From positions 2,867,501 through 2,931,500 of the forward strand of contig NZ_CP016094.1 of assembly GCF_001746835.1 (NCBI RefSeq): 64,000 bases of DNA, given 5' to 3'. This document shows positions 1 to 64,000 of this stretch, piece after piece; position 1 is the first letter of the stretch; each line of letters starts with the position of its first letter. Made by a program: the position numbers and the translations under genes. This DNA comes from Lacunisphaera limnophila. Its GTDB lineage: Bacteria > Verrucomicrobiota > Verrucomicrobiia > Opitutales > Opitutaceae. The notes below the pieces were generated by a model. That model searched no databases. It saw only the letters and a program-made list of their open reading frames with translations, and was not told the DNA's origin.

Positions 1-2475
1 GGCGAGGAGGGCGGCGTAGGAGGGTTCGGCGAAACGGCGGCAGTGGAGCAGGACCTTGGCTTTCTGTCCCGGGGCGCGCACGAGACGGCCGAGGCCCTGG
101 TTCACCTTCTGGAGGCCGGGGATCTGGTAGACGCGGCGGAAGGCGGCGTCGCGGCCGAGGTCGTGCAGGACGTCCATGCGGGCCTTTTGCACGGCGTTGA
201 CCTCGGGCAGGGCGGGGCCGACGACCATGGCGTGGGTCACGCGGCCGCCGAGGAGGTCGATGCCCTCGGCGAAGCTGCTGCCGAGAACGAGGAACAGGAC
301 GTCGCTGAGGGCGAGGTTTTCCTCGACCCAGGCGGTCTGGGCGGCGAGGTCGGGGAGCTTGGGCTGGAGGGCCACGCGCAGGACGGAGCCGTAGTCGGCG
401 AGGGTTTTCTGAATGGACTCGGCGTAGGCGTAGGAGGGGAAGAAGACGGCGACGCACCTGCACACCCCGGCCTGCGGCCACCCCTCTCCAGAGGCGATTT
501 TTCCAGTAGCGGCCTCGTGGAGGGCGGCGATGGTGGCGGCGGTGGTGGGGTGGTGGCTGGCGCGGTCGCGGTAGGTGGTGCTGACGCGGAGGTCGACGGC
601 GACGTCGTAGGCCCCGGCGCGCCAGGGGGTGGGGGCGACGAGGGTGGTGTAGGGAAGGTGCGCGGGCTCCGCGCGGGCTGAACCTGCGCGGAGGGCCGGT
701 TCCACCTCAACGCCATTAAGGCCACAGGACTCGGCGAATTCGGCGTAGGGGAACAGCGTCGCGGACATCAGGATGGCGCCGCCAAAGGGTTTCAGGGTCG
801 CCCCGATGGCCGCGGCGGCGTCCACGCAGGTGAATTCCAATTGGCCTGGCCGCGCGACCCAGATGAGTTTTTTCAGCGTCGGGTCGGCCATGAAGTTGGC
901 GAGGGCGGCGAAGGACCAGAGCGTCTCGCTGTGGACCGGGCCGAGGGCGGCGTAGTCGAGGGGGTGGGTGGTGGTGAGCTTGACGATGGATTCCACGAGG
1001 TCGCGAATCTCGGCCTCGGTGATCGGGTCGAGGGATTCGGCGGGTTGGAGCGAGGCGAGGAGGCGGATCCAGGCCTCGACGGCGAGCACCAGCGGCGCGG
1101 GAGCCGAGAGGTGATCGAGCTCGGCGAGCAGGAGATGGGCTTCGGATTCGGTGGCGCGGTGGGAGTAGGCGCCGGCGACCCGGGAGGGGAGGTTGTGCGC
1201 CTCGTCGATCACCAGCAGGGTTTCGGCGGGATCGAAGCCGGGCTGGTCGAAAAAGAGGCCGCGGTTGTCGGGGGCGAAGACGTAGTTGAAGTCGCCGATC
1301 CAGACATCGTTGAAGGGCAGGGCGGCGCGGGTGATCTCGTAGGGGCAGATCGTCGCGGCGCGGCCAGCGGCCTTGAGGGTGTCGAGGTCACGGGCCTCGC
1401 GGTCGTCGAGGTGGAAGCGGGCGAGACCGCTGCCGGGCCAGCGCTCGGCGCAATCGCGGAGATAGTCGCAGCTGTCGCGGACGCAGTGGAAGGTGTGGTT
1501 CACGCAGTGCTCGGCCTTGTTTCTTACCTGCCAGACCGCGAGCGGCGTGGCCGCAGGGGACAAGGGGGAAGGGGGCAGGGACAGGTCAGGGGCCGTCATT
1601 TGACGGAGGGTGTGCATGACCTGGATCTGGCCGGTGGACTTGCCGGTGAGCCAGATGAGGCGGGCGAAGCGGCCGGCCTTGAGCTGGCCGAGGGCGTACT
1701 CGAGGACGCAGCCGGTCTTGCCATAGCCGGTGGGGGCTTCGAACAAGACAACCGAGGACGGCGCCGTTGCCGCCTGCTGGCGGCCCGGTGTTTGACCTTG
1801 GTTCTCGCTGCGTGAAACCCAGGCAAACGGACGGAGGGCAGATGACAGATCGGACTGGATCGTTTCCTGGCCGGGGCGGAGGGACGCGAAGGGTGACCGG
1901 AATTGCAGCGAGCGGCGGCGGGCGGTGGCGCGGAGCTGCTGGTTCAGGAAATCGCCGAGGATATCGAGTTGGTGGAAGACCAGCGCCTCGTCGAAGGGGG
2001 TGAGGGTGATGGTCTGCGCCAAGCCGGAGCCGGCCTCGACGAAGATGAGTTCGGCGCGGGTGGTCTTGGCGCCTTGCGTGCGGCGGAGGACGACGTAGGC
2101 GGCGAGTTGGAGAAAGTAGGCCGGGTAATCGGCGCGCAGGGCCGTCTCCTCGGCGGGGAGCGGGCGCATCACGCTTTTGATTTCGCGGAGGGTATCCCCG
2201 ATCTGCTGGTCGATGCGGCCTTGAAGTTCGTAGGTCCAGCCGCGGTGGAGGAGGCGGCCTTGAATGGGGACCTCGAATTTGACGTCGGGGCGCAAAGCCC
2301 CGGCCACCGTGAATTCCTGCTCGGTGCGCTTCTGGAGCTCGTTGTGCCAATGCTGGCCGAGCTGCGCGCGCCAGATGCCCTGCGGCCCGCCGCCGCTGTC
2401 TTGCGGGCCGAGGCTGAAGCCCGCGAAGTCGCCCACGCTCAGGGTGACGGTTTTGGTCTCGAGGGAGAAATGCAT
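1..2475 (-). CDS. XPD/DinG-like iron-sulfur DNA helicase with N-terminal nuclease-like region (3' end cut off)
   Basis: Superfamily 2 helicase predicted to unwind DNA with ATP. The frame stays open from the ATG at 2475 to the window edge (at least 825 residues), so the C-terminus is missing. Residues 1-150 resemble a PD-(D/E)XK nuclease module (ELQGRID, then EIKSV). Walker A is EAPTGYGKT at about 246-254 and the Walker B/DEAH box is VIDEAHN at about 422-428. Between them lie several cysteines (CVNHTFHC, then DSCDYLRDC, then ICPYE), as expected for the 4Fe-4S domain of the Rad3/XPD family. Later motifs MSATL and the SSFAEGIDL-type segment are present. Two short repeats (667-705 and 1829-1850) lie inside the frame without breaking it. 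The family assignment is firm; the nuclease activity is inferred. Confidence 0.85.
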   Translation of the reverse strand, partial: MHFSLETKTVTLSVGDFAGFSLGPQDSGGGPQGIWRAQLGQHWHNELQKRTEQEFTVAGALRPDVKFEVPIQGRLLHRGWTYELQGRIDQQIGDTLREIKSVMRPLPAEETALRADYPAYFLQLAAYVVLRRTQGAKTTRAELIFVEAGSGLAQTITLTPFDEALVFHQLDILGDFLNQQLRATARRRSLQFRSPFASLRPGQETIQSDLSSALRPFAWVSRSENQGQTPGRQQAATAPSSVVLFEAPTGYGKTGCVLEYALGQLKAGRFARLIWLTGKSTGQIQVMHTLRQMTAPDLSLPPSPLSPAATPLAVWQVRNKAEHCVNHTFHCVRDSCDYLRDCAERWPGSGLARFHLDDREARDLDTLKAAGRAATICPYEITRAALPFNDVWIGDFNYVFAPDNRGLFFDQPGFDPAETLLVIDEAHNLPSRVAGAYSHRATESEAHLLLAELDHLSAPAPLVLAVEAWIRLLASLQPAESLDPITEAEIRDLVESIVKLTTTHPLDYAALGPVHSETLWSFAALANFMADPTLKKLIWVARPGQLEFTCVDAAAAIGATLKPFGGAILMSATLFPYAEFAESCGLNGVEVEPALRAGSARAEPAHLPYTTLVAPTPWRAGAYDVAVDLRVSTTYRDRASHHPTTAATIAALHEAATGKIASGEGWPQAGVCRCVAVFFPSYAYAESIQKTLADYGSVLRVALQPKLPDLAAQTAWVEENLALSDVLFLVLGSSFAEGIDLLGGRVTHAMVVGPALPEVNAVQKARMDVLHDLGRDAAFRRVYQIPGLQKVNQGLGRLVRAPGQKAKVLLHCRRFAEPSYAALLA
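667..705. repeat. Palindromic repeat inside the helicase gene
   Basis: CTCCGCGC at 667-674 pairs with GCGCGGAG at 686-693 and is followed by GGCCGGTTCCAC up to 705. That tail resembles the ends of the elements at 15124-15188 and 62538-62560. It is read through in frame by the helicase. Confidence 0.4.
1829..1850. repeat. Purine-rich interspersed repeat inside the helicase gene
   Basis: 22 bases that match 3774-3795 at 20 positions (both begin GGACGGAGGGCAGA). This copy is translated within the helicase just upstream of Walker A; the other copy is intergenic. Confidence 0.5.
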
Positions 2476-2578
2476 GACGGGCCCCGCGGATTACGCGGAA
2501 GAACGCGGCGAGGGCAACGGTAGGATGGGCCGGGCGCTGATTCGGTGCCGGGCCGCGGCGGGCCGGGAGGGGTTCAGA

Positions 2579-3027
2579 CTACCTTTTGACCGGCTTGAGG
2601 AAATGAACCAGGCGGAACGTTTCGCGGAAGCCGGCTGCCTGGTGGGCGGCGATGCCGACGGCGTTGGCCAGCTCGGCGTCGCTGGCCAGTTCCGTGAGGC
2701 CCCGGGCGGCGGTCCAGGCCTCGGCGGCGGAGATGAGCCGCCGGCCCCAGCCCTGCCGGCGCAGGTCGGGATCGAGGTACCAGCCCTCGACAAAACCGAC
2801 CCGGGGGAACGGGCGCCGTCGACGCGTGGGCGCACGGACAGCTCGATGAAGCCCCGAGGCGATCGCTGCGATCGAGCACGAGCACGGCCCGGAGACGGGA
2901 GCGGGCGGACTGTTCCTTCATTTCCAGCCGGTGCATGGCGGGGGCGCAGTCCGGCCAGAGCGCGCAACGCAGGCGCAGCCACTCGGGGTGGTCGGGGCGG
3001 CGCAGGGGGCGGATTTTGAGGGGCATG
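2579..3027 (-). pseudogene. AAC(6')-like GNAT acetyltransferase, broken by two frameshifts
   Basis: The conceptual product resembles aminoglycoside 6'-N-acetyltransferase-type GNAT proteins. It starts at ATG 3027 (MPLKIRPLRRPDHPEWLRL), switches frame near the C4 run at 2852-2855 (GFIELSVRPRVDGA), then again near 2800-2807 (VGFVEGWYLDPDLRRQGWG, the acetyl-CoA loop). It ends in the third frame at TAG 2579-2581 (LVHFLKPVKR). Each shift is repaired by adding one base to a C or G run, giving about 150 residues, normal for the family. It could be a decayed gene or an intact gene with consensus errors. The substrate cannot be told from sequence; family membership alone does not show drug resistance. 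Confidence 0.7.
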
Positions 3028-3119
3028 GAAGATGGGGTGTCTGGAAGGCTCCGACGGGGTGGCGCCGCTGGATTGGTGATCGTGGCGTGAGCGAGCTCAC
3101 CGCCCACGGGAAGAGTCTC

Positions 3120-3767
3120 TCACAGGCGGATTTCGGTTTCGGCGGCGACCCAGGCTTCGAGGCGGCGGGTGAGGGCGGTGACGGTGGGGGCGTCAGCGGT
3201 CTGGGCGGCGAGGGGCTGGTTGAGGAGCTGGGCGGCGGTGTTGCGGTCGCCGGCAGGCAGCAGGGGCCACCATTGTTGTTTCACGGGGTAGCCCTCGTCG
3301 CGGAGGAGGCAGTAGAGGGTTTTCAACCAGACGATGTCGGGGCGGCCGCCGGCGGCGAGGGCGCCGAGGCTGGAGCGGAGGAGGGCGGCGACGGGCGCGC
3401 GGGATTCCTCGGCCACGGGATTGCGGGCGAGGAGGGTGCCGAAGGCGGCGGCGGTCTTGAGGGCCTCGTAGGAGCGGCCGATGCCGTCGTGGCGGAGGAT
3501 CAGGCGATGTTCCTTGATGAACCAGGTGCGGCCCTGGCTGGAGGATTCGAGCCAGAGCTCGGCCTCGTCAAAGAGGTCCAGCCGGCCTTCGTTCGGCGCC
3601 GCCGAAGTGCGGCGCGCGGAGGCCGGCTTGGCGGTTTTCGGCAGGCGCGTGAGGCAGAGGAGGACGCCGTGCTCGGCGGAGAAGGCGGTCAGCTGCTCAA
3701 AGTTGTCCGAACCGGAGGGTTGCCGGGCGAGGATGAAGGCGGTGGTCTGGAGCTGCGGGCCGGGCAT
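3120..3767 (-). CDS. recO: DNA repair protein RecO-like
   Basis: 215 residues. The N-terminus (TTAFILARQPSGSDNFEQLTAFS) matches the OB-fold start of RecO, which loads RecA in the RecFOR recombinational repair pathway. The middle and C-terminal parts are helical (YEALKTAAAFGTLLARN), as in the RecO C-terminal domain. I see no CxxC zinc knuckle, which many RecO proteins carry. The gene precedes a block of conserved housekeeping genes on the same strand (DUF502, ybeY, phoH), a common context for recO. The call rests on overall resemblance and is moderately secure. Confidence 0.65.
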   Translation of the reverse strand: MPGPQLQTTAFILARQPSGSDNFEQLTAFSAEHGVLLCLTRLPKTAKPASARRTSAAPNEGRLDLFDEAELWLESSSQGRTWFIKEHRLILRHDGIGRSYEALKTAAAFGTLLARNPVAEESRAPVAALLRSSLGALAAGGRPDIVWLKTLYCLLRDEGYPVKQQWWPLLPAGDRNTAAQLLNQPLAAQTADAPTVTALTRRLEAWVAAETEIRL

Positions 3768-3773
3768 TTGGGA

Positions 3774-3795
3774 GGACGGAGGGCAGAAGACAGAG
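3774..3795. repeat. Purine-rich interspersed repeat, intergenic copy
   Basis: Matches 1829-1850 at 20 of 22 positions. It lies just upstream of the recO start (3767, minus strand), between recO and the DUF502 gene. Confidence 0.5.
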
Positions 3796-3830
3796 CACGA
3801 AGGCAGATCCGCGCGGGGAGGCGGGATCAG

Positions 3831-3847
3831 CGATTCCGCCCTACAGC
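3831..3847. repeat. Repeat end carrying the DUF502 stop codon
   Basis: CGATTCCGCCCTACAGC occurs identically at 8666-8682. Its reverse complement contains CTGTAG, and the TAG (3841-3843) is the stop codon of the DUF502 gene. Confidence 0.5.
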
Positions 3848-4506
3848 GACTGGCCGAGTGCGGCCTTGGCGGCGGCGGGGTTGGACCAGGTGGGAAGTAC
3901 GGCGCCGCAGGAAATCACGGTCTTCATGCCGTCGCCGACGGACATCTCCAGTTCGATGAGCTCACCCCGGGGCAGAAACAGGAAGAAGCCGTTGACGGGG
4001 CTCGGGCAGGTGGGGACGAAGACGGCCCAATGTTCGCCGGCGAGGCGGGAGTGGGGTTCCCCTTGCGCCTGGTTGGTCACGAAGCCGATGGTGTAGGCAC
4101 CGGCGCGGGGGAACTGCACGAGCACGACCTTGCTGAACTGCATGCGGTCCTTGGCGCCGAAGGTTTCGATGAACTGCTTCACGCTGTTGTAGAAGCCGCC
4201 GACGCCGGGGATGTTCTGGATGAAGCGCTCGGTGGCTGCGCCAATGAGGCGACCGAGGAAATGACGCGACACGTAGCCGAGCAGGGTGATCAGGCCGAGG
4301 GCGATGATCGTGGTGACCACGTCCCAGAAGATGGGGGACAGGTGTTGCAGGGGCTCCGGGAGGTACGGGAAAAACAGGGGCGTGATCGAGCCGCCGACGA
4401 AGCTGATGATCAGCCGGACCGCCCAGATGGTCACGACCAGCGGGGCCACCAGGAGGATGCCGGTGAGGAAGGCGTTGCGGAGGGAAGTGAAGCGGGTCTC
4501 GGACAT
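3841..4506 (-). CDS. DUF502 family integral membrane protein
   Basis: 221 residues from the ATG at 4506 (MSETRFTSLRNAFLTG); the in-frame ATG at 4536 would add a leader unlike the family. Two N-terminal membrane segments are clear (GILLVAPLVVTIWAVRLII and IFWDVVTTIIALGLITLLGYV), followed by the conserved IPGVGGFYNSVKQ and FPRAGAYTIGFVT stretches of DUF502. The molecular function is unknown; the family is widespread in Gram-negative bacteria and plants. It sits between recO and ybeY on the same strand. Its stop codon lies inside a dispersed repeat (3831-3847). Confidence 0.85.
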   Translation of the reverse strand: MSETRFTSLRNAFLTGILLVAPLVVTIWAVRLIISFVGGSITPLFFPYLPEPLQHLSPIFWDVVTTIIALGLITLLGYVSRHFLGRLIGAATERFIQNIPGVGGFYNSVKQFIETFGAKDRMQFSKVVLVQFPRAGAYTIGFVTNQAQGEPHSRLAGEHWAVFVPTCPSPVNGFFLFLPRGELIELEMSVGDGMKTVISCGAVLPTWSNPAAAKAALGQSL

Positions 4507-4551
4507 GGACGGCGACAGGCTCACGCAAAGTCGCAAAGACGCAAAGGGAAT

Positions 4552-5144
4552 TCAGAGGAGGCGGAAGGCCGGCACGGCCCCGGCCGACAGCAACAATTTC
4601 ATGGCCCGGGCCTCGGCGGCGCGCATGCGGCGCTTTTTCGCCGGCTGGAGGTCGTCGTAGCCGGCGAGGTGGAGCCAGCCGTGAACGAGGTAGAGGGTGA
4701 GTTCGGTGGCGAAGGCGTTTTGGAGGGATGCGGCTGGTGCGCGGCCGCGGGCGCGCGCCAGGTGCGCCCCTACAAAAGACCAGGCGGTGTCGGCGGAGAG
4801 GCAGATTTCGCCGGCGAGTTCCGCGAGGGGGTCGCCCTCAAAGGTGATCACGTCGGTGGCGGTGGGGTCGCCCATGAAGTCGGCGTGGATTTTGGCCAGG
4901 GCGGGATCGGTGAGGAAGACGAGAGAGAGTTCGCCGGGGGGCAGGCGGGGGCCGCCTGCGGCAATTTGAGATTTGCGATCTCAGATTTGAGATTCTGCAG
5001 GCGGTTGCGGGGGAGGCTGAGGTGGGGCAGGTCGCCGGGGAGGATATTGAATTCGGCGTCGAGCAGCCCGATGACCCGGGCTACGGCGGCGCGGGGGATG
5101 CGCAGGCGGGGGTGGCGGTTGCTGATGGAGATCTCGCGCTTCAC
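4552..5144 (-). CDS. ybeY: Endoribonuclease YbeY, interrupted by a repeat and a frameshift
   Basis: YbeY is a metal-dependent RNase that matures 16S rRNA and takes part in ribosome quality control. The first frame starts at GTG 5144, overlapping the phoH stop (GTGA), and reads [25 protein letters not shown] in part. The second frame (from about 4935 down) reads [22 protein letters not shown], then [11 protein letters not shown] and AGEICLS. The metal site is [11 protein letters not shown], with Asp in place of the third His, a variant known in other phyla. A repeat at 4952-5004 lies at the junction; one extra C in the C6 run just after it would restore the frame. A second repeat piece at 4750-4773 is read through. 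Because ybeY is usually important, a consensus error is as likely as true inactivation. Confidence 0.75.
4750..4773. repeat. GTAG-type repeat fragment inside ybeY
   Basis: On the minus strand it begins GTAGGGGCGCACC and ends in the palindrome GGCGCGCGCC (4750-4759). It encodes the segment [10 protein letters not shown], in a place where YbeY proteins vary. Confidence 0.4.
4952..5004. repeat. MITE-like palindromic element inside ybeY
   Basis: CCGCCTGC (4952-4959) and GCAGGCGG (4997-5004) form an inverted repeat around an AT-rich core made of repeated ATTTGAGATT-like units. The core contrasts sharply with the GC-rich gene. It sits between the N-terminal part of YbeY and the conserved core, exactly where the frame changes. 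Confidence 0.6.
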
Positions 5145-6118
5145 GCGTGCGGTCCGTTGGGTTCGCCGTTCTTCGCTTGCTCGTAGGCTTCGAGGATTTT
5201 TTGGACGAGGGGGTGGCGCACGACGTCGGCGGGGGTGAAGTGGTGGAAGTCGATGCCGGGGATGTTGCGCAGGATGCGCGGGGCCTGGACGAGGCCGGAG
5301 ACCTTGGCGCGCGGGAGGTCGATTTGGGTGATGTCGCCGGTGACGATCATGCGGGACTCGTCGCCGAGGCGGGTGAGGAACATCATCATCTGCTCGGGCG
5401 TGGTGTTCTGGGCCTCGTCGAGGATGATGTAGGCATTGGCGAGGGTGCGGCCACGCATGTAGGCGAGGGGGGCGATCTCGATGACCCCTTTCTCGGAGAG
5501 GGCGGTGACGTCGGCGGCGTCGAGCATGTCGTGGAGGGCGTCGTAGAGCGGGCGGAGGTAGGGGAGGATTTTCTCGCGGAGGTCGCCGGGAAGGAAGCCG
5601 AGGGTTTCGCCGGCCTCGACGGCGGGGCGGGTGAGGATGATGCGCTGGACCTGGTTTTTGAGCAGGGCGGAGATGGCGGCGGCCATCGCGAGGTAGGTCT
5701 TGCCGGTGCCGGCGGGGCCGATGCCGAAGACGACGGGGTTCCGCTGGATGGCCTGGAGGTAGAGTTTCTGGCCGAGGGTTTTGGGGACAATGCTCTTCCG
5801 GCGGGTGGCGATGACGACGGGGTCGTTGATGAGGGAGCGCAGGGCGGTGCCGTCGTCGCGGGCGTAGAGGTCGAGCAGCCGGAGGAAGTCGGGTGTGCGG
5901 TAGGCGAGGCCCTGGGCGCGGCCGGTGTTGAGGAGGCTGAAGAATTCCTCGGCGCGGGCGACGGTCTCGGCGGGGCCGTCGAGTTTCAGCCAGTCATCGC
6001 GGGTGACCAGGCGGACGCCGAGGATTTTTTCCGCGCGGGCGAGATTGTCCTCGGCGGCGCAGTAGAGCTGGCTGGCGTGGCGGGCGCTGGGGTAGGTGAG
6101 GGTTTTGGAGACGGGCAC
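5141..6118 (-). CDS. phoH: PhoH family ATPase
   Basis: 325 residues. PhoH-like proteins are cytoplasmic P-loop ATPases linked to RNA metabolism. Walker A is GPAGTGKT at about 134-141 and Walker B is IILDEAQN at about 231-238, followed by [10 protein letters not shown] (sensor region). The N-terminal 100 residues match the extension of the PhoH-like proteins that sit beside ybeY. Stop codon TGA overlaps the ybeY GTG start, so the two are probably translationally coupled, as in many bacteria where the pair acts in ribosome or RNA handling. Confidence 0.93.
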
Positions 6119-6143
6119 GGGGGCAGAGGAAGGAAGAAAGCGG

Positions 6144-6160
6144 AAGGAAGAAGGAAGAAT
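6144..6160. repeat. Purine-rich repeat between the HIT and phoH genes
   Basis: AAGGAAGAAGGAAGAAT is identical to 46447-46463. It is part of a purine tract filling most of the 60 bases between the HIT gene stop and the phoH start. Confidence 0.45.
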
Positions 6161-6178
6161 CCGGCAGGCGGAATTATT

Positions 6179-6676
6179 TCAAATCCTGGCGGTGAGCTTG
6201 TCCGCGGTGTCCTTGAGGCGGTTATACATGGCCTCGAGCGATTGGGGGAGGACGCGGGTCTGGCCGATGACGGGCATGAAGTTGGTGTCGCCGTTCCAGC
6301 GGGGGACGATGTGGGCGTGGAGATGGGGGATGCTGCCGCCGGCGGCGGCGCCGAGGTTGAAGCCGATGTTGAAGGCGTTGGGGTTGACGGCGGCCTGCAG
6401 GATTTCCTTGGCGAAGATGATGGTGTCCATCAGGTCGGCGCGCTCGGCGGGGGTGAGTTCCGTGAGATCGGTGGCGGCGCGGAAGGGGATGGCGAGGAGA
6501 TGGCCCGGATTGTAGGGGTAGCGGTTCAGGATCAGGTAGGACAGCGGGCGGCGGTGGATGATGAGAGCCTCGGCGTCGTTGCCCAGGAGCGGGAGGGCGG
6601 CGAAGGGATTGGCGCCCTCGGGCAGGCGGGGGGCCTCGATGTATTCCATGCGCCAGTAGGCGTGCAGGTGGTCCAT
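6179..6676 (-). CDS. HIT family nucleotide hydrolase/transferase
   Basis: 165 residues. The histidine triad HLHAHIVPRW lies at about 118-127, preceded by NIGFNLGAAAGGSIP, the classic nucleotide-binding pattern of the branch related to Ap4A phosphorylase and Fhit. NRYPYNPGHLLAIP at about 51-64 is the conserved substrate-cleft strand. Such proteins hydrolyse or transfer nucleotides from AMP-linked substrates; the actual substrate is unknown. The stop codon falls in an AT-rich stretch that looks like repeat sequence. Confidence 0.9.
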   Translation of the reverse strand: MDHLHAYWRMEYIEAPRLPEGANPFAALPLLGNDAEALIIHRRPLSYLILNRYPYNPGHLLAIPFRAATDLTELTPAERADLMDTIIFAKEILQAAVNPNAFNIGFNLGAAAGGSIPHLHAHIVPRWNGDTNFMPVIGQTRVLPQSLEAMYNRLKDTADKLTARI

Positions 6677-6816
6677 GATTTCGCGGGCAGGGTTGTCCGG
6701 TGGAGGGGGGATGTCAAAGCGGGGTTTGGGTGGGAAAGAGCCCGGCGAGGTCGCCGTGGTTCCAGCTGGGTGTAGCGGTGGCTTGCCGTGGGGTGGAGCG
6801 GAGGCACAGTGCGGGG

Positions 6817-7491
6817 ATGGATCGCCGACTTGCCTGGTTTGTTGGGTTGTTGCTTCCGGTGCTGCTGTGGTCGGCCGTCGGGCCGCACGACCGGTTCACG
6901 TGGTTCCTGGAAGTGGTGCCGGTGTTGATCGGCATGCCGCTGGCCCTCGTGGTGCGGCGGCGGTTTCCGTTGTCGTCGCTGCTGCTGGGGCTGCTGTGGG
7001 TGCACAGCGTGATTTTGATCGTCGGCGGGCATTACACTTATGCGCGGGTGCCGTTGGGCGAGTGGGCGATGGAGTGGTTCGGCTGGACGCGGAACAACTA
7101 CGACAAGCTCGGGCATTTCGCGCAGGGGTTTGTGCCGGCGATTTTGGTGCGGGAGATTCTGGTGCGGTTATCGCCGCTGGGTGGCTGTGCTGTAGCCGGG
7201 GTCGCTGACCCCGGCCCGGCCTCAGCGAGGCCGGCTACAGTAAGAAGCGGATGGCTGGGGTTTCTGGTCGTGAGCGTGTGCCTGGCGTTCAGCGCGTTTT
7301 ATGAGCTGCTGGAGTGGTGGGTCGCGGCGGCGAGCGGGGCGGCGGCAGAGGATTTTCTGGGGACGCAAGGCTACGTGTGGGACACGCAGTCGGACATGGC
7401 GTGGGCGCTGGGCGGGGCGATCGTGGCGGTGGGGTTGCTCGGCCGCTTGCATGACCGGTCGATGGCTAACCTGCTCAGGCGGGATCGCTGA
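6817..7491 (+). CDS. DUF2238 (YjdF-like) membrane protein with repeat insertion
   Basis: 224 residues from ATG 6817; upstream in-frame codons give an implausible hydrophilic leader. Several membrane segments are visible (WFVGLLLPVLLWSAV, SLLLGLLWVHSVILIVGGHYTY, GFLVVSVCLAFSAFYELLEWW, ALGGAIVAVGLLG). Conserved DUF2238 signatures are HYTYARVPLG, DKLGHFAQGF, FYELLEWW and DTQSDM. Residues of about 126-141 are encoded by a double-hairpin repeat (7191-7239) placed in a loop between membrane segments. The function of the family is unknown. It is divergent from the HIT gene and lies 56 bases before the exosortase gene. Confidence 0.85.
   Translation: MDRRLAWFVGLLLPVLLWSAVGPHDRFTWFLEVVPVLIGMPLALVVRRRFPLSSLLLGLLWVHSVILIVGGHYTYARVPLGEWAMEWFGWTRNNYDKLGHFAQGFVPAILVREILVRLSPLGGCAVAGVADPGPASARPATVRSGWLGFLVVSVCLAFSAFYELLEWWVAAASGAAAEDFLGTQGYVWDTQSDMAWALGGAIVAVGLLGRLHDRSMANLLRRDR
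7191..7239. repeat. TGTAG...CTACA double-hairpin element inside the DUF2238 gene
   Basis: The ends TGTAG and CTACA are inverted. Inside are two perfect hairpins: GCCGGGGTC/GACCCCGGC (7195-7203 with 7207-7215) and CCGGCCTC/GAGGCCGG (7216-7223 with 7227-7234), each with a 3-base loop. The gene reads straight through it. Confidence 0.75.
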
Positions 7492-7547
7492 GCTGGTACG
7501 TCCCTCCCGGCTTGCGTGGGGGCGGGGCTTGCCTTTGCTCGGCGGGA

Positions 7548-8570
7548 ATGACGGACGCGAACCAAGCCGAAGCCAAAACCGAACCCGGTCCGCGGGTGCC
7601 GGGAAATTTCCTGGCCGCGCTCGGGTTGGCGGGTGGGTTCATGGCGTTCGTGGCGTGGGACCAGTCGCACTGGTGGGAGCGGAAGGAGGATTATTCGTTT
7701 GGGTGGCTGGTACCGTTGTTCACGGCCTACATGGTGTATGACCGGTGGGCGATGATCACGGCGCGGGTGCGGGAGGCGGCGGGGGCGGCCCCGGGGCCGC
7801 GGTGGGCGCGGTGGACGTTGAACGTTGCGGCCGGCACGGGCCTGGTGCTGGGCGCGTTGTTCTTTCTGCTCGGGGCGTTTTATCGCGCGGGAGCGGGGAC
7901 CTCGCAGCCGGGGACGTTTGCGCTGACGCTGGGCATGGTGGGGATCGTGCTGCCGTTGATTTTTTTCAATGCGGGCGGGGGCGATAATCCGGGTCCGGCC
8001 CGCGGGGATGCGGGTCCTCCAGCCCGGGGCATCGCGGAGCTGGGGCGGGAGCCGCGGTTCCGGGTGGCGGTCTTGTTTTTATTTCCGGTGCTGGTGTGGC
8101 TGATCTCGGCGCCGCTGGTGTCGGCGATCGAGTCCCAGATCAGCCTATTCCTGTTGCGGAAGGTCGTGACGGTGGTGGCGTTCAGTTTCGACCTGTTGGG
8201 CTATCCGCTGGAGCAGCAGGGCAACGTGTTGATGCTGCCGAAGGGACCGGTGGGGGTGGCGGATGCGTGCTCGGGGATCCGGTCGCTGACGGCGTGTTTG
8301 TTTGCGGGGTCGTTCCTCGGGGCGGCGTTCTTCACGGAGTTTTGGAAGAAGGCGGTGCTGGTCGGGGCCTCGATGGGGTTCGCGTTCCTGATGAATCTCG
8401 GGCGCAGTCTTTTCCTCACGGGCTGGGCTTACGCGCATGGGCCCGAGGCCATCAGCGGGACGGTGCACGATGTGGCCGGTTATGCGGTGTTGGGCCTGAC
8501 CTGTGCGGGGCTGCTGGTGCTGGTGCCGCTGCTCAACCTGCGGGTGGAGCGGGCGGGGGCGGGGACTTGA
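7548..8570 (+). CDS. xrt: Exosortase (PEP-CTERM sorting transpeptidase)
   Basis: 340 residues from ATG 7548. Exosortases are inner-membrane cysteine proteases that cut and anchor or release proteins with a C-terminal PEP-CTERM tail. Catalytic residues are visible: Cys241 in ADACSGIRSL, Arg286 in NLGRSLFLT and His307 in TVHDVAGY. About eight hydrophobic segments are present. A likely substrate gene starts at the other end of this window (62593-64000). The non-membrane segment at about 141-170 (GGGDNPGPARGDAGPPARG) is encoded by GC-rich inverted-repeat-like DNA and may be an insertion. Which exosortase subclass it belongs to cannot be set by eye. Confidence 0.92.
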   Translation: MTDANQAEAKTEPGPRVPGNFLAALGLAGGFMAFVAWDQSHWWERKEDYSFGWLVPLFTAYMVYDRWAMITARVREAAGAAPGPRWARWTLNVAAGTGLVLGALFFLLGAFYRAGAGTSQPGTFALTLGMVGIVLPLIFFNAGGGDNPGPARGDAGPPARGIAELGREPRFRVAVLFLFPVLVWLISAPLVSAIESQISLFLLRKVVTVVAFSFDLLGYPLEQQGNVLMLPKGPVGVADACSGIRSLTACLFAGSFLGAAFFTEFWKKAVLVGASMGFAFLMNLGRSLFLTGWAYAHGPEAISGTVHDVAGYAVLGLTCAGLLVLVPLLNLRVERAGAGT

Positions 8571-8760
8571 GGGCAAAATCGGGAAGTTTAATCCCCGTGT
8601 GGCGTGGGCGCTGATTTCGCCGCGGGCGTGGCGGGATTCGGCCCGTTCGACTGGCTCAGGGCAGGCGATTCCGCCCTACAGCAAGGCCAGTCCGGCTAAG
8701 CAAACGGTAAGGTGGTGGCGGGTGCCGACGGCGGGGGCGAGGTCGGCGCGGACGCCGGCC
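8571..8760. repeat. Intergenic block filled with repeat fragments
   Basis: No gene is seen in these 190 bases between convergent genes. It contains CGATTCCGCCCTACAGC (8666-8682, identical to 3831-3847) preceded by a partly complementary GGCGGGATTCGG stretch (about 8628). At its right edge GCCGGCCCTACAG spans the stop codon of the cyclase gene (TAG, 8761-8763). No T-rich terminator is evident. Confidence 0.5.
8666..8682. repeat. Second copy of the CGATTCCGCCCTACAGC repeat end
   Basis: Identical over 17 bases to 3831-3847. This copy is intergenic, between the exosortase and cyclase genes, and does not form a stop codon. Confidence 0.5.
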
Positions 8761-10431
8761 CTACAGGGCGGGGGCGGCCGGCTTTTTCTGCAGGAGATAG
8801 GTCGGCATCGGGGAGGAGTTCTTGATCTCGATGACGCCCATGGGGACGAAGTCGTATTTGCCCTCGAGGAGCTGCTTGGTGACCTCGGAGACCTGGACCT
8901 GGCCGGGCTGGCCGTGGGATTCCATGCGGCTGGCGATGTTGACGGTGTCGCCCCAGAGGTCGTAGGCGAATTTCTTGGTGCCGATGATGCCGGCGACGAC
9001 GGGGCCGCTGTTCATGCCGATGCGGACGGCCCATTCGACCTGGTGGCGGCGGTTGAAGGCGCGGACGGCCTCGAGCAGTTCGAAGGCGGCGGCGGCGCAG
9101 GCCTCGGCGTGGTCGGCGCGGATGACGGGAATGCCGCTCACCATCATGTAGGCGTCGCCGATGGTCTTGATCTTCTCGACCTCGAACTGCTCGGCGATGC
9201 GGTCGAAGCTGGAGAACAGCTCGTTGAGGAGCTGGACGGTGCGCTGGGGTGACTGCCGGGAGGAAATGCGGGTGAAGCCGACGATGTCGGCGAAGACCAC
9301 GGTGGAGTCGATGAAGCTGTCGACGATGGTGCGGTGGCCGGCCTTGAGGCGCTCGGCGATGGCCTTGGGCAGGACATTGAGGAGGAGGCGGTCGGACTTG
9401 GTGCGCTCGACCTGCAGCTGGGCCAGGAAGGCCTGTTCCTGGTCGCGGAGGCGCTTCTTTTCGAGCGAGGCGGTGATGCGGGCGCGCAGGACGACGGCGT
9501 TAAAGGGCTTGGGGACGTAGTCCTCGGCGCCGGCCTCGATGCAGCGGACGGTGCTGTCGACGTCATCGAGGGCGGTGAGCATGATGACGGGGATATGCTT
9601 GAGGCGCGGGTCGGCCTTCATGAACTCGAGCGTCTGGAAGCCGTCGAGGTCGGGCATGAGGATATCGAGGAGGACGAGGTCGAAGGCGCGGTCCTTGAGC
9701 TTGGCGAGGGCCTCGCGGCCGTTGACGGCCTCGGTGACATCGTAGCCGAGCTTGTCGAGGCGGCGGATGAGCATGTCGCGGTTCATCTCGTCGTCGTCGA
9801 CGCAGAGGATGCGGGCGGTGGGCAGCGGGGACGTGGAGATGCCGAAATCCTGAGGGGTGACGGTGGGGGCGCCGAGGAGGGGGGAGCCGAGGCTGACGAG
9901 GGCGGAGGCGGGATCCTCGGCGAGGGGGGAGGCCGAGCCGGTGCCGTGCTCAGTGAGGTCGGCGGGGTCGGAGTTCTCGGCGAGGGCGAGCAGGTTCTGG
10001 GCGGCGCGGAGGATCTTTTCGAGATCCTTGGCGATGCTGACCTGGCCGGCGGTGCGCGCCTTCTCGATGGATTGGGTGGTGAAACTGATGACGCCGGTGA
10101 GGGGGGTGCGGAGGTTGTCGCGCAGGGCGGCGAAATCGACCTTGCCGGCCTCGATCTTCCAGCCGGCGAGCGCGTCGTTGATGAGGGCGAGGAGTTCGCC
10201 GCCGCCGCTGTGGATGCGCTTGAGCTCGGGGAGGAGGGTGGTGGTGCCGCCCTCCTCGGCGTTCTCCATCAGGAGCTCGCTGTAGCCGATGATCTGGTTG
10301 AGGGGCGTGCGGAGGGCGTGACGCAGCTTGGACAGGCCCTCGTGGTCGCGGGTCCGGAGCGCCTTGAGCAGAGGCGTGAGCGTGGCGGGAGGAAGGGGAG
10401 CGGCCGCCGGCGTGGGGTCGGGGACGTTCAT
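8761..10431 (-). CDS. Receiver-linked class III adenylate cyclase with degenerate DHp segments
   Basis: 556 residues. Residues 1-160 hold two DHp-like helices: LRHALRTPLNQIIGYSE keeps a His (38), while LRDNLRTPLTG has Asn in its place. No ATPase domain follows, so it is not a kinase. A receiver domain spans about 206-325 with phospho-Asp256 (LLDILMPDLDG). The class III cyclase domain covers about 370-550 with metal Asp382 and Asp426, Lys422 in KIKTIGD, Asp491 in DLWGDTVN and Arg502. The Lys/Asp pair predicts ATP rather than GTP as substrate. The gene overlaps the receiver gene upstream by ATGA. Phosphorylation by the neighbouring kinase probably tunes cAMP output. Its TAG stop lies in a repeat end. 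Confidence 0.93.
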   Translation of the reverse strand: MNVPDPTPAAAPLPPATLTPLLKALRTRDHEGLSKLRHALRTPLNQIIGYSELLMENAEEGGTTTLLPELKRIHSGGGELLALINDALAGWKIEAGKVDFAALRDNLRTPLTGVISFTTQSIEKARTAGQVSIAKDLEKILRAAQNLLALAENSDPADLTEHGTGSASPLAEDPASALVSLGSPLLGAPTVTPQDFGISTSPLPTARILCVDDDEMNRDMLIRRLDKLGYDVTEAVNGREALAKLKDRAFDLVLLDILMPDLDGFQTLEFMKADPRLKHIPVIMLTALDDVDSTVRCIEAGAEDYVPKPFNAVVLRARITASLEKKRLRDQEQAFLAQLQVERTKSDRLLLNVLPKAIAERLKAGHRTIVDSFIDSTVVFADIVGFTRISSRQSPQRTVQLLNELFSSFDRIAEQFEVEKIKTIGDAYMMVSGIPVIRADHAEACAAAAFELLEAVRAFNRRHQVEWAVRIGMNSGPVVAGIIGTKKFAYDLWGDTVNIASRMESHGQPGQVQVSEVTKQLLEGKYDFVPMGVIEIKNSSPMPTYLLQKKPAAPAL

Positions 10432-10808
10432 GCCTTGGGCGGGAACTTTTTCAGCAGCTCCTCGATCTTCATGAGGAGGCGGGGCAGCTCGACGGGTTTG
10501 GTGTCGAAATCGTCGCAGCCGGCGCCGAGGGCCTTCTGGCGGTCGCTTTCCATGGCATGCGCGGTGAGTGCGATGATGGGAATGCCGGCGAGGGCGGGGT
10601 TGGCCTTGATTTGCTTGGTGGCATCCCAGCCGTCGAGGACGGGGAGGGACATGTCCATGAGGATGAGGTCGGGAACCTCGGCGGCGGCCTTGGCGACGCC
10701 CTCGCCGCCATCGACCGCGACGGAGACGGCGTACCCGCGCTTCTCGAGGCGGCGGGTGAGCATGTCGCGGTTCATTTCGTTGTCTTCGACGAGGAGGATC
10801 TTGGGCAT
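10428..10808 (-). CDS. Single-domain response regulator
   Basis: 126 residues, essentially one receiver domain. Acidic pocket ED at 8-9, phospho-Asp52 in LMDMSLPVLDG, Thr83 region ALTAHAM and Lys in DTKPVEL. There is no output domain, so it likely relays phosphate or binds partners, like CheY/DivK-type receivers. Start chosen at ATG 10808 (MPKILLVEDN), 25 bases after the hybrid kinase. It overlaps the cyclase gene by four bases, so the three genes form one transcription unit: kinase, receiver, cyclase. Confidence 0.92.
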   Translation of the reverse strand: MPKILLVEDNEMNRDMLTRRLEKRGYAVSVAVDGGEGVAKAAAEVPDLILMDMSLPVLDGWDATKQIKANPALAGIPIIALTAHAMESDRQKALGAGCDDFDTKPVELPRLLMKIEELLKKFPPKA

Positions 10809-10833
10809 GGGAGCGAGGGGTGAGAGGGGTGGG

Positions 10834-13167
<2,334 letters not shown>

Positions 13168-13213
13168 GAGGATAGAGGCAACACGCTCCTAGGCTGTGGA
13201 TTACGGGGCAAAG

Positions 13214-13954
13214 TCAACGGGATAGCTCCGGGGAGGGTGGAGTATAGTCCGTATAAGTGAGCTGCAGCTCCTCCTGGGTGGAAAAGAACAGGATCCGGCC
13301 CGTGAAGCGGGAGGTTTGGTCAGCGGGAAGGGCGGGGTGGCTGTCCGCAGGGGCTTGGTAGCGGACGGTGACGTCAAGGGTGTGCATTTTCACCCCTAGT
13401 ACGGGTGAGTAAGGCTCTTGGAGCGAAAGACGGTATTCCGCGACGTGGGGGATGCGTTTGTCGACCAGGAGACGCAGGGTCAGGCGGCCGAGCATTTTGT
13501 CGGCCCCGGTGGAGGTCTCGCGAAAGCGGCCGGTCCACTCGGACACGGATTCGTCCTCGCGCACGAGGGTCAGGCTGCCGGGCTCGATATCGTCCTTGGT
13601 GAAATTGGCCTTGGTGCCGCCGGAGTCGGCTTGGGGGCGGGAACGGAGGTATTTTTCCGCCTCCTCGGGGGTGGGGGCGCGGCCCTGCCATTGGAGGAGC
13701 GTCCAACGGGCCGCCGGGGGGCGGGCGGGGTCGTAGCGTTCGACCATGTGCGTCTCGTTCCGGCGGGTGGTGAGGGTGTAGGCCCAGTCCGCGGGGGCAT
13801 CGGGTTTGAACTGCGTGAGCGCGGTGCGCAGATAGTCAGGCAGAGGGGCCGCGGCGGCCGGGCTCAACAGGATCAGCAACAGGGCGAGCCAGCCCAAGAC
13901 CGCGTCAGGGCGGAGTTGGGGGAGCCAGGGAGATGAACCACTCGAATTGACCAT
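13214..13954 (-). CDS. Secreted protein of unknown function
   Basis: 246 residues. The N-terminus has a signal-peptide-like hydrophobic run (GWLALLLILLSPAAAAPLPDYL), with likely cleavage after AAA near residue 36. The rest has alternating strands (YTLTTRRNETHMVERY, GSLTLVREDESVSEW, EYRLSLQEPYSP) and no cysteine pattern or motif I recognise. The ATG at 13954 overlaps the upstream thioesterase gene by 50 bases, so a later start (for example the TTG before GWLALL) is possible. Being next to sensor genes hints at an envelope role, but this is only a guess. Confidence 0.7.
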   Translation of the reverse strand: MVNSSGSSPWLPQLRPDAVLGWLALLLILLSPAAAAPLPDYLRTALTQFKPDAPADWAYTLTTRRNETHMVERYDPARPPAARWTLLQWQGRAPTPEEAEKYLRSRPQADSGGTKANFTKDDIEPGSLTLVREDESVSEWTGRFRETSTGADKMLGRLTLRLLVDKRIPHVAEYRLSLQEPYSPVLGVKMHTLDVTVRYQAPADSHPALPADQTSRFTGRILFFSTQEELQLTYTDYTPPSPELSR

Positions 13955-14339
13955 GAAAGGTCAGCGTGCCGGTGCGGTCCTTGAGATCAATCAGGATCAC
14001 GGCCTTGGTGCGGCCGCGGTGGCGGAGGGTGTCGATCAGGCCGGTGAGGGTGGAGGCATCGGGCTGGCCGTAGGCGAGGAGGTCCCCGGTGGCGGGGCGG
14101 CGGTAGCCGACCTCGACCCCGCGCATGACGGCGAAGACCGGGCCGAGCGTGGCGCCGAAATGGCGTTGCAGGCACTCGGCACTGGCCGCCTCGGCGAGGG
14201 CGAATTGGGCGGCGGCGTGCATGGTGCCGAGGTGGTTTTGCACCAGCGGCGTGAAGGGCATTTCCAGCAGATGGTCCGCCCCGGCGGGTGCGTCGAGGAT
14301 GCCGAGGGCCCGGTTCAAGGCGAGGTCGGTGGCTTTCAA
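13905..14339 (-). CDS. Hotdog-fold thioesterase-like protein (DUF4442/YiiD-like)
   Basis: 144 residues from a TTG at 14339 (LKATDLALNRALG). The longer frame up to 14519 would run into the promoter region of the divergent tonB gene and encodes a poor-quality leader. NHLGTMHAAAQFALAEAAS matches the central helix of hotdog thioesterases of the DUF4442/YiiD C-terminal type, and VGYRRPATGDLLAYG the following strands. Likely acts on acyl-CoA or acyl-ACP substrates. The start is uncertain. Confidence 0.65.
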   Translation of the reverse strand: MKATDLALNRALGILDAPAGADHLLEMPFTPLVQNHLGTMHAAAQFALAEAASAECLQRHFGATLGPVFAVMRGVEVGYRRPATGDLLAYGQPDASTLTGLIDTLRHRGRTKAVILIDLKDRTGTLTFHGQFEWFISLAPPTPP

Positions 14340-14431
14340 CGAGGGGGACGATTCGTGGAGCGGTGGCGGATGGCAACGGTGGAGTGGGCTAAGATATTCT
14401 CCGCCGACGCGTCGTGTAACCGGAGGCAAAC

Positions 14432-15103
14432 ATGACCATCGAACGCTACAAAATCCCAGCACTGATCGCAGCGGGCCTGCATGGCGCGCTTTTCTTCGGC
14501 ATGACCGAAACCGTGGCACGGCCGATCATCGTCAAATCACCGCCGGGGGCTGTCTGGAATCCGCCTCCGGGCCCCGAGGAACCGCCGGCGGTCCCGCCCT
14601 CGGATACGGAGGAGAGCGACCCGGGGACCGCCTCGGCGGGAGTGAAACCGCTGCCCCGTGCGCCGGAAGTGGTGCGGCCGCTCACGCGCGACGAGCCGTT
14701 CCGGGTCCCGGTGGCGAGCACCCCGGTCGCGATCGACCGCGTGAAGGATCTCGGCGGGCACCGCGGGTTGCCTGAAGGGAACGGGGATGGGCCGGAGGGC
14801 TGGAGGGGGAGCATCCCGGATGTGCACAAGCTCGACCGGGTTCCCCGGGCGGTCGTGCAGCGCGCCCCGGCCTATCCGGAGGCGGCGCGGCGCGCCGGAA
14901 TCAACGGCCGGGTCACGGTCCAGTTTGTGGTGGATCAGGAGGGGAGCGTGGTCAGGGCCGAGGCGGTGGAGTGGACGGATCCGAGCTTTGTGGATGCGGC
15001 GGTGCGAGCCGTGCTGGGTTGGCGGTTTCAGCCGGGCACGCAGTTGGGGCGCAAGGTGAGTTTCCGGATGGCGGTGCCGATTGAGTTCAACGCGGCACGG
15101 TGA
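14432..15103 (+). CDS. tonB: TonB-family energy transducer
   Basis: 223 residues. A short N-terminal hydrophobic segment (IPALIAAGLHGALFFGM, about 8-24) anchors it in the inner membrane. A proline-rich periplasmic spacer (about 38-85) follows, then a C-terminal TonB domain (about 135-220) with APAYPEAARRAGINGRVTVQFVVDQEGSV, DAAVRAVLGWRFQPG and a final strand. TonB transmits proton-motive force to outer-membrane receptors. No exbB/exbD or receptor gene is nearby, so its partners are elsewhere. It is divergent from the thioesterase-like gene. Confidence 0.85.
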   Translation: MTIERYKIPALIAAGLHGALFFGMTETVARPIIVKSPPGAVWNPPPGPEEPPAVPPSDTEESDPGTASAGVKPLPRAPEVVRPLTRDEPFRVPVASTPVAIDRVKDLGGHRGLPEGNGDGPEGWRGSIPDVHKLDRVPRAVVQRAPAYPEAARRAGINGRVTVQFVVDQEGSVVRAEAVEWTDPSFVDAAVRAVLGWRFQPGTQLGRKVSFRMAVPIEFNAAR

Positions 15104-15123
15104 GGGGGCGGCGAGTGATGACG

Positions 15124-15188
15124 GTGGAACCCGGTGCTGGACAGGGTGGCGGCGGTGCCGAACAGCCCGTCCGGAGGCCGGGTTCCAC
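15124..15188. repeat. 65-bp element with perfect 11-bp terminal inverted repeats
   Basis: GTGGAACCCGG (15124-15134) is the exact inverse of CCGGGTTCCAC (15178-15188). The last 23 bases match 62538-62560 with two differences. It sits 20 bases after the tonB-like gene and 20 bases from the end of the receiver gene, between convergent genes. Confidence 0.7.
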
Positions 15189-15208
15189 TTTTCGGGCCGG
15201 AAGCGCGC

Positions 15209-15607
15209 TTAGACGGCGCGGGCGTGGATGAGGCGGTTGACGCGCTCGACGAGTTCCTGGGGGCTGAAAGGCTTGGTGAGGTAGTCGAGGGCGCCGAGCT
15301 CAAGACCGAGGAGCCGCGAGTCGGGGGAGGACCAGGCCGACACGATCACGATCGGAATGGTGGCCGTGGAGGGGTCGCGGCGCAGGATTTCACACACGCC
15401 GAAGCCGTCGAGGTCGGGCAGCATGAGGTCGAGCAGGATGATATCCGGCCGGTTCGCGCGGATGCTGGCGATGGCCTCCCAGCCGTTGGCGGCGGTGGTC
15501 ACTTGATGGCCCGCCCGGACGAGGTGATATTGCATGAGCTCGGTGAGCTCGGGTTCGTCGTCGACGGCGAGGATGCGGGCGGGGGGGAGGGACATCGCCG
15601 GCATCAT
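15209..15607 (-). CDS. Single-domain response regulator
   Basis: About 132 residues. The receiver domain runs from RILAVDDEPELTELMQYHL to YLTKPFSPQELVERVNRL, with phospho-Asp60 in ILLDLMLPDLDG, a Ser-Ala switch (VIVSAW) and the conserved Lys. No output domain follows. Start could be any of the closely spaced ATGs at 15607, 15604 or 15595; no strong ribosome site separates them. It is not next to a kinase gene, so its partner is unknown. Confidence 0.87.
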   Translation of the reverse strand: MMPAMSLPPARILAVDDEPELTELMQYHLVRAGHQVTTAANGWEAIASIRANRPDIILLDLMLPDLDGFGVCEILRRDPSTATIPIVIVSAWSSPDSRLLGLELGALDYLTKPFSPQELVERVNRLIHARAV

Positions 15608-15659
15608 GGCCGGGGCGCGTGACAGTCTGGTGCGGGTCGCGTGACGATCCGGTGACGAA

Positions 15660-16133
15660 TCAGGCCGGTGCCCACTGATGGAAGGCGGGGTGGCCCGGGC
15701 GCACGGCGACGAAGGTACCGCGGCAGGTGGCGCGGGGTTTGCCGGCGGCATGCAACTCGGCCTCGACGGTGGCCCGGTCGGCGGTGTGGGCGACGATGCG
15801 GGCGGTCAGTTCGACGGGCGCCTCGAGGGGGGTGGGGCGCAGGAGCTTGATCGCATAGTCGGCCGTCACCGTGCAGAGGGGCTGGGTGAGGCCGTTGATG
15901 GTCATGAGGTGCCAGGCGGCGGTCCAGTTGCCGTGGCAATCGAGGAGGGTGCCGATAATACCGCCGTTGAGCAGGCCCGGAAAGGCCTGGTAGCGGTCGG
16001 CGGGCTGCCAGGTGGCGATGACGGTGTCGCCTTGGACAAAGCTGCGCAGGCGGAGGCCGGAGGGGTTGGCGGGCCCGCACCCGAAGCAGGCGCTGAGCGG
16101 GGCGTACCGTTCCTGGAGGCTGGGGGCGTTCAT
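15660..16133 (-). CDS. PaaI-like hotdog thioesterase
   Basis: 157 residues. CFGCGPANPSGLRLRSF near the N-terminus and FPGLLNGGIIGTLLDCHGNWTA in the middle are the typical motifs of PaaI/YbdB-type hotdog thioesterases, with the conserved Asn-Gly-Gly turn and an acidic residue on the central helix. TVTADYAIKLLRPTPLEAPV is the following strand pair. The substrate is unknown. It is divergent from the ParA-like gene. Confidence 0.85.
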   Translation of the reverse strand: MNAPSLQERYAPLSACFGCGPANPSGLRLRSFVQGDTVIATWQPADRYQAFPGLLNGGIIGTLLDCHGNWTAAWHLMTINGLTQPLCTVTADYAIKLLRPTPLEAPVELTARIVAHTADRATVEAELHAAGKPRATCRGTFVAVRPGHPAFHQWAPA

Positions 16134-16139
16134 GGTTGG

Positions 16140-16246
16140 GGGTGGCGATGACTAGGGAATCCCACGAAAAGCATAACTTAGTAAGATTTTTAACTGGCAC
16201 CCGATGGGTCATCTGCCATCCTGTGAACCAGATATATAAAATACCC
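16140..16246 (+). promoter_or_regulatory. AT-richer leader and possible promoter of the ParA operon
   Basis: The 107 bases before the parA-like ATG are markedly less GC-rich than their surroundings. They contain GATATATAAAATA ending 6 bases before the start, which could act as a -10 box or as part of the leader. No convincing -35 box or Shine-Dalgarno site is visible. The low GC marks the likely control region of the 16.2-20.3 kb gene set. Confidence 0.3.
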
Positions 16247-17146
16247 ATGGCACGCAAGATAGCCTTCCTCAATTACAAAGGCGGTGTTGGTAAAACCTCC
16301 CTGATCGTCAATACGGCGGCCAGTCTCGCCCGGCGTGGCATGCGGGTCTTGTTGATGGATTTCGACACCCAGTCGAACGCCAGCATCTGGTTGATGAAGC
16401 TGGAGCGTTGGAACAAGATCAACGCCACGGGGACGGGATCAATCTATTCGATTTTTGATCCGGGCGTGACGCGCCTGAAGGATTGCGTGATCAAGGACGT
16501 GGTGGAGGGCAAGGATGGGGAGAAGCTCCTGCCCGGCCTCGATCTGGTGCCGACGACCTTCAATCTCGTGGACCTGGAGGGTGAGTACAAACCGGACCCT
16601 AAGCGGCCGTCCTACGTGATCTTCCAGGAGCAGCTGGCGGAGATCGAGAGCAACTACGATTTCATCCTCTTTGATTGCCCGCCGAACGTCCTGCGCGCCT
16701 CGCAGAACGGCGTGTACTGCGCCGGCGAGATCTACGTGCCCTCCAACCCCGATGCGCTGAGCCTGATCGGCTTCACGCTGCTGGTGGAAAAGCTGCTGCG
16801 GTTCCAGCAAAGCTCGGCGAGTTTCCGCACCACGGCGATGGGGCCGGCCTCGCAGGTGTACGGCATCGTGTTCAACTCGATCAAGGCCAACACCGACATC
16901 GAGGTGCCGAAGATGCGGATGCAGCTTCGTCTCAACCAATTCAAGACCCAGAAGCGCGGATGCGCGCCCGCGGCCAAGATCTGCACGACGCAGATCCGGG
17001 ATGCGATGATCGTGCGCCGTGCCGTCACCTTGGGCCTGCCCGTGTTTCTGGTCGGCACCGAGGGGTCCGAGGCCGACAGCGTGGCCAACGACTACATGCG
17101 CCTCGCCACCGAAATCATCGAGAACGCCCCGCCCGAGATCAAATAA
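16247..17146 (+). CDS. ParA/MinD-type ATPase
   Basis: 299 residues from ATG 16247. The deviant Walker A KGGVGKTS is at 11-18, the switch I region is LLMDFDTQSNAS (about 37-48) and Walker B-like FILFDCPPNVL is at about 138-148. These are the marks of ParA/Soj ATPases, which dimerise on ATP and form dynamic patterns on DNA or membrane. No ParB, centromere-like repeat or MinE is next to it. It is followed in the same direction by an unknown protein, a coiled-coil protein and an outer-membrane barrel, suggesting a role in placing an envelope structure rather than plasmid partition. Confidence 0.88.
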   Translation: MARKIAFLNYKGGVGKTSLIVNTAASLARRGMRVLLMDFDTQSNASIWLMKLERWNKINATGTGSIYSIFDPGVTRLKDCVIKDVVEGKDGEKLLPGLDLVPTTFNLVDLEGEYKPDPKRPSYVIFQEQLAEIESNYDFILFDCPPNVLRASQNGVYCAGEIYVPSNPDALSLIGFTLLVEKLLRFQQSSASFRTTAMGPASQVYGIVFNSIKANTDIEVPKMRMQLRLNQFKTQKRGCAPAAKICTTQIRDAMIVRRAVTLGLPVFLVGTEGSEADSVANDYMRLATEIIENAPPEIK

Positions 17147-17167
17147 CCCCCAGCCCTCTTTTACGCC

Positions 17168-18133
17168 ATGGCCAAGTTCACCAGCAACGAATGGGACGAG
17201 ATCCGCAAAAAATTCCGCAGCTCCATCATGGCTGACACCTCGCTGGTCAGCCTGGCGCAGAATCTGGACACCAAGGACTGGCCCCACAAGGGCGAGGAGG
17301 AGACGCCGTCCAAGTACATCGATTTCACCTACGAGGAGCTGCTGATGCTCCCCGAGATCGCGGGCAGCACCGACCGGGCCGATCATCTGGCGGGCATCCT
17401 CAAGGAGACGCTGGCCTTCGACGATCCCTTTGGCGACATGGTCGCCCAGGTGGAAGAGACGGCCTCGAAAGAGAACCCGATCCTCAAGACGCTGGCGCGG
17501 CTGGGCATCCCGGAGAATTTCCCGCTGGTGCTGGCCAACTTCAGCGAGGGCACGCGCGTCGTGTGCGCCTCCGAGGGCATCAAGACCATCGGCGAGTTCG
17601 CCAACCTCGGCCAGCAGATGTCGACGAAGGTCGTCCTCGGCGGCGATTTCCGCAACGCGCTGAACGCGCTCACCCACGGCGACGAGGAAGGCATCGGCCA
17701 GTTCCTCCCGTACCGCAAGGGCTCCACCGGCCTGCACCTGGCCGAAGCCATCGGCCTGATTTCCGCCGGCCTGCCGCGGCCCGACCAGCTGGGCCTGGCC
17801 AAGGCCTATGGCGCAACCCTGCCGCCGGCCGAGGCGAGTGCCGCGCGCACGCTGAGCAAGGACCAGATTGAGAAGCACCAGGGCATGATGCGCGTGACCC
17901 TGAACACCGCGTTCGAGTGGTTCAAGGACGGCAAGGCCGCCCTGTTGAAGCACGTGTCGGACGGCGGCACCTACGAGCGCTACTTTGTCGTGATCAACGA
18001 TCCTGCCCGCGAGGCCATTGCCGTGAGGCTGACCAGCACCGCGCTCAAGGATCAGGTGAAACCTGCCGCCGTGAGCGCCCCCCGCGAAGACAAGAAGGGT
18101 GGATTCTTCTCGCGCCTGTTTGGCAAGGGCTGA
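17168..18133 (+). CDS. Unknown protein encoded after the ParA-like ATPase
   Basis: 321 residues, family not recognised. It begins MAKFTSNEWDEIRKKF and is acidic and helical in the first 120 residues. The middle resembles a globular domain (ANFSEGTRVVCASEGIKTIGEFANLG), followed by an apparently helical stretch (ALTHGDEEGIGQFLP). The final residues KKGGFFSRLFGKG form a short basic-hydrophobic tail that could bind membrane or a partner. No signal peptide, so it is probably cytoplasmic. The 21-base gap from the ParA gene suggests co-transcription and a functional link, perhaps as the ATPase partner. Confidence 0.75.
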   Translation: MAKFTSNEWDEIRKKFRSSIMADTSLVSLAQNLDTKDWPHKGEEETPSKYIDFTYEELLMLPEIAGSTDRADHLAGILKETLAFDDPFGDMVAQVEETASKENPILKTLARLGIPENFPLVLANFSEGTRVVCASEGIKTIGEFANLGQQMSTKVVLGGDFRNALNALTHGDEEGIGQFLPYRKGSTGLHLAEAIGLISAGLPRPDQLGLAKAYGATLPPAEASAARTLSKDQIEKHQGMMRVTLNTAFEWFKDGKAALLKHVSDGGTYERYFVVINDPAREAIAVRLTSTALKDQVKPAAVSAPREDKKGGFFSRLFGKG

Positions 18134-18149
18134 GCCCACTTGATCTGAA

Positions 18150-18916
18150 GTGAATCCGCCCCCGCCACCGCCTCCCCGGGGCGCGCCTTTCCCGCCCGCC
18201 CCCGCTTTTCCGCCCCACCTGGGGCGAGTGCCGCATCCGGTCCGGCCCCCGGCCCGGCCTTTCCGCCGCCGGGCGGCGGCGTGAAGTCCCCGATCAAGCC
18301 CGTCGGCGGGCTCAAGCCGCTGGTCCTGCCCCGCCGGGTCAATCCGCTGCAGCGGGCCCAGGAGGCCACACAGGCCACGATTGCGGCCCGCAAGTCCATC
18401 GATGCGATCATGTCGAGCTCCCGCGCCCCCTGGGGCGGCAAGACGGCGCTCAGCGGGGCCCAGGTCGAGGAACTGGAGAAGGCCCTGCGTGCACTGGAGG
18501 CCAAGGTGGGCGAGCGCGAGATGGCGCTGGCCGACGCGGAGAACAAAATGGCCGAGAAGGACCGGGCGCTGGCCGAAACGGAAGCCCTGTTGCAGGCACG
18601 CGAGAAGGTCATCGACGCAATGCGCAAGCAGCCCGCGGCGGAAGCCGGCGGCGGCATGAATCCCGCGGAGCTGGAGGCGCTGGGCAAGCTCAAGGAGGAG
18701 CTGGACCGCCAGGAGGCCTCGATGAAGGAGCAGCGCGCGGCGCTGCAGGAGCGCGAGGATTTCCTGAACCAAAGCGAGGCCTCGTTGTTCGAGAAGATGC
18801 AGGCGCAGCAGGAGAAGGAAACGGAGCTGGAGCAGAAGGAGGAGGACCTGAAGCGGATGGCCCGGCAGCTGGGGGTCCTGAAGGATGAGCCCAAGGAGCC
18901 CATCGAAAAGGCCTGA
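18150..18916 (+). CDS. Proline-rich, coiled-coil protein (apparent frameshift near 18213)
   Basis: The certain part is 18281-18916 (GTG start, 211 residues), dominated by a long coiled coil (about 60-205) of Glu/Lys/Ala heptads such as ELEKALRALEAKVGERE. Upstream there is no start codon in that frame, but another frame opens at GTG 18150 with a proline run (VNPPPPPPPRGAPFPPAPAFPP). Adding one C to the C4 run at 18213-18216 joins the two and gives about 255 residues with a Pro-rich head. No membrane segment or signal peptide. Its position suggests a structural or scaffold partner of the ParA-like protein. Confidence 0.65.
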
Positions 18917-18964
18917 CACGGAACCTCCGGCAGTTTCCCCTTTCCAAGCCTTGCACCCGCCCCT

Positions 18965-20281
18965 ATGCCCCTTTCCGAAATGATCCCACGCCTGCTCAAG
19001 CCGACCGCCCTTGCCCTGCTCGCCGCCCTGCCGGCCCTGCTCCCGGCCCAGACCGACACCACGGCCCGCGAGGACATGCGGATGGAGGACCTGAGCCGCA
19101 ACCAGGGACAATGGTTTTCGCCGCGCAGCAAGCTGACCGTGGGCTTCCGGGTGTTGAATTCGGGCGCCACGGTTGATTTCGGGAAGCTCGGCGGCGTGTC
19201 CTCCCTGAATCCGATCGTGCCGGCCAGCGCCGGGGCGGTGGACCGGGGCTACAGCAACGGGTCCGTCATCCTCGATGTCCTGCGCGCGAATGAAGTGAAT
19301 TCGAGCGGGGTCCAGACCTCCACGCCGGGCGGGCGCTACCAGGTCACCACCCCGGTCGTGGTGGAGGGCGTGACCGTGAACCGCCTGTCGGGCGACTTTG
19401 TGAGCTACACGCCGGGCGTGACGCGCGACTGGCAGATCATGTCGCAGCAACAGCTGCTGGAGGCCCCCGGCTATGTGGCCTTCCGCAATTACAGCACCAT
19501 TTCGGAGGGCGCCACGGCCCGCAACGAGCAGGGCGCCACGGCTGGCGCCGAGCTGCAGTTCAGCCGGGAGCTCGGGCGCGGCGGCCGGTACTTCACCTGG
19601 GGGGTGGCGGCCGGGATCGCCCTGAACGACATCAGCAACAAGGCCGCCGGCACGGTGACCTCCACGTTGCGCACCTACACCGATTATTATTCGCTGAACG
19701 GCGCCTCGGCCCCGTTGAACCAGCTGGACAATCCCTACGTCGAGACCGTGTTCGACACCGACGGCGACGGCTTCGCCAACGCCTACGAGACCACGGTCAA
19801 GCTGAACGCCGTGCCGGACGCCAGCAAGAGCACAGATGTGCTGACGGCCGGGGGCGCCACCGTGACCGGACGCTGGCAGATCAAGGGCGCGTATTTCCTG
19901 GTCAAGCTGGGGCCCACGGTGCGCGCCCAGATCACCGACCGGTTTGGCATCACCGCCAGCGCCGGTTTTGCCGGGGCCTATGCCGGCACGCGCTACAGCG
20001 CGTCGGAAAAGTTTTTTGTGGCCGAGCTGCCCGGCGTGGAGCTCGAGACCCAGGATCCGGTAACGGGCGCCGATACCATCGACAGCACGGAGACGAAGTT
20101 CCTGACCGGCTACTACGCGGATTTGAACCTGGAATGGGACACGAATGGCACCCTCGGGCTCTTTGGTGGCGTGACCGCGCAGCAGCTTGATTCCTACGAT
20201 CAGAAGCTGGGCGATCGCACGGCCAAGATCGACCTGGGCAGTGCCGTCGGCCTGCGGGGCGGCGTCTCGATCAGGTTTTGA
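18965..20281 (+). CDS. Outer-membrane beta-barrel protein
   Basis: 438 residues. Signal peptide of about 28 residues (ALALLAALPALLPAQ). The mature part alternates amphipathic strands and loops (SKLTVGFRVLNSG, GAELQFSRELGRGGRYFTWGVAAG, RWQIKGAYFLVKLGP, ADLNLEWDTNGTLGLFGGV) and ends in Phe (GLRGGVSIRF), the usual outer-membrane assembly signal. One DTDGDGFANAYE stretch resembles a calcium-binding loop. Function unknown. It is the last gene of the ParA-led set, 48 bases after the coiled-coil gene, and overlaps the convergent ispH by 11 bases. Confidence 0.75.
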   Translation: MPLSEMIPRLLKPTALALLAALPALLPAQTDTTAREDMRMEDLSRNQGQWFSPRSKLTVGFRVLNSGATVDFGKLGGVSSLNPIVPASAGAVDRGYSNGSVILDVLRANEVNSSGVQTSTPGGRYQVTTPVVVEGVTVNRLSGDFVSYTPGVTRDWQIMSQQQLLEAPGYVAFRNYSTISEGATARNEQGATAGAELQFSRELGRGGRYFTWGVAAGIALNDISNKAAGTVTSTLRTYTDYYSLNGASAPLNQLDNPYVETVFDTDGDGFANAYETTVKLNAVPDASKSTDVLTAGGATVTGRWQIKGAYFLVKLGPTVRAQITDRFGITASAGFAGAYAGTRYSASEKFFVAELPGVELETQDPVTGADTIDSTETKFLTGYYADLNLEWDTNGTLGLFGGVTAQQLDSYDQKLGDRTAKIDLGSAVGLRGGVSIRF

Positions 20282-22001
20282 GTTCCGCCAGAACCTGCGC
20301 CATGTCGCGCAGGCTGCCGGGAGGAAAGAAGCCGTTGATGCGGGTGATGACCTGCTGGATGAGCCCGTCCGGGCACGAGGCCCCGCCGGTGATTAGCACG
20401 GTCTTGGGGCCCTCGCCGTCCTTCCACAGCGGCAGCTGCTCGGTGTGGCCGGCGGAACCGCGACCGGCGGAGGGGAAGACGTAGTGGAGGATCTGGGCGG
20501 GGGAGAGGATGCTCTTCTCCGACTGGATGAAGTAGGCGCGCTGGCCCAGTTGCTGTTCGCACACCCGGTAGAGCTGGTAGGTGTTGGAGCTGTTCTTGCC
20601 GCCGACGACAAAGGCGGCGTCCAGCGGGACGGTGAGTGCGCGCTGCAAGGCGTCCTGGTTGACCTGGGTGGCGTAGCAGAGCGTGTCCTTGCGGTCCGCG
20701 CCGCCGACGTGGTCGGCGGTGGCGGCGGCGCCGAACCGGGTGGCGAAGACCGACTTGAAGTACTCGATGATCGCGGCGGTCTCGTTCATCAGCAGCGTGG
20801 TCTGGTTGACCACGGCGAGGCGGTCGAGGTGGCGGGCCGGGTCGAACCCCGGGGTATGCAGGCCGGCAAAGCGCGTGAGGATGGCGGCGCGTTTGGCCTC
20901 GTCGGGCGCGGCGATGTAGTCGCCGAGCAGCCGGGCCTCGTCGAGGTTGCGGATGATGAGGGAGGGGGCGTGGCGGCGGGAATTGGAGAACGTGGCCTTG
21001 GTCTCCTCGTGTTCGCTCTTGCCGTGGATGATGACGGTGTACCCGGCACGGCCGAAGTCGCGGGCCGCCTTCCAGACCTTTTCCACCAGCATGCAGGTCG
21101 CGTCGTATTGGGCCACCTTGAGCCCCTTGCGGATCAGGCGGCGCTTGTCCTCGTCGGTCGCGCCGAAGGCGGGGATGATCACCACGTCGTCGCTGGTCAA
21201 TGAGTCCCACAGCACGGGTTCGGTGGAACCGGGTTTGACCGGGACGCCCGCCGGGCTGATCGGCACGCCCTTGTCGGTTTGCAGGTAGCGCAGGCCGCGG
21301 CCGAGGAGGTCCTCGTTCACAAACGGGTTGTGGATCAGTTCGCTGAGCATGAAGACCCGGCGGCCGGGGTTTTCGGCGAGGGTCTCGTAGGCGCGCTCGA
21401 TGGCGTTTTTCACGCCTAGGCAGAAGCCGAAGTGGCTGGGGATGATGTAGCGCACGGCGCCGAAATCGAGCACGGCGGGGGCGCTGGCAGTCCGCTCGTT
21501 GGTGCGGGCGAGGGCCTTGATGGCCTCGCAGAGCTGGCTTTGGTACAGGCTGCGGGCGGCATCGTCCTGCTGGTAGATCGCGCGGTTGCGGTGGCGTTCG
21601 ACGCGGAAGCGGTAGATGTAGTCGTTCTCGCCGAGGTGCAGGTAGGGAATCTCGATGAGGTGGGGTTCGAGCCCGGCGAGGACGGCCGCCAGGGACGCGG
21701 CCTGGGCGGGGCGGGTCTGGTCCAGTTGCTCGAGGGAGCGGAAGCTGACCTCGGCATCCAGCGGGTCGGTGTCTACTTGGGTGAAAAACACGCGGTAGGA
21801 GAGCGCGCCGGCGGTGCAGGTGAAATACTCGGCCGGGGGCAGCGGGGTGGGGAAGCAGGCCTGGAGGCGGGCGGTGGCCATCGCCTCGTCCGCACCCACG
21901 AAGGCCAGGCCCTGCCGCGTGCCAGCCTGGCGGACGGCCAGCTGGTTGCTGAGGTTGAAGGCGAGGATGACGACCTGGGCGGGGACGGACATTCCCTTCA
22001 C
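20271..22001 (-). CDS. ispH: 4-hydroxy-3-methylbut-2-enyl diphosphate reductase with N-terminal extension
   Basis: 576 residues, well above the 310-400 usual for IspH, the last enzyme of the MEP isoprenoid pathway, which carries a 4Fe-4S cluster. The IspH part starts near 184 (YIIPSHFGFCLGVKNA). Likely cluster ligands are Cys194, Cys303 (DATCMLVEKVW) and Cys442 (TLCYATQVNQ). HGKSEHEET, VNQTT and GGKNSSNT are substrate-site motifs. It looks like the cyanobacterial/plant branch. The first 180 residues (AQVVILAFNLSNQLAV, then YLHLGENDYIYRFRVERH) match no domain I recognise. The start could also be ATG 21992. Confidence 0.88.
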   Translation of the reverse strand: MKGMSVPAQVVILAFNLSNQLAVRQAGTRQGLAFVGADEAMATARLQACFPTPLPPAEYFTCTAGALSYRVFFTQVDTDPLDAEVSFRSLEQLDQTRPAQAASLAAVLAGLEPHLIEIPYLHLGENDYIYRFRVERHRNRAIYQQDDAARSLYQSQLCEAIKALARTNERTASAPAVLDFGAVRYIIPSHFGFCLGVKNAIERAYETLAENPGRRVFMLSELIHNPFVNEDLLGRGLRYLQTDKGVPISPAGVPVKPGSTEPVLWDSLTSDDVVIIPAFGATDEDKRRLIRKGLKVAQYDATCMLVEKVWKAARDFGRAGYTVIIHGKSEHEETKATFSNSRRHAPSLIIRNLDEARLLGDYIAAPDEAKRAAILTRFAGLHTPGFDPARHLDRLAVVNQTTLLMNETAAIIEYFKSVFATRFGAAATADHVGGADRKDTLCYATQVNQDALQRALTVPLDAAFVVGGKNSSNTYQLYRVCEQQLGQRAYFIQSEKSILSPAQILHYVFPSAGRGSAGHTEQLPLWKDGEGPKTVLITGGASCPDGLIQQVITRINGFFPPGSLRDMAQVLAELKT

Positions 22002-22027
22002 GGAACCACAACCCCGCCGGGGGTCAA

Positions 22028-22069
22028 CCGCCGGGATGCCGCCGGGATGCCGCCGGGATGCCGCCGGGA
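22028..22069. repeat. Tandem repeat of an 11-bp unit
   Basis: CCGCCGGGATG occurs three times in a row, followed by a nine-base partial copy (CCGCCGGGA), just upstream of ispH (minus strand) and before the ABC permease gene. Confidence 0.85.
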
Positions 22070-22145
22070 GCCGTTGGTCCAGATGGGGCTTTATGCGGGA
22101 GGAGATGCGTTGTAACTTCTTTCCCGTTCCAGGGTTTTATCAGCC

Positions 22146-24641
22146 ATGCCATCACCACGCGATGACGATCCATCCTTCGCCGGTTTTATGACCGGGGCAA
22201 CTGGCGACCTCCGCCACGCCACCCGTTTGCTTTGGAAGACCAAGGGCATTACGGCCACCACGCTGCTCACCCTGGCGCTCTGCATCGGGGCCACGACCGC
22301 CATTTTCTCCTCGGTCTATGCCCTGATGCTGAAGCCGCTGCCGTTCAGTGAGCCGGAGCGCATCGTCGAACTCTACACCTCCGCGGCCAAGGCCGGGCTC
22401 AACAAGATGCCGGCCAATGTGCCGATCTATCTCGATTACGGCAAAAACGCGACCTCCTACGAGTTGATCGCGCTCTGGTCCTTCGGCCAGCAGATGGTCG
22501 GCGAGGAGCAGAATCCCGTCCGACTCGACATGGCGCGGGCCACGGCCGAGATCTTCCCCCTCCTCCGAATCCAGCCGCTGCTCGGGGCGTTTTTCACGCA
22601 GGAGCAGAACAAGCCCGGGGCCGACAAGGTCGTGGTGCTCACACAGACGTATTGGCGGACGCACCACGCCGAGTACCCGGAGGTCATCGGCAAGGAGATG
22701 CGGATCGGGAATGAGAACTTCCGGATCATCGGTGTGGCGCCCCGTGTGCTCGAGGCGTGGGATGCGCGGATCAACTTCGTGATCCCGCTATCCTGGCCGC
22801 CGGAACAGGAAAACCCGCAGGGACGCTACGGGGTGGGGCTCCAGCTTTTTGGCCGGCTCAAGCCCGGTATCGCGGCCGGCTCGGCCGATGCCGAGGCGAA
22901 GACGATCGAGCAGCGTTACGTGGAGGCGTCCCCGCCGCAGACCAAGGCCTTCGCCGAGCGTTCCGGCATGACGATGAACGTCGGCGGCGTGCAGGACCAG
23001 CGCGTCAAGCCGGTCCGGACCACTCTCCTCATGCTGCAGGGCGGCGTGGCCTTCGTGCTGCTCATCGGCTGCATGAACGTGGCCAACCTGCTGCTGGTGC
23101 GCGCCAACGCCCGCCAGTCCGAACTCGCCATCCGCTCGGCCCTCGGGGCCGGCCGGAGCCTGATCGCCCGCCAGCTCATCCTGGAGAGCCTGCTGCTCAC
23201 GACGCTCGGCGCCGTGCTCGGGATCGGCCTGGCCTGGGGGGCGTTGCGCGCGAGCAATTTCTACCTGGCGAAGATGATGCCCCAGTCGCTGCCGGCGGCC
23301 CTCGACTGGCGGGTGCTGGGCTTTGCCGCCGGGCTGACCGTCGTCATCGGCGCGCTCATCGGCCTGATCCCCGTCTTTCACATCCTGCGGACCAACCTCG
23401 CCGAGATCATCCAGAGCAGCTCGCGCAGTGCGTCCTCCGGCCGCGGCGTGCGGGCGCTGAGCAGCATCCTCGTCGTGGTCCAGGTGGCAGTCGCCCTCAT
23501 GCTCCTGACCGGCGCGGGCCTCCTGATCCACAGCTTTGCCAAGGCCATCGCAGTTCATCCGGGGTTTGATCCCCAGGGCGTGGTGACGGCCCGCATCATC
23601 ATTCCGCAGGCCCACCGGGCCACGGCGGAATCGGCTGACCGGTTTCAGGAGCTGCTTCGCCAGGCCCTGCGGGAGATTCCGGGCGTGACCTCCCTCGCGC
23701 TGTCGGGGTCCACGCCTTTCCAGGGCGGACTGCCGATCAATGCCTTCACGCTCGAACAGGACACGCTGCCGCCGGGTTCCCCGCAGCCCGGAGCCTTTCG
23801 CGTGCAGGTGACACCCGGCTATGCCGAGACCCTGGGCCTGAAGGTGGTCGAAGGGCGTTTCTACGAGGAGGCGGACCGTGATCCGAAGCGCCGCCACTTC
23901 GTGGTGGACGAGAGTTTCGCCCGCAAGTTCTTCCCGAACGGCTCGGCGGTCGGTGGACGGTTCGCATTTGGCCCGCGGCCGGAAAAGCCGGAGGACTGGC
24001 CAACGATCATCGGCGTGGTGAAGGACATACCCCACAACGGCGTCGAGGAGAAGAGTGGCAATCCGTTCATCTACCAGGTGGTCCCGCAGGGGGCGCGGCC
24101 GGGAGGTGCGACCGTCTTCCTGCGCACGAGCCGGCCGGCGGAGGAACTGATTCCGATCCTGCGGGCGAAACTCAAGGCGCTCGACCCGACGATCTTCGTC
24201 TATGAGGCGAACTCCCTGGCAAAGGTGGTGGGCTCGTCCTTTGACAACCGGCGGGCGGTGATGCTGTTGCTGGCCGCTTTTGCCGGGCTGGCGCTGTTTC
24301 TGTCGGCGCTGGGGATCTACGGGGTGCTGGCCTACGATGTCGGGCAGCGCACGCGCGAGATCGGTGTGCGCGGGGCGATCGGGGCGTCGCAGGGGCAGAT
24401 CATCGGGCTGATCCTGCAGCAAGGCCTGGGGAAGGCGGCGTTGGGTGTCGGGATCGGGCTGGTGGGCGCGTTTCTGCTCAGCCGATACATGACCAGTCTG
24501 CTTTTCGGGGTGAAGCCGACCGAACCAGTCGTCTATGCGGTGGTTGCGCTCGTGCTGTTGCTCGTGGCATTGCTCGCGAGCTATCTGCCGGCGCGGCGGG
24601 CGGCGAAGATCGACCCGCTGGTGGCACTGCGGGACGAGTGA
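22146..24641 (+). CDS. MacB-like ABC permease of the duplicated orphan (ADOP) type
   Basis: 831 residues. Two FtsX-like permease units: membrane segments near 33-55 and 295-425, and a second set near 695-825. MacB-type periplasmic domains lie between them (ARATAEIFPLLRIQPLLGAFFTQEQNKPG and GAFRVQVTPGYAETLGLKVVEGR). Signatures LLRNANARQSELAIRSALGA-type and QRTREIGVRGAIGAS are clear. No ATPase gene is adjacent, as is usual for this family in Acidobacteria and Verrucomicrobia. Probably moves lipids or peptides, or works as a mechanotransducer; the substrate is unknown. Confidence 0.88.
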   Translation: MPSPRDDDPSFAGFMTGATGDLRHATRLLWKTKGITATTLLTLALCIGATTAIFSSVYALMLKPLPFSEPERIVELYTSAAKAGLNKMPANVPIYLDYGKNATSYELIALWSFGQQMVGEEQNPVRLDMARATAEIFPLLRIQPLLGAFFTQEQNKPGADKVVVLTQTYWRTHHAEYPEVIGKEMRIGNENFRIIGVAPRVLEAWDARINFVIPLSWPPEQENPQGRYGVGLQLFGRLKPGIAAGSADAEAKTIEQRYVEASPPQTKAFAERSGMTMNVGGVQDQRVKPVRTTLLMLQGGVAFVLLIGCMNVANLLLVRANARQSELAIRSALGAGRSLIARQLILESLLLTTLGAVLGIGLAWGALRASNFYLAKMMPQSLPAALDWRVLGFAAGLTVVIGALIGLIPVFHILRTNLAEIIQSSSRSASSGRGVRALSSILVVVQVAVALMLLTGAGLLIHSFAKAIAVHPGFDPQGVVTARIIIPQAHRATAESADRFQELLRQALREIPGVTSLALSGSTPFQGGLPINAFTLEQDTLPPGSPQPGAFRVQVTPGYAETLGLKVVEGRFYEEADRDPKRRHFVVDESFARKFFPNGSAVGGRFAFGPRPEKPEDWPTIIGVVKDIPHNGVEEKSGNPFIYQVVPQGARPGGATVFLRTSRPAEELIPILRAKLKALDPTIFVYEANSLAKVVGSSFDNRRAVMLLLAAFAGLALFLSALGIYGVLAYDVGQRTREIGVRGAIGASQGQIIGLILQQGLGKAALGVGIGLVGAFLLSRYMTSLLFGVKPTEPVVYAVVALVLLLVALLASYLPARRAAKIDPLVALRDE

Positions 24642-24655
24642 GGCGAGTTGGGGGG

Positions 24656-24703
24656 GTAGGACCGGTCTTCGACCGGTCCGGGCCAGTTGGAGACTGGCCC
24701 TAC
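24656..24703. repeat. GTAG...CTAC double-hairpin element
   Basis: Same design as 7191-7239: GTAG/CTAC ends enclosing two hairpins, GACCGGTC/GACCGGTC (24660-24667 with 24671-24678) and GGCCAGT/ACTGGCC (24681-24687 with 24693-24699). It lies between the convergent ABC permease and AlkC genes. Confidence 0.75.
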
Positions 24704-24715
24704 GCGGACGCCAAC

Positions 24716-25813
24716 TCAGCGACGCAGTTCGAAATCGCCAGCGGCTAGGATGCGGCCGTTGACCTGAAGCTCCAGTCGATGTCTGCCCGGGTGGTGTTTG
24801 CGTGTCGTGAAATCACGGATCGTCTGGCGTTTCGTGACGACGACAGTTTCGCCGGGACCAAGGGTGAGCTCGCGAAGCTTGAAGACCTTCGCGGAGGTGC
24901 CGCCGGAGGCCTTCACGTAGTGGATTAGGTAGTCGAGGGCGAGGGGCTGGCGGCGACGGGAGGCGGAGGTAAGGGAAAAGGAAAATTCGAGCGCCTGTCC
25001 GAGGCTAAGGCGGGTGGGGCGTACGGCGAAGCCGTTGACCTTGACTGCGGGTTTGGCTCCGAAATTGAAGAGCGCGAGGGCGGGTTGGTGTCCGGCCTTG
25101 ATCAGGGTGCGGGCGGCGCGCTTGGCGATCCATTGGGAGTGCGCGTGGGCGAGATCCCAGGATTTCAGCTGCGCAAGCATCCACGCCGGGTGATCCTTCG
25201 AAATGTCGTTGAGGTGATTGGCGACGGACTTGCGGACGTAGAGGCTGGGATCGGTGCGGAGGTTCTCGAGAATGGGCGCGGTGAGCGTGGGATCGGCGAC
25301 AATGGCTTCGAGGCGGAAGGACCACGGCAGACGCGGGCGGGAGCCTTCGCTGGCGAGGCGGCGGACGTGTTCGTTGTCATCGCGCGACCAGCGTTCCATC
25401 ACGGCGAGGGTGCGGGTGAGGTCGCGGCGCAGGAATTCGCGGATGGCGAACTCGGAGGAGGAGAAGGGCGTGAAGAATTTGAGAGCGGCCATCGACTCCG
25501 CGAAATGGCGGTGGCCGTGCTGGCCGACGAAATCGGGGAGGAAGATGCCGACGAATCCGTGCTGAACGCGGGGGGCGATGCGCTGCAGGAGGGCGACTGC
25601 GGCCGGGAAATCAGGCGGCAGCGTGGCGTGGCAGGCCTCGGTGGCGCGGCGGACGCGCTGGATGAGGGTCAGCTCGTCGAGGCCGGCCGAGGCGACGGCG
25701 AGGAAGCGACGGCGATTGAAGCCGGGATGGACGTCCGCAAGCAGGTCCGCGATCTGGCGGTAGCGGGCGGCGTTGAACCAGTCCTTGAGCGCGGGTTGGG
25801 GATCGGCGGGCAC
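24716..25813 (-). CDS. AlkC-type DNA alkylation repair protein with C-terminal Ig-like domain
   Basis: 365 residues. Alpha-helical HEAT-like repeats fill about 1-250 (HFAESMAALKFFTPFSSSEFAIREFL, WSRDDNEHVRRLASEGSRPRLPW, DPSLYVRKSVANHLNDISKDHP). These are the signature of AlkC/AlkD DNA glycosylases that remove alkylated purines. The last 100 residues (RPTRLSLGQALEFSFSLTS, then HPGRHRLELQVNGR) form beta strands as in the immunoglobulin-like domain of the AlkC branch. Downstream of alaS on the same strand, 37 bases away. Confidence 0.85.
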   Translation of the reverse strand: MPADPQPALKDWFNAARYRQIADLLADVHPGFNRRRFLAVASAGLDELTLIQRVRRATEACHATLPPDFPAAVALLQRIAPRVQHGFVGIFLPDFVGQHGHRHFAESMAALKFFTPFSSSEFAIREFLRRDLTRTLAVMERWSRDDNEHVRRLASEGSRPRLPWSFRLEAIVADPTLTAPILENLRTDPSLYVRKSVANHLNDISKDHPAWMLAQLKSWDLAHAHSQWIAKRAARTLIKAGHQPALALFNFGAKPAVKVNGFAVRPTRLSLGQALEFSFSLTSASRRRQPLALDYLIHYVKASGGTSAKVFKLRELTLGPGETVVVTKRQTIRDFTTRKHHPGRHRLELQVNGRILAAGDFELRR

Positions 25814-25821
25814 GGCGCAAA

Positions 25822-25847
25822 GGCGGGGTTCGGAGACCCCGCCCTAC
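25822..25847. repeat. Hairpin after alaS (CTAC-type repeat end)
   Basis: GGCGGGGT (25822-25829) pairs with ACCCCGCC (25836-25843), followed by CTAC. On the alaS strand it reads GTAGGG, hairpin, then TTTG. The T run is too short to be sure of a terminator. Confidence 0.5.
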
Positions 25848-25849
25848 AA

Positions 25850-28567
25850 TCAGAGCTTCAGGGCGTCGGGCAGCTTGCTGGCGTCGCCGCCGCCGCCTTG
25901 GGCGTAGTCGGGCTTGCCGCCGCCCTTGCCACCGAGCTTGGCGGCGAGGGCGCCGATGAGCTTGCCGGCGGCCTGGCCGGCCTTGATGGCCTCGGGCGAG
26001 CAGTAGGCGACGACGGCGACCTTGCCGTCGAAGAGGGCGCCGAGTTGCACGACGGCACCGGCACCGACCTGGTGCAGGACCTGGCTGCCGAGGGAACGCA
26101 GGGCGTCCTGATTCTCGGCGGTGACGATCGTGGAAACCCACTTCAGGTTGTCCTTGGCGACGGCCGTGGCGGCGAGTTCTGCAGCGAGGCCGGCGGAGGC
26201 CTTGGCCTCGAAGGCCTTCAGCTTCTTCTCGAGCTCCTTCTGCTGGTTGAGCAGGGATTCGAGCTTGGCGGCAACGTCGCTGGTGCCGGCGTTGAGGCGG
26301 GCATTGACGGTCTTAAGGGCGGATTCCTCGTGGGCGATGAAATCGTAGGCGGCTTGGCCGGCGACGGCCTCGATGCGGCGGGTGCCGGCGGCGATGGCCA
26401 TCTCGGCGACGATCTTGATGACGCCGATCTCACCGGTGGTGGACACGTGGGTGCCGCCGCAGAGTTCCATGGAGTAGCCGTCGAGCTTCGCGGTGCCGGC
26501 GGGGTCGGCGGAGCCGCCGATCTGGACGACGCGAACTTCCTTGCCGTATTTGTCGCCGAAGAACTGGAGGATGTCGGCGCGGCCGGAGACCTCGGCGTGG
26601 GGCACGGTGGCGTAGTGGACGCCGGTGTTGTCGAGAACCTTCTCGTTGATGAGCTGCTCGCACTCCTTGATCTGGGCGGCGGTAAGGGCCTCGAAGTGGG
26701 TGAAGTCGAAGCGGAGCCGGTCGGGCGTCTTGTGCGTGCCGAACTGGCGGACGTGGGTGCCGAGGATCTTCCGCAGGGCCCAGTTCAGGAGGTGGGCGGA
26801 GGTGTGCTGACGGGAGATGGCGCGGCGGCGAGCCACGTCGACGTGGAGCGTCGCCGTGGAGTTTAAGTCAGGAAGTTGAAGTTTAAGTTCTGAAGCGACC
26901 TTGTGCAGGTGGCGGCCGGACTTGTCCTTGATGGTGTCGACGATGTCGACCTTGGTGCCGTTGATCAGGGCGTGGCCGGTGTCGCCGACCTGGCCGCCCA
27001 TTTCGCCGTAGAAGGGGGATTGGTCGAAGACGAGGTAGGTGTCCTTCTCGGTCTTCACGACGTCCACGAGCTTGGCGTGGGTGGCGTGCGTCGAATCGAT
27101 GCCATAGCCCACGAACTGGGTCGCCTCAGCGGCGGATTCGCCCTCGGTGGCGGCGACGATCACATCGGTCTTGCGAGCGGCGCGGCCGCGCTCGCGTTGT
27201 TTTTCCATCTCGGCCTCGAAGCCGGCGGCATCGACGGACAGACCGCGCTCGGTGGCGAGCAGCTGGGTCATATCGAGCGGGAAGCCGTAGGTGTCGTAAA
27301 GTTCGAAGGCGGAGGCACCGGTGATGGCACCGGCCGCAGTGGCCCTGTTGAAAATCTGGAGGCCCTTGTCGAGCGTGCGGCCGAAGGATTCTTCCTCCGC
27401 GCGGATGGCCTTCTCGACCATGACGCGCTGGGTTTTGAGTTCGGGGAAGACGGCGCCGAGGGACTCGATGACGGGGGCGACGAGGGCGGAGAAGTCGCCG
27501 GTCTTCAGACCGAGATTCTTTTGGCCGTACATGATGCCGCGGCGGAGGATGCGGCGGATGACGTAGTTGCGACCCTCGTTGCCGGGGAGGATGCCGTCGG
27601 CGATGGCGCAGGAGACGCAGCGGGCGTGGTCGGCGAGGACGCGGAAGGTGATGTCGATCGTCTGCTGCTCGCTGAGGCCGGTGCGCTCGGTGGGGACGGT
27701 GCCGGTGTAAGTTTTGCCGGAGAGGGCGGCGATGCGGTCGAAGGTCGGCTTGAAGACGTCGGCGTTGTAGTTCGAGGGTTCGGCGGAGAAGTCCTTGAAA
27801 CCGCGGGTCGTGGCGTGGATGCCGGCGACGCGCTCGAAGCCCATGCCGGTGTCAACGTGTTTGGCGGCGAGGGGGGCGAAGGTGCCGTCGGCGTTGGCGT
27901 TGAACTGGATGAAGACGTGGTTCCAGATCTCGATGCAGCGCGGGCTGGAGGAGTTCACACCCTTGCGGCCCTCGGTCTCGTCATCGGAGGGGAGGAGGTT
28001 GAAGTGGATCTCGGAGCAGGGACCGCAGGGGCCGGTGTCGCCCATCATCCAGAAATTGTCCTTCTTGTTGCCGTTGACGATGTGGACGGCGGGGTCGAGG
28101 CCGGCATCGGTGAAGATCTTCGCCCAGATGGCGTAGGCCTCCTCGTCACGCTCGGCGGGGTCGCCCTTCGACTTGTCGGGTTGGTAGATCGTGGCGAAGA
28201 GACGCTTGGGCGGGATGCCCCAGACCTTGGTCAGCAGTTCCCAGCCCCAGGTGAGCGAGTCTTTCTTGAAATAGTCGCCGAAGGACCAGTTGCCCAGCAT
28301 CTCGAACATCGTGTGGTGGTAGGTATCGAAACCGACGTCCTCGAGGTCGTTGTGCTTGCCGCCGGCGCGGATGCACTTCTGGGTGTCGGCCACGCGCTTC
28401 CACGGGGCGGCCTGGTCGCCCAGGAAGTAGGGCACGAACTGGTTCATCCCGGCGTTGGTGAACAGCAGGTTGGGCGCCGTCGGCATGAGCGACGAGGACG
28501 GCACGACGGCGTGCTGCTTCGAGGCAAAGAAATCGAGGAACGACTGGCGGATCTCAGCGGAGTTCAT
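25850..28567 (-). CDS. alaS: Alanine-tRNA ligase
   Basis: 905 residues from ATG 28567 (MNSAEIRQSFLDFFASKQHAVVPSSSL). The class II catalytic core is clear (LLFTNAGMNQFVPYFLG, ARCVSCAIADGILPGNEGRNYVIRRILRRG in part). The editing domain has HTSAHLL near 590 and CGGTHVSTTGEIG near 690, the zinc-binding His and Cys positions. The C-terminal coiled coil and C-Ala domain (GGKGGGKPDYAQGGG) are complete. It is about 30 residues longer than typical; 11 of these come from an AT-rich insertion (26861-26896). It charges tRNA-Ala and clears Ser/Gly mischarges. Confidence 0.96.
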   Translation of the reverse strand: MNSAEIRQSFLDFFASKQHAVVPSSSLMPTAPNLLFTNAGMNQFVPYFLGDQAAPWKRVADTQKCIRAGGKHNDLEDVGFDTYHHTMFEMLGNWSFGDYFKKDSLTWGWELLTKVWGIPPKRLFATIYQPDKSKGDPAERDEEAYAIWAKIFTDAGLDPAVHIVNGNKKDNFWMMGDTGPCGPCSEIHFNLLPSDDETEGRKGVNSSSPRCIEIWNHVFIQFNANADGTFAPLAAKHVDTGMGFERVAGIHATTRGFKDFSAEPSNYNADVFKPTFDRIAALSGKTYTGTVPTERTGLSEQQTIDITFRVLADHARCVSCAIADGILPGNEGRNYVIRRILRRGIMYGQKNLGLKTGDFSALVAPVIESLGAVFPELKTQRVMVEKAIRAEEESFGRTLDKGLQIFNRATAAGAITGASAFELYDTYGFPLDMTQLLATERGLSVDAAGFEAEMEKQRERGRAARKTDVIVAATEGESAAEATQFVGYGIDSTHATHAKLVDVVKTEKDTYLVFDQSPFYGEMGGQVGDTGHALINGTKVDIVDTIKDKSGRHLHKVASELKLQLPDLNSTATLHVDVARRRAISRQHTSAHLLNWALRKILGTHVRQFGTHKTPDRLRFDFTHFEALTAAQIKECEQLINEKVLDNTGVHYATVPHAEVSGRADILQFFGDKYGKEVRVVQIGGSADPAGTAKLDGYSMELCGGTHVSTTGEIGVIKIVAEMAIAAGTRRIEAVAGQAAYDFIAHEESALKTVNARLNAGTSDVAAKLESLLNQQKELEKKLKAFEAKASAGLAAELAATAVAKDNLKWVSTIVTAENQDALRSLGSQVLHQVGAGAVVQLGALFDGKVAVVAYCSPEAIKAGQAAGKLIGALAAKLGGKGGGKPDYAQGGGGDASKLPDALKL
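26861..26896. repeat. AT-rich repeat insertion inside alaS
   Basis: A stretch holding two copies of AGTTTAAGT (26861-26869 and 26881-26889) interrupts GC-rich coding sequence between the tRNA-binding and editing parts. It encodes ELKLQLPDLNS in frame. Confidence 0.55.
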
Positions 28568-29010
28568 GGCAAAATTGTGAGGGTAAAAGACAGTGGGGCG
28601 GGGGCGGGTTGGCAAGAGGTGAATTTGTCCGGCAGCCGGTCGGCGCGGCCCAGAGCGGGAGCGCGGGTCCGGCGGCCCACCGCATCGTCCCATTGCTCCC
28701 CAGGGATAGTGGATGCGAGGAGAACCTGTTGATCGAGGATGACGCCACCGATGCCGAGCGGGCGTTCGTGGCCACGACTCGCTGGGACCTGGCGGATCGC
28801 ATCGCATCGCGGAAGTCGAAGCCCTCGGAGTCCGGCACATCCTGCACAAACCCTGCACCAACGGGGAGTTGTTGTGGGCCGTGGGCCGCGCCTTGGAAGA
28901 CGCCGCCCGCTGCCGGTGAATTGACGGTTGCCTGACCGTCCCCGGGTCGTAGCGTGGCCCCACCCCTCCGCTCGTTTCGCCCCGGTTGCCACGATTCCGG
29001 TCCCCGAGCT
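28568..29010. other. Intergenic region without a supported gene
   Basis: 443 bases between divergent alaS and the PAS kinase gene. Reading frames on both strands are short and have no recognisable domain. I found no tRNA-like fold, T-rich terminator or convincing promoter by eye. The 28722-28830 part has codon-like periodicity (ENLLIEDDATDAERAFV in the plus frame), so a decayed gene is possible. Confidence 0.4.
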
Positions 29011-31542
29011 ATGCAGCCCGTCATCGTCCAGATGATCATCATGCTGCATGCCGCCTTTGGCTGCATGTTCCTGTTCATGCACTGGCAGCATCCGACGCGG
29101 TTTGCGCGGCTGTTTGCGCAAAGCTGGCTGTTGGAGGCGGTGCGGGTGGGCATCATCTATTCGCAGCTCAACCATCCGGGTGGTTTCAGTCACTGGCACA
29201 GCCTGTCGGACTGCCTGAACCTGGTGGTCACCTGGTGGCTGCTGGCCGGGGCGGCGGATCTGGCGGGAGTCCGGCTCCCGCCGTGGTTGGGTCGATGGAT
29301 CCTCGGGGGTGGCATCCCGGTGATCCTGGGCCTGCGCTACGTGGCGCCGGCGGCCTTGGAGTCGTTCGGGCTGGCCGGACCCCGGGCCGTCTTCTGGAGC
29401 GTGTTCGTGGAGCTGACTTTCATCCACCTCCTGATCACGCTGGCCCGGGCGGCGATGCTGTTTTGGTTCATCCGGATGTGGCGGGCAACCCGGCTGCCGG
29501 GAACGATCCTGGCGATCATCTTCATCGGGCCATACATCGTCTTCGCGCTGGCGGTCCCGGTGCAATATTACCTGACCTATTACCCGGAGTGGATCTACGG
29601 CGTGTGGGCGGCGCGGGTGTTGGGTTTCTCACTGGGGCTGGTGATGCTGCTGTTTGACCGGCAGCTGCGGGAGCAGCGCGAGCGCGAGCGGGCCTATCGC
29701 CGGATCGTGGAGACCACCCATGACCTGATCTGGACGGTCGATGCGGCCGGGTGCTGGAGCTCGGTGAACCCGGCGGCCCGGGGCATCTATGGGTGCGCCC
29801 CGGCGCAGCTGCTGGGCCGGCCCTTCCTGGACTGGGTGATCCCGGCGCAGCGGGCGGCGGATGCCCAGGTCTTTGAGCGGATCAAGGCGGGGCAGCCGGT
29901 CTTCGACCATGAGACCATCCACCGGCGTCAGGACGGCTCGCTGGTCAACCTGACCTTCGATGCCGCGGTGCTGCGGGATGAGCAAGGCAGGGTGATCGGG
30001 GCGACCGGTACGGCCCGGGACATCACCGAGCAGAAGCAGGCCGAGGCCCGAGTCCGGCGTCTCGCGAACTTCCCGGAGCTCAATCCCAACCCGGTGTTGG
30101 AATTCACGGCGGAGGGGATGCTGGCTTACCAGAATCCGGCGGCCCTGGCGATGGTCGCCAAGATGGGATTGGAGCGGCTGGACCAGTTGTGGCCGGCGGA
30201 AACGGCGGCGATTGTCGGGGAATGCCTGAAGAGCGGGCAGCCGCGGCTGCGGCTCGTGACCGAGCAGGGCCGGACCACGCTGTCATGGTCCTTCTATCCC
30301 ATCGTGCCGGAGGGCGTGGTGCACTGTTACATCGGGGACATCACGGAGCGGACGCAGTTGGAGGGGCGGTTGCGGCAGGCGCAGAAGATGGAGGCAGTCG
30401 GTCAGCTGGCCGGCGGGGTGGCGCACGATTTCAACAACCTGCTGACCGCGATCATCGGGCATCTGGGGCTGCTGCAAACCGGTCGCACGCTGCCGCCGGA
30501 CATGGCGGAGTCCCTAGCGGAAATTTCGCTCGCGGCGAACCGGGCCGCGAATCTCACCGGCCAGCTGCTGGCGTTCAGCCGCCTGCAGGTCGTCAGCATG
30601 CGTTCCCTCGACCTGAACGAGGCGGTGTCGCAGCTGGCCAAGCTGCTGCGGCGGCTGCTGGGCGAAGACATCGCGATGCAGCTGGATTTCGCGCCCGAAC
30701 GGCTGGGGTTCCGCGGCGATGCCAGCATGATTGACCAGGTGGTGATCAACCTGGCCGTGAACGCGCGGGACGCGATGCCCGGGGGCGGGGTGTTGCGCAT
30801 CACAACGGGGCACGAGACACGGACGGCGCGGACAGGGAACGAGCCGGCGCGCGGGCCGGCACCGGGCGAGTATGTCCGGCTGACGGTCAGTGACAGCGGA
30901 CAGGGCATACCCCCGGAGGTGCTGCCGAAAATCTTTGAGCCCTTCTTCACCACCAAGGAGGTGGGGAAGGGAACGGGGCTGGGTCTGGCCACGGCCTTTG
31001 GCATCATCCAGCAGCATGACGGCTGGATCGAGGTGGACAGTGAACCGGGTCGGGGCACGACCTTCCGGGTGTACCTGCCCCGCCTGGCGGATCTACCCGC
31101 CGGGGCCCAGGCGAGCCGTCCCGCCGCGGCGAGGCGGGGGCAGGGGGAGTTGATCCTCCTCGTCGAGGACGAGCCGGCGGTGCGGGAAATCGGGGTGCGG
31201 GCCCTGACCGGCCAAGGGTATCGCGTGCTCTCGGCCGCCCACAGTCAGGCCGCGTTGGAATTGTGGCGGGAGCATCAGGCGGACATCACCCTGCTGCTGA
31301 CGGACCTGATCATGCCCGGGGGCATGTCGGGGCTGCAGCTGTCGCGTCTGCTTCTGGCGGAGCGGCCGGACCTGCGCGTAATCTACAGCAGTGGTTACAG
31401 CCGGGAGATTGCGGGCAAGGAGCTGGCGATGGAGGACGGGGTCAACTACCTGGCCAAGCCGTATGAGCTGGAGGATCTTTACCGGATCGTGCGGGATGCG
31501 ATCGACGGCGGACGCAGCCGACCGCCCTTTCCGGAGGCATGA
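29011..31542 (+). CDS. Membrane PAS hybrid histidine kinase
   Basis: 843 residues from ATG 29011. Six or so N-terminal membrane helices (about 1-215, starting MIIMLHAAFGCMFLFMHW), a linker coiled coil, PAS domain 1 (about 228-345), a weaker PAS 2 (about 350-450), then DHp with His472 (GGVAHDFNNLLTAI) and an HATPase domain (NLAVNARDAMP, DSGQGI, GTGLGLATAFGI). A C-terminal receiver (LILLVEDEPAVREIG, LLLTDLIMPGGMSG, YLAKPYELEDL) follows. The AHDFNNLL H box is of the NtrB-like/HisKA type common in hybrid kinases. The membrane sensor may detect a lipid-soluble or membrane signal. Confidence 0.92.
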   Translation: MQPVIVQMIIMLHAAFGCMFLFMHWQHPTRFARLFAQSWLLEAVRVGIIYSQLNHPGGFSHWHSLSDCLNLVVTWWLLAGAADLAGVRLPPWLGRWILGGGIPVILGLRYVAPAALESFGLAGPRAVFWSVFVELTFIHLLITLARAAMLFWFIRMWRATRLPGTILAIIFIGPYIVFALAVPVQYYLTYYPEWIYGVWAARVLGFSLGLVMLLFDRQLREQRERERAYRRIVETTHDLIWTVDAAGCWSSVNPAARGIYGCAPAQLLGRPFLDWVIPAQRAADAQVFERIKAGQPVFDHETIHRRQDGSLVNLTFDAAVLRDEQGRVIGATGTARDITEQKQAEARVRRLANFPELNPNPVLEFTAEGMLAYQNPAALAMVAKMGLERLDQLWPAETAAIVGECLKSGQPRLRLVTEQGRTTLSWSFYPIVPEGVVHCYIGDITERTQLEGRLRQAQKMEAVGQLAGGVAHDFNNLLTAIIGHLGLLQTGRTLPPDMAESLAEISLAANRAANLTGQLLAFSRLQVVSMRSLDLNEAVSQLAKLLRRLLGEDIAMQLDFAPERLGFRGDASMIDQVVINLAVNARDAMPGGGVLRITTGHETRTARTGNEPARGPAPGEYVRLTVSDSGQGIPPEVLPKIFEPFFTTKEVGKGTGLGLATAFGIIQQHDGWIEVDSEPGRGTTFRVYLPRLADLPAGAQASRPAAARRGQGELILLVEDEPAVREIGVRALTGQGYRVLSAAHSQAALELWREHQADITLLLTDLIMPGGMSGLQLSRLLLAERPDLRVIYSSGYSREIAGKELAMEDGVNYLAKPYELEDLYRIVRDAIDGGRSRPPFPEA

Positions 31543-31598
31543 GGCGTTGCGCGCCTTTGGCGTTGCGCGCAAACCGTCCGGTGCGCGACTCTGATCCC

Positions 31599-32243
31599 GT
31601 GAAAATCCATGTGCTGCCTTCGGGCCCGATCCAGACCATCGGTTACCTGCTGACCGAGCCCGCGCTCGGGGCGGCGGTGCTGGTGGACGCCCCCGGCGGC
31701 ATCATGGCCAAGATCCGTCCCCTGTTGGAAAAGGAAAATTGCCGGCTGACGGAGCTGTGGCTCACGCACGGCCACTGGGACCACATGCAGGACGGGGCGG
31801 CCGTGAAGCGGGAGACCGGCTGTTTGGTGCGAGCGCACCGGGCCGACCAGCCGCTGATCGAGACCCCCGAGATCATGGAAGGATTCATGGGGCAGCGGCT
31901 GGGCCTGGAAGGCGTGAAGGTTGACGCGTGGGTGGAGGCGGGCGAGCGGATCGAGGCGCTGGGCCGCGCCTTTGAGGTGCGGCATGTGCCGGGGCACTGT
32001 CCGGGCAACGTCCTCTTTTATCAGGCCGAGGCGAAGGTCGCGCTGGTGGGGGATGCCCTGTTCAACAGCGGCGTGGGTCGCTGGGATCTGCCCGGGGGCA
32101 GTTTTGAGATTTTGGAGCAATCGATCCGTGGGCAGATCTACACGCTGCCGGACGAGACGGTCGTGCTGCCCGGTCACGGCGAACGGACCACGGTGGGCGC
32201 GGAGAAAGAAACCAACCCGTACGTCGCGGCGGTCGTACCATGA
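31599..32243 (+). CDS. Metallo-beta-lactamase-fold hydrolase (glyoxalase II-like)
   Basis: 214 residues from GTG 31599 (KIHVLPSGPIQTIGYLL). Metal ligands: THGHWDH (HxHxDH), His in HVPGHCPGNV, Asp in VALVGDALFNSGVGRWDLPGG, and His in VLPGHGERTTVG. The pattern is of the YcbL/glyoxalase II branch, which hydrolyses thioesters such as S-lactoylglutathione. The gene overlaps ribD by four bases (ATGA), so they are co-translated. The exact substrate is not determined. Confidence 0.9.
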   Translation: MKIHVLPSGPIQTIGYLLTEPALGAAVLVDAPGGIMAKIRPLLEKENCRLTELWLTHGHWDHMQDGAAVKRETGCLVRAHRADQPLIETPEIMEGFMGQRLGLEGVKVDAWVEAGERIEALGRAFEVRHVPGHCPGNVLFYQAEAKVALVGDALFNSGVGRWDLPGGSFEILEQSIRGQIYTLPDETVVLPGHGERTTVGAEKETNPYVAAVVP

Positions 32244-33400
32244 GCCAGGACGAGACATTCATGCGCCGGGCGATCGCCGGGGCGCGGCGGGGCTGGGGGG
32301 CCACCCATCCCAATCCGTTGGTGGGTGCCGTCATCGTGGAGGCCGGCGAGATCGTGGCCGAGGGATATCACGCGAAGGCGGGAGAACCGCATGCCGAGAT
32401 CATGGCCTTGCGGGCCCTCGGGCGCAGACCGCAGGCCGGGGCGACCCTGTATGTGACGCTCGAGCCGTGCTGTACGCATGGGCGCACACCGCCCTGCACG
32501 GCGGCGATCATCGAGGCGGGGATCCGCCATGTGGTCGTCGGGGCCACCGACCCGAACCCGGAACATGCTGGCAAGGGTTACGGGTTGCTGCGGGCGGCCG
32601 GGGTCGAGGTGACCGAGGGGGTGCTGGCCCGGGAATGCGCGGATCTGAACCTGATTTTCAATCACTGGATCACGACCGGGCAGCCGCTGTTCGCGGCCAA
32701 GTCGGGGGTCACCCTGGATGGCAAGGTGGCGACGCGCACGGGTGATTCGAAGTGGATCACCGGAGCGGAGGCGCGGGCGGACGGGCATGCGTGGCGGCGT
32801 TATTTTCCCGCCATCGCGGTGGGCGCGGGCACGGTGCGGGCGGACAATCCCCGGCTGACGGCGCGGGTGGGCGGGGTCGAGTGGTGTCCGTGGCGGTTTG
32901 TTTTCGACGGGCTCCTGCGGACGGTGACGGACAAGGCGATGCCGGCGGTCTACACCGATGAGTTTCGGGAGCGCACCATCGTGGTGACGACGCCGCACGG
33001 CGGCCTCGGCTACGTGCGCAAACTGAACGCCATGGGCGTGAAGGCGTGGGTGCTGGGCGCGAACACGCCGAAGGTGAATTTCCAGGATTTCCGGACGCGG
33101 TGCGCGCAGGAGGGGATCACCGGCGTGTTCTTTGAGGGCGGAGCCCAGCTGCTGAGCGAGCTGCTGCAGGCGCGGGAGCTGGATTATCTTTTCACCTACC
33201 ATGCCCCGGTGCTCTTTGCGGATGACAAGAGCAAGTCGATCCTACGCGGGCTGCGGACGGAGACGCTGGCGAATGCGATCCGGCTCGAGCAGGTGCGCCA
33301 CGAGGTGCTGGGGGACGACGCGTTGATGCGGGGTTTTGTCCGCTATCCGGAGAAGATGTATGTCGATGAAGCCACCTTCGGGCGGAAAGACTATGGCTGA
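32240..33400 (+). CDS. ribD: Bifunctional riboflavin deaminase/reductase RibD
   Basis: 386 residues. The N-terminal deaminase (about 1-150) has the zinc site His51-Ala-Glu53 and Cys77...Cys86 in PCCTHGRTPPC. The C-terminal reductase (about 150-370) starts AAKSGVTLDGKVATRTGDSKWITG and has the NADPH-binding GAGTVRADNPRLT and FFEGGAQLL motifs. Together they convert the pyrimidine intermediate in riboflavin (FMN/FAD) synthesis. No FMN riboswitch or other rib gene is next to it; it is sandwiched between the MBL hydrolase and rdgB with overlaps on both sides. Confidence 0.96.
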   Translation: MSQDETFMRRAIAGARRGWGATHPNPLVGAVIVEAGEIVAEGYHAKAGEPHAEIMALRALGRRPQAGATLYVTLEPCCTHGRTPPCTAAIIEAGIRHVVVGATDPNPEHAGKGYGLLRAAGVEVTEGVLARECADLNLIFNHWITTGQPLFAAKSGVTLDGKVATRTGDSKWITGAEARADGHAWRRYFPAIAVGAGTVRADNPRLTARVGGVEWCPWRFVFDGLLRTVTDKAMPAVYTDEFRERTIVVTTPHGGLGYVRKLNAMGVKAWVLGANTPKVNFQDFRTRCAQEGITGVFFEGGAQLLSELLQARELDYLFTYHAPVLFADDKSKSILRGLRTETLANAIRLEQVRHEVLGDDALMRGFVRYPEKMYVDEATFGRKDYG

Positions 33401-34019
33401 GGCGGCCGGGCAGGACGGGCCACTCCCGTCGTTGATCCACCTCGCCTCGGGGAACCGGCACAAGGCGGAGGAATTCCAGCGGCTGGCCGATGGCTCGGGG
33501 CTCGCGCTGCGGGTCGTCCCGGCGGCGCGGATGCCGGAGGTGGTGGAGGACACGGGCACCTTTGTGGGCAACGCGCGCAAGAAGGCGCAGGCGTTGCAGG
33601 CGATCCTGCCCGCGGGGAGCTGGGTGCTGGCGGATGACAGCGGGGTGTGCGTCGATGCGCTCGGCGGGGCGCCGGGGGTGGAGTCGGCTTACTTTGCCGG
33701 ACCGGAGCACGATGCCGCGGCGAACCTGTGCAAGCTGGCCGAGGTGATGCGGACCGTGCCGCCCGGCGAGCGCGCGGCGCGGTTTGTGTGCGTGCTCCTG
33801 CTACGGGGCCCTGAAGGGAGCGAGGAGGTTTTCGAGGGCCGGTGCGAAGGGGTGCTGGCGGCGGAGCCGGCGGGGGGGCACGGCTTCGGCTACGACCCCC
33901 TGTTCATTCCCGCCGGGTTTGACCGGACCTACGCGCAGATATCAGACGCGGACAAAAACCGGATCAGCCACCGCGGACGAGCGTGGCAAGGGCTGGTGGC
34001 GTGGCTGAGGTCGCGCTGA
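33393..34019 (+). CDS. rdgB: Non-canonical purine NTP pyrophosphatase (RdgB/HAM1)
   Basis: 208 residues from ATG 33393, overlapping ribD by 8 bases. LASGNRHKAEEFQRL, EDTGTFVGNARKKA, LADDSGVCVDALGGAPGVESAYFAG and GHGFGYDPLFIPAG are the standard HAM1/RdgB motifs, with the catalytic Asp in DDSG. It removes dITP, XTP and similar nucleotides from the pool. The 3' end overlaps the convergent hypothetical gene (33964-34755) by 56 bases. Confidence 0.95.
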   Translation: MAEAAGQDGPLPSLIHLASGNRHKAEEFQRLADGSGLALRVVPAARMPEVVEDTGTFVGNARKKAQALQAILPAGSWVLADDSGVCVDALGGAPGVESAYFAGPEHDAAANLCKLAEVMRTVPPGERAARFVCVLLLRGPEGSEEVFEGRCEGVLAAEPAGGHGFGYDPLFIPAGFDRTYAQISDADKNRISHRGRAWQGLVAWLRSR

Positions 34020-34755
34020 GGGCAGGGGTGGCCGTCGGATCCTCGGCCTCCATGCTCATCAGCAGGCTGGCAAACGTTTGTTTGAACTGAAGGACGATGG
34101 CTGCCGGGCCCTCGTAGCCGGCGACGAGGACGCCGCGCGGGGTGACCATGAAGACCTGGAGGACACGGCGGACCGGCTCCGCGGGTTTTTCCGGGGCGAT
34201 CTCGTATTCCAACACGCGGGTGCGTCCGCCGAGCAGGGGGCGGAGCATTTGCGGGTTGGTATCGGAGTCATCATTGCAGAACAGGCGGAGCCGCGTGCCG
34301 TACTGGGCGCGGAGGCTGCCGACGTAGGTGTTCCAAGCCGCGGCATCGAGGGGCACGGGGAAGTTGGTGGCGGGCAGCTCGCCGAATCCCAGCACCAGAT
34401 CCGCGGACCAACGACCGGTCCATTCGAGGGCGTAGCGGGCGGGCTTCTCCACCTTGCGCCAGTCGTCGAGGCGTTCGTTGTCGATGACAAGGTTGACCGC
34501 GGGGAAGCGCAGCTGGGTGAAAGCGAGCTGGCCGCGGTCCTCGTCGTAGCGGGTGAAGGAGCGGCTGCCGAGGGGCGGCCGGGTGGTCGGCCAGGCCACG
34601 GCCCCGGGACGGGGGGTGGTGGCGACGGGGGCTTTCGCCGCGGGCTGGGCCGGCAGGGCGCCGATCGGCCGGGCATCGAGGATCTGGGCGGGAGCCAGGG
34701 CCGGCAGGAGCAGGCCGGCGGCAGCGACGAGACCGAGCAGCGGGTTACATTTCAT
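33964..34755 (-). CDS. Secreted protein at the end of the pseudopilin operon
   Basis: 263 residues from ATG 34755 (MKCNPLLGLVAAAGLLLPALAPAQ), a clear signal peptide. Proline/alanine-rich linker to about 60, then a globular part with GQLAFTQLRFPAVNLVIDNERLDDWRKVEKPARYALEWTG-like strands. No known domain recognised. It overlaps the end of the PilX-like gene by 11 bases, so it belongs to the same operon and may act in pilus or secretion assembly. It overlaps rdgB tail-to-tail by 56 bases. Confidence 0.75.
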   Translation of the reverse strand: MKCNPLLGLVAAAGLLLPALAPAQILDARPIGALPAQPAAKAPVATTPRPGAVAWPTTRPPLGSRSFTRYDEDRGQLAFTQLRFPAVNLVIDNERLDDWRKVEKPARYALEWTGRWSADLVLGFGELPATNFPVPLDAAAWNTYVGSLRAQYGTRLRLFCNDDSDTNPQMLRPLLGGRTRVLEYEIAPEKPAEPVRRVLQVFMVTPRGVLVAGYEGPAAIVLQFKQTFASLLMSMEAEDPTATPALSATSATPPALATLVRGG

Positions 34756-37003
34756 CGAAGGCATAGGCGGTGTCGGCCAGTATGGCGGCGAACTGGGTGG
34801 CGGAGAGATCACGGTAATCGAGGCGGCGGAAGGAGCGGATCATGGGCGTGCCCGGGGGATAGCGGCCCTGGGTGCCGAACAGCTTGCTGAAGCCCCACTC
34901 GCGCGTCGGGGCGCCGTAGCTGGCATTGGCCCAGGGGCCGGTGGCGACCTCGCTGTTGAAGAGCGCGATCATGGAACCGCGATAGCGGAGCGTGCGGTTG
35001 CCACTGGCGGTCCAGTTTTCGTGCAGGCGGGGAAAATTTTCCACGCCACCGGAGTAGTTGGAATTGTTGTTGCCGCTGCCCGCGGTGGCGACATTGCCGG
35101 TGAGGAAAGCGGCGCAGATCTCCGTGTTGGCGGCCACGCGGGAGGAGACGGCGGCGCTGCTGTTGGCATCACCGGAGGGCACACCCGAGCCGGAATTCCA
35201 CCACGCGGAGGAGAGAATGTTGACGGCATCCGCGATCACGGCGGCGGGCACTTCGCCGTCCTTGGGGTCACCGATGGTGGCGGTGGTCTCGGTGCCGACG
35301 GCGGTGCCGCTGCGCGTGCCGGCATTGAGACCGGGGGAATTATAATTGCCGACGACATAGACGGCGGCGTTGGTGGCGACGGTGAAGCCCTCGGGGGCGG
35401 CCGCGGTGACCGCCTTGCGGTTGGGCAGGGCGGTGCCGTTGACCAGACGGACGGCCGTGCGGGTGCCGGTGCCGGAGGCCGTCATGCCGCCGACGTCGGT
35501 GCTCGCGGTGTAGCCACTGGTGGGGTTTTCCACCTCGACGTAAACCTGCCCGTTCCAGCCGCCGGTGGCATCCAGATCCCAGTCACTGGAGTGGGTGCCG
35601 GTGCCACTGTTATAGACCTTGATGTTGTTGGCGGAGCCGGAGGTGGTGCTTTGGACAGAGGTGCGCAGTTTGCCCACATCGAGGTCCACGGTGTTGACGG
35701 TTCGACCCTCGCGGTGGTCATACATCCGGCGGTTGTTTTTCACGGTATCGGTGGGCAGGATGACGATTTTATCAGGGTTGGACGAGCGCCAGGTGGTCCG
35801 GTTGGCGGCCGCCTTGTAGGCGGCCGCGTCCGCGGAGGTTCTGAAGGCGACGGGGGCCGGGGGTGTGCCTGAGGCGGCGCCATCGGTGCCGGGCGCGCCC
35901 TGCACGATGTAGAGACCGGCCTTGTTGGCGAATTTCTGCGATTCCCGGCTTTGCACGGCGGCGGCGCTGGCGCCGCTCACGCTGGGGTCGCGGGGTTCGA
36001 TCAGGTCGTGGGCCTCGGCCGGGGTATCGGCGGTGATGGCGGGGAGATTTTGGGTGATGATACCCATGGAGCTGTCCTGGACGTTGCCGCGCCAGGTCTG
36101 GGAGGCGACGGAGGAGAAGGTGTTGCCGGCGGAGCGGCTAGCGAGGGCGGAGTCCACGTAGGTGCCGAGGGCGGAGCCGTTGGCTCCGAGGATGGTATTC
36201 GAGTTAAGCGCCATGGTGTCGGGCACGCCGTCGAGGTTGAGGTCGAGGCCGGTGGCGAACTGGACGTTCTGGCCGGTGGGGCGTCCGGTGCCGGCGTTGG
36301 ACTGCGGACCGGCCAGGATGGAGCCGGCCGCGGTCACGGCATTTTGGAAGCGGAGGGTGGAGCTGGCGCTGATGTAGCTGCTGACGTTGGAGTGCACGGG
36401 GCCGGCGATCGTCATGTCGGCGCCGGGGTGGAACTCCATGGTGATGTTGTAGAAAATCGCGTAGTTGAAGAGGAAGGCATCGCGAATCTCCATGGTCTCG
36501 GTGCCATAGCTGGTGGCGGTCACGTCGCCGGCGGCGGCGGTGGCCTGGGCCAGCAGCTTGATGATCTTGGTGGTGGCGTATTGGCCACGGAGGGGGTCGA
36601 AGTCGTTGCCCGGGTCACCCGGATCGATGAGGCGGCGCGTGCTGTCGCTCACCTGGCTGGCCCAGAAGCGCATGGTGCCGGGGGCGACATCGTTCTCGGC
36701 GGTGGCGCTCTGGGCGAAGAGGGTGGTCTTGCGGGCGGAGGGGACGGTCAGGGGATTGGTGGTGAGCTCACTGGTCGCGAAGTTCACGCTGGCTTGAATG
36801 CGGGCCATCAGTTCGGCGGAGCCGTATTCCAGCATGGCCTCGGTGGCATTCTTGGCCTGGAAACGCAGGTTGGTGCGCTGGTTCAGGCGGAACTCCGACA
36901 TGGAGTACTTGAGCAGGACGACGGCGGTGAGGCCGATCACCGTGGTCAGGATGACGGTGGTGGCGAGGGCCGAGCCGCGGATGGAGAGGAGACGGTTTTT
37001 CAT
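34745..37003 (-). CDS. Large PilX-like pseudopilin-associated protein
   Basis: 752 residues. The N-terminus (MKNRLLSIRGSALATTVILTTVIGLTAVVLLKYSMSE) has the basic leader, small residue and hydrophobic helix of PilX/GspK-type minor pilins but lacks the +5 Glu of classic pilins. The rest is a long secreted region of about 700 residues rich in Ala, Thr, Ser, Asn and Gly, with short repeated strand-like stretches. It is far larger than typical PilX. Lies 10 bases after the PilW-like gene and overlaps the next one. Confidence 0.75.
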   Translation of the reverse strand: MKNRLLSIRGSALATTVILTTVIGLTAVVLLKYSMSEFRLNQRTNLRFQAKNATEAMLEYGSAELMARIQASVNFATSELTTNPLTVPSARKTTLFAQSATAENDVAPGTMRFWASQVSDSTRRLIDPGDPGNDFDPLRGQYATTKIIKLLAQATAAAGDVTATSYGTETMEIRDAFLFNYAIFYNITMEFHPGADMTIAGPVHSNVSSYISASSTLRFQNAVTAAGSILAGPQSNAGTGRPTGQNVQFATGLDLNLDGVPDTMALNSNTILGANGSALGTYVDSALASRSAGNTFSSVASQTWRGNVQDSSMGIITQNLPAITADTPAEAHDLIEPRDPSVSGASAAAVQSRESQKFANKAGLYIVQGAPGTDGAASGTPPAPVAFRTSADAAAYKAAANRTTWRSSNPDKIVILPTDTVKNNRRMYDHREGRTVNTVDLDVGKLRTSVQSTTSGSANNIKVYNSGTGTHSSDWDLDATGGWNGQVYVEVENPTSGYTASTDVGGMTASGTGTRTAVRLVNGTALPNRKAVTAAAPEGFTVATNAAVYVVGNYNSPGLNAGTRSGTAVGTETTATIGDPKDGEVPAAVIADAVNILSSAWWNSGSGVPSGDANSSAAVSSRVAANTEICAAFLTGNVATAGSGNNNSNYSGGVENFPRLHENWTASGNRTLRYRGSMIALFNSEVATGPWANASYGAPTREWGFSKLFGTQGRYPPGTPMIRSFRRLDYRDLSATQFAAILADTAYAFDEM

Positions 37004-37013
37004 CGGGACAGGA

Positions 37014-37874
37014 TCACCCGCGGGGGGTGATGGTGAAGTTGTAGGTGTTGGTCACCCGCTTGGCCTGGTTGCCGTGGAGGATCTTGGTGCGGACGATGAC
37101 GCTGCGGTTCTGGAAGTTGAAGAAGGAGAAGCCGGTGGTGGTGGCCGTGCCGTTGACGGTGACGGGGGTCATGGCGAGACCGTTGAGGTCATTGATGACG
37201 ATGCGGTGGGCGTTGTTCTGCGCCCAGGCGGAGGTCGCGGCGGGGAGCAGGGCCTCGACGGTGGTGGTACCGGAGGGCTGGGGAATGGTGCTGGAGAGCG
37301 TGGCGGGGAACGTCGCGCCCCACGGGGTGGTCCAAGTGGTGTCGGTCGGCCCGCGGGAAAGGTCGGTGTCGAAGGAATAGAGGGCATATTCGCCGGGAAT
37401 CCGGCGGTTGGGGGCGATGTAGTAACCGACGAGGCGGGTCACCTGACCGTTCGTGAGGGTCGGGGAGTTGCCAGGGGTGCCGTCGAAAAAGCGGGAGTCG
37501 AAGTACGGGTCGCGGTAGTAGACGAGGACGAGGAAATCGCCCGCCTGCCCGTTGAGCAGACGATCGGCCCAGGTGACCGAGCCGTTGCCGTTCACGTCGC
37601 GGGTGACGGGGGCGCCGGTGTAGTTGTTGTGATTATAGAAGCTGCGGTAGAGGGTGAAGCTGTTGGCCTCGCGGGCGTTCTCGACCAGCTCGTTGGTGAT
37701 GCGGCGAATATCATTGTTGATGAGCAGCTTTTGCTCACCGACGAACTGATATTTGATATTGGAGACGAAGAAGGGGAGGGCGCCGGCCATGACCAGGCCG
37801 AACACGGTCATGGTGACCATGACCTCGACGAGGGAGAAGCCGCGGGAAGCGGGTCGGACGGATGAGGTGGTCAT
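37014..37874 (-). CDS. Prepilin-like protein (PilW/type II secretion type)
   Basis: 286 residues. Prepilin peptidase site RG-FSLVE (cleavage after Gly12, Glu at +5), followed by a hydrophobic helix VMVTMTVFGLVMAGALPFFV, and a mostly beta C-terminal part with acidic loops (NGNGSVTWAD). Typical of minor pseudopilins in type IV pilus or type II secretion assemblies. It is 5 bases after the previous pseudopilin gene and 10 bases before the PilX-like gene. Confidence 0.88.
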   Translation of the reverse strand: MTTSSVRPASRGFSLVEVMVTMTVFGLVMAGALPFFVSNIKYQFVGEQKLLINNDIRRITNELVENAREANSFTLYRSFYNHNNYTGAPVTRDVNGNGSVTWADRLLNGQAGDFLVLVYYRDPYFDSRFFDGTPGNSPTLTNGQVTRLVGYYIAPNRRIPGEYALYSFDTDLSRGPTDTTWTTPWGATFPATLSSTIPQPSGTTTVEALLPAATSAWAQNNAHRIVINDLNGLAMTPVTVNGTATTTGFSFFNFQNRSVIVRTKILHGNQAKRVTNTYNFTITPRG

Positions 37875-37879
37875 GGGGA

Positions 37880-38485
37880 TCAGTAAGTGGGGACGGAGGA
37901 ACGGACGGTGCGGAGCGCGCCGTTGTAGGTGCGACGGACACCCCAGTCGTAGGTGGTTTCAAAAAACACGGTGATTTCCACGCCGATGGCGGTGCCGGTC
38001 ATGTTGGTGAGTACAGGCCGGAAACGGAAGGTCAGCGGCTGGATGTTGGCACCTGCGGCGTTGATATCGAGGAAGACCCGCTCTCGGGCCCAGTCGCCGG
38101 CGTTCATGGCGTTGCCGGATTCGTCGCTCACGGCGTTGCCCGCGGCGTTGATGAGGGAGAGGGGATTGCTGGTGCTGGAGGCGGCGGCCGCGAGCGACGT
38201 GTAGTCCAAGCTGCGCAGTTGCTCGAGATAGCCTTGGGCAAGGGTGAGGGCGGTGTTCTGGTAAACCGCCTGTTCGGCGGTGGAGCGGATCATGAAGGTG
38301 ACCGACAGCACGCTGACCGCGACGATCGTCAGGATGCCGAGGGAAACGACGACCTCGACCAGCGACACGGCCCGCTGGCAGGCCAGGGCGCGGAAAGAGC
38401 GGGGGCGGGCAGGCATACCGGGTGAAGCCGGGCTGGGCTGGTCCGATGCCGCAGAGGGCAGGGCAGGGAGAGAGGAGGGAGGCAT
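37880..38485 (-). CDS. Prepilin-like protein (PilV type)
   Basis: 201 residues with the ATG at 38485, or about 178 if translation begins at ATG 38416, which gives a leader of more normal length (MPARPRSFRALACQRA). Cleavage site RA-VSLVE with Glu at +5, then VVVSLGILTIVAVSVLSVTFMI. The C-terminal part is small and beta-rich (FRFRPVLTNMTGTAIGVEITVFFETTYDW in part). First of three adjacent pseudopilin-like genes; a palindromic stretch separates it from the response regulator. Confidence 0.85.
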   Translation of the reverse strand: MPPSSLPALPSAASDQPSPASPGMPARPRSFRALACQRAVSLVEVVVSLGILTIVAVSVLSVTFMIRSTAEQAVYQNTALTLAQGYLEQLRSLDYTSLAAAASSTSNPLSLINAAGNAVSDESGNAMNAGDWARERVFLDINAAGANIQPLTFRFRPVLTNMTGTAIGVEITVFFETTYDWGVRRTYNGALRTVRSSVPTY

Positions 38486-38560
38486 GACCCTGCCACTATA
38501 GAACAGTCCGGACCGAGCCGCTACGGCCCTAAGGCCTTGGCAAAGGACTCCCTGGCAACC

Positions 38561-38577
38561 AGAGGCTAAAGCCTCTA
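38561..38577. repeat. Small palindromic repeat carrying a stop codon
   Basis: AGAGGC (38561-38566) pairs with GCCTCT (38571-38576), loop TAAA. On the minus strand the TAG at 38577-38575 that opens the element is the stop of the NarL-like regulator. A second palindrome, CCCTAAGGCCTTGG, lies 20 bases away. No T-tract follows, so it is not a typical terminator. Confidence 0.55.
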
Positions 38578-39243
38578 GGCGTCCCGCTGAGGCGGTTGTC
38601 CCGCCTCCACGTAAAGGGCGGCGGCCTGGGTGCGCCGGGTGATGTTCAGCTTGTTGAAGATGGTGGCCAGGTAGTTTTTGACCGTCTTCTCCGTGAGGCT
38701 CAGCTGATCGCCGATTTCCTTGTTGGTCAGGCCGCTGGCGAGCAAGGCCACGACGCGGCGTTCCTGGGGGGAGAGGTCGGCCAGGCGGTCGGCCGCGGTG
38801 TGGGCGCCCTTGTTGCGGACCAGATTCAGGACCTGTCCGGCCATCGACGGATCAATCACGGACTGGCCGCGGGCGACGGTACGCAGGGCGGCGGCGAGGG
38901 CGGGGCCCTCGTTCTCCTTGAGCAGATAGCCACGGGCGCCGGCCTCGATGGCGTCGTGCATGTGGCGCTCATTGCTGCTCGAGGTGAGAATCAGGATGGC
39001 GGTCTGCGGGCGCGATTTCAGGTAATCCCGGCAGGCGAGCAGGCCGGATTTATCGGGCAGGTGGAGGTCGAGCATCACCACGTCGGGCTTGAGCCGGTTG
39101 ACGAGATCGAGACCGACGGTGGCGCTGCCGGCCTCGCCGACGATCTTGAGGTCCGCGTAATCCTCCAAGGCGCTGCGGAGGCCGAGACGGATGATCGGGC
39201 TGTCGTCGACGAGCAGGACGCGGATGGCGGGGGCGGTGGTCAT
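38575..39243 (-). CDS. NarL/LuxR-type response regulator
   Basis: 222 residues. N-terminal receiver with phospho-Asp59 (VVMLDLHLPDKSG) and conserved LTSSSN and LLKENEG. C-terminal LuxR/NarL helix-turn-helix (about 157-205): LSPQERRVVALLASGLTNKEIGDQL, then TEKTVKNYLATIFNKL. It should bind DNA and activate or repress transcription when phosphorylated. Paired with the kinase upstream by an ATGA overlap. The downstream pseudopilin genes on the same strand are plausible targets. Confidence 0.94.
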   Translation of the reverse strand: MTTAPAIRVLLVDDSPIIRLGLRSALEDYADLKIVGEAGSATVGLDLVNRLKPDVVMLDLHLPDKSGLLACRDYLKSRPQTAILILTSSSNERHMHDAIEAGARGYLLKENEGPALAAALRTVARGQSVIDPSMAGQVLNLVRNKGAHTAADRLADLSPQERRVVALLASGLTNKEIGDQLSLTEKTVKNYLATIFNKLNITRRTQAAALYVEAGQPPQRDA

Positions 39244-40493
39244 GCGGCGGGGGTGGTGGGCAGGGTGAGGATCACGCGGGTGCCCTGACCGGGGTCGGAT
39301 TCGATGTGGAGGGCACCGCCAATGGTTCTGGCCCGGGCGCGCATGTTGTCGAGCCCATGGCCGCGATGGCCGTGGGGCGAGAAGCCCGCGCCGTCGTCCT
39401 GGACGGAGAGGGCGAGGGTGGTGCCGTCGCGGGCGGCGCGCAGGATGATGTGGGCCGGCCGGCCGTGGCGCAGGCTGTTGCTCACGGCCTCGCGGAGGAT
39501 GTTCATGATCTCGGCCACCTGGCCGGAGGTGATCAGCTCGACGGCCTCCGGATCCAGCCGGCGCTCGATGCGGGCCTCATCCTCGGCGGGAAGGGAGCCG
39601 AGCATGCCGGCGAGCGCGGCGCCGAAGGACTGGCCGTTGACGCGGCCGGGCTCGAGGTCCTGCAGGTAGGCGCGCACTTCCTGGTTGAGGCGGCGCAGCT
39701 CGACGAGGCACTGGCCCGTGCGGTCGTGCATGGCGGGGGTGAGTGCGGATTTTTTCTGCACGCTCTCCAGCGTGAGGCAGACGGCGTAAAGAGTCTGGCA
39801 GATATTGTCGTGCAGTTCGCGGCCGAGGCGCACGCGTTCGGCCACGGAGCGGTCGAGCAGGTGGCGGTTGACCTGCAGGTCCTCCTCGGCGCGCTGGCGG
39901 GCGCCCTGTTCCTGGGCGAGCGCGGTGGAGCGTTCGTGGGAGAGCCGGGCAAGCTGTTCAAAGCCGGTGGCCTGCGCCCGGGTGGCCGCCCACGGGGTGC
40001 GGGTGGCGGTGTCGCCGGCGGCGGAGCGTCGCGTCGCCAGCACGGCCACGAGTACGGGCACGAGGGCGAGCAGCAGGGCCAGCAGGATGATGGTGGCGAG
40101 GATGCGCTGTTGCTGCACCTGCGCGCGGATGAGGGCCGGGACGGCAAAACCCACCCGGGCCTCCCACCCGGACGCGCGACCGACGGGTTCGGTGAACACC
40201 AGTTGACCGGGGGCCGCGGGCCCGGCGGGCGGCGGCGTGGCGGTCGGGTAGAGTGTCACGCGGCCGCCGACCATGGCGCCGAGCTCGTCCTGAAAATAGG
40301 CATCCCACTTTTCCGGCGGCAGACCGCTGAGGGCGATGATCCGGCCCAGGCGACCGCGGGTCTCCTCGATGGCCTGGCGATGGAGTTGCCTGGTCTCCCG
40401 GGACAACCACGCCTGCAGGCTCAGGGCGGCGCCCAGGAAGAGCAGCAGGAGCAGCACAGCGAGGCCCAAAGTGCGGGTGTTCAGGTTCATCAA
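39240..40493 (-). CDS. NarX-like sensor histidine kinase
   Basis: 417 residues. Membrane helix at about 8-28 and another at about 132-153, enclosing a short sensor (about 35-125). Then a coiled coil and the HisKA_3 dimerisation helix with His228 (ELHDNICQTLYAV), and an HATPase domain with NILREAVSNSLRHG, DDGAGF and GLDNMRARAR. This is the NarX/DegS-type kinase family, always paired with NarL-type regulators, as here. The short sensor region shows no heme or ligand motif. Confidence 0.93.
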   Translation of the reverse strand: MMNLNTRTLGLAVLLLLLFLGAALSLQAWLSRETRQLHRQAIEETRGRLGRIIALSGLPPEKWDAYFQDELGAMVGGRVTLYPTATPPPAGPAAPGQLVFTEPVGRASGWEARVGFAVPALIRAQVQQQRILATIILLALLLALVPVLVAVLATRRSAAGDTATRTPWAATRAQATGFEQLARLSHERSTALAQEQGARQRAEEDLQVNRHLLDRSVAERVRLGRELHDNICQTLYAVCLTLESVQKKSALTPAMHDRTGQCLVELRRLNQEVRAYLQDLEPGRVNGQSFGAALAGMLGSLPAEDEARIERRLDPEAVELITSGQVAEIMNILREAVSNSLRHGRPAHIILRAARDGTTLALSVQDDGAGFSPHGHRGHGLDNMRARARTIGGALHIESDPGQGTRVILTLPTTPAA

Positions 40494-40578
40494 GGCGGGT
40501 GGAACCTATGCTGAGTGCGGGGGGGACGTCAAAACCTTCGACAAACGCCCCGGCCCGGCTACATCTTTTGACCCTTTT

Positions 40579-42120
40579 ATGCCGTCCTTCTACATCACGA
40601 CCGCCATCGACTACGTGAACGGTTCGCCCCACCTGGGCCATGCCTACGAAAAGGTGCTGACCGACGTGATCGCCCGGTTCCGGCGCCAGCAGGGGGACCA
40701 GGTCCATTTTTTGACCGGCGTGGATGAGCACGGCCAGAAAGTCCAGGCCAGCGCCAAGAAGCGCGGCATCCCGCCCCAGCAGTTCTGCGACGAGGTCAGC
40801 GCGGAGTTCCGGGCCCTCCTGCCGCGGCTCAACATCTCGAACGACGATTTCATCCGCACCACCGAGCCGCGCCACAAGACGGTCGTCCAGGCCGTGCTCC
40901 AGCAGCTGTTCGACAAGGGGGAGATCTACAAAGCCGAGTACCAGGGGTTCTATTCGACGCGCCAGGAGCAGTTCCTGCAGGAGAAGGACCGCAACCCGGA
41001 TGGCAGCTGGCCCGAGCTCTTCGGCGAGGTGACCGAGATCACGGAGTCGAACTACTTTTTCAAACTGAAGCACTATCAGGCCTGGTTGGTGGATTTCCTG
41101 ACCCAGAAGCCGGATTTCATTTTCCCGGCTTACCGCCAGAAGCAGGTGCTGGAATTCCTCAAGGAGCCGTTGAACGACCTGTGCATCTCGCGGCCGAAAG
41201 AGCGGCTGGAGTGGGGCATCCCGATGCCCTTCGACGACGGGTATGTCACCTACGTGTGGTTTGACGCCCTGCTCAATTATTATTCGGCGGTGGCGGACAA
41301 ACCCGGCACCTGGCCGGCGACGTACCATGTCATCGGCAAGGACATCCTGGTGCCGCCCCATGCGGTCTACTGGCCGATCATGCTGCAGGCCGCCGGGCTG
41401 CCGCTGCCGGGCGGCATCATCGCCCATGGCTGGTGGATGCAGCGCGGTGCCAAAATGTCCAAGAGCACCGGCAACGCGCTCAACCCGCTGGACCTGGTCA
41501 CGGAGTTCGGGACCGATGCGTTCCGTTATTTCCTGATCCGCGAGATGAACGTCGGGCAGGACAGCGATTTCACCCGCGAGCAGTTCCTGGTGCGGTACAA
41601 CAGCGAATTGGCCAACAACCTCGGGAATCTGGTCAACCGCACCCTGAACATGACCACCCGCTTCGCCGGGGGCGTGGTGCCGGCGGCCGAGACCACCGAG
41701 GAACTCGACCTGGCGCTGCGGGCGCTCTGGGACCGGACGCGCGATGAGTTCATCCCCCTGTGCGAGGGCTTTCAATTTCACACCGCGCTGGAGCGGGCCA
41801 TGGTCTTTCTCACCGAGACCAACGCCTACATCGAGAAGCGCGCCCCGTGGAAGCTCGGCAAGTCCACCGACCCGAAGGACCAGGCGCTGCTGCGGACCTC
41901 GCTCGCCACGATGGCCGAGGCCCTGAGGCTGGCGGTTGCGCTCATCCAGCATGTCACGCCCACGACGACCGAGAAGATCAACGCCGTGCTGGGCCACCAG
42001 CCCGGGGCGGTCTGGGCGGACGAGCTCGTTTGGGGCAGCCGGCTGACCGGCGTCAAGGTCGCCGAGTCGCTCGTGCTGTTCCCGCGGCCCGCGCCGCCGG
42101 CGAAGCCCGCCACGGCATGA
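40579..42120 (+). CDS. metG: Methionine-tRNA ligase
   Basis: 513 residues from ATG 40579 (MPSFYITTAIDYVNGSPHLGHAYE). The HIGH equivalent is HLGH, and KMSKSTGN is the KMSKS loop. WFDALLNYYSAV and HVIGKDILVPPHAVYWP are typical MetG motifs. It is the compact form without a C-terminal tRNA-binding domain; the four Cys of the zinc-bound type are not visible, as in the TGVDEHGQKV-type bacterial group. Overlaps menF by four bases (ATGA), an unusual operon partner. Confidence 0.96.
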   Translation: MPSFYITTAIDYVNGSPHLGHAYEKVLTDVIARFRRQQGDQVHFLTGVDEHGQKVQASAKKRGIPPQQFCDEVSAEFRALLPRLNISNDDFIRTTEPRHKTVVQAVLQQLFDKGEIYKAEYQGFYSTRQEQFLQEKDRNPDGSWPELFGEVTEITESNYFFKLKHYQAWLVDFLTQKPDFIFPAYRQKQVLEFLKEPLNDLCISRPKERLEWGIPMPFDDGYVTYVWFDALLNYYSAVADKPGTWPATYHVIGKDILVPPHAVYWPIMLQAAGLPLPGGIIAHGWWMQRGAKMSKSTGNALNPLDLVTEFGTDAFRYFLIREMNVGQDSDFTREQFLVRYNSELANNLGNLVNRTLNMTTRFAGGVVPAAETTEELDLALRALWDRTRDEFIPLCEGFQFHTALERAMVFLTETNAYIEKRAPWKLGKSTDPKDQALLRTSLATMAEALRLAVALIQHVTPTTTEKINAVLGHQPGAVWADELVWGSRLTGVKVAESLVLFPRPAPPAKPATA

Positions 42121-43541
42121 AGACCCCGCCCGTCAACCCGACGGGGAGTGCCACTCCGGAAGCGCTCCGGGGGTTTCTGGCGCAGTGCGCGGCCGAGGCC
42201 CGGTCCGTCGGCCGGCCGCAGCTGGTGAGCATCAGCATGGCGGTGGACAACCTCGACCCGCTGGCGGTGCTCGAGTCGATCTTTGAACCCGGGGAGCCCC
42301 ATTTCTACGCCGAGCGCCCGGCGGCGGGCTTCGGGGTCGCGGGGGCGGAAGTCGCGGTCGAGTTCAACGCTGCGGGGGCGGATCGCTTCGCCGCCGCGCG
42401 CGCCTTCATCGACCGTACGCTGGCCGATACCATCGCCGTGGGGCCGCTGGCCGAGCCGTTTGCCGGGCCGCATTTTTTCTTTGCCGCCGGTTTTGCGGAT
42501 GACGCGCCGGCGGGTGGGGCCTTCCCGGCCTTGCGGGTGCAGGTGCCGCGCTGGCAGGTGGCCCGACGCGGGGACGGCACTATCGCCGTCGCCAATGTGC
42601 TCTTGCCGGGCGACGCCCCCGTCGACCTGGTGACGGCGAAAATCTGGCGGGCGCATGGCAAGTTCGGCGCCTTTGATTACAGCCGGGCGAAGCAGAAAGC
42701 GCGTCCCTCCGCCCCGCAACGGGCCGAGGAAATCGGCGGCGCCGAGGCCTATCCCATGGCCGTGCGGCAGGCCCTCGCGGAGATCGCGCGCGGCGATTAC
42801 CAAAAAGTCGTGTTGGCCCGCGCCCTGCGCTACACCACGGCGGAGGAATTCCACCCGATGGGCGTGCTCAACCACCTGCGGCAGCGCTACCCGGAATGTT
42901 ACTCGTTCTCCATCGCCAACGGTCGCGGCCAGAGCTTCATCGGAGCCTCCCCCGAGCGGTTGGTGCGGGTGGCGGGCGGGCGGATGCACACCGCGGCGCT
43001 GGCAGGTTCGGCCCCGCGCGGGGAAACGGCCAGCGAAGATGCCGCCTGGGCACAGGCGCTGCTGCAAAGCGAGAAGGACCTCCGCGAGCACCGGCTCGTG
43101 CTGGATTCCATCGTGGGCCGGCTGGCCGGGCTGGATTTGAAACTGGAGCACGCGGCGCAGCCGCGGCTGCTTGGCCTGGCCAACGTGCACCATCTCCACA
43201 CCCCGATCAGCGCCAGCCTGCCGGCGGGGGTGGACATCCTTGACCTGGTGGCGCGCCTGCATCCGACGCCGGCCGTGGGCGGGGCCCCGCAGGCGCCGGC
43301 GCTGGCCGCGCTGCAGCGGCTGGAGGCCTTTCCGCGCGGGCTCTACGCCGGGCCGCAGGGGTGGGTGGATCATCAGGGCGGCGGAGAATTTTTCGTCGGC
43401 ATCCGCTCGGCGCTGATCGACGGTCGCACCGCCACCGCGTATGCGGGGGCCGGCATCGTGGCCGGGTCCGAGCCGGAGAAGGAATTTGCCGAGACCGACC
43501 TGAAGTTCAATGCTCTGATCGGGGCCCTCACCCAGTCATGA
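42117..43541 (+). CDS. menF: Isochorismate synthase
   Basis: 474 residues. The C-terminal chorismate-binding domain shows YPMAVRQALAEIARGDYQKVVLARALR, SFIGASPERLVRV, ALAGSAPRG, LLQSEKDLREHRLVLDSIVG, LHPTPAVGGAP and YAGPQGWVDHQGGGEFFVGIRSALIDG in successive pieces. The TALAGSAPRG and ExxEH region fits isochorismate synthase rather than anthranilate synthase. It makes isochorismate for menaquinone. Translationally coupled to metG (ATGA) and to menD (ATGA), whose enzyme uses its product. Confidence 0.93.
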   Translation: MKTPPVNPTGSATPEALRGFLAQCAAEARSVGRPQLVSISMAVDNLDPLAVLESIFEPGEPHFYAERPAAGFGVAGAEVAVEFNAAGADRFAAARAFIDRTLADTIAVGPLAEPFAGPHFFFAAGFADDAPAGGAFPALRVQVPRWQVARRGDGTIAVANVLLPGDAPVDLVTAKIWRAHGKFGAFDYSRAKQKARPSAPQRAEEIGGAEAYPMAVRQALAEIARGDYQKVVLARALRYTTAEEFHPMGVLNHLRQRYPECYSFSIANGRGQSFIGASPERLVRVAGGRMHTAALAGSAPRGETASEDAAWAQALLQSEKDLREHRLVLDSIVGRLAGLDLKLEHAAQPRLLGLANVHHLHTPISASLPAGVDILDLVARLHPTPAVGGAPQAPALAALQRLEAFPRGLYAGPQGWVDHQGGGEFFVGIRSALIDGRTATAYAGAGIVAGSEPEKEFAETDLKFNALIGALTQS

Positions 43542-45280
43542 AATCCGCCGCCGATCCCCAACTCGACTACCGCAACACCAACACCCTCTGGTGCAGCGTG
43601 CTGGTCGGCACGCTGGTCCGGCTCGGGTTACGGCACGCGGTGATCTCACCGGGTTCGCGCTCCGCGCCCCTGACGATCGCGCTGGCCCGGCACCCGGAGA
43701 TCGAGTCGCTGGCGGTGCTGGACGAGCGCTCGGCCGGTTTCTACGCCCTGGGTCTGGCCAAGCAGCATCGCCGGCCGGTGGCGCTGGTGTGCACGAGCGG
43801 CACGGCGGCGGCGAATTTCCTGCCCGCGGTGGTGGAGGCGCATGAGAGCGGCGTGCCGCTGCTCGTGCTCACGGCCGACCGGCCGCCCGAGATGCGCGAC
43901 TGCCACTCCGGGCAAACGATCGACCAGGTGAAGCTCTACGGCGCCTACGTGAATTTTCAGCATGAATGCGCCGTGCCGGAGGCCACGGTGCCGCTCCTGC
44001 GCTACCTGCGGCAGACGGTGGCCCATGCCGTCGAGCGGACCCTGCGTCCCGCGGCGGGCCCGGTGCATCTGAATTGTCCGTTCCGGGATCCGCTGCCACC
44101 CTTGCCCGACAATGCGACGCTGCCGCGGCCCGCCGCGCTGCAGGGGCTGTGGGAGGGCCTGGCTCCGGCCGAGGCGCTGGAGGCGGGAGCCGGGGCCGCG
44201 CCGGCGGGGGCGGGGCGGCGCTGGGCCGAGCGGGGCGTGATCATCGTGGGGCCCAACGAGTCGGTGGACGGGGAAGCCTGGGCGGATGCCGTCGGGCGGA
44301 TTTCCCGCGCGCTCGGCTGGCCGGTGCTCGCGGATGCGCTCGCGCCGGTGCGGGCCAACGCCACGCGGGCGGGCGCGGTGATTACCCGTTACGACACCCT
44401 GCTGCGCAACGACCGGCTGGCGGCCGAACTGCACCCCGTCCAGGTCATCTGCGTCGGCGGGTGGCCGACCAGCAAGGTCTTGCGCGGGTGGCTGCAAGCG
44501 GCGGATCCCGAGGTGGTGCTGGTGACGGACCGGACGGGCAACGAGGACGCCTTGCACCTGCGGACCCGCGTGGTGCGGGGCCCGCTGGCGGCCTGGAGCG
44601 AAGGTTTTGCCGGCCGGACGAGCGAGACTGCGTGGGTCAAAGCGTGGTTACGGGCGGACGCCCGGGCGGGGCGTGCGTTGGTGGCGGGCGTGCGGGCGGA
44701 GCGCGGGCTCATCGAACCCGTGTGGCCCGGCATCCTGGCGACGCACCTGCCGGCGCGCACGCCGTGTTTCATCGCCAGCTCGATGCCGGTGCGGGACGCG
44801 GAGTATTTCTGGCCGGCGGGAAACCGCGGGCAGCGTTTGTTCTTCAATCGCGGGGCGAACGGAATCGACGGCACGCTCTCAACCGCGCTGGGGGCGGTGC
44901 ATGGCGGCCCGCCGGGGGTGCTGGTGACCGGGGATCTCTCCCTGTTGCACGACACGAACGGCTTTTTATCGGTCCCGAAATTCCGGGGCAGCCTGACGAT
45001 CGTGCTGATCAACAACAATGGCGGCGGCATCTTCGAACACCTGCCGGTGGCGCAGTTTGAGCCGCCGTTCGAGGAGTTTTTCGGGACCCCGCAGAACATT
45101 GATTTCCGGAAGCTCTGCGCGACCTACGACGTCGCGCACACGGTGGTCCGGAGCGCGGCCCACCTTGGCCGGTTGGTGGCGAAACTGCCAAAGAGCGGGG
45201 TGCGCGTGCTGGAACTGCGCACGGAGCGCAAGCGGGACGCGGCGTGGCGGAAGCAGTTGTTCGCGCGCGTCGCCGGTTAG
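43538..45280 (+). CDS. menD: SEPHCHC synthase MenD (thiamine diphosphate enzyme)
   Basis: 580 residues. VISPGSRSAPLTIALARHP and CTSGTAAANFLPAVVEAHESGVPLLVLTADRPPE are characteristic of MenD. The thiamine diphosphate site is GDLSLLHDTNGFL with NNNGGGIFEHLP. It joins isochorismate and 2-oxoglutarate in the first committed step of classical menaquinone synthesis. Start ATG 43538 overlaps menF. menB is 3.3 kb further on; menE, menC, menH and menA are not in the window. Confidence 0.96.
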   Translation: MKSAADPQLDYRNTNTLWCSVLVGTLVRLGLRHAVISPGSRSAPLTIALARHPEIESLAVLDERSAGFYALGLAKQHRRPVALVCTSGTAAANFLPAVVEAHESGVPLLVLTADRPPEMRDCHSGQTIDQVKLYGAYVNFQHECAVPEATVPLLRYLRQTVAHAVERTLRPAAGPVHLNCPFRDPLPPLPDNATLPRPAALQGLWEGLAPAEALEAGAGAAPAGAGRRWAERGVIIVGPNESVDGEAWADAVGRISRALGWPVLADALAPVRANATRAGAVITRYDTLLRNDRLAAELHPVQVICVGGWPTSKVLRGWLQAADPEVVLVTDRTGNEDALHLRTRVVRGPLAAWSEGFAGRTSETAWVKAWLRADARAGRALVAGVRAERGLIEPVWPGILATHLPARTPCFIASSMPVRDAEYFWPAGNRGQRLFFNRGANGIDGTLSTALGAVHGGPPGVLVTGDLSLLHDTNGFLSVPKFRGSLTIVLINNNGGGIFEHLPVAQFEPPFEEFFGTPQNIDFRKLCATYDVAHTVVRSAAHLGRLVAKLPKSGVRVLELRTERKRDAAWRKQLFARVAG

Positions 45281-45300
45281 GCCATCGGGCGGGCGGTGGG

Positions 45301-46395
45301 TCAGCCCAGCGGGAGCTGGATGGTGAACGTGGTGCCGGTGCGGGCGCTCTTGAAATCGATCTCGCCGTGGTGGGCCCGGACAACGGAGCGGGCGATGGCG
45401 AGGCCCAGGCCGGTGCCGTTGGGCTTGCCGCGGCTGACGAAGGGCTCGAAGACCGCCTCGCGGATCTCGCGCGGGATGCCGGGGCCATTGTCGGCGACGG
45501 AGATCAGGCACTGCCGGCCCTCGCGCCGCGCGGAGAGAACGACGCGGGCGCCCTGGCGGCGGGCCAGCGCCTCGCGGGCGTTGGTCACGAGGTTTTGCAG
45601 CACGCGCTGGAAGCGGTCGGGGTCGAGGGGAAGCGTCAGCTTGGTGGGCTTGACGACGAGGCGGACGCCGGCGCGGGCGCAGGACTCGAGGTTGTCCTCC
45701 TGCAGGTGGAGCAGCAGTTCCTGCAGGGGCACAGACCGGATCTTGAGCCGGGTCTCGCCGCGGGCGAAATCGAGGACCTCCTCGACCATGCCGCCGAGGC
45801 GGTCCACCTGGCGGAGGATCATGGCGCAGAGGTCCTGGTTGCCGGCGGAGCGGTTGTGTTTCGCGATGAGTTCGGTGGCGAGCTTGATGGTGGAGAAAGG
45901 CCCGCGGAAGTCGTGGATCATGGCGTTGGCCATCTCCCCGATGAGGGTGATCTTTTCCTTGCGCACCACCTCGCCCACGTAGCGTTCGTTGGTGGCACGG
46001 AGGTTTTCGCTGACCTCGCTGAAGAGGCGGAGCACGGTGTGCCAGGAGGATTCCGAGAGGATGTTGAGAAACGGGGCGCGGGGCAGGCGGCCGAGCTGGA
46101 CCGGGCCGTCGGCGATGGCCGCAGTGCTACGCACGGAGCCGTCCAGCACGCCCAGTTCGCCGAAGTAGTCATCCGGGCCTTTCCAGGCGATGGTCTGGGG
46201 GGCGCCGCCCGGGGATTTCTTGGTGAGGGCGACGCGGCCGGTGAGAACGAGGTAGATGCAGTCGGAGTCGGCGCCCTCCTCAAAGATCACGGCCTTGTGC
46301 GGGAAGCGCACGAGGCGGAGGTGCTTGACGAGCTTGGCGCCCTGCGCCGCCGGGAAGTGGCTGATGAAGCGGTGGGAGCGGATGTCGGCGCGCAT
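45301..46395 (-). CDS. Cyclic-nucleotide-binding histidine kinase
   Basis: 364 residues. N-terminal cNMP-binding domain (about 10-120): KAVIFEEGADSDCIYLVLTGRVAL and a binding cassette FGELGVLDGSVRSTAAI with Glu80 and Arg89, which contact ribose and phosphate in CRP-like domains. Then DHp with His161 (MIHDFRGPFSTIKLATELI) and a HATPase domain ([29 protein letters not shown]). No membrane segments, so cytosolic. Predicted to respond to cAMP or a similar nucleotide. The adenylate cyclase at 8761-10431 is one possible source of signal. No partner receiver is adjacent. Confidence 0.9.
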   Translation of the reverse strand: MRADIRSHRFISHFPAAQGAKLVKHLRLVRFPHKAVIFEEGADSDCIYLVLTGRVALTKKSPGGAPQTIAWKGPDDYFGELGVLDGSVRSTAAIADGPVQLGRLPRAPFLNILSESSWHTVLRLFSEVSENLRATNERYVGEVVRKEKITLIGEMANAMIHDFRGPFSTIKLATELIAKHNRSAGNQDLCAMILRQVDRLGGMVEEVLDFARGETRLKIRSVPLQELLLHLQEDNLESCARAGVRLVVKPTKLTLPLDPDRFQRVLQNLVTNAREALARRQGARVVLSARREGRQCLISVADNGPGIPREIREAVFEPFVSRGKPNGTGLGLAIARSVVRAHHGEIDFKSARTGTTFTIQLPLG

Positions 46396-46446
46396 GGCGG
46401 GAGGCTGGTCACCGACCGGGTGCGGGGCAAGCCGTGAGGCGGCGCC

Positions 46447-46539
46447 AAGGAAGAAGGAAGAATTAAGAATTAAGAATTATGAAAAGGGATCCCTGAGCGT
46501 GATTCGGAGACTGGTTTCATCCTTCTTCCTTCTTAATTC
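46447..46539. repeat. AT-rich element with inverted purine tracts downstream of kup
   Basis: AAGGAAGAAGG (46447-46457) is the inverse of CCTTCTTCCTT (46521-46531), and GAATTAAGA is the inverse of TCTTAATTC (46531-46539). The left arm also matches 6144-6160 exactly over 17 bases. Confidence 0.65.
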
Positions 46540-46549
46540 ATCCCTCCGG

Positions 46550-48445
46550 CTACAGCTGGATGGGCAAGCCGACCTCGATGATCTGCATGGGCGGCAGGCG
46601 GTAGTAGTCGCGCACAGGGCGGGCGTTGCGGCTGAGGACGGAGTAGAGGTGTTTCTGCCACTCGAACATCCGGCTTTCGCCACCGGTGATCACCATCTCG
46701 CGGTTGAAGTAGTAGGTGGCCTCGTTGAGCTTGACGGGCACGCCGGCCGCACCGACGCGTTCCATGAGGGCCGCGACATCCGGTGTTTCCATGTAGCCGT
46801 AGCGCGCGATGACGCGCCAGACCCCGTAGCCGTGACCGATTTCGCGCACCTCCATGCGTTCGGCATCGCCTACGGACGGCACCTCTTCCGTGACCACGCT
46901 GAGGAGGACGACGGTCTCGTGCAGGACCTTGTTGGCCTTGACGTGGTGGAGGAGGACCAGCGGCGTGCCGGTGGGGTTGCCCGCCATGAACACGGCGGTG
47001 CCGCGGACGCGCACGATGTGGTGGGAGCCGGCGACGTTGCAGAGTTCGTCCTCGGTGATCTCGTTGGCGTAGATGCGGCGGAAGATCTCGTCCTTGCCGC
47101 GCTTCCAGGTGTGCATGACCGCGATGAGGCCGGCGGCGATGATGACGGGGAACCAGCCGCCGTCCGCAAATTTGTGCAGGTTGGAGGCAAACAACGGCAC
47201 GTCGACCACGAGGAACAGCGCGCAGAGCAGGCCGGCCTGCCACGCCGCCCATTTCCATTGGCGGCGGAGCACGAAGAAAAAGGCCAGGCTCGTGACCACC
47301 ATGGTGCCGGTGACCGCGATGCCGTAGGCGGCGACCAGCTTCTCGCTGGAGCCGAAGGAGAGCACCACGTAGATCGAGCCGAGGGCGAGCATGGTGTTGA
47401 CCAGGGGCAGGTAGATCTGGCCCGATTGGTCGGGGTTGGTGTAGTTGATCTTCAGGCGGGGGAAGAAGCCGAGCTGGATGGCCTGGCGCGTGATCGAGAA
47501 GGTGCCGGTGATCATGGCCTGGCTGGCGATGATGGCGGCGCCGATCGAGACCAGGGTCAGGATCAGGCGGGGCGTGCCCTCCGGGACCATGGCGAAGAAG
47601 GTGTGGGAAGTGTCGCCGGGATTGGCCAGCACGCGGGCACCCTGGCCGAAGTAGTTCAGGATCAGACCGGGGAAGGCGAAGAAGTACCAGGCGCGCGCGA
47701 TGTGTTTGCGACCAAAGTGGCCCATGTCGGCGTAAAGGGCCTCCGCGCCGGTGATGGCGAGGACGACGGAGCCGAGCAGCGCCGCAGCCTCGGAGGGATG
47801 ATCGAAGAGGAGGCGGGTGCCGAGCAGGGGATTGAGGGCCGCGACGACCTGGGGGGCGCCGAGGATATGCCAAACGCCCAGGCCGCCGAGGAGGATGAAC
47901 CAAACCAGCATGGCGGGTCCGAAGATGCCGCCGATCGCCTTGGTGCCCTTGAATTGGACGGCAAACAGGCCGGCGAGGATGAAGGCGGAGATGAACGGGA
48001 CCTTGCCCGCCAGGCTGGGATCAAACGTGTTGAGGCCCTCGACGGCGCCGAGCACCGAGATGGCCGGGGTGATGACGCCGTCGCCATAAAGCAAAGCCGC
48101 CCCCACCAGAATGAGCAGGCTCAGCGCACCGGTGCCGCCGATGATCTTGCCCGTGCGGTCGCCATGGGCGAGGGAGAGCAAGGCGAAGATACCACCCTCG
48201 CCGCGGTTGTCGGCCCGGGTCACGAAGCACAGGTACTTGCCAATGACGACCAGAACCATGGCCCAGAAGACGAGCGACAGCGCCCCCAGCACGCCCGTGG
48301 CCCGCTCGACCGGCGGCAAGTAGTTGAGGCACTCGCGCAAAGCATAAAGCGGGCTGGTGCCAATATCGCCGAAGACCACGCCCAGCGCGCCCAACGTGAG
48401 ACCGGCCTTGGCGGCGGTGCCGGTGGGGGAAGCGGGTGTACTCAT
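46550..48445 (-). CDS. kup: Potassium uptake transporter Kup
   Basis: 631 residues from ATG 48445 (MSTPASPTGTAAKAG); the frame extends upstream to 48628 but that part is not Kup-like and overlaps the menB promoter. LTLGALGVVFGDIGTSPLYALREC is the Kup signature. About 12 membrane helices (GALSLVFWAMVLVVIGKYL, GPAMLVWFILLGGLGVWHILGA) are followed by a soluble C-terminal tail. YFFAFPGLILNYFGQGA is highly conserved. Proton-coupled K+ import. The stop codon TAG lies in a TGTAGCCGG repeat end. Confidence 0.95.
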   Translation of the reverse strand: MSTPASPTGTAAKAGLTLGALGVVFGDIGTSPLYALRECLNYLPPVERATGVLGALSLVFWAMVLVVIGKYLCFVTRADNRGEGGIFALLSLAHGDRTGKIIGGTGALSLLILVGAALLYGDGVITPAISVLGAVEGLNTFDPSLAGKVPFISAFILAGLFAVQFKGTKAIGGIFGPAMLVWFILLGGLGVWHILGAPQVVAALNPLLGTRLLFDHPSEAAALLGSVVLAITGAEALYADMGHFGRKHIARAWYFFAFPGLILNYFGQGARVLANPGDTSHTFFAMVPEGTPRLILTLVSIGAAIIASQAMITGTFSITRQAIQLGFFPRLKINYTNPDQSGQIYLPLVNTMLALGSIYVVLSFGSSEKLVAAYGIAVTGTMVVTSLAFFFVLRRQWKWAAWQAGLLCALFLVVDVPLFASNLHKFADGGWFPVIIAAGLIAVMHTWKRGKDEIFRRIYANEITEDELCNVAGSHHIVRVRGTAVFMAGNPTGTPLVLLHHVKANKVLHETVVLLSVVTEEVPSVGDAERMEVREIGHGYGVWRVIARYGYMETPDVAALMERVGAAGVPVKLNEATYYFNREMVITGGESRMFEWQKHLYSVLSRNARPVRDYYRLPPMQIIEVGLPIQL

Positions 48446-48587
48446 CGAAGGGTTGATTGTTGGGCTAGAGGGCGCGAGTCCAAGCAGTTTTACCCACAGG
48501 GGCAAATGTTGCTTGACGGTGGTCGCGATCGTCAGGGTTTCCGGTGAAAACGATTGCGGCTCAAGGCATTCCTGACACTGTCCGTTC

Positions 48588-49421
48588 ATGGCTACCTCTT
48601 GGAAGACCGTTAAAAAATACACCGACATCCAGTATCACAAGTCCGGGGGCATAGCCCGGATCACCATCAACCGGCCGGAGAAGCGCAACGCGTTCCGGCC
48701 GCAGACGGTGGTGGAAATGCATGAGGCCCTGCTCGACGCCCGGGAAGACCAGAAGATCGGGGTGGTCCTGCTGACCGGCGCCGGTCCGGCGAAGGACGGG
48801 AAATATGCCTTTTGTGCGGGCGGGGACCAGTCGGTCCGGGGGCATGGGGGCTATATCGACGGGGACGGCGTGCCGCGGCTCAACATTCTTGATGTCCAGA
48901 AGCTGATCCGGTCGATGCCGAAGATCGTGATCGCGCTCGTGGCCGGTTATGCAATCGGTGGCGGCCATGTGCTGCATGTGATTTGTGACCTGACGATCGC
49001 AGCCGACAACGGCGTCTTCGGGCAGGTCGGCCCGAAGATGGGAAGTTTTGACGGTGGTTTCGGCTCGAGCTACCTGGCGCGACTGGTCGGGCAGAAGAAG
49101 GCGCGCGAGATCTGGTACCTGTGCCGGCACTACAGCGCCGCCGAGGCGCTCGAAATGGGGCTGGTCAACAAGGTCGTGCCGGTGGCGCAACTCGAGGCCG
49201 AGGGCGTGGCGTGGGCGAACGACATCCTGCAGCGCAGCCCGCTCGCGATCCGTTGCCTCAAGTCGGCCTTCAATGCCGAGCTCGATGGTCAGAGCGGCAT
49301 CCAGGAGCTCTCGGGCAACGCCACCATGCTTTACTACATGACGGAAGAGGCGAAGGAGTTCAGCTCGGCCCAACGCGAGAAGCGGAAGCCGAACGCGCAA
49401 AAATTTCCGTGGCTGCCCTGA
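48588..49421 (+). CDS. menB: 1,4-dihydroxy-2-naphthoyl-CoA synthase
   Basis: 277 residues. A crotonase fold with the MenB-specific motifs [58 protein letters not shown] and [21 protein letters not shown]. Asp in GSFDGG is part of the MenB active site. It closes the naphthoate ring in menaquinone synthesis. Separated from menFD by the cNMP kinase and kup. Its last 13 bases overlap the DUF2071 gene. Confidence 0.96.
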
Positions 49422-50152
49422 TTTCCGGGACGGCTAATCCGGCGCTGGCGCAGACCGGGCACCGCCCGTGGCCCATGCCGGAGGAGCCGTGGACCTGGCA
49501 GCAGGCCTGGCTGGATCTGCTCTTCATCCATTACGAGGTGGATGCCGGTGAGCTGAGAAAGTTGCTGCCCGCCGGGATCGAACTCGATCTCCATGCCGGC
49601 AAGGCCTGGCTGGGCGTCGTCCCTTTTCGGATGGCGGGGGTGACCAAACGCGGCTGGCCGGCGCCGCCGTGGTTGTGTGACTTCGCCGAAATCAATGTCC
49701 GCACCTACGTGCGCCACGGCGGGAAGGCTGGCGTCTGGTTTTTGAGCCTGGATGTGGTTAATCCGCTGGTGGCGGCCTTTGCGCGGACGTTCTTTCATCT
49801 CCCGTATTTCAGCGCGCAGATCAGGCTGAAGCGTGAGGGCGGGGCCGTGCACTATGCCGCCTGCCGCGGGGTCCGGCGATTTGCGGCCGTGTACGAGGGA
49901 GGGGCAAGTGCGCCCAGTGAGGCCGGATCATTCGCCCACTGGGCGACGGAGCGTTATTGTCTCTACAGTGCCGACCGGGCGGGGCGGTTGTATCGGGGGG
50001 AAGTGCAGCATCCCCAATGGCCGCTGCAGGTGGCCCGTTGGGAGCTGCGCGAGGATACCATGGCGCCGCTGCCGGTGGGGCCCAGGCATCCCGAGGTCTA
50101 TTACTCGCCCGGGGTCGATGTCGTGGTCTGGCCGTTGCGGCCGATCAACTGA
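49409..50152 (+). CDS. DUF2071 (YqjF-like) protein
   Basis: 247 residues from GTG 49409, overlapping menB. The conserved core is [34 protein letters not shown] (in successive pieces), [13 protein letters not shown] and [11 protein letters not shown]. Members are cytoplasmic beta-rich proteins (acetoacetate decarboxylase-like fold) of unknown function. [11 protein letters not shown] and [25 protein letters not shown] are also family motifs. Start could be later (ATG before PEEPW). Confidence 0.85.
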
Positions 50153-50668
50153 TCAACCCTTGGTGGCGGTTTCGGGATCTGACGCCCAGACGACGAGCCA
50201 GCCGCTTTCCTTGTCGACATACACCAAGGTCGAGGCGTTCGGGTCGCCGGCTTCGACGAAGTCAGCCCCGGCGATGACGGAGGGATCGTGCAGCGGTGGC
50301 GGGGGCGGAACGTTCACGAACTCAGTCGAGGGTGACGATGAGTCGGGCGGCCGTTGATAGAAAACGGCCAGAGCCAGAGCGGCCGCGGCGGCGAGCGACA
50401 CGCCAAACCAGATGACGGGGGCCAGCGGACGGGGCCGGCCGGGCCGGGCGAGGCGGGTTTGCAGGTCACGCCACGCCTCGTCGGCATCGGTAACAGGGGC
50501 GGTGGCGACTTCGGCACGATAGGCTTCGAGCGCGGCGCCGACCCTCTGGCGGAGTTCACGACAGGCCGGGCAGGCGGCGACATGGTCCGAGAGGGCGGCA
50601 AGCTGCGCTGGGCTCAGCGTGCCGTCCCGTTCGGCCAGAATCAGGGATTCGTTGTCGCGGCAGTTCAT
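50153..50668 (-). CDS. Putative anti-sigma factor with zinc-finger domain
   Basis: 171 residues from ATG 50668 (MNCRDNESLIL). The HxxxCxxC motif HVAACPACREL at about 31-41 fits zf-HC2 anti-sigma domains (ZAS). One membrane helix follows (PVIWFGVSLAAAAALALAVFY, about 90-112), then a periplasmic tail of about 55 residues. Such proteins hold an ECF sigma factor at the membrane, but no sigma factor gene is next to it. It meets the DUF2071 gene tail to tail with no gap. Confidence 0.75.
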   Translation of the reverse strand: MNCRDNESLILAERDGTLSPAQLAALSDHVAACPACRELRQRVGAALEAYRAEVATAPVTDADEAWRDLQTRLARPGRPRPLAPVIWFGVSLAAAAALALAVFYQRPPDSSSPSTEFVNVPPPPPLHDPSVIAGADFVEAGDPNASTLVYVDKESGWLVVWASDPETATKG

Positions 50669-50764
50669 GGGACTTCTTCTTTGCCTGCTACTAGACACTA
50701 ATCGGGCTTCGATGGAAATTCCAGATTTGTGATGGCGCAGGTTGGTCGGGCTGGGAAACCGCCA

Positions 50765-51184
50765 TCAGCGGCGGTAGTCGCGGTCGCGACCGTAGCCCCG
50801 GTCATAGTCGCGGCGGTCGCGACGATCACGGCGATCGTAGGAGACCCAGATCCGGTCGGTGCGGATCTCGTAGTGGCCCTCGACGAAGTAGCGGTGCGTC
50901 CGGCCGTGGCGGCGTTCGGACACCCAATAGCCGGGGACCCAGCTGCGCACCTCGACGCGCTTCCAATAGCCTTCTTCACAATCCCGATCCCGGTCGCGGT
51001 GATAGCCACTGGTGAGCACCACATGACTGTTGGTGTCGTGGTCGCTGATGGCCGAGGCGATGATGAGCCCGCCGATCAGGCCGCCGACCACCGCCAGTTC
51101 CTTGTCACCGGCCACGGCGGGCTTGGCGGTGAAGGCGAACGCGGTGGCAGCGGCGAGAGTGAGGGCGATGAACTTGGTCTTCAT
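50765..51184 (-). CDS. Small secreted protein with Asp/Arg-rich tail
   Basis: 139 residues from ATG 51184. Signal peptide of about 25 residues (MKTKFIALTLAAATAFAFTAKPAVA), glycine-rich hydrophobic stretch (VVGGLIGGLIIASAI), then tryptophan/tyrosine motifs (EGYWKRVEVRSWVPGYWVSERRHG) and a charged tail of DR and RD repeats. The YWV/W-x-PGYW motif is seen in small periplasmic proteins of other bacteria. Function unknown; no obvious neighbours in operon. Confidence 0.75.
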   Translation of the reverse strand: MKTKFIALTLAAATAFAFTAKPAVAGDKELAVVGGLIGGLIIASAISDHDTNSHVVLTSGYHRDRDRDCEEGYWKRVEVRSWVPGYWVSERRHGRTHRYFVEGHYEIRTDRIWVSYDRRDRRDRRDYDRGYGRDRDYRR

Positions 51185-51398
51185 GGGGATGTTCTCCATT
51201 GGTTGAATTGCGGTTCAGCCATGGGACGCGGCTCTGCCATCGGATATTCAAAAATAACCAATGACACACAAGACTTCCTGCCAGCCAATGAGTTAAGAAT
51301 GCCTTAGGGTACCGGGATAACTCCGGCCGAGCCACGATCGTGTGGAGAGGGCAATGACGGTGGCAGCCATCCGGGTGGATGGGACCGGTGGCTCCGGA

Positions 51399-53117
<1,719 letters not shown>

Positions 53118-53182
53118 GGGATCAGGAAAGGGCTCGGGTAGATTTCCGCAACTCGCGAACGGAGGGGCGAAGGGTCCGTCGC

Positions 53183-54094
53183 TCAATACACCTCGGGGTA
53201 GCCTTCCCCGCGGGTCTTGAAGCGTTTGTGCACCCAGAAATACTGCTCCGGGGCGAGGCGGATGTTTTCCTCGATCAGGCGGTTGATGCGCAGGGCATCG
53301 GCCGAGAGATTGTCGGTGGGAAAATTTTCCAGGGCCGGGTGGATGGTGAGGGTGTAGGAGCCGTCGGATTCCCGGCGGGCGAAGTAGGGGACGACGGCGG
53401 CGCCGGTCATCTTGGCGATCTTGGCGGTGGCGGTGTTGGTGGTGGCAGGCACGCCGAAAAAGGGCAGGACCTCGGCGCCGGGCGTGCGTTTGCCCTGGTC
53501 GGGGGCGTACCAGATCACATAACCGCCGCGCAGGGCCCGGATGAGGCCCTTGAGATCGTCGTGGTGGATCGCGATCGAGGCGACGCGCTCGCGGTGGCGG
53601 CGCATGGGGCCGGCGGCGACGGGGTTCTTGGGTTCCCGGTAGAGGCAGCCGACGGGCAGGCGGGCGGTGAGATAGACCCCGCAGATCTCCAGGGTGGTGA
53701 AATGGGCGGTCAGCAGGACGGCCCCGCGGCCTGCGGCGATGGCGCGCTCGAGGTGCTCCGCGCCGATGATGCGATGGGGCGGGAGCTGATCCAGCGGTTC
53801 CCACCAGCCGGCCGTCGTCTCGAACAGGCCGAATACGAGGGCCTCAAAATGGGCCAGGCCGAGCGCCCGAATCTCGGCCGGTGACTTTTCCGGGAAGCAG
53901 AGGGCGAGGTTGACCAGCACGACGTGGCGGCGGAGGCGGATGCAATGGAAGTGAAACCAGGCGAGCAGGCGGGCGAGGCGCCGGCGCTCCGACCAGGTGA
54001 GCCAGCGCGCACAGAGCCAGAAGGCGGCGAGGCCGAGCCAGGTCGGCCAGTAGGACGGGAGCCAGAGGCGGGATTGCTCGCTGGCGCGGCTCAT
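53183..54094 (-). CDS. Lysophospholipid/lipid A acyltransferase (LpxL/HtrB family)
   Basis: 303 residues from ATG 54094. N-terminal membrane helix (YWPTWLGLAAFWLCARWL) and the LpxL/HtrB features: LTAHFTTLE (HX4E catalytic motif), GCLYREPKNP, YAPDQGKRTPGAEVLPFFGVPA in pieces, and PYFARRESDGSYTLTIHPAL. It adds a secondary acyl chain to lipid A at the inner membrane. The glycosyltransferase at 54357 is divergent, so both may serve lipopolysaccharide. Confidence 0.9.
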   Translation of the reverse strand: MSRASEQSRLWLPSYWPTWLGLAAFWLCARWLTWSERRRLARLLAWFHFHCIRLRRHVVLVNLALCFPEKSPAEIRALGLAHFEALVFGLFETTAGWWEPLDQLPPHRIIGAEHLERAIAAGRGAVLLTAHFTTLEICGVYLTARLPVGCLYREPKNPVAAGPMRRHRERVASIAIHHDDLKGLIRALRGGYVIWYAPDQGKRTPGAEVLPFFGVPATTNTATAKIAKMTGAAVVPYFARRESDGSYTLTIHPALENFPTDNLSADALRINRLIEENIRLAPEQYFWVHKRFKTRGEGYPEVY

Positions 54095-54356
54095 GCGCAA
54101 GAAGAGGGGAGGGGGCGCCCGTGGGCGGCGGGGTCGGAGGGTCGGTCCATGCGCCGTCAGGTTGGCGGGGGCCGCCCGGCGATGGCAAGCCGCGACGCAG
54201 CGCGACGAACGGGCGGACGGGGTGCGTAGAAATACGAATGAGAAACGGGTGCAAAAAAGCCAAACTGTGCCGGCGGCTGCCGGTTCGCGTTTGCCTTTGG
54301 GGCTAACGCGGCGATTTTAAGGAACGCCGCCCTGACCACGCGGTCCAGCCGACACC

Positions 54357-55343
54357 ATGCCAGAAATGCTCATCATCATGACCTCGCCGCTGCGCGATAT
54401 CGTGCACGGGTTGCAGGTGGCCGCATCGATCAAGGCCCAGAAGCCGGAGTGGCGTATTTCCTGGATTGTGCGGGATATCTTTGCCCCGCTGGTGCGGGCC
54501 TCCGCCGCGGTGGAGCAGGTCTACGTCTTTCAGCGGCACGAGGGTGCCCGCGGTTTCCTGCGGACGATGCGGGAAGTGCGCAAGCGGGAGTTCGACCTGG
54601 TGTGCGACTTCCAGGGTTTGTTGCGCACGGGGCTCATGACCAAGTGGGCTCGCGGCCGGCGGAAGATCGGCCGACCGGATGCGCGCGAGGCGTGGGGGGT
54701 ATTCTATCACGAGAAGATCAAGCTGCCACCGGCGGCGCGGCAGGCGCACCTTCTGGAGTGCATGCTGCAGTTTTGTCCCGCGGCCGGGGCGGAGCCGCGG
54801 CTGACCGGTCCGCTGCGTTTCCGTGACCTGGAGCGACTGAACCTCGGTTTCATGGATCCGCGCAAGGGGCAGCGGCCCATCCTGATTTTTCCGGACAGCG
54901 GCCGGGACAACAAAAAATGGAACGGTTTCAGCCAGCTCACGGCCCTCCTGATCCGGGAAGGCGGGCGCAAGGTGGTGTGGGCCGGAAGCCACTACCTGCC
55001 GTGCCGGGAATCGTTTCCCGAGGGGGCCTTCATCAACCTAACCGGCAACACAAGCCTGACGTCGCTGCCGGCCCTGCTGGCCAAGGCGGATTGGGTGATC
55101 TCCAACGACAGCGGCCCGATGCATCTGGCGGCGGCGATGGGGTTGCGCACCGTGGGCTTGTTCGGTCCGACCGATCCGCAGCGCTTTGGTCCGTACCCGC
55201 CCAAGAGTCCCACCAATTACACGATTCAAGCGCCGGTCGGGGAACTCACTTTGCTGTCGGCCAAGGAGGTTTATTATCTCTTCACCCGGATCGAGCACAA
55301 CCTGCAGAAGACCCCGGTGCGCGGCGTGCTCGCGCCGGCTTGA
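54357..55343 (+). CDS. Glycosyltransferase family 9 (heptosyltransferase-like)
   Basis: 328 residues. GDxV-like start (MTSPLRDIVHGLQVA) and the family 9 motifs: DFQGLLRTGLMTKWAR, IFPDSGRDNKKW, WVISNDSGPMHLAAAMGLRTVGLFGPTDPQRFGPY in pieces. The last is the donor-binding site of WaaC/WaaF. Expected to add a heptose or other sugar to lipopolysaccharide core from ADP-heptose. About 260 bases separate its start from the divergent acyltransferase; nothing else is evident there. Confidence 0.9.
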   Translation: MPEMLIIMTSPLRDIVHGLQVAASIKAQKPEWRISWIVRDIFAPLVRASAAVEQVYVFQRHEGARGFLRTMREVRKREFDLVCDFQGLLRTGLMTKWARGRRKIGRPDAREAWGVFYHEKIKLPPAARQAHLLECMLQFCPAAGAEPRLTGPLRFRDLERLNLGFMDPRKGQRPILIFPDSGRDNKKWNGFSQLTALLIREGGRKVVWAGSHYLPCRESFPEGAFINLTGNTSLTSLPALLAKADWVISNDSGPMHLAAAMGLRTVGLFGPTDPQRFGPYPPKSPTNYTIQAPVGELTLLSAKEVYYLFTRIEHNLQKTPVRGVLAPA

Positions 55344-55353
55344 GGCTCTCCGT

Positions 55354-55764
55354 TCACGGCGTTTTCCGAAAGATCCTGACCAGCAGCGCGGGTTGAGCCG
55401 GGTAGAACGCCTGCAGGTCCGCCAGGGTTGTCAGGGTCCAAGGCACGCTGGGGGACTGGCCGTTCTTCGTGAAAACAATGTCGTCCGCGATATAGATGCA
55501 GGAATGGATCACCTGTCCGTCCGGCTGAGTCAGCAGCAGGAGGTCACCCATCACCGGCGCCGCTTCCACCCGGGCATAGTTGGTGATGAGGGATTCGCGG
55601 AGATAGGTGATATCCTGGAAACGCGGCTCCGGGGGATCGTTGAAAAAATTCATCGAGGTCCAGTGGCAGTCCGGGCTCTGGTCCAGCGGGACGTCGGGCG
55701 ACGGGTACGTGTAGAGCAGGCCGCGGGCGAAGCGGGGCAGCAGGTGTACGACGTCGATGGTCAT
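55354..55764 (-). CDS. NlpC/P60-like protein, possible cell-wall hydrolase
   Basis: 136 residues from ATG 55764 (MTIDVVHLLPRF), which overlaps the upstream gene by ATGA. The sequence has SPDCHWTSMNFFND, like the catalytic Cys motif, and GDLLLLTQPDGQVIHSCIYIADDIVFTKNG in pieces, like the His strand (GDL...HxxIYI) of NlpC/P60 peptidases. No signal peptide is seen. The catalytic role is inferred, not proven; it could be a degenerate family member. It is convergent with the glycosyltransferase gene. Confidence 0.6.
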   Translation of the reverse strand: MTIDVVHLLPRFARGLLYTYPSPDVPLDQSPDCHWTSMNFFNDPPEPRFQDITYLRESLITNYARVEAAPVMGDLLLLTQPDGQVIHSCIYIADDIVFTKNGQSPSVPWTLTTLADLQAFYPAQPALLVRIFRKTP

Positions 55765-56573
55765 GCCCCCGGGTGGCGGGCGAGTGACAGCAGGAGGGGG
55801 CGGACATCCTTGCGCCGCCGCCCGCCGCCCCAATAGCGGGCGAGGCTCTCGAGATCGGAGTCAGGCTTGATTCTGACCTTCAGCAGCAGGGTGGATTTCC
55901 GGGCCAGGGTCTTGACCAGTTGCACACGCTCAGTGGCGGTGGCCAGCGCAGGCAGAACCAGGTGAGGGTCGGAAAAGAGGAGGGAGTTGCCCCGGCGGTA
56001 GAGTAGCTGGCGGATCCGGGTGACGATCTCGGTCCGGACTCCCGACCCTTCGAACCAGTCGTCGATCAGATCGGCGCGGAAGCGGAAGGGTTCCTGATGA
56101 AGCGGGTTGCCGGGCAGTCGTGCCAGGGTGTTGTAGAGGATGGCCCGGGATTCCGGGCTGAGGTGGAGCACCAGGTCGTCGGGGGGGCGCAGAATGAGGG
56201 ACGTGGGGGTGGTGGTCCGGATGGCCGGATCGAGCAAACCCTGCAGCTGGGTGGCATCGAGCGCTGCGTTTCGGAGCAGGTCCTCCAGGCGGACCGGGTC
56301 GAAGCCCGTGAACTCCCAACGGGCCGCGCTCGCCGTGTAGTCGGGCGGCATGAATTCGTCGGGCGGCTCGATCATGATCCGGGAATACTCGAGTTCGCCC
56401 CAGGGGCCGGGCTTGCCTTGGTGGACCAAGGCGTCAGCGGGAGGGGCCGGATCGTGGGCCCGCGCCGGGGGCAGCGCCAGCACCGCCCCCAGCCATGCGG
56501 TCAGAAGCAGGAGGCCGGCATATAGCGCGGGAGGGGAGGAAGCGGGTTGACGGCGGCGGCCCGGTTTAGGCAT
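55761..56573 (-). CDS. Secreted protein of unknown function, paired with the NlpC-like gene
   Basis: 270 residues from ATG 56573 (MPKPGRRRQPASSP). Signal peptide or signal anchor with hydrophobic run YAGLLLLTAWLGAVLALPPARA (about 18-39). The mature part is about 230 residues, with strand-helix pattern (FMPPDYTASAARWEFTGF, LDATQLQGLLDPAIRTT, LLYRRGNSLLFSDPHLVLPALATATERVQLV in pieces). No known domain recognised. Stop overlaps the start of the NlpC-like gene, so the two are probably a functional pair in the envelope. Confidence 0.7.
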   Translation of the reverse strand: MPKPGRRRQPASSPPALYAGLLLLTAWLGAVLALPPARAHDPAPPADALVHQGKPGPWGELEYSRIMIEPPDEFMPPDYTASAARWEFTGFDPVRLEDLLRNAALDATQLQGLLDPAIRTTTPTSLILRPPDDLVLHLSPESRAILYNTLARLPGNPLHQEPFRFRADLIDDWFEGSGVRTEIVTRIRQLLYRRGNSLLFSDPHLVLPALATATERVQLVKTLARKSTLLLKVRIKPDSDLESLARYWGGGRRRKDVRPLLLSLARHPGA

Positions 56574-56685
56574 GGCGAAGCGCGGACCATAGAAAGGCCG
56601 GTGGCCGGGGCAAGCGACCATTCGCCCGCATTCCCCGGAGAATTTTGTTTCTTCCCCCGGCCCGAAGCGTCAGTAAGGTTTTTCC

Positions 56686-57954
56686 ATGCTCGATCCCAAA
56701 GTCCTCCGTGAATCGCCCGAGACCGTCCGTGCGGCCATTGCCAAGAAGCACCTCGAGGTCGACCTTGATGCCGTGCTGACGCTCGATGCGTCCTGGCGCG
56801 CCCAGTTGTCCGAGGTGGAAACACTGCGCGGCAAGCAGAAGGCGGCCAACAATGAGATGGCCGCGCTCAAGAAGGGGTCCCCCGAGTTCATCGCCAAGGT
56901 GCAGGAAATGAAGGCCGTGTCGGCCGAGGCCAAGGCGAAGGAGGAAGGGCTCAAGGTGCTCGAGGAAAAATGGCAGGCCGCGATGCTCAGCCTGCCCAAC
57001 ATCCCGCACGCCACGGTGCCGGAGGGGAAAACGCCGGAGCAGAATGTCGTCCACGCCACCAACGGGTCGGTGCACGCGGTCTCCGCGCACGCCATCCCGC
57101 ACTGGGAGATCGGCGGGTTCAACAACCTCATCGACTTCGGGCGCGGGGCGAAGGTCACGGGCGCCGGCTTCCCCTTCTATATCGGCGACGGCGCGCGGCT
57201 GGTGCGGGCGCTGCTGCAGTTCTTTTTGGACGAGGACGGCAAGGCCGGTTACACGGAGGTGAGCCCGCCGATCTTCGTGAATGCCGCCAGCGCCACGGCC
57301 ACCGGCCAGCTCCCCGACAAGGAAGGCCAGATGTACGAAACCGCCGACAAGCTTTACGCGGTGCCGACGGCCGAGGTGCCGCTGACCAATTTCTACCGGG
57401 ACGAGATTGTCGAGGAATCCGCCCTGCCGATCTGCCGGTGCGCCTACACGCCCTGTTTCCGGCGCGAGGCCGGCAGCTACGGCAAGGATGTCCGCGGGCT
57501 CAACCGGCTGCACCAGTTCGACAAGGTCGAGCTGCTCAAGTGGGTGCATCCCTCCGCCAGTTACGATGAGCTGGAAAAACTCCGCGCCGACGCCGAGCGT
57601 CTGCTGCAGAAACTCGAGCTGCCATACCGCGTGTTGCTGATGTGCGGCGGGGACCTGGGCTTCTCCCAGTCGAAAAAGTACGACCTCGAGGTCTGGGCCG
57701 CCGGGCAGAAGCGCTGGCTGGAGGTCTCGAGCTGCTCGAACTTCGAAGCCTTCCAGGCGCGGCGGGCGCAGATCCGGTTCCGCAATGCCGAGACGGGCAA
57801 GCCGGAGCTGGTGCACACCCTGAACGGTTCAGGCCTGGCCGTGCCCCGCGTGCTGGCGGCGCTGCTGGAAAACAACCTGCAGGCTGACGGGCGGGTCAAG
57901 CTGCCGGCCGCCTTGGTGCCCTACTTCGGCAAGGAGTACGTGGGGTTCAAGTGA
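56686..57954 (+). CDS. serS: Serine-tRNA ligase
   Basis: 422 residues. The N-terminal coiled-coil arm (about 28-100) with LRGKQKAANNEMAALKKGS binds tRNA. The class II core has motif 2 FRREAGSYGKDVRGLNRLHQF (in part) and motif 3 [17 protein letters not shown], plus LDVAAGD-like EVSSCSNFEAFQARR. It charges tRNA-Ser and tRNA-Sec. Overlaps tilS (GTGA), so the two are co-translated. Confidence 0.97.
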   Translation: MLDPKVLRESPETVRAAIAKKHLEVDLDAVLTLDASWRAQLSEVETLRGKQKAANNEMAALKKGSPEFIAKVQEMKAVSAEAKAKEEGLKVLEEKWQAAMLSLPNIPHATVPEGKTPEQNVVHATNGSVHAVSAHAIPHWEIGGFNNLIDFGRGAKVTGAGFPFYIGDGARLVRALLQFFLDEDGKAGYTEVSPPIFVNAASATATGQLPDKEGQMYETADKLYAVPTAEVPLTNFYRDEIVEESALPICRCAYTPCFRREAGSYGKDVRGLNRLHQFDKVELLKWVHPSASYDELEKLRADAERLLQKLELPYRVLLMCGGDLGFSQSKKYDLEVWAAGQKRWLEVSSCSNFEAFQARRAQIRFRNAETGKPELVHTLNGSGLAVPRVLAALLENNLQADGRVKLPAALVPYFGKEYVGFK

Positions 57955-58943
57955 ACCGGCGACAACAGGCGGAGCGGGTGGGAGCGGCGCTGCCGAAGTC
58001 CGGCCTGCATCCCGCCGTGTTGCGCTGGGTGGCGGCGAAAAAAAGCCGCGGACCCTGGGGTGTAGCCTTGTCGGGCGGCGCGGACTCGCTGGCCCTGCTG
58101 TATGTCCTGCGGGCGCACTGGCCGGAGCAGCCGCTCATCGCCCTGCATTTCAATCACCGCCTCCGCGGCCGGGCGAGCGAGGCGGATGCCAAATTCTGCC
58201 GGGAAGTCACGCGGGCGCTGGGAATCAAAGGCATGACGGGGGTCTGGCGGGCGGCGCCAAAGCACGCCAGCGAGGCGACGGCCCGGGCGGCGCGGCAGGC
58301 GTTCTTCGCCCGCGCCATGCAGCAGACCGGCGCACGCGTGCTCTGGCTCGCCCATCAGCAGGACGATATCGCCGAATCCCTGCTCATGCGCCTGGCCCGC
58401 GGCAGCGGGACCGGGGGCTTGGCGTCGCCCCGGCCGGTGCAGACCTTCGCCGATGGGCGCGTGTATTTGCGACCGCTGCTGGGCCTGAAAAAGGCGACCC
58501 TGCAGGCGGCGCTGAAAACGGTCGGGGTGAGATGGCGGGAGGACGTCACCAACCGGGGATCACAGTATTTCCGCAACCGGGTGCGGCGCGACGTGATCCC
58601 TCGCTGGCAGGAGGCCGCCGGACGCGACGCGGTGGCGGGGGCGGCGCGGACCCGCGAGCTGTTGGAGGAGGATGATGCCGCCCTGGAGGCCTGGCTGGAG
58701 CGGCTGGCCCCGCTCCGGCGGGGCGTCCTGGACATGTCCGCGCTGGACGGAGTGCCCCGGGCGGTGACGCGGCGGGCTTTGCACCGCTGGCTGCTGGCGG
58801 TGCAGCCTGACACTGATCTCTCCCGGCAGGGATTTGAGGTCTTGCTGGCGGCGGTGGAGCGAGGCACAGCCACGCGTTTCAGTCTGGGGCGGACCGGCTT
58901 TGCGGTGATCCGGCAGGGTAAACTGGGCTATCGCCGGGGCTAG
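57951..58943 (+). CDS. tilS: tRNA(Ile)-lysidine synthase
   Basis: 330 residues from GTG 57951. PP-loop motif LSGGADSLALLYVL at about 40-53, followed by ALHFNHRLRG and WLAHQQDDIAESLLMRLARGSG, the TilS signature. It adds lysine to C34 of tRNA-Ile, letting it read AUA. The C-terminal part (YLRPLLGLKKATLQAAL and after) is shorter than E. coli TilS, as in the compact bacterial group. Confidence 0.93.
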   Translation: MNRRQQAERVGAALPKSGLHPAVLRWVAAKKSRGPWGVALSGGADSLALLYVLRAHWPEQPLIALHFNHRLRGRASEADAKFCREVTRALGIKGMTGVWRAAPKHASEATARAARQAFFARAMQQTGARVLWLAHQQDDIAESLLMRLARGSGTGGLASPRPVQTFADGRVYLRPLLGLKKATLQAALKTVGVRWREDVTNRGSQYFRNRVRRDVIPRWQEAAGRDAVAGAARTRELLEEDDAALEAWLERLAPLRRGVLDMSALDGVPRAVTRRALHRWLLAVQPDTDLSRQGFEVLLAAVERGTATRFSLGRTGFAVIRQGKLGYRRG

Positions 58944-59030
58944 GCGTTCCGATTAGGACCGAAGATTCAACCCCGCCCCGATTGACTTATCCGGGGGGAA
59001 CCTCCACGTTGGCCGACACTCTAATCCCTC

Positions 59031-61046
59031 ATGTCCGATAACGAAGACAACAAGAAGCGCCGACCCCTGAAGAGCATGCCCCCGGACGGTTTTCCGCTGA
59101 AAACGGGCCTCATCTGGGTCGCCATCATCCTCGCGATCGCGGCGATCTTCTGGTTGAATCCGCCCAAGACGCCGCAGCCGGCCGTGCTGAACATCCAGCG
59201 GGTGGTCGAGTTTGCGCAGGAGGGCAAGATTGCCAACGGGTACATCCGGAGCGACGCGACCGGCGGCCGGGACTGGTCGGTGCTGACGGGCGAGACCACG
59301 GAGCCCATCCTCCAGAACAGCGCGGGCACGGCGACCAAGGCTTTCACCGCCACGGGTCGCCTGACGGACAGCAACCTGGAGCAGCTCCAGAAATCCAAGG
59401 TTTTCATCGAGAAGCCGGCCACCACGGCGATGACGCAGCTGCTCTATAACGTGCTGCCTTTCATCGTGGTCATCGGTCTGCTTTATTTCCTTTTCGTCCG
59501 GCAGCTGAAGAGCGCCGGCAAGGGCGCGCTCAGCTTCGGCAAGAGCCGCGCGAAGATGCTCACCCGGGACAAGGACCGCATCACCTTCTCCGACGTCGCC
59601 GGTTGCGACGAAGCCAAGGAGGAAGTGAGCGAAGTGGTCGAGTTCCTCAAGGACCCGAAGAAGTTCCAGAAGATCGGCGGCCGGATTCCCAAGGGCATCC
59701 TGATGGTCGGACCTCCCGGCACGGGCAAGACCCTGCTGGCCAAGGCGATCGCCGGTGAGGCGGATGTGCCGTTCTTCTCGATCAGCGGTTCCGACTTCGT
59801 GGAGATGTTTGTCGGCGTGGGTGCCAGCCGCGTGCGCGACATGTTCGAGCAAGGCCGCAAGAACGCGCCCTGCCTCATCTTCATCGATGAAATCGACGCG
59901 GTCGGCCGCCAGCGCGGCGCCGGGCTCGGCGGCGGCAACGACGAACGGGAGCAGACCCTGAATTCGCTGCTGGTCGAGATGGACGGTTTCGACACCCAGG
60001 AGGGCGTCATCATCATCGCCGCGACCAACCGGCCCGACGTGCTCGACAGCGCGCTGCTCCGTCCGGGCCGCTTTGACCGCCAGGTCTCGATCGACCTGCC
60101 CGACATCATCGGCCGCGAGCAGATCCTGCGCGTCCATGCCCGCCGCATCACGCTTTCCGACAACGTCGACCTGGGCGTCATCGCCCGCGGCACGCCCGGA
60201 CTTTCCGGTGCCGAGCTCGCCAACCTCCTCAACGAGGCGGCCCTGCTGGCCGCCCGGCGCAACAAGAAGAAGGTGGAGATGGCTGACGTCGACGAGGCCC
60301 GCGACAAGCTGCTGTGGGGCCTGTCCCGCCGCCGCGTCATGGACGATGCCGAGAAGCGCCTGGTGGCGTGGCATGAGGCCGGGCACGCCGTGGTCCAAGC
60401 CGTGTTGGATGACGGCACCATGCCGGTGCACAAGGTCACCATTATTCCGCGCGGGCAGAGCCTGGGCAGCACGACCTACCTCCCGACCAAGGACATTCTC
60501 ACGCGGCCGAAGAAGCGCCTGCTGGACGAGATCACGATGGCCATGGGCGGACGCATCGCCGAGGAACTCGTGACCGGTGATTTCAGCAACGGGGCCTATG
60601 GCGACATCAAGCAGGCGACGCGCATCGCCCGGGCGATGGTTTGCGACTACGGCATGAGCGAACTCGGCCCCATTGCCATGGGGGAGAACCAGGACACGGT
60701 TTTCCTCGGCCGCGACATCACCCGTTCCCAGCACATCAGCGAGGACACCGCGCGCAAGGTGGACATCGCCGTGTCGGACATCCTCAACTCGCAGTACAAG
60801 CGGTGCGAGACGATCATCACCGAGCATCGCACGGCCCTGGACAAGGTGGCGGCCGCGCTGCTGGAGCATGAGACGATCGAAGGGCGCCACGTGCTGGAGA
60901 TCCTCAAGCACGGCGAGATCAAGTCCCCCATTGTTTCCGTGCGCCCGCCGAAGCTGCCTCCGGCCGATGCCGCCAAACCGGCGGACAAGCCGGCGCCGGA
61001 GTCGGCCGCGGGTCATGCCGGTTCGCCTGAGCCGAGCCCGGCCTGA
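59031..61046 (+). CDS. ftsH: ATP-dependent zinc metalloprotease FtsH
   Basis: 671 residues. Two membrane helices (about 25-42 and 138-157) frame a periplasmic domain of about 95 residues. The AAA+ module has Walker A GPPGTGKT at 227-234, Walker B LIFIDEID at about 281-288, and the second region of homology [21 protein letters not shown] (in part). The protease domain has HEAGH at 447-451. The Ala/Pro-rich C-terminus is normal. It degrades misfolded membrane proteins and regulators such as LpxC. Followed by a strong terminator (61076-61105). Confidence 0.97.
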
Positions 61047-61075
61047 GCCAGAAATGAGTCTTGGATTTCCTCCCG

Positions 61076-61105
61076 GAGGCCGGCACGATGCCGGCCTCTT
61101 TTTTT
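61076..61105 (+). terminator. Rho-independent terminator after ftsH
   Basis: Perfect 9-bp stem GAGGCCGGC (61076-61084) and GCCGGCCTC (61090-61098) with a 5-base loop, followed by seven T (61099-61105). The ugd ATG begins five bases later, so it separates ftsH from ugd unless read through. Confidence 0.93.
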
Positions 61106-61109
61106 ACCT

Positions 61110-62471
61110 ATGAATATTTGCTGCATCGGCGCCGGTTACGTTGGCGGGCCCACCATGGCCATGATCGCCCTGAAATGCCCAGATATCACCGTCACGGTGG
61201 TGGATATGAACGTGGCCCGGATCGCGGCGTGGAACAGCGGCCAGCTGCCGATCTTCGAGCCTGGCCTGGACGAGGTGGTGCAGCAGGCCCGGGGGCGCAA
61301 CCTGTTCTTCTCCACGGATGTAGCCGGACAGATCAAGAAATCGGACATCATTTTCGTGGCGGTCAACACCCCCACCAAAACCTATGGCGTCGGTGCCGGA
61401 CGGGCGGCTGACCTGCGCTACATCGAGTCGGTGGCCCGGACCATCGCGGAGCACGCCGACTCGGCCAAGATCATCGTCGAAAAGTCGACCATCCCGGTGA
61501 AGACCGCCGACGCTATCAAGACGATCCTCGCGTCCAACAGCCGCGGGGTGAAGTTCCAGGTGCTGTCGAACCCCGAGTTCCTGGCCGAAGGCACGGCGGT
61601 GAAGGACCTGACCAATCCCGACCGCGTGCTGATCGGCGGCGAGCGCACGCCCGAGGGCGAACAGGCCATGGCCACGCTGGTCGGGGTGTATGCGCGCTGG
61701 GTGCAGCGGGATCGCATCATCACGACCAATCTCTGGTCCTCTGAACTCTCGAAACTCGTCGCCAACGCCTTCCTCGCGCAGCGCATCTCCTCGATCAACT
61801 CGATCTCGGCCCTCTGCGAGGCGACCGGCGCGGATGTGGACGAGGTGGCCAACGCCATCGGCAAGGACAGCCGCATCGGGGCCAAATTCCTGAAATCCTC
61901 CGTGGGTTTCGGCGGTTCCTGTTTCCAGAAGGACATCCTGAATCTGACCTACCTGTGCGAGAGCTTCGGCCTCCCCGAGGTGGCGGCCTACTGGACCAGC
62001 GTGGTCGGCATCAACGACTGGCAGAAACGCCGGTTCGCCGGCCAGATCGTGAAGGCCCTCTTCAACACGGTCGCCGAAAAGAAAATCGCCGTGCTCGGCT
62101 TTGCCTTCAAGAAGGACACCAACGACACGCGGGAGTCCGCGGCGATCAATGTGTGTCGCGACCTGTTGTCCGAGCACGCCAAGGTCTGCGTGTATGACCC
62201 CAAGGTGCCGGCGGATGAGATCATCGCCGACACGCTGGGCAAGGGGGCGCAGAATCCGCGCCTGACGGTGGCCAAGGATGCCTACGAGGCCTGCGCCGGC
62301 GCCCATGCCATCGCCATCGTGACGGAGTGGGACGAGTTCAAGACCCTGGATTACGCGAAAATTTTCGCGGGGATGCCGAAGCCGGCGTTCCTCTTCGACG
62401 GGCGCAACATCGTGGATCTGGCGGCGCTGCGGCAGATCGGGTTTCAGGCCACCGGCATCGGCAAGGGCTGA
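61110..62471 (+). CDS. ugd: UDP-glucose 6-dehydrogenase, animal-type
   Basis: 453 residues. Rossmann motif [18 protein letters not shown] at the N-terminus; [77 protein letters not shown] and the catalytic Cys in [12 protein letters not shown] follow, in pieces. The wording of these segments is much closer to animal UGDH than to short bacterial Ugd enzymes. It makes UDP-glucuronate for envelope polysaccharide. It begins 4 bases after the ftsH terminator, so its promoter lies within or before ftsH. Confidence 0.95.
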
Positions 62472-62537
62472 GGCAGGGCGGGCGGGATAGAAGCGGAAAA
62501 ACCTGTCCGCGGCACCGGCTTGGTATGGCGTGGGCAA

Positions 62538-62560
62538 CCCGTCCGGTGGCCGGGTTTCAC
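62538..62560. repeat. Half-copy of the 15124-15188 repeat
   Basis: 23 bases matching 15166-15188 with two changes (CCCGTCCGGTGGCCGGG then TTTCAC). Lies between ugd and the convergent PEP-CTERM gene. Confidence 0.6.
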
Positions 62561-62592
62561 CTTCGAACCGGGGAGGCGCCGGGCGGCCGGGG

Positions 62593-64000
62593 CTACTTCC
62601 GGGCGGCGGGCCGGGCTTTGCGCCAGCGGCGGTAGCCGAGGAGGGCGCCCATCGCACCGACGAGCATGGCGCCGTAGGTGGAGGGCTCGGGGACCGGGGT
62701 GATCTGGTCGTCGTAGGACTGCCACTTGGTCTGGTTGCCGGTGAAGCCGGCGAAGACCACCTGGTTCATCGGGGTGGTGGCGGTGGTGTCGAAGACGGCC
62801 CCGGCCCAATTCTGGGCGAAGAAATAATCGGTGGCGTTGGTCCAGTTGATGACGTTCACCGTAATGCCGGCGGCAATCGTGAGGTTGGCCACGCTGAGGG
62901 TCGAGGTGCCGCTGAAGTCGAGCGTGATGCTACCGCTGCCGACGAGGTTGAGGTTGGAGATGCTCAGGTCGGCATCGCTGAGCTTGAGGGTCGTGCCGGC
63001 GAAGATGTTGACGGCGCCGCTGAAGGCGTTGTCCACGTTGAAGGCAAGGGTGCCGCCGGTGACATCCAGGCCGCCGTTATAACCCAGGTTGCTATCGATG
63101 GTCAGCGTGCCGCTGCCGGCCTTGGTGAAGAGGGCGGTGGAATCACCGACCAAGGTGCCGGAGAAGGAGGTGCTGGCGTTGTTGCCGCCGGCGATGAGCG
63201 AGTAGTAGCCGAGGTCGATGTTGCCGGAACCGGCGATGGCGCCGACCGTCTCGGTGAACATCGCGGTGCCGCTGGTGCGAGCCATGCGGAACTTGCCGTC
63301 GGAGTTCATCACCAGGGTGGCGCTGTTGGCGATCTGGTCGGAGGTCTGGTCGGCGAAGAGGCCGTCGCCGCTGACCTCGAGGATGGCGGTGTTGGCGCCG
63401 CGGAAGTTGTCACCAATGGTGACGGTGCTGTTGCTTACGCCCGTGGCGTTGCCCTTGACGCCGGCGACGGCGGTCTTGTCGAGGACGACCGTGCCGTCCG
63501 TGACTTGGAAGTTGCCGGTAAAGGTGTTGGCGTCGCCGGTGAGCCGGAGGGTGCCGAGATCGGTCTTGGTGAAGCTGCTGCCAGTGCCGGAGACCACCCC
63601 GTTGATGGTGAGGTCGGTGTCCACGGCGGAGGCATTGTTGCCGACCTGCACGATGCGGTTGCCGCCGAGGTCGACATTGGCGGTGATGGTGGCGGTGTTG
63701 GCGCCGATGCCGTTGAAGGTGAGGTTGCCGCCGAGGGTGAGGGTGCCGGCGCCGGTGGCGGTGACAGAGCCGCCGGCCATGGTGAGGGCGCCGATGGCGT
63801 CGCTGTTGCCCAGGAGGTCGAGCTTGCCGTCGGTGGCGATGGTGACGGCGGTCGTGTTGTTGATCTGGTTTGAGGCGTTGAGCTGGACAATGGCCGAGTT
63901 GGTCCCGCCGGTGGAATCGCCGATGTTGAGCGCGCCCGTCCCGGTGGCGTTGACGCCGGCGGTCTTGTTGAGGACGACCGTGCCGCTGTTGACGTTGAAG
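62593..64000 (-). CDS. PEP-CTERM protein with autotransporter-associated beta-strand repeats (5' end cut off)
   Basis: C-terminal 469 residues; the gene continues past the right edge. The protein is a series of Gly/Ala/Thr/Asn-rich strand units (such as NVDLGGNRIVQVGNNAS, GTLRLTGDANTFTGNFQVTDG, GSGTLTIDSNLGYNGGLDVTGGTL in pieces), the hallmark of beta-solenoid passenger proteins. The C-terminus has PVPEPSTYGAMLVGAMGALLGYRRWRKARP: the PEP-CTERM tripartite tail (PEP motif, hydrophobic segment, basic end). It is therefore a probable substrate of an exosortase such as that at 7548-8570. Confidence 0.9.
   Translation of the reverse strand, partial: FNVNSGTVVLNKTAGVNATGTGALNIGDSTGGTNSAIVQLNASNQINNTTAVTIATDGKLDLLGNSDAIGALTMAGGSVTATGAGTLTLGGNLTFNGIGANTATITANVDLGGNRIVQVGNNASAVDTDLTINGVVSGTGSSFTKTDLGTLRLTGDANTFTGNFQVTDGTVVLDKTAVAGVKGNATGVSNSTVTIGDNFRGANTAILEVSGDGLFADQTSDQIANSATLVMNSDGKFRMARTSGTAMFTETVGAIAGSGNIDLGYYSLIAGGNNASTSFSGTLVGDSTALFTKAGSGTLTIDSNLGYNGGLDVTGGTLAFNVDNAFSGAVNIFAGTTLKLSDADLSISNLNLVGSGSITLDFSGTSTLSVANLTIAAGITVNVINWTNATDYFFAQNWAGAVFDTTATTPMNQVVFAGFTGNQTKWQSYDDQITPVPEPSTYGAMLVGAMGALLGYRRWRKARPAARK

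Follow-up and report, generated by a model that had tools for sequence, protein, structure and literature searches.

The analyzed window, a 64,000-nt stretch of Lacunisphaera limnophila (GCF_001746835.1, contig NZ_CP016094.1, positions 2,867,501-2,931,500 of the forward strand), carries on its minus strand an open frame at 20271-22001 that encodes IspH, the terminal enzyme of the MEP pathway of bacterial isoprenoid synthesis, with about 180 residues ahead of the catalytic core, as the first-pass annotation had read it. The frame holds 576 codons when counted from a GTG at 22001, and another candidate start, the ATG at 21992, lies three residues away. Residues are numbered here from the ATG unless given as "of the 576", which denotes GTG numbering. 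The gene is the sole LYTB match in the 4.2 Mb single-contig genome, in which ispG is also found, and its product is expected from its family to be the cell's only HMBPP reductase, with a core of the plant/cyanobacterial-like kind.

Several genes flanking ispH recur beside it in Opitutaceae; no MEP genes were recognized among these recurring neighbors. On the plus strand, a 438-residue frame (18965-20281) that lacks a Pfam match runs toward ispH; the frames overlap at their stops by about ten bases, and the counterpart of this frame adjoins ispH in most Opitutaceae loci. Short tandem repeats with a unit like GATGCCGCCGG lie just upstream of ispH, at 22030-22075. The features of the gene itself are collected in Table 1.

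Table 1. Features of the ispH gene, in window coordinates.
Feature	Position	Strand	Basis and remarks
ispH gene	20271..21992	-	573 codons and a stop, counted from ATG 21992; GTG at 22001 as another possible start
Predicted Nudix-fold domain without Nudix box (pseudo-Nudix), residues 1-114	21651..21992	-	AlphaFold2 models, Foldseek, VIA-align, profiles of distant orthologs
Conserved segment, residues 115-180	21453..21650	-	Occupies the position of the plant/cyanobacterial N-terminal conserved domain (NCD)
IspH/LytB catalytic core, residues 181-573	20274..21452	-	LYTB 5.9e-62; NF009911 1.9e-103; TIGR00216 over cut-off; plant/cyanobacterial-like
Cys191, likely first [4Fe-4S] ligand	21420..21422	-	GFCLGV; invariant in 77 orthologs; aligns with a core Cys in plant-type IspH
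Cys300, likely second cluster ligand	21093..21095	-	DATCML; invariant in 77 orthologs
Cys439, likely third cluster ligand	20676..20678	-	DTLCYA; invariant in 77 orthologs

The core is recognized by Pfam LYTB (PF02401) on residues 189-555 of the 576 (209.8 bits, cut-off 24.5) and by the ispH equivalog TIGR00216 (199.5 bits, cut-off 187.85). The best NCBIfam model is NF009911, which describes cyanobacterial/plant-type IspH and matches from residue 143 of the 576 with 346.6 bits, below its equivalog cut-off of 440 bits. The protein shares with this type (NF009911, PRK13371) the core with its insertions HNP.VN, PAFGA, VNQTT/ANQTT, GG.NSSNT, and GASCP, and ahead of the core it has a conserved segment at the corresponding place. 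It differs in that about 114 residues are added at the N terminus, the NCD-like segment is longer, and a further stretch lies near residues 240-262. The cluster cysteines proposed in the first-pass annotation at 194, 303, and 442 of the GTG-numbered frame are C191, C300, and C439 from the ATG, each in the motif listed in Table 1. By analogy with the family, the core would reduce HMBPP to IPP and DMAPP with a [4Fe-4S] cluster held by these three residues. In many genomes of group f29 (loci L178-L193), one in-frame TAG or TAA falls within the NF009911 match, and the open frame has 409 residues; possibly, a stop just upstream has been included in the match.

The N-terminal part is present in 31 of 132 genomes of the order; one of these matches is marginal (E 0.008) and the other 30 are strong. 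Scanning GTDB genomes added 80 loci that are 63-82% identical over nearly their full length, and all 111 extracted long-form frames, including the window gene, have at least 562 residues and carry the extension, although some of these loci are duplicates of one gene. Pairwise codon comparisons give dN/dS values of 0.13-0.44 for residues 1-112, 0-0.16 for residues 113-180, and 0.04-0.23 for the core. In most pairs, then, the N-terminal domain changes at about two to three times the rate of the core, and the purifying selection that acts on it is weaker than that on the core. These data bear directly on the possibility that the extension is miscalled and that translation begins near residue 180, where a GTG codon does lie close to the start of the core (the Val of FGAVRY). 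Such a start is very unlikely because the upstream sequence is conserved, shows the dN/dS values given above, and is confidently folded in structural models, and a wrong start codon was discarded as an explanation on the same grounds.

The extension, then, is a real part of the protein, but the 180 residues do not form the single domain that had been proposed. In an alignment of 33 diverse members, residues 1-114 vary in length and sequence, whereas residues 115-180 are strongly conserved. The latter follow the pattern PYLHLGENDYIYRFR..RNR.IYQQD...LYQSQLC.AIK...LDFGAVRY, with F129, R130, R135, N136, Y140, Y150, Q151, S152, L154, C155, K159, R163, and E166 invariant. They occupy the position at which IspH proteins from other families of Verrucomicrobiota, many of them above the NF009911 cut-off, carry their N-terminal conserved segment. 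A comparison of segments without the core gives a weak match between residues 115-180 and the plant-type NCD (10% probability, 19 columns around a common Y-(Q/R)-S). Homology to the plant/cyanobacterial NCD is therefore likely by position, not proven.

The "structured-looking" character ascribed to the N-terminal segments is borne out by AlphaFold2, which gives a pLDDT of about 85-97 across residues 11-110, both in the full protein and in residues 1-126 alone, with values of about 91-97 over this range in one of the two models. The same order of elements appears in both models: strands 6-12, 18-23, and 26-29, a helix at 36-46, strands 54-61, 64-72, and 82-85, and then C-terminal helices. A Foldseek search of the PDB gives 13 matches at E ≤ 0.001, and each of these is either a Nudix protein or MutY, the latter matched in its Nudix-like C-terminal domain. 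The best 50 rows listed by VIA-align against the PDB are overwhelmingly Nudix domains with Z scores of 11-13, headed by the MutY C-terminal domain (13.0, aligned range 234-360) and including the IPP isomerase (IDI) entry 3hyq (11.9) and 2fkb (11.6). The geranyl-diphosphate Nudix protein of rose (6ypf) is, like IDI, among the structural matches. Judging from these models, residues 1-114 have a Nudix fold.

Sequence comparison points toward the same fold by way of distant orthologs. No Pfam or NCBIfam model covers residues 1-140, and the extension by itself finds nothing reliable in Pfam, NCBIfam, or the PDB sequences. Profiles built from the N-terminal domains of distant orthologs, however, match YfcD/IDI-like Nudix proteins of the same order in hhalign with a probability of 95% (E 2e-8, about 110 columns) and, in a repeat with more sequences, of 95.9%; reversed profiles, used as controls, reach at most 0.2%. 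The alignments share a C-terminal stretch of the form W/F-x-S/T-x-EEL ... P. Because a more general, MutT-like Nudix set reaches 58% by the same method, the affinity to IDI/YfcD is a lean rather than a proof, and we only lean toward this type as the nearest detectable Nudix relatives. The Opitutaceae domains on their own give no signal against the Nudix profiles (0.4% probability), so the Nudix assignment of the window protein rests on the structural model together with the distant orthologs. Single-sequence matches are too weak to be used alone: one ortholog domain matches Pfam NUDIX at E 0.041, which is the best such match, and one of 32 matches the type I IPP isomerase model (IPP_isom_1) at E 0.051, with none of the 32 near the cut-off of TIGR02150 (IPP isomerase type I).

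None of 107 N-terminal domains contains the Nudix box GX5EX7REUXEEXGU, in strict or relaxed form. A control in which 21 of 21 Nudix proteins have the box is circular, as these proteins were picked by such motifs, but this does not affect the count of zero in 107. With the box missing from every copy, we consider the domain a dead, or pseudo-, Nudix domain, and activity as a hydrolase or isomerase is not expected from its sequence. Within the domain body, conservation is mostly at hydrophobic positions, and no polar residue is invariant there across the long clade. Beyond the first Met, the invariant or nearly invariant residues are one Phe, two Leu, and a P-Y-L in the linker. The fusion noted in the first-pass annotation stands, and the domain called unexplained is now explained in part, as a Nudix fold without its catalytic motif at residues 1-114, followed by a segment at the NCD position (115-180). 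The role in isoprenoid control or redox-partner binding that was suggested for it there may still apply.

Among 132 genomes of the order, long-form IspH (frames of at least 560 residues) occurs in five family groups (f1, f3, f11, f12, and f24), and most of the other family groups have IspH frames of about 290-390 residues. In a tree of 76 core sequences, all 31 long forms fall into one clade (support 100/99). Its sister group is the plant/cyanobacterial-like IspH found in other Verrucomicrobiota, and the short forms stand separately. It had been left to establish whether the domain occurs alone or only with IspH in the phylum. Within the 387 Verrucomicrobiota genomes sampled, we find it only fused: its profile gives 44 matches in 43 genomes, all 44 in a long IspH frame, and no stand-alone Nudix-like domain of this kind was found among the ten top first-look candidates scored in each genome. 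Nor was any long-type IspH without the domain recognized in this sample; genus groups g74 and g76 have the domain in a very divergent form. The Nudix-fold domain would have been joined to the N terminus of IspH once, in an ancestor of the clade that includes Opitutaceae.

Two genomes of the window's own family, G226 and G392, carry a short, standard-type IspH without a Nudix-like domain (loci L202 and L203), so not all members of the family need it. This is most simply explained as a replacement of the long gene. Of the two IPP isomerase families, IDI-1 passes its cut-off in 3 of the 132 genomes of the order and IDI-2 in none. Loss of an isomerase was rejected as the cause of the fusion, since hardly any members of the order have one, whether they carry the fusion or not. 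In four genomes of genus group g52 (G083, G104, G117, and G069; loci L224, L225, L226, and L227), a YfcD/IDI-like Nudix gene with an intact box is divergent from a short-form ispH, one of two short-form copies, at a spacing of about 100-170 bases between the open frames. We give this adjacency no weight as a hint of a functional link because it is confined to one genus and to short-form IspH.

We favor, with a probability of about 80%, the reading that the cell's single IspH consists of a plant/cyanobacterial-like core and a once-fused, box-less Nudix-fold domain that acts as a non-catalytic part. Since the Nudix catalytic residues are lost, the domain probably serves in structure, docking, or regulation instead of being a second enzyme, and a structural or docking role is favored among these because conservation falls on hydrophobic framework positions and on the PYL linker that leads to the core. 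Packing of the pseudo-Nudix domain onto the NCD-like segment and the core would involve its last helix together with the invariant PYL.LGEND linker, and the domain could aid stability, the docking of subunits or of a redox partner, and possibly regulation. A more specific version, in which the domain is the docking site for an electron donor (ferredoxin or flavodoxin) or for another protein of the MEP pathway, we entertain tentatively. IspH depends on an external reductant, residues 115-180, as the best-conserved portion of the extension, connect the domain to the core, and plant and cyanobacterial IspH are reported to require the NCD for complementation in E. coli (PMC12605070, which also warns that the role of the NCD is unsettled). 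No conserved charged patch was recognized in the domain, however, and there is no recognizable partner gene beside ispH in the window.

It is doubtful that the domain is instead an evolutionary remnant that now serves folding or stability at most. Its faster evolution relative to the core, its variable length, and its disappearance along with the long IspH from G226 and G392 would fit such a history, but a dN/dS well below 1 and the consistent presence of the domain in the long-type IspH recognized among the 387 genomes argue against it. The pseudo-Nudix domain could also act as a sensor, with a prenyl diphosphate (IPP, DMAPP, or HMBPP) or a nucleotide in the old pocket adjusting IspH activity. 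Several Nudix proteins bind ligands of this sort, and the structural matches to IDI and 6ypf point in this direction. The near absence of IDI families from the order also fits, since it is then probably IspH itself that determines the IPP/DMAPP ratio. The domain has lost its Nudix box, though, and its body has no invariant polar residue, unlike a conserved ligand site, so that a sensor role is possible but unlikely, and less likely than a structural or docking role. The fuller scenario, in which fusion of a once-active IDI-like Nudix enzyme to IspH was followed by loss of its catalysis and its conversion into a prenyl-diphosphate sensor that tunes the final MEP step and the IPP:DMAPP ratio in bacteria without an isomerase, we regard as improbable.

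The favored arrangement, a core with a non-catalytic Nudix-fold part, has a formal parallel in MutY, which also joins a Nudix-fold domain to a [4Fe-4S] enzyme. The MutY domain is C-terminal to the catalytic part, where it reads 8-oxoG in DNA, and the likeness implies no relation in sequence or ligand. Type I IDI and YfcD share the fold with the N-terminal domain, and the C-terminal stretch in the distant-ortholog alignments, whereas the domain described here is box-less, fused to IspH, and not expected to perform hydrolase or isomerase chemistry. A survey of IspH fusions (PMC4746011) lists RPS1, UbiA, CMP kinase, helicase, FBPase, and UDP/PNP phosphorylase as partners, along with the plant/cyanobacterial NCD; in these, too, an IspH core is joined to another domain, but a Nudix partner is absent from that list. 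Judged by title, none of the eight open-access papers that mention both "IspH" and "Nudix" deals with such a fusion. We regard it provisionally as a new domain arrangement of a known enzyme, since subscription journals are mostly outside the coverage of this search.

IspH is essential where the MEP pathway is relied on, a bottleneck in terpenoid engineering, and a drug target. The analysis gives an identity to a domain that has no Pfam or NCBIfam model, in a sole-copy and presumably essential enzyme of a bacterial lineage, and a fused domain of IPP-isomerase-like fold is a concrete, testable accessory domain on IspH. In the same genome, IspG is encoded by a long frame (702; L230, G000:C1:4196725-4198674) whose profile match falls into two parts, in line with the three-domain IspG described in Verrucomicrobia (PMC10663253).
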